Source: Candidatus Zhuqueibacterota bacterium (GTDB lineage: Bacteria > SM23-31). Taken from it: a DNA stretch of 10,567 nt. Under the pieces are notes generated by a model, which had not been told where the DNA came from, did no database searches, and was given only the letters and a program-made list of their open reading frames with translations. This document shows positions 1-10,567 of this stretch, in pieces. The stretch's first letter is position 1. Every line of letters begins with the position of its first letter. A program made the position numbers and the translations under genes. The stretch lies in NCBI GenBank assembly GCA_022562855.1, contig JADFON010000038.1, positions 1 to 10,567 of the forward strand. The letters run 5' to 3'.

Positions 1-1107
1 TTAGCCGGTGGTGTTGCGCACGATTTTAATAATTTGTTAACAGGAATTTTAGGATTTGCAGAATTTTTGAAATTGAAGTTCGATGATCCTGAATCGAAGG
101 AATTTAAGGCAATCGACCATATTGTGAAGCTGTCTTTACGAGCATCCAGCTTGACGGAAAAATTATTGGGATTTGCAAGGCAGGGAAAATTTAACCAGGT
201 TCCCCTTAATCTGAACAAGGTAATCGATGAGGTGGTAAAGGTTTCAGAGATTATTTTCGAAAAGAAGATAATAGTGAAATTTGAATTTGCTTCCGACATC
301 TATACAATCGAAGCGGACAAGAATCAATTTGCACAGGTAATTACAAATATTATAATAAATGCAAAACACGCAATGCCAAAAGGCGGAAAACTCACCATAA
401 GAACGGAGAATGTTTTAGTAAATAAGGATTTTGCAAAAGATAAATTTGATATCGAACCGGGCAATTATGCTATGATGTCTATTACCGACAACGGCTGCGG
501 AATGACACGGGAGATAATCGACCAGATTTTTGAACCTTTCTTTACAACAAAAAGCGAGGGTAAAGGCACCGGATTAGGATTATCTATGGTCTATGGAATA
601 ATAAAGAACCACAATGGTCATATCGATGTAAAAAGTATCCCCGGGAAAGGATCGACATTCTCTATATTTTTGCCGGAGTCGGCAAAAAAAATCTTAACTG
701 AAATAACGAAAACGCATATAATAAAAGGTGACGAGACGATTTTTGTCGTTGATGATGAAGACAATGTACGAGAATTGCTAAAAACTCACCTGGAGTATCT
801 TGGTTATAACGTGATATTGGCTCGGGATGGTTTGGAAGCGGTAAAAATTTATAAAAAAAATGTCAATAACATCGATATGGTATTGCTCGATACTATAATG
901 CCGAAAATGGATGGTTTGGAAGCGTTGAGAAAACTAAAAAAAATCAATCCGGAAGTAAGAGTCCTCATCATGAGCGGTTTCAGTCAAAGCGGAAAGACTT
1001 CGGATACATTAAACAAGGACACATTGGGATTCCTTCAAAAACCATTTACCCTGCAAAAGTTATCTGAAATGGTTAATGAAACATTGAAATTCGGATGTGA
1101 GGATTAA
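1..1107 (+). CDS. Hybrid sensor histidine kinase with C-terminal receiver domain (5' end outside window)
   Basis: This is the last 368 residues of a two-component kinase; the reading frame is open from base 1, so the sensor part lies upstream. The kinase core should autophosphorylate on the histidine of the AHDFNN H-box (residue 7 here). The phosphoryl group would then pass to the attached receiver or to a phosphotransfer partner. Visible landmarks are the N box (about 108-125, [18 protein letters not shown]), the G1 box DNGCGM (163-168), the F box FEPFF (177-181) and the G2 box GKGTGLGL (187-194). The receiver spans about 246-365, with acidic pair D251/D252, phospho-acceptor D297 (LLDTIMP), switch serine S325 and lysine K347 (QKPF). 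[10 protein letters not shown]-boxes are typical of PAS-containing soluble-core hybrid kinases; whether PAS or membrane segments precede it cannot be seen. It converges on fapA with a 55-bp gap. An internal TTG at 34 is not a credible start because it would remove the H-box. Confidence 0.95.
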
Positions 1108-1140
1108 GATTGAACGGGGAGAGTTTAACTATATCTAAAT

Positions 1141-1170
1141 AGGGGTGAAATATAAAAGTTTGTCACTCTT
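1141..1170. terminator. Weak hairpin between the converging kinase and fapA genes
   Basis: AGGGGTGA (1141-1148) can pair with TCACTCTT (1163-1170) in eight base pairs, two of them G-U, across a 14-base loop. The right arm includes the fapA stop codon. No U-tract follows on either strand, so this is at best a poor intrinsic terminator. It is listed because it is the only fold seen in the 55-bp gap between these two gene ends. Confidence 0.2.
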
Positions 1171-2653
1171 GAAATTCCAACCTTTTTTTCTTATAGTTTT
1201 CTATAACTTCTTTGATTTCATGTATGCTGTACTTTGAATTTACTACTACGTTGTCACCTTCCACAGTATACAATCCCGTAATGAGTGGTTTGCTTTTGTC
1301 GTAAGACGATTCTTTAATTATCAAATCGTTAACGGGTTTCTTCTGTCCGTTATCCCTGACCTTTTTTGTAAACCCATGTTCGACGAGGATGAAAGGGTTT
1401 CCAAAAATGTACATCTTCTTTGAGATTTCATTTAACCTATCGGAATGTGAATCCCTCAACTTTTCCAGCTTCTTTAATTTCTCTAAAGTTTCGTTTAATT
1501 TTGCAACTTCTTTTGCTACCGATGGATTATTCGGCATCCGCTTTGCCATTTCTCTTATTGAGTCTTTCTTCTTAAGGAGGCTATGATTGGATAATTTGGT
1601 TTCCTTCTGTAGTATTTCTATACCCTCTAACTGAAGAGTCAATCTATTAAATTCTTCGTTTTCGACTATGTTTACACCGACAAGAATTGTGTTTTTCCCA
1701 TACAGATACTTTGTCCAAACTCCATATTTCGCGGTAATTGTACACTCCTGGATAATATGAGAACGTACAAAATCGGCTTCAACCGTTGATCCACCGCTTA
1801 TCTCTTTTTTTATTGTTATGATTCTGGACTTGATATCACGCTTGCCAATGATAAAACCTGTAGTAAGAAAATCGGCTTGGATCGGCAGATCACTGGTTCC
1901 TACTATCCCATTTTTTATGTCGAGGTAATGTGCCGTTATTTTTGCGTCTTCTACCGTTCCGCTCACGGTCACCTTGTTACATTGAACAGTAAACCCGCTT
2001 TGAATATCACCGTGTACAATTAACTCGATGTCAGACTCTAAAGGGAGGATTATCGATCCTGTCTTAATCCCAAGATCCCCGTTGATCTCGATTACTTGTT
2101 CTACGTGGAGCTTATTCTCACTTCTTTTAAAAATACCATCCACTTGTGCAACAAGTTTTTCGCCCGCTGTCGCGGTAAAATTACCCTGGACAACTTCCAG
2201 CGAAATATCGCTGCCCAATAACCCGTCGATTATATCACCGAGAACTGTAAAACCATTTTTTCCGCGTGTCGGTGGTGTGCGTGTGGCGAGAACCGCACCC
2301 TCTTTTACAAAAGTTATGAATCCTTCTCTCACGCCGTAATGATCGATCTTTGCGTCGGGATCGGAATCATTTTCTACCGGTTCATGTATTACCTTTTTTA
2401 TTTCAATCCTGATTTTTGCGTTTTCGCCTGTCTCCGGTGGAATGGCTTCTGCTACCTGGTACTTCCTGTTATATAACCGGTCATTACATATCTGAAGTAA
2501 GACTTTTGAATTAATCCCCTTAACTACTCCAGATTCCGTTAGCGCATTTTTTAGCTCTTCAGGAGAAATGTTGACAATATCTTCTTCTTTTTCCACGTCT
2601 ACTGTCAAAAATGCTTTTTTCCCGTCTTTAGAAATTTCAGTGTGTATTATCAT
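1163..2653 (-). CDS. fapA: FapA family protein (DUF342, flagellar assembly protein A type)
   Basis: A 496-residue cytoplasmic protein with no signal peptide or membrane segment. The family hallmark is VLATRTPPTRGKNGFTVLGD (residues 121-140), followed by the DGIF..SENKLHV stretch (172-184). From about 190 to 325 comes a glycine- and valine-rich run of short strands (NGDLGIKTGS, VHGDIQSG, VTVSGTVEDAKI) typical of the right-handed beta-helix core. A charged helical stretch at about 335-412, rich in K, E and L, looks like a coiled coil, and a small C-terminal domain follows. Length is normal for the family. FapA proteins are linked to flagellar assembly or polar localisation in some proteobacteria, but many members sit in genomes or loci without flagellar genes, as here, so the role is uncertain. 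The start is secure: GGAAGAAGG (2660-2668) lies six bases before ATG. Transcription is probably sigma54-dependent (site at 2718-2733). Confidence 0.9.
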   Translation of the reverse strand: MIIHTEISKDGKKAFLTVDVEKEEDIVNISPEELKNALTESGVVKGINSKVLLQICNDRLYNRKYQVAEAIPPETGENAKIRIEIKKVIHEPVENDSDPDAKIDHYGVREGFITFVKEGAVLATRTPPTRGKNGFTVLGDIIDGLLGSDISLEVVQGNFTATAGEKLVAQVDGIFKRSENKLHVEQVIEINGDLGIKTGSIILPLESDIELIVHGDIQSGFTVQCNKVTVSGTVEDAKITAHYLDIKNGIVGTSDLPIQADFLTTGFIIGKRDIKSRIITIKKEISGGSTVEADFVRSHIIQECTITAKYGVWTKYLYGKNTILVGVNIVENEEFNRLTLQLEGIEILQKETKLSNHSLLKKKDSIREMAKRMPNNPSVAKEVAKLNETLEKLKKLEKLRDSHSDRLNEISKKMYIFGNPFILVEHGFTKKVRDNGQKKPVNDLIIKESSYDKSKPLITGLYTVEGDNVVVNSKYSIHEIKEVIENYKKKRLEFQE

Positions 2654-2659
2654 TGTGCA

Positions 2660-2668
2660 CCTTCTTCC
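2660..2668 (-). promoter_or_regulatory. Ribosome binding site of fapA
   Basis: On the minus strand GGAAGAAGG ends six bases before the ATG at 2653. It is one of the strongest Shine-Dalgarno matches in the window and fixes the fapA start. Confidence 0.75.
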
Positions 2669-2717
2669 TGCTTTGTGTCTTCTTCCAATTGGTCATTAAG
2701 CCGACAGTAGCTTAATA

Positions 2718-2733
2718 GGCAATGTGCGTGCCA
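2718..2733 (-). promoter_or_regulatory. Sigma54 (RpoN) -24/-12 promoter of fapA
   Basis: The minus strand reads TGGCACGCACATTGCC, matching the sigma54 consensus TGGCACG-N4-TTGCW at every position except the final W. The invariant GG and GC have the required ten-base separation. Counting from the GC at -12, transcription would start near 2707, giving an untranslated leader of about 54 bases before the fapA ATG. Sigma54 promoters need an ATP-dependent enhancer-binding activator bound upstream; none is encoded in this window. The orientation and distance fit fapA only. Confidence 0.72.
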
Positions 2734-2923
2734 ATGCAATCTTATTATGAAAACGGAACATATGTCAGAGATTTTTTGATTACAAATAACCAGCCGTCTA
2801 AAAGTGGTTAATAATCCCCAACAATGAACTTTAAATGAAAATAGGGCATTTTTTCTAATAATAACTTTTAAGAGCCGATCTTCGGGTAATATCATCATGC
2901 TGCTACTGATCAAATTTGTATAG

Positions 2924-2961
2924 AAATAAAGTGTGTATATTTGTATATTAGCACTTTATTT
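2924..2961. repeat. Inverted repeat with perfect 10-bp arms, possible regulator binding site
   Basis: AAATAAAGTG (2924-2933) and CACTTTATTT (2952-2961) are exact reverse complements separated by 18 bases that contain two TATAT runs. The centre is about 235 bp upstream of the predicted sigma54 start of fapA and about 235 bp upstream of the porin start codon. It could be an upstream activator site for the sigma54 promoter, an operator for the porin, or a hairpin. The long AT-rich spacer and absence of an upstream gene make a terminator less likely. Confidence 0.4.
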
Positions 2962-3051
2962 TGAAAAAAGAATCCGTCCGATTACCAAATGTCTGCGGAT
3001 GGTCTGTATAATTTGCATATATTTTTTTTGACGACCTAGCATAAGGATAAT

Positions 3052-3079
3052 ACCGAATTTCGAATCGGTCTTGTATAAT
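3052..3079 (+). promoter_or_regulatory. Candidate porin promoter: TATAAT -10 element with an upstream dyad
   Basis: TATAAT at 3074-3079 is a perfect -10 hexamer, but the hexamer 17 bp upstream (TACCGA, 3051-3056) is a poor -35. Overlapping the -35 position is an imperfect dyad, ACCGA (3052-3056) facing TCGGT (3065-3069). A weak -35 covered by a dyad is what an activator-dependent or regulated promoter would show. The predicted start near 3086 gives a leader of about 90 bases before the porin ATG. Confidence 0.35.
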
Positions 3080-3176
3080 AAAAGTATGCGGGGAACAAGA
3101 CCCGGCAGCGATTTTTATTCCAAGGATAACATTATTCTATAGAATTAACGAAACCAGGTAGCAATGGAGTTTCAAA

Positions 3177-4205
3177 ATGTTTAATTTTATGAAGACAAAA
3201 CTTACGGTTCTGATTATACTAATGTTAGTTCTACCGTTGAAAGCGCAGAACGATGTAAATATTTCGGGATTATTCTACGGTGATTACTTTGCAATTCTGA
3301 AGAACCATAATGAAACCTTAGAAGGAGAAAACGCATTCCAATTCAGGCGTATTTACCTTACATTTGAGCAGGGTCTTTCCGATGTATTCGATTATAGAAT
3401 ACGAGTGGAAATGAGAAATGCTGGGGATTTTTCGACAAAAGACAAACTGACGCCGTTTATTAAGGATGCTTTTTTGAGATGGACACACAATAAATACAGT
3501 ATTCTGTTCGGAATTTCTGCAACACCTACATGGGGTATCGTTGAAAGAGTCTGGGGATACCGTTCGGTTGAAAAAACAGCGCTTGACCTGCAAAAATTAG
3601 GTTCTTCGCGGGAATTTGGTATCGCGTTCAAAGGTTCGATCGACAGCGAAAAGAAATTCAATTTCCACCTGATGGTTGGCAACGGTAACGGGCCAAGTTC
3701 GGAAGTAGGAAAAGGCAAAAAAGGATTAATATCCCTGTCTTTCATTCCCCATTCGGATATCGTGTTGGAAGGATATATTGATTTTGAGGACAGACCGGGA
3801 GGAAAGAGGAGAATTACAACCCAGGCTTTTGCAGGAATCGAAATGGAAAATTTCCGGACCGGGGTGCAATTTGCGCATCAGTCAAGAAGAGTAAGCCCAA
3901 ATACGGATGATCTTTCATTGCGGATTTTGTCTCTATTCGCCATCAAGAAGCTGAGTGACAAAACCTGGGGTTTTGCACGGTATGACAGGATGTTCGACCC
4001 TAATCCCGACGGGGAATCAATCGCTTATATCCCGTTTGACCCAACTGCCGACTCGAATTTTTTTCTTGCCGGTATAGATATTAAAGCGGATAAGGATATT
4101 AGCATAATCCCGAATATTGAAGCGGTATTTTACGGGAAAGACAGTGGGGGCAATAAACCGAACGCCGACATAATCGCGCGTTTTACGATAGCGGTTTTCT
4201 TTTAG
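3177..4205 (+). CDS. Outer-membrane porin-like beta-barrel (phosphate-selective porin O/P type)
   Basis: A 342-residue exported protein. A signal peptide is clear: basic MFNFMKTK, a hydrophobic run LTVLIILMLVL, then LKA|QN with cleavage likely after A23. The mature part alternates polar and hydrophobic residues in many short strands. Features recalling the porin O/P family are FQFRRIYLTFEQGLSDVFDYRI near residues 55-77, an aligned DAFLRW strand and an FGISATPTWG loop. The chain ends in aromatic IAVFF, the C-terminal signal read by the BAM machinery. It probably forms a channel in the outer membrane; the substrate cannot be read from sequence, and porin O/P members are not all phosphate-specific. 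GGAG (3166-3169) seven bases upstream supports this ATG; an alternative ATG at 3189 lacks such a site. It is transcribed alone and converges on tetR. Confidence 0.8.
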   Translation: MFNFMKTKLTVLIILMLVLPLKAQNDVNISGLFYGDYFAILKNHNETLEGENAFQFRRIYLTFEQGLSDVFDYRIRVEMRNAGDFSTKDKLTPFIKDAFLRWTHNKYSILFGISATPTWGIVERVWGYRSVEKTALDLQKLGSSREFGIAFKGSIDSEKKFNFHLMVGNGNGPSSEVGKGKKGLISLSFIPHSDIVLEGYIDFEDRPGGKRRITTQAFAGIEMENFRTGVQFAHQSRRVSPNTDDLSLRILSLFAIKKLSDKTWGFARYDRMFDPNPDGESIAYIPFDPTADSNFFLAGIDIKADKDISIIPNIEAVFYGKDSGGNKPNADIIARFTIAVFF

Positions 4206-4208
4206 GAT

Positions 4209-4248
4209 ACCGGCGACATAAAATATGTTGTAAACAAATGTCTTCGGT
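4209..4248. terminator. Hairpin between the converging porin and tetR genes
   Basis: ACCGGCGACAT (4209-4219) pairs with ATGTCTTCGGT (4238-4248) over eleven positions with one G-U and one mismatch, around an 18-base loop. It fills most of the 51-bp gap between the two stop codons, the expected place for a shared bidirectional terminator. The large loop and missing U-tract weaken the call. Confidence 0.35.
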
Positions 4249-4256
4249 AAATATCT

Positions 4257-4883
4257 CTATTTATCCGAAACTCCAATACCGCTCATCAAAGTGTCAAACA
4301 AAATGTCCATAGCGTTCTCGATATCGATGCTTTTCCTGTCGATCAACCACTGCAAAATGAGACCGTCGATAGCGCCGACTATGACAGCGGCAGTATAGAA
4401 CGGTTCAACCGGTTCGAATTGACCTGTTCGTATCCCCTTGACAATAATTTTCTCCACAAGCATCCGGTATTCCATATAGGCTTGCCTGAGCCTGATACCC
4501 GGTTTGCCCTCTAATATTGCATCTTTGTTCCTGATCCCCTCTGACCAGAAGTCGGTCATCAGCTCAAGATGATCGTCCGGCGCGAGACTTATCAATTCCA
4601 CCCATGAGGCGGTTAATTCTTTTAACTTTTCAACTGCTCCCGTAACTTCCCTGAGTTTTTTTGCTTGAAAAGTTCCGATATCTTTCCTGAATTTATCAAA
4701 TGCGGAAGCGAACAATGCTTCTTTACTATCGAAATATTCATAGAGGGTTCCCTTTCCCATGTCGGCTTCCCGGGCAATATCCGCCATTTTTATGTGTGAA
4801 TACCCTTTCTTTGCAATAATACTCATTGCAAAGGTTAATATTTCCTCCTTACGGGCGTTTTTGTCAACAAATTTAGGGCTCAT
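4257..4883 (-). CDS. TetR/AcrR family transcriptional regulator
   Basis: A 208-residue DNA-binding repressor. The N-terminal domain (about 12-58) is a textbook TetR helix-turn-helix: ILTFAMSIIAKKGYSHIKMADIAREADMG, then KGTLYEYFDSKEAL at 44-57. The rest is an all-helical ligand-binding and dimerisation domain of usual length; its ligand is unknown. The frame is open back to 4970, but the ATG at 4883 is preferred. It leaves the normal short N-terminal tail, and the two earlier ATGs (4970, 4919) lie upstream of the predicted transcription start near 4913. There is no clear Shine-Dalgarno sequence. A consensus promoter overlapped by a palindrome lies directly upstream, so it very probably represses itself. 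No efflux operon adjoins it, unlike many TetR genes; the neighbours are the convergent porin and the divergent NAD(P)H-hydrate repair gene, and no second copy of the operator was seen near either. Confidence 0.92.
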   Translation of the reverse strand: MSPKFVDKNARKEEILTFAMSIIAKKGYSHIKMADIAREADMGKGTLYEYFDSKEALFASAFDKFRKDIGTFQAKKLREVTGAVEKLKELTASWVELISLAPDDHLELMTDFWSEGIRNKDAILEGKPGIRLRQAYMEYRMLVEKIIVKGIRTGQFEPVEPFYTAAVIVGAIDGLILQWLIDRKSIDIENAMDILFDTLMSGIGVSDK

Positions 4884-4896
4884 AATGACAAGGTTT

Positions 4897-4922
4897 AATA
4901 TGACCGACTGTACGGTCATATT
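4897..4922. promoter_or_regulatory. Palindromic operator of tetR
   Basis: AATATGACCG (4897-4906) and CGGTCATATT (4913-4922) are perfect 10-bp inverted arms around the 6-bp core ACTGTA. The TGACCG-N6-CGGTCA pattern resembles known TetR-family operators. It overlaps the -10 hexamer and the predicted start point of the tetR promoter, so a bound dimer would block transcription. Confidence 0.75.
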
Positions 4923-4948
4923 GTAGACACTTTTTTGATAATTGTCAA
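4920..4948 (-). promoter_or_regulatory. Sigma70 promoter of tetR
   Basis: On the minus strand TTGACA (4943-4948) is separated by exactly 17 bp from TACAAT (4920-4925), a perfect -35 and a five-of-six -10. Transcription would begin near 4913, giving a 30-base leader to the ATG at 4883. It is the best promoter in the window. Confidence 0.8.
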
Positions 4949-5039
4949 GATTATTTATTTTTATTTTCACCTAAAGTATATGATTTCCCACAAATAATGC
5001 TGAAAAGTAAACGGCTAACTATGTAAATTACCTATATTG

Positions 5040-5075
5040 ATTTATCTTGACATTTATACGATAAATTGATAATCT
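5040..5075 (+). promoter_or_regulatory. Candidate promoter of the nnr operon
   Basis: TTGACA (5047-5052) is a perfect -35. At 17 bp lies TAATCT (5070-5075), a weak -10; GATAAT (5068-5073) is a better hexamer but only 15 bp away. The -35 sits in the loop of a 7-bp inverted repeat, ATTTATC (5040-5046) facing GATAAAT (5060-5066), which could be an operator. The leader would be about 60 bases. Confidence 0.5.
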
Positions 5076-5132
5076 TATTTTTATATTAAAAACACTCGTT
5101 ATAAAGAAAAATCAACGTTATTGTTGTATACC

Positions 5133-5136
5133 GGAG
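5133..5136 (+). promoter_or_regulatory. Ribosome binding site that decides the nnr start
   Basis: GGAG lies six bases before ATG at 5143 but only three before the in-frame GTG at 5140, so the ATG is the more likely start. Confidence 0.6.
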
Positions 5137-5142
5137 ATTGTG

Positions 5143-6711
5143 ATGAAGTGGGTTGTTACTGCCCGTGAAATGCGTAATATCGATGAGAGGACTATTAATA
5201 AGATAGGTATTCCGGGTGCGGTATTAATGGAGAGGGCGGGATTACAAATCGTCGAATCCTGTATGTCGATTTTTGGTTCTCTTACGGGAAAATCAGTTTT
5301 TGTATTTTGCGGTAAGGGAAATAACGGAGGCGATGGCTTTGTTGTTGCCCGGGAAATGAAAAGACGCGGCGCAGATGTCACAATATTCGTATTTGCAGAA
5401 AAAAACGATTTAAAAGGAGATGCTCTTCAAAATTATTCTATTGTCCGTAAGATGGGTATACCTACAGATCATGTTACTTCTGTCTCTCAAATAAACCGTG
5501 TTTCCGATAGGTGTGACATAATTATTGACGCTTTACTTGGAACAGGCATCCGCGGAGAAGTTACCGGGATACACAATGCCGCTATTGCAAAAATAAACTC
5601 GATGACCGGTTATGTGGTTTCTGTCGATATGCCTTCAGGTCTCAATACCGATACAGGCAATTTCACTGGTGAGTGCGTTGAAGCCGACATGACGGTTACC
5701 ATGGGTTTGGTAAAGCGGGGACAAATTTTGTATCCGGGTAAAATGCAGATCGGTGTATTGAATATTGCTGATATTGGTTTTCCTGAACGCGCTATTTCTC
5801 CGGAAAAGGTTAAGACATTTCTCATTGAAAAAAATGATGTTTTGTCTTTTCTGCCAAACCGTATGCCTTACTATTATAAAGGAGATTGCGGCAGAGTATT
5901 GATAATAGGCGGTTCTCCCGGCATGACCGGGGCACCGGTATTAACTGCCCAAGCTGCGCTGAAAGCCGGAGCGGGAATGACGCTTATGGGTATCCCGGAG
6001 AGCTTGAACCCGGTAATCGAGCAAAAGCTGACGGAAACAATGACCCTCCCTTTACCGGAGACGGAAGATGGATTTCTCAGTCTCAAAGCCGAGAAAAAAA
6101 TAATGGACGCCTTACTCTGGGCAGATATTCTTGCTATCGGTCCGGGAATCGGTAGAGATACTGAAACCATAGAACTCATTCATACCGTTCTGGGAAACGC
6201 CGATATGCCTGTTGTCATTGACGCCGACGGGTTATTCGCCATAGCAAAAAAACCATCAATACTGAGAAAAAGAAAGTTTAATACGGTCATTACACCGCAT
6301 CTTGGTGAGTTTTCCCGGTTGGTATCCAGGGAAGATGCTGCGGCTGTCAGAGATGACCGTATCGAATTGGTAAGAAAATCCGCACGCCGTTTTCAAGCGG
6401 TTTTACTTTTGAAGGGTGCGCCAACAATGATATCGGGACCGGGTGGAGAAGTATTTATAAATTCAACCGGAAATGCCGGGATGGCAACAGCAGGTTCAGG
6501 TGATGTTTTAACAGGAATAATTTCCGGTTTGATCGGGCAGGGTGCTGGTCTGACTGAAGCTGCCGTTAGCGGGGCATATCTGCATGGCACTGCCGGTGAT
6601 CTTGCGGCTGATGAATTTGGCGAAATCAGCATTACGGCGGGAGATATAAACGACTTCGTGCCATATGCGTTTGAAGATTTGTTCGGAAGATATAAGCAAA
6701 ACGAGAGCTAA
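5143..6711 (+). CDS. nnr: Bifunctional NAD(P)H-hydrate epimerase / ADP-dependent NAD(P)H-hydrate dehydratase
   Basis: A 522-residue cytoplasmic metabolite-repair enzyme (YjeF-type fusion). It converts hydrated NADH and NADPH, formed by heat or by side reactions, back to the normal cofactors. The N-terminal epimerase domain (about 1-215) interconverts the R and S hydrates; it shows GKGNNGGDGF (57-66), the DALLGTG segment with D129 and VDMPSGLNTDTG (161-172). The C-terminal ribokinase-like dehydratase domain (about 235-515) removes water from the S form at the expense of ADP. It shows GGSPGMTGAP (256-265), AIGPGIGRDTET (331-342), DADGLFA (360-366), TPHLGEF (384-390) and GNAGMATAGSGDVLTG (443-458), with the expected catalytic Asp at about 454. 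Length and domain order are standard and all key motifs are intact. It begins a probable operon; the VanZ-like gene follows after 44 bp. It is divergent from tetR, and no TetR-type operator is seen at its own promoter. Confidence 0.96.
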   Translation: MKWVVTAREMRNIDERTINKIGIPGAVLMERAGLQIVESCMSIFGSLTGKSVFVFCGKGNNGGDGFVVAREMKRRGADVTIFVFAEKNDLKGDALQNYSIVRKMGIPTDHVTSVSQINRVSDRCDIIIDALLGTGIRGEVTGIHNAAIAKINSMTGYVVSVDMPSGLNTDTGNFTGECVEADMTVTMGLVKRGQILYPGKMQIGVLNIADIGFPERAISPEKVKTFLIEKNDVLSFLPNRMPYYYKGDCGRVLIIGGSPGMTGAPVLTAQAALKAGAGMTLMGIPESLNPVIEQKLTETMTLPLPETEDGFLSLKAEKKIMDALLWADILAIGPGIGRDTETIELIHTVLGNADMPVVIDADGLFAIAKKPSILRKRKFNTVITPHLGEFSRLVSREDAAAVRDDRIELVRKSARRFQAVLLLKGAPTMISGPGGEVFINSTGNAGMATAGSGDVLTGIISGLIGQGAGLTEAAVSGAYLHGTAGDLAADEFGEISITAGDINDFVPYAFEDLFGRYKQNES

Positions 6712-6755
6712 ACCCAGCTAATCCCGGTTCAAAATCAAATTATCCAAGAAAACTT

Positions 6756-7136
6756 TTGAAAATATTTTACCGCTACTATTTGCCAATTCTGGTCTGGATG
6801 GCTATGATACTTATTGTCCCGATTTTTACCCTCGCCGGGGGTATTAACCGTTTACCATATCACATAGATAAAATTGCCCACTTCGCAGAATTTTGGATAC
6901 TTGGTTACTTGTTTGTCCGGGCTTTATATTTTGGCGCCGCCAAAAAAGACATGAAACAAGCGATGTTGACCGCGGTTGGAATCGCAATCTTTTTTGCCGG
7001 GGCGGACGAACTATACCAAATCTACGTTCCGGAAAGGTTTTCCAGCTTTTACGATTTCATATTTGACACAATCGGAATTGCAGGTTCGCAAATGTTTTTT
7101 TGGTATAGAATAAAATCAAAACCGTCGAATAAATAA
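6756..7136 (+). CDS. VanZ-like integral membrane protein
   Basis: A 126-residue inner-membrane protein with three or four predicted helices: about 7-28, 42-60, 68-83 and 101-117. It carries the VanZ-type pattern DKIAHFAEFWILGY (38-50, with H42 and E45), then DELYQIYVPERFSSFYD (84-100) and DTIGIAG (104-110). The spacing of DE..Q...P.R...D...D..G is typical of the family. VanZ itself gives teicoplanin resistance in enterococci, but most small chromosomal VanZ-like proteins have no assigned function, and resistance should not be inferred. The start is a TTG with no good Shine-Dalgarno sequence. The next methionine (6798) would cut into the first helix, so TTG is preferred. It lies 44 bp after nnr and 2 bp before the methyltransferase, consistent with co-transcription. 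Confidence 0.82.
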   Translation: MKIFYRYYLPILVWMAMILIVPIFTLAGGINRLPYHIDKIAHFAEFWILGYLFVRALYFGAAKKDMKQAMLTAVGIAIFFAGADELYQIYVPERFSSFYDFIFDTIGIAGSQMFFWYRIKSKPSNK

Positions 7137-7138
7137 AA

Positions 7139-7969
7139 TTGTTTGAGAGACTGCCTGCCAAAATATCCTCTGTATTAGTTCGTGCTGTGTTTAAGTTGCC
7201 GGGTACTATTCGTGTTGGAGATGGATTTTACGAAGGTACTGCAGATTTCTATTCTTCAATTTTCTCATCAAACAAAGACGACGATATTGACATGTACAGG
7301 AAATTTGCCCGTGTTGCGGGATCTCCTGTGCTTGATGCCGCCTGCGGCGACGGGCGTATAATGCTGCCCTTGATGCGGGATGGGAATACTGTATTCGGAT
7401 TCGATTCTTCGGCAAGCCTGATCGAATACTGCGGGGAGAAAATAGCCGAAGAATATCCGGGAGAAACACCCGTTTCTTGTATTTGCCGGGCTTCGTTGAT
7501 CCACCTGCCGTTCAAGAAACATTTCCGTCTTGCAATAATCCCGTATAATTCATTTAATCATTTATTGTCGGAGAAAGACCAAAGGTTATGTCTTGAGGGA
7601 ATTCGTTCGATTCTCAAGAATGACGGGATGCTGATAATGGAGGTTCTTCCTTATCATCACTATTATGAAACAAGTTTACGCCTGCGCAAAAGAGGAGAAT
7701 TATTAAAGAATAAATCCAGGATTACAGCTTATTCACGGATAACTCAGAACCTACCCGGAAAAAGTCATACGGTTTATTGGTATATTTTCATAAAAAACCC
7801 CGAAGGAAGGGTTAAAAGAATAACAAGCTATTTTACACGGCTCGATATTCCACTTAAACAACTTCGGCAGTTAGTAACTTCTTCCGGATTTGCTATCCAG
7901 GAAATTAAATACAGTTATTCGGACGAAAAAGATCTAAATAAAAGAATTGTCATCGCGCGGAAAGTGTAG
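7139..7969 (+). CDS. Class I SAM-dependent methyltransferase
   Basis: A 276-residue cytoplasmic protein with a Rossmann-type SAM-binding fold. Motif I is VLDAACGDGR (64-73). The acidic residue closing strand 2 is D89 in VFGFDSSASLIEYC. The IIPYNSFNHLLSEKDQRLCL segment (133-152) matches the motif IV and following helix of small-molecule methyltransferases, and ILKNDGMLIMEV (158-169) is the usual post-motif strand. The upstream YEGTADFYSSIF (31-42) resembles the Y..A..Y lid in this group. The substrate cannot be deduced. The only start near the operon junction is a TTG two bases after the vanZ-like stop; translation may be coupled, though no Shine-Dalgarno is evident and a start somewhat further in is possible. 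The M at 7291 would delete the conserved lid and is less likely. Confidence 0.85.
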   Translation: MFERLPAKISSVLVRAVFKLPGTIRVGDGFYEGTADFYSSIFSSNKDDDIDMYRKFARVAGSPVLDAACGDGRIMLPLMRDGNTVFGFDSSASLIEYCGEKIAEEYPGETPVSCICRASLIHLPFKKHFRLAIIPYNSFNHLLSEKDQRLCLEGIRSILKNDGMLIMEVLPYHHYYETSLRLRKRGELLKNKSRITAYSRITQNLPGKSHTVYWYIFIKNPEGRVKRITSYFTRLDIPLKQLRQLVTSSGFAIQEIKYSYSDEKDLNKRIVIARKV

Positions 7970-8030
7970 AGAAAAATCCACTTAAAAGTGTAATTAATAT
8001 TACGATTGTTGAATGTTATGATTTTCCTGC

Positions 8031-8059
8031 TTGACAAATTTCTTATTTTTTAATATTTT
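8031..8059 (+). promoter_or_regulatory. Candidate sigma70 promoter of the single-domain response regulator
   Basis: TTGACA (8031-8036), 17 bp, then TATTTT (8054-8059): a perfect -35 with a four-of-six -10. It sits in the 203-bp gap after the methyltransferase and would give a leader of about 107 bases, so the receiver gene probably has its own transcript rather than belonging to the nnr operon. Confidence 0.5.
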
Positions 8060-8172
8060 TGTTTTCTATAGTGATACCATGGATTATCAGAAAAAAATTC
8101 TTGTATCTTAACAGCATTTCAGTTTTGAATATAAAACTACAAAACTCTTCATAATTCTTTCCCGGGGAAAAA

Positions 8173-8535
8173 ATGGCAAAAAAAATTCTTGTTGTTGACG
8201 ACGAAAAAGACTTTTTAAAAGCAATAACAATCAGGCTTAACCACGCCGGATATGAAACGTGCGTTGCGGAAAATGGCGAAGAAGCGTTTGAGTGTCTTGA
8301 AAAAGAGAATCCTGATTTGATAATACTTGATGTACAAATGCCCAAAATGGACGGTCTGGAATTCATTAAAAAGTTGAAAAAGGACTCGAAATTTAGCGAA
8401 ACTCCGACTATTTTCCTTACTGCTGGAGCCTTCGATATAGCTGAAGAGGTTCAAATTCTTGCATCAGCACAGGATTTCTTGCTTAAATCGGTTGATAATG
8501 AACAAATTATCGACCGCGTTGCAAAGTTGATCTAA
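8173..8535 (+). CDS. Stand-alone CheY-like response regulator receiver
   Basis: A 120-residue single receiver domain with no output domain. Acidic metal-binding residues D9 and D10 (VVDDE), phospho-acceptor D53 (LIILDVQMPKMDG), switch threonine T83 (IFLTAG) and lysine K105 are all present. The residue after the lysine is serine (LLKSV) rather than the usual proline (KP). Such proteins act by binding partners once phosphorylated, as in chemotaxis or phosphorelays; the partner kinase is unknown. The hybrid kinase at the left edge is 7 kb away and is only a loose candidate. The start is supported by GGGGA (8164-8168) four bases upstream. It converges on the small zinc-ribbon gene. Confidence 0.93.
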   Translation: MAKKILVVDDEKDFLKAITIRLNHAGYETCVAENGEEAFECLEKENPDLIILDVQMPKMDGLEFIKKLKKDSKFSETPTIFLTAGAFDIAEEVQILASAQDFLLKSVDNEQIIDRVAKLI

Positions 8536-8543
8536 CCTTCCGT

Positions 8544-8562
8544 TACTCCTTCCAGGAGAGTA
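8544..8562. terminator. Weak hairpin after the response regulator gene
   Basis: TACTCCT (8544-8550) pairs with AGGA..GTA (8554-8562) across a 3-base loop with a 2-base bulge, nine bases after the stop codon. No U-tract follows. It could mark the end of the receiver transcript in the convergent gap of 107 bp. Confidence 0.25.
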
Positions 8563-8642
8563 GTTTCCGGTCGAATTGGTCACATCAAAAATTCTATATA
8601 GTATGTTTGATATTTAGATGAGTCAATGCGCAGGTTTGCTTG

Positions 8643-8849
8643 CTAATTCTTGTCTGAAGGAAGCGTTGTGGGAAAATATGTCCTTAATTCCGACCAATGC
8701 AATACCGGCTTTTTGGACCGCTTTTGAAGATCGTTTTTGCTGCTCAGGGTAATTGTTGTATGACAATCCCGACAGTTGAATAAAGCGTGTGACTCTCCAT
8801 TCGAAAATTCCTGGTCACCAATATACTCTAATTTCTTGTGATCACACAT
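8643..8849 (-). CDS. Small putative zinc-ribbon protein of unknown function
   Basis: A 68-residue soluble protein with no signal peptide. It has a CxH pair at the N-terminus (C2, H4) and a CxxC-H knuckle (C26, C29, H30 in NCRDCHTT), a spacing that would bind one zinc ion. The layout C-D-H-K-K-L-x-Y-I-G-D-Q-E, then G-x-x-x-A-L-F-N-C-x-x-C-x-T-T-I-T resembles small uncharacterised proteins I recall from anaerobic and FCB-group bacteria; that recollection is not a database match. The codons and composition look genuine, unlike the shadow frames around it. The ribosome site is weak (GGA about 11 bases before the ATG). The gene follows the epimerase in the same direction after 180 bp, with its own likely promoter and a CRP-type site in that gap. 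No function is assigned. Confidence 0.7.
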   Translation of the reverse strand: MCDHKKLEYIGDQEFSNGESHALFNCRDCHTTITLSSKNDLQKRSKKPVLHWSELRTYFPTTLPSDKN

Positions 8850-8890
8850 CGTATTTCATCCGCTTAAATAGCCATTGCAATATCACCTTT

Positions 8891-8896
8891 ATTATA
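8891..8896 (-). promoter_or_regulatory. Candidate -10 element of the zinc-ribbon gene
   Basis: The minus strand reads TATAAT here, with only a weak -35 (TTATTT at 8914-8919) 17 bp upstream. The predicted start near 8884 leaves a 34-base leader. A poor -35 fits dependence on an activator bound at 8950-8965. Confidence 0.4.
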
Positions 8897-8949
8897 TTAT
8901 CGGAAGTCTTTGGAAATAATTCAGTATTTGATATATTATGGCGGGATGA

Positions 8950-8965
8950 TGTGATATGAATCACA
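8950..8965. promoter_or_regulatory. Perfect CRP-type binding site (TGTGA-N6-TCACA)
   Basis: TGTGATATGAATCACA matches all ten conserved positions of the CRP consensus and is symmetric for its outer six bases on each side. Its centre is about 73.5 bp upstream of the predicted zinc-ribbon gene start, near the -71.5 position used by class I CRP activation. A CRP/FNR-superfamily regulator with CRP-like specificity is the expected binder; none is encoded in the window. Confidence 0.6.
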
Positions 8966-9029
8966 GGTGGCGCTATGGTAAAATTTATATTTGCAGCGTT
9001 TGCTTCACTAATTATCTACGGCGCCCGTA

Positions 9030-9980
9030 TTAATCGACTTTCTTTATTAAAATATTGTCGACCGCTTTACTTAAATCGGAGTATCGGAATGAGAATCCTT
9101 TCTCTAAAAGTCTATGCGGCTTTATGATTTGACTGTTGTAGAGTATATCTGCCATTTCTCCGAACCGGAGCCAAACGGCAAAATAGGGGATGGAAAGTAC
9201 TGCAGGACGCCCAAGCGCTTTGCCAACGGCTTTTACAAACTCTTTGTTTGTGGAGTGATTGGGAGACACAACATTAATGGGTCCGTTTATTTCTTTATTT
9301 TCAAGAATAAAACTTATTGCACGGATAACGTCTTCAATATGGATCCAAGAAAATGCATATGAACCGTCCCCGAAATATCCGCCGAGAAACATTTTGAATG
9401 CGGGAAGCATCTGCTTGATAGTACCGCCATCCCGGGAGAGTACGATAGCCGTCCGCAATTGAACGACTCGTACGCCGTAAGATTCGGCTTTTTTTGCTTC
9501 GGCTTCCCAATCCTCGCATAATTTCGACAGATAGCTGCTGCCTGGACCGTCATCTTCGGTAAACGATTTCTCCGAGTGGTAATCGTAATAACCTATTGCG
9601 GATGCATTCAACAACGTATGAGGTTTAATCCTCTTCTCTTGTATGGCGGTTACGATTGCTCGTGTGGCGTTTATCCGGCTGTAATAAAGTCGGTCTTTTT
9701 GGGCTTTCGACCATCTTTTTCCGACAAGAGGTTCACCGGCAAGGTTGATAACCGCATCGATCTCTCCGCATTGCTTTGTCCAATCATTTAGTTCAAAGTT
9801 TTCCATTTTCGGAGTAGATTGAGATAAATCCCATTGAACGATATGACTTCTTGCATGAACTTTCTCAAATGCGGTTTCTTTGTTCCTTGTAAGCGCCGCT
9901 ACTGCATACCCGCTTGAAAGCAGGTGTGCACAAAGTGGTCGTCCAATTGTCCCGGTTGCTCCGGTGACTAATATCTTCAT
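9030..9980 (-). CDS. TIGR01777/YfcH family NAD(P)-binding SDR epimerase
   Basis: A 316-residue cytoplasmic protein of the extended SDR superfamily. The nucleotide-binding loop GATGTIG (7-13) opens the chain. NLAGEPL (79-85) closes the next conserved loop, LLNASAIGYYD (123-133) carries the family's SASAxGYY motif, and WEAEA (158-162) follows in the catalytic helix. LRTAIVLSRDGG (175-186) and GDGSYAFSWIHIEDVIRA (204-221) are both strongly conserved in the family, as is the NVVSPN segment (236-241). The C-terminus (about 265-312) matches the DUF1731 tail (LLEKGFSFRYSDLSKAV). The domain set and length are complete. Members such as E. coli YfcH are annotated as sugar-nucleotide epimerases by fold, without a proven substrate. 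The ATG at 9980 leaves the normal short N-terminus before the loop; no strong Shine-Dalgarno is visible. It is divergent from the exported-protein gene at the right edge. Confidence 0.93.
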   Translation of the reverse strand: MKILVTGATGTIGRPLCAHLLSSGYAVAALTRNKETAFEKVHARSHIVQWDLSQSTPKMENFELNDWTKQCGEIDAVINLAGEPLVGKRWSKAQKDRLYYSRINATRAIVTAIQEKRIKPHTLLNASAIGYYDYHSEKSFTEDDGPGSSYLSKLCEDWEAEAKKAESYGVRVVQLRTAIVLSRDGGTIKQMLPAFKMFLGGYFGDGSYAFSWIHIEDVIRAISFILENKEINGPINVVSPNHSTNKEFVKAVGKALGRPAVLSIPYFAVWLRFGEMADILYNSQIIKPHRLLEKGFSFRYSDLSKAVDNILIKKVD

Positions 9981-10282
9981 AATTTTATACCCGGATTATT
10001 GGATTAAGAAAGAGTTTTTATAAATATTTCTGCAAGAAAACCCACCTTTATCATTCGGAAATTATTAATAACATAAACATTTCAATGTCTAAGTTCAATC
10101 AGTTTTGACTTATCGGGTGAATTCTTATCGATGTTATTTGTAGTTTTTCAAGTTTTAAGGTTAAATTTTATTATGTTGATAGGAAATCTATTATTATATT
10201 GGAACTCTTTGACCGTTTTAATACTATAATGATTAGTTGGAATGACAATTAACTGCATTCAATACATGGCGTGGGAGGCATT
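9981..10282. other. Divergent spacer between the epimerase and the right-edge exported protein gene
   Basis: This 302-bp AT-rich spacer has no credible reading frame or RNA gene. On the plus strand TATAAT (10225-10230) could be a -10 for the right-edge gene, but the nearest -35-like hexamers (TTGACC at 10209-10214, TTGGAA at 10199-10204) are at poor distances of 10 and 20 bp. No convincing promoter for the epimerase was found. Confidence 0.5.
10273..10278 (+). promoter_or_regulatory. Ribosome binding site fixing the right-edge GTG start
   Basis: GGGAGG ends four bases before GTG at 10283. The nearby ATG at 10266 reads into a stop after six codons in its own frame, so the GTG is the start. 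Confidence 0.65.
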
Positions 10283-10567
10283 GTGAAATCACGAGCGTTA
10301 GTAGCAGGAATTCTGTTGGCAGTATCCTTAGGAGTGTTTTACACCAAAAGTATTGCTCAGGAATTATCTTTTGGATTCGGTTTTTCAATACAAAATCAAA
10401 CCGAACATTTGGAAGCCGGAGGTGGATTTAACGGGTCTTTAAGTTATAAACCCGGCAGATATCCTTTTGTTTTTCGGTTGGCTTTCAAACAATATTGGAG
10501 TCTTGCCACTCCGGGAAGATTTAGTTCTGACCAGTTGATGAGCGGTTATTCTATTGATCCTTCCATA
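10283..10567 (+). CDS. Exported protein, probable outer-membrane beta-barrel (3' end outside window)
   Basis: The first 95 residues of a protein that continues past the window. A signal peptide is clear: MKSRALVAG, hydrophobic ILLAVSLGVFY, then TKSIA|QE with cleavage likely after residue 26. The mature start reads LSFGFGFSIQNQTEHLEAGG, then SLSYKPGRYPFVFRLAFKQYW, alternating hydrophobic and polar residues with frequent G, F and Y, as in outer-membrane barrels or PorV/conserved-barrel-like proteins. The family cannot be named from this fragment. The GTG start is supported by a strong ribosome site. Confidence 0.75.
   Translation, partial: MKSRALVAGILLAVSLGVFYTKSIAQELSFGFGFSIQNQTEHLEAGGGFNGSLSYKPGRYPFVFRLAFKQYWSLATPGRFSSDQLMSGYSIDPSI

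Follow-up and report, generated by a model that had tools for sequence, protein, structure and literature searches.

Promoters of the sigma54 (RpoN) type carry a -24/-12 element and enhancer sites for an enhancer-binding protein (EBP), as in the PilR-pilA and NtrC-glnA systems. The gene name fapA is also used in Pseudomonas for a Fap functional amyloid gene whose product is an unrelated protein with only the gene name in common with the one described here, and RpoN papers on the Pseudomonas gene are irrelevant to this study. Sigma54 has been proposed to control the bacterial exterior (PMC3162934). FapA of Vibrio has been linked to the polar flagellum and to glucose signalling, and it binds EIIAGlc in the dephosphorylated form (PMC6877527); according to the title of a paper cited there, it is recruited by HubP. 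In Borrelia, fapA (BB0267) shares an operon with flgV and flhG (PMC11607428). A literature search combining DUF342 with sigma54 found no published case of a sigma54-controlled DUF342 gene.

We analysed a stretch of 10,567 nt from a Candidatus Zhuqueibacterota bacterium (hereafter the window), in which a gene of the DUF342/FapA family is preceded by an exact sigma54 promoter element. The gene, its promoter and the divergent neighbour are located as follows.

1163..2653, minus strand: fapA-like gene of the DUF342 / FapA family, 496 aa (Pfam FapA_N, 7.7e-30)
2707, minus strand: predicted start of transcription, at the usual sigma54 distance of 12 nt downstream from the C in the -12 GC
2719..2733, minus strand: sigma54 -24/-12 element TGGCACGCACATTGC, an exact match and one of the 11 TGGCACRN4TTGC sites of the genome
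3177..4205, plus strand: divergent porin-like outer-membrane protein, Porin_O_P (Pfam, 4.4e-6)

The 496-aa ORF matched FapA_N at 104 bits against a curated cut-off of 27. An earlier note on this DNA had described a near-perfect RpoN -24/-12 site in the right orientation before fapA, at 2718-2733, which is TGGCACGCACATTGC plus one flanking C. The observation is real: read from 2733 to 2719 on the minus strand, TGGCACGCACATTGC shows 0 mismatches to TGGCACGN4TTGC and lies 66 bp from the ATG of fapA (2653) on the same strand, and counting from C2719 as -12 gives the same start, 2707, that the note had predicted. The sequence and spacing of the -24/-12 element and its intergenic location are the same as in known sigma54/EBP promoters, and paired palindromes, here putative activator sites, likewise lie upstream of it (see below). 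This promoter differs from them in serving a DUF342 gene and in having a palindrome without a known owner. We found no evidence that the porin-like neighbour shares the fapA promoter. On the other side, convergent with fapA, a gene for a histidine kinase with a C-terminal receiver domain (1-1107) is truncated by the contig start.

Under a first-order model of the sequence of the same genome, the exact form TGGCACGN4TTGC was expected 0.003 times per window and 0.75 times per genome, and was found once and five times, respectively. For TGGCACRN4TTGC without mismatch, 11 sites were found in the genome against 1.6 expected and 0 for a reversed-pattern control, and 46 sites against 3 for the reversed control were found over six genomes of the class. 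All 11 sites and 44 of the 46 were intergenic, overlapping no ORF of at least 110 aa, while the sequence outside ORFs makes up only 13% of this genome. The sites of this genome precede flagellin, fliK, pilin and M23-peptidase genes, among others, and the downstream families recurring across genera include pilX (133-aa pilin-like), flagellin, a PulG-like pilin, FliK and M23 peptidase. We read the set in this genome as a predicted sigma54 regulon in which fapA holds one exact site; its flagellar part comprises flagellin, FliK, FlgF/G-like genes and the MotA region, and the mix of pilin and flagellar genes agrees with the suggested control of the bacterial exterior by sigma54 (PMC3162934). The genome encodes eight proteins with strong matches to the Sigma54_activat domain; the earlier note had held that an activator must exist elsewhere.

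That note had also suggested scanning the genome for rpoN and for further sites. The sites were found, but a profile search with Sigma54_DBD and Sigma54_CBD gave no match in this draft metagenome assembly (2.51 Mb, 491 contigs, 79.6% complete). In the class relatives, rpoN is present in 5/5 genomes and is directly preceded by lptB wherever the fetched stretch reaches (that of G005 ends inside rpoN, with the lptB side unseen there), and its other flank is hflK/hflC or hslV/hslU. Contig C422 of this genome carries kpsF-lptC-lptA and then ends inside lptB (within about the first 65 codons, at contig base 3), and hflK, hslV and a close hslU match were not found in the assembly either. Because the contig breaks inside lptB, just before the usual place of rpoN, and these other genes are also missing, the likeliest reason for the lack of rpoN is a gap in the assembly after lptB, where we infer the gene to lie, and this lack was rejected as a refutation. 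With 11 always-intergenic sites in the genome, eight activators and the rpoN gap explained, the proposal that fapA is under sigma54 control is strongly supported, and we regard such control as very likely.

Some observations on other sites and contigs were made along the way. HSP20-like small heat-shock genes (by inspection), an unusual sigma54 target, follow exact sites in two genera (L141 in G002:C18 and L169 in G001:C192), and their promoters have common upstream elements around TGTCAT...TGGCA. A conserved protein of 113-122 aa, whose family was not recognised, has a sigma54 site in two genera (L115 in C157 and L150 in G002:C138). The end of contig C424 (L083 9745-12559) is unlike the rest, with arginine-rich ORFs, one of them JAB-like, and may hold defence genes or mark a chimeric contig.

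Upstream of the -24 element of fapA lie two copies of a 16-bp palindrome.

2777..2792, minus strand: putative activator site UAS2 TGGTTATTTGTAATCA, 43 bp before -24, exact YGRTTAN4TAAYCR, score 14.1
2805..2820, minus strand: putative activator site UAS1 TGGGGATTATTAACCA, 71 bp before -24, 13/16 positions matching TGGTTAATATTAACCA, score 14.8

The palindrome, with the consensus TGGTTAATATTAACCA, was first read upstream of pilX in G001; close variants precede pilX of G000 and G002, and a perfect palindrome, accompanied by only a weak -24/-12-like sequence, precedes that of G003. These four pilX promoter palindromes were the only training data of the scoring matrix (fapA was not used). The palindrome was first spotted by eye among 21 promoters, which makes the initial p-values post hoc, so the support rests on control windows and on promoters outside the training. 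The score of UAS1, 14.75, was not reached in any of 139 control windows upstream of genes in the same genome (maximum 11.9), and in 250 kb only six positions scored at least as high as the weaker fapA copy, two of which were fapA's own. Across the genome, palindromes with up to three mismatches were about as frequent as background (17 against 14 for the reversed pattern), and YGRTTAN4TAAYCR occurred six times. Among these 17, of which 15 were checked, only those of pilX and fapA had a -24/-12 site within 150 bp, exact in both cases, and a composite pattern of palindrome plus promoter gave three distinct hits in the class and no hit in the controls. In the untrained sigma54 promoters, palindromes were found, counting from the sigma54 site, at -71 and -44 for the gene of an Ig-like/Big_2 protein (G004:C24), at -71 and -41 for that of a DUF4382 lipoprotein (G001:C260) and at -89 for that of another lipoprotein (G001:C253). 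The fapA offsets (-71 and -43) fit those of the first two, and the pilX palindromes lie at -88 to -92 from the sigma54 site; in G005, a palindrome is located about 160 bp before a further, weaker sigma54 site. What is new here is a predicted fapA promoter with two copies of a palindrome common to pilin operon promoters.

The pilX gene encodes a pilin-like protein of 133-134 aa starting with MGQQQLLLIVLGV (L080 398-799, L224 4209-4610, L223 386-787 and L209 1419-1823), for which no Pfam match was found in the two copies tested. A PilC/GspF-type ORF follows it in 4/4 genomes, and in G001 it is followed by T2SSF and T2SSE genes, which point to pilX as part of a type IV pilus or type II secretion-like system. 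Directly upstream of pilX, G002 encodes a 485-aa activator with Sigma54_activat and HTH_8 domains (Pfam) and a GAF-like N-terminal part (inspection). A relative of this activator is encoded by G004:C298 (48% over nearly the full length), and the C-terminal piece of another lies on G005:C441 beside secretin and pilus-like genes. In the genome of the window, the only similar sequence (27% identity; 6e-9 against a database of two sequences) is an N-terminal piece of 124 aa where contig C170 ends, which may be the counterpart truncated there. The EBP of the fapA and pilX promoters is perhaps a GAF-AAA-Fis activator like the one beside pilX in G002.

The promoter element, its sibling sites, the EBP genes and the common palindromes with their offsets can be read directly from the DNA. 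The interpretation that we consider probable is that fapA has a working sigma54 promoter with an EBP acting on the palindromes, and that this FapA paralogue is made together with a pilus/surface programme and not with the flagellum. Because the palindrome precedes the pilin operon in four genomes as well as sigma54-linked surface-protein genes of relatives at matching offsets, and the flagellar promoters of this genome are without it, fapA is most likely part of a pilus/surface sub-regulon with a single EBP in control. The surface, motility or envelope programme suggested by the earlier note is thereby supported and narrowed, the palindromes being of the pilin-operon and surface-protein type.

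It is unlikely that the sigma54 promoter places fapA instead in the flagellar regulon with flagellin, FliK and rod proteins, its product aiding the assembly or placement of the flagellum as in Vibrio. A sigma54 flagellar regulon does exist in this genome, and FapA homologues act in flagella or are encoded with their genes in Vibrio and Borrelia (PMC6877527, PMC11607428), but the flagellin, fliK and M23-peptidase promoters of this genome do not have the palindrome (the G002 flagellin has a weak upstream match, 11.2), and flagellar co-regulation through a common enhancer was rejected on this ground. The window gene is also distant from flagellar genes, as had been claimed, with none among its neighbours in the window, and the flagellar cluster with FlaG and FlgN/FlgM-like ORFs is occupied by another DUF342 paralogue, on contig C405 (L087 2377-3771), which itself lacks a sigma54 site. 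The genome encodes at least five DUF342 paralogues, counting the window gene, including one near a MinD/FlhG-like ATPase (C281) and one (C392) that adjoins a GAF response regulator, with a PilT-like ATPase nearby. With Vibrio FapA, the window protein, which has the FapA_N domain, is likened by the family name, but its gene is one of at least five paralogues and has a pilin-type promoter. The family name is likewise shared with Borrelia FapA, whose adjacency to flhG resembles the setting of the C281 paralogue, whereas the window gene has no flagellar neighbours.

A further alternative, which we consider quite improbable, is that fapA depends on sigma54 but that the palindromes at 2777-2820 are uninformative on the EBP because they bind a different regulator, which could repress or could act on the divergent porin gene at 3177. 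A 16-bp palindrome would suit many DNA-binding proteins, but other genomes have this element too, at constant offsets (-71/-43 and about -89) relative to the sigma54 sites of other genes, as well as before the weaker G005 site.

The relatives available for comparison were few, and the assemblies are metagenome drafts. DUF342 genes fell into several groups in a tree, in which the window gene paired with G004:C44, its only orthologue, from another family and with 55-56% identity; the family of the window's own genome is represented by two further genomes, 63% and 76% complete, in which no orthologue was detected. The G004 gene starts 18 bp after a 109-aa ORF, and no sigma54 site with up to three mismatches was found in the preceding 500 bp, the sole candidate within 1.5 kb being 990 bp upstream with three mismatches. 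The earlier note had looked to orthologues in related genomes to keep the site and had counted its loss in close relatives as evidence against the promoter; conservation was not found, and in this one orthologue such a lack is what we observed. As far as can be seen, the fapA promoter is lineage-specific, because the only orthologue, in another family, does not have the site. A survey of 27 DUF342 ORFs, from the class and from a few genomes outside it, gave a site with fewer than two mismatches at the window gene alone, and none of the other sigma54 sites of the class precedes a DUF342 gene. A chance match, with the -24/-12 element unused and fapA read from an ordinary promoter, would agree with the orthologue lacking the site, with rpoN missing from the assembly and with a weak sigma70-like match upstream of fapA (2768-2739, minus strand), but is highly improbable in view of the roughly 0.003 matches expected per window, the 11 wholly intergenic sites against 0 in the control, the paired palindromes at the usual distance and sigma70-like matches barely above those in shuffles (5 against 3.1).

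We modelled the FapA protein with AlphaFold2 using nine relatives (pLDDT 84.7), and the model has an N-terminal alpha/beta part, beta-helix-like strands at about 210-325, a long coiled-coil helical hairpin at 329-414 and a small C-terminal part. FapA_N was the only Pfam match of the window protein, and PDB sequence and fold searches with it returned no informative relative and none with E <0.001.

If fapA belongs to the pilus/surface programme, RNA polymerase-sigma54 would occupy the -24/-12 element (2719-2733) in a closed state, and the EBP, which we infer to dock on the palindromes (2777-2820), would open the promoter by ATP hydrolysis when pili or surface proteins are needed, with transcription starting from 2707. 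The same EBP would most likely also activate the pilX-pilC-pilB operon of the type IV pilus or type II secretion-like system and, in relatives, most likely some of the surface-protein genes. That the FapA paralogue itself would serve the pilus/surface programme is the least certain step.

More tentatively, a DUF342/FapA paralogue may have passed from flagella into a type IV pilus/surface programme by gaining a sigma54 promoter and the pilin-operon enhancer sites, in which case FapA-type proteins would serve polar or envelope assembly in general and not the flagellum in particular; we hold this wider idea to be possible, though not the likelier outcome. For a lineage known here from metagenome assemblies alone, the analysis yields a predicted sigma54 regulon made up of at least two sub-regulons, one flagellar and one for pilus and surface genes. 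It also defines an activator-type motif, offers a candidate for the activator and predicts a pilus-linked role for one member of a family named after flagella.
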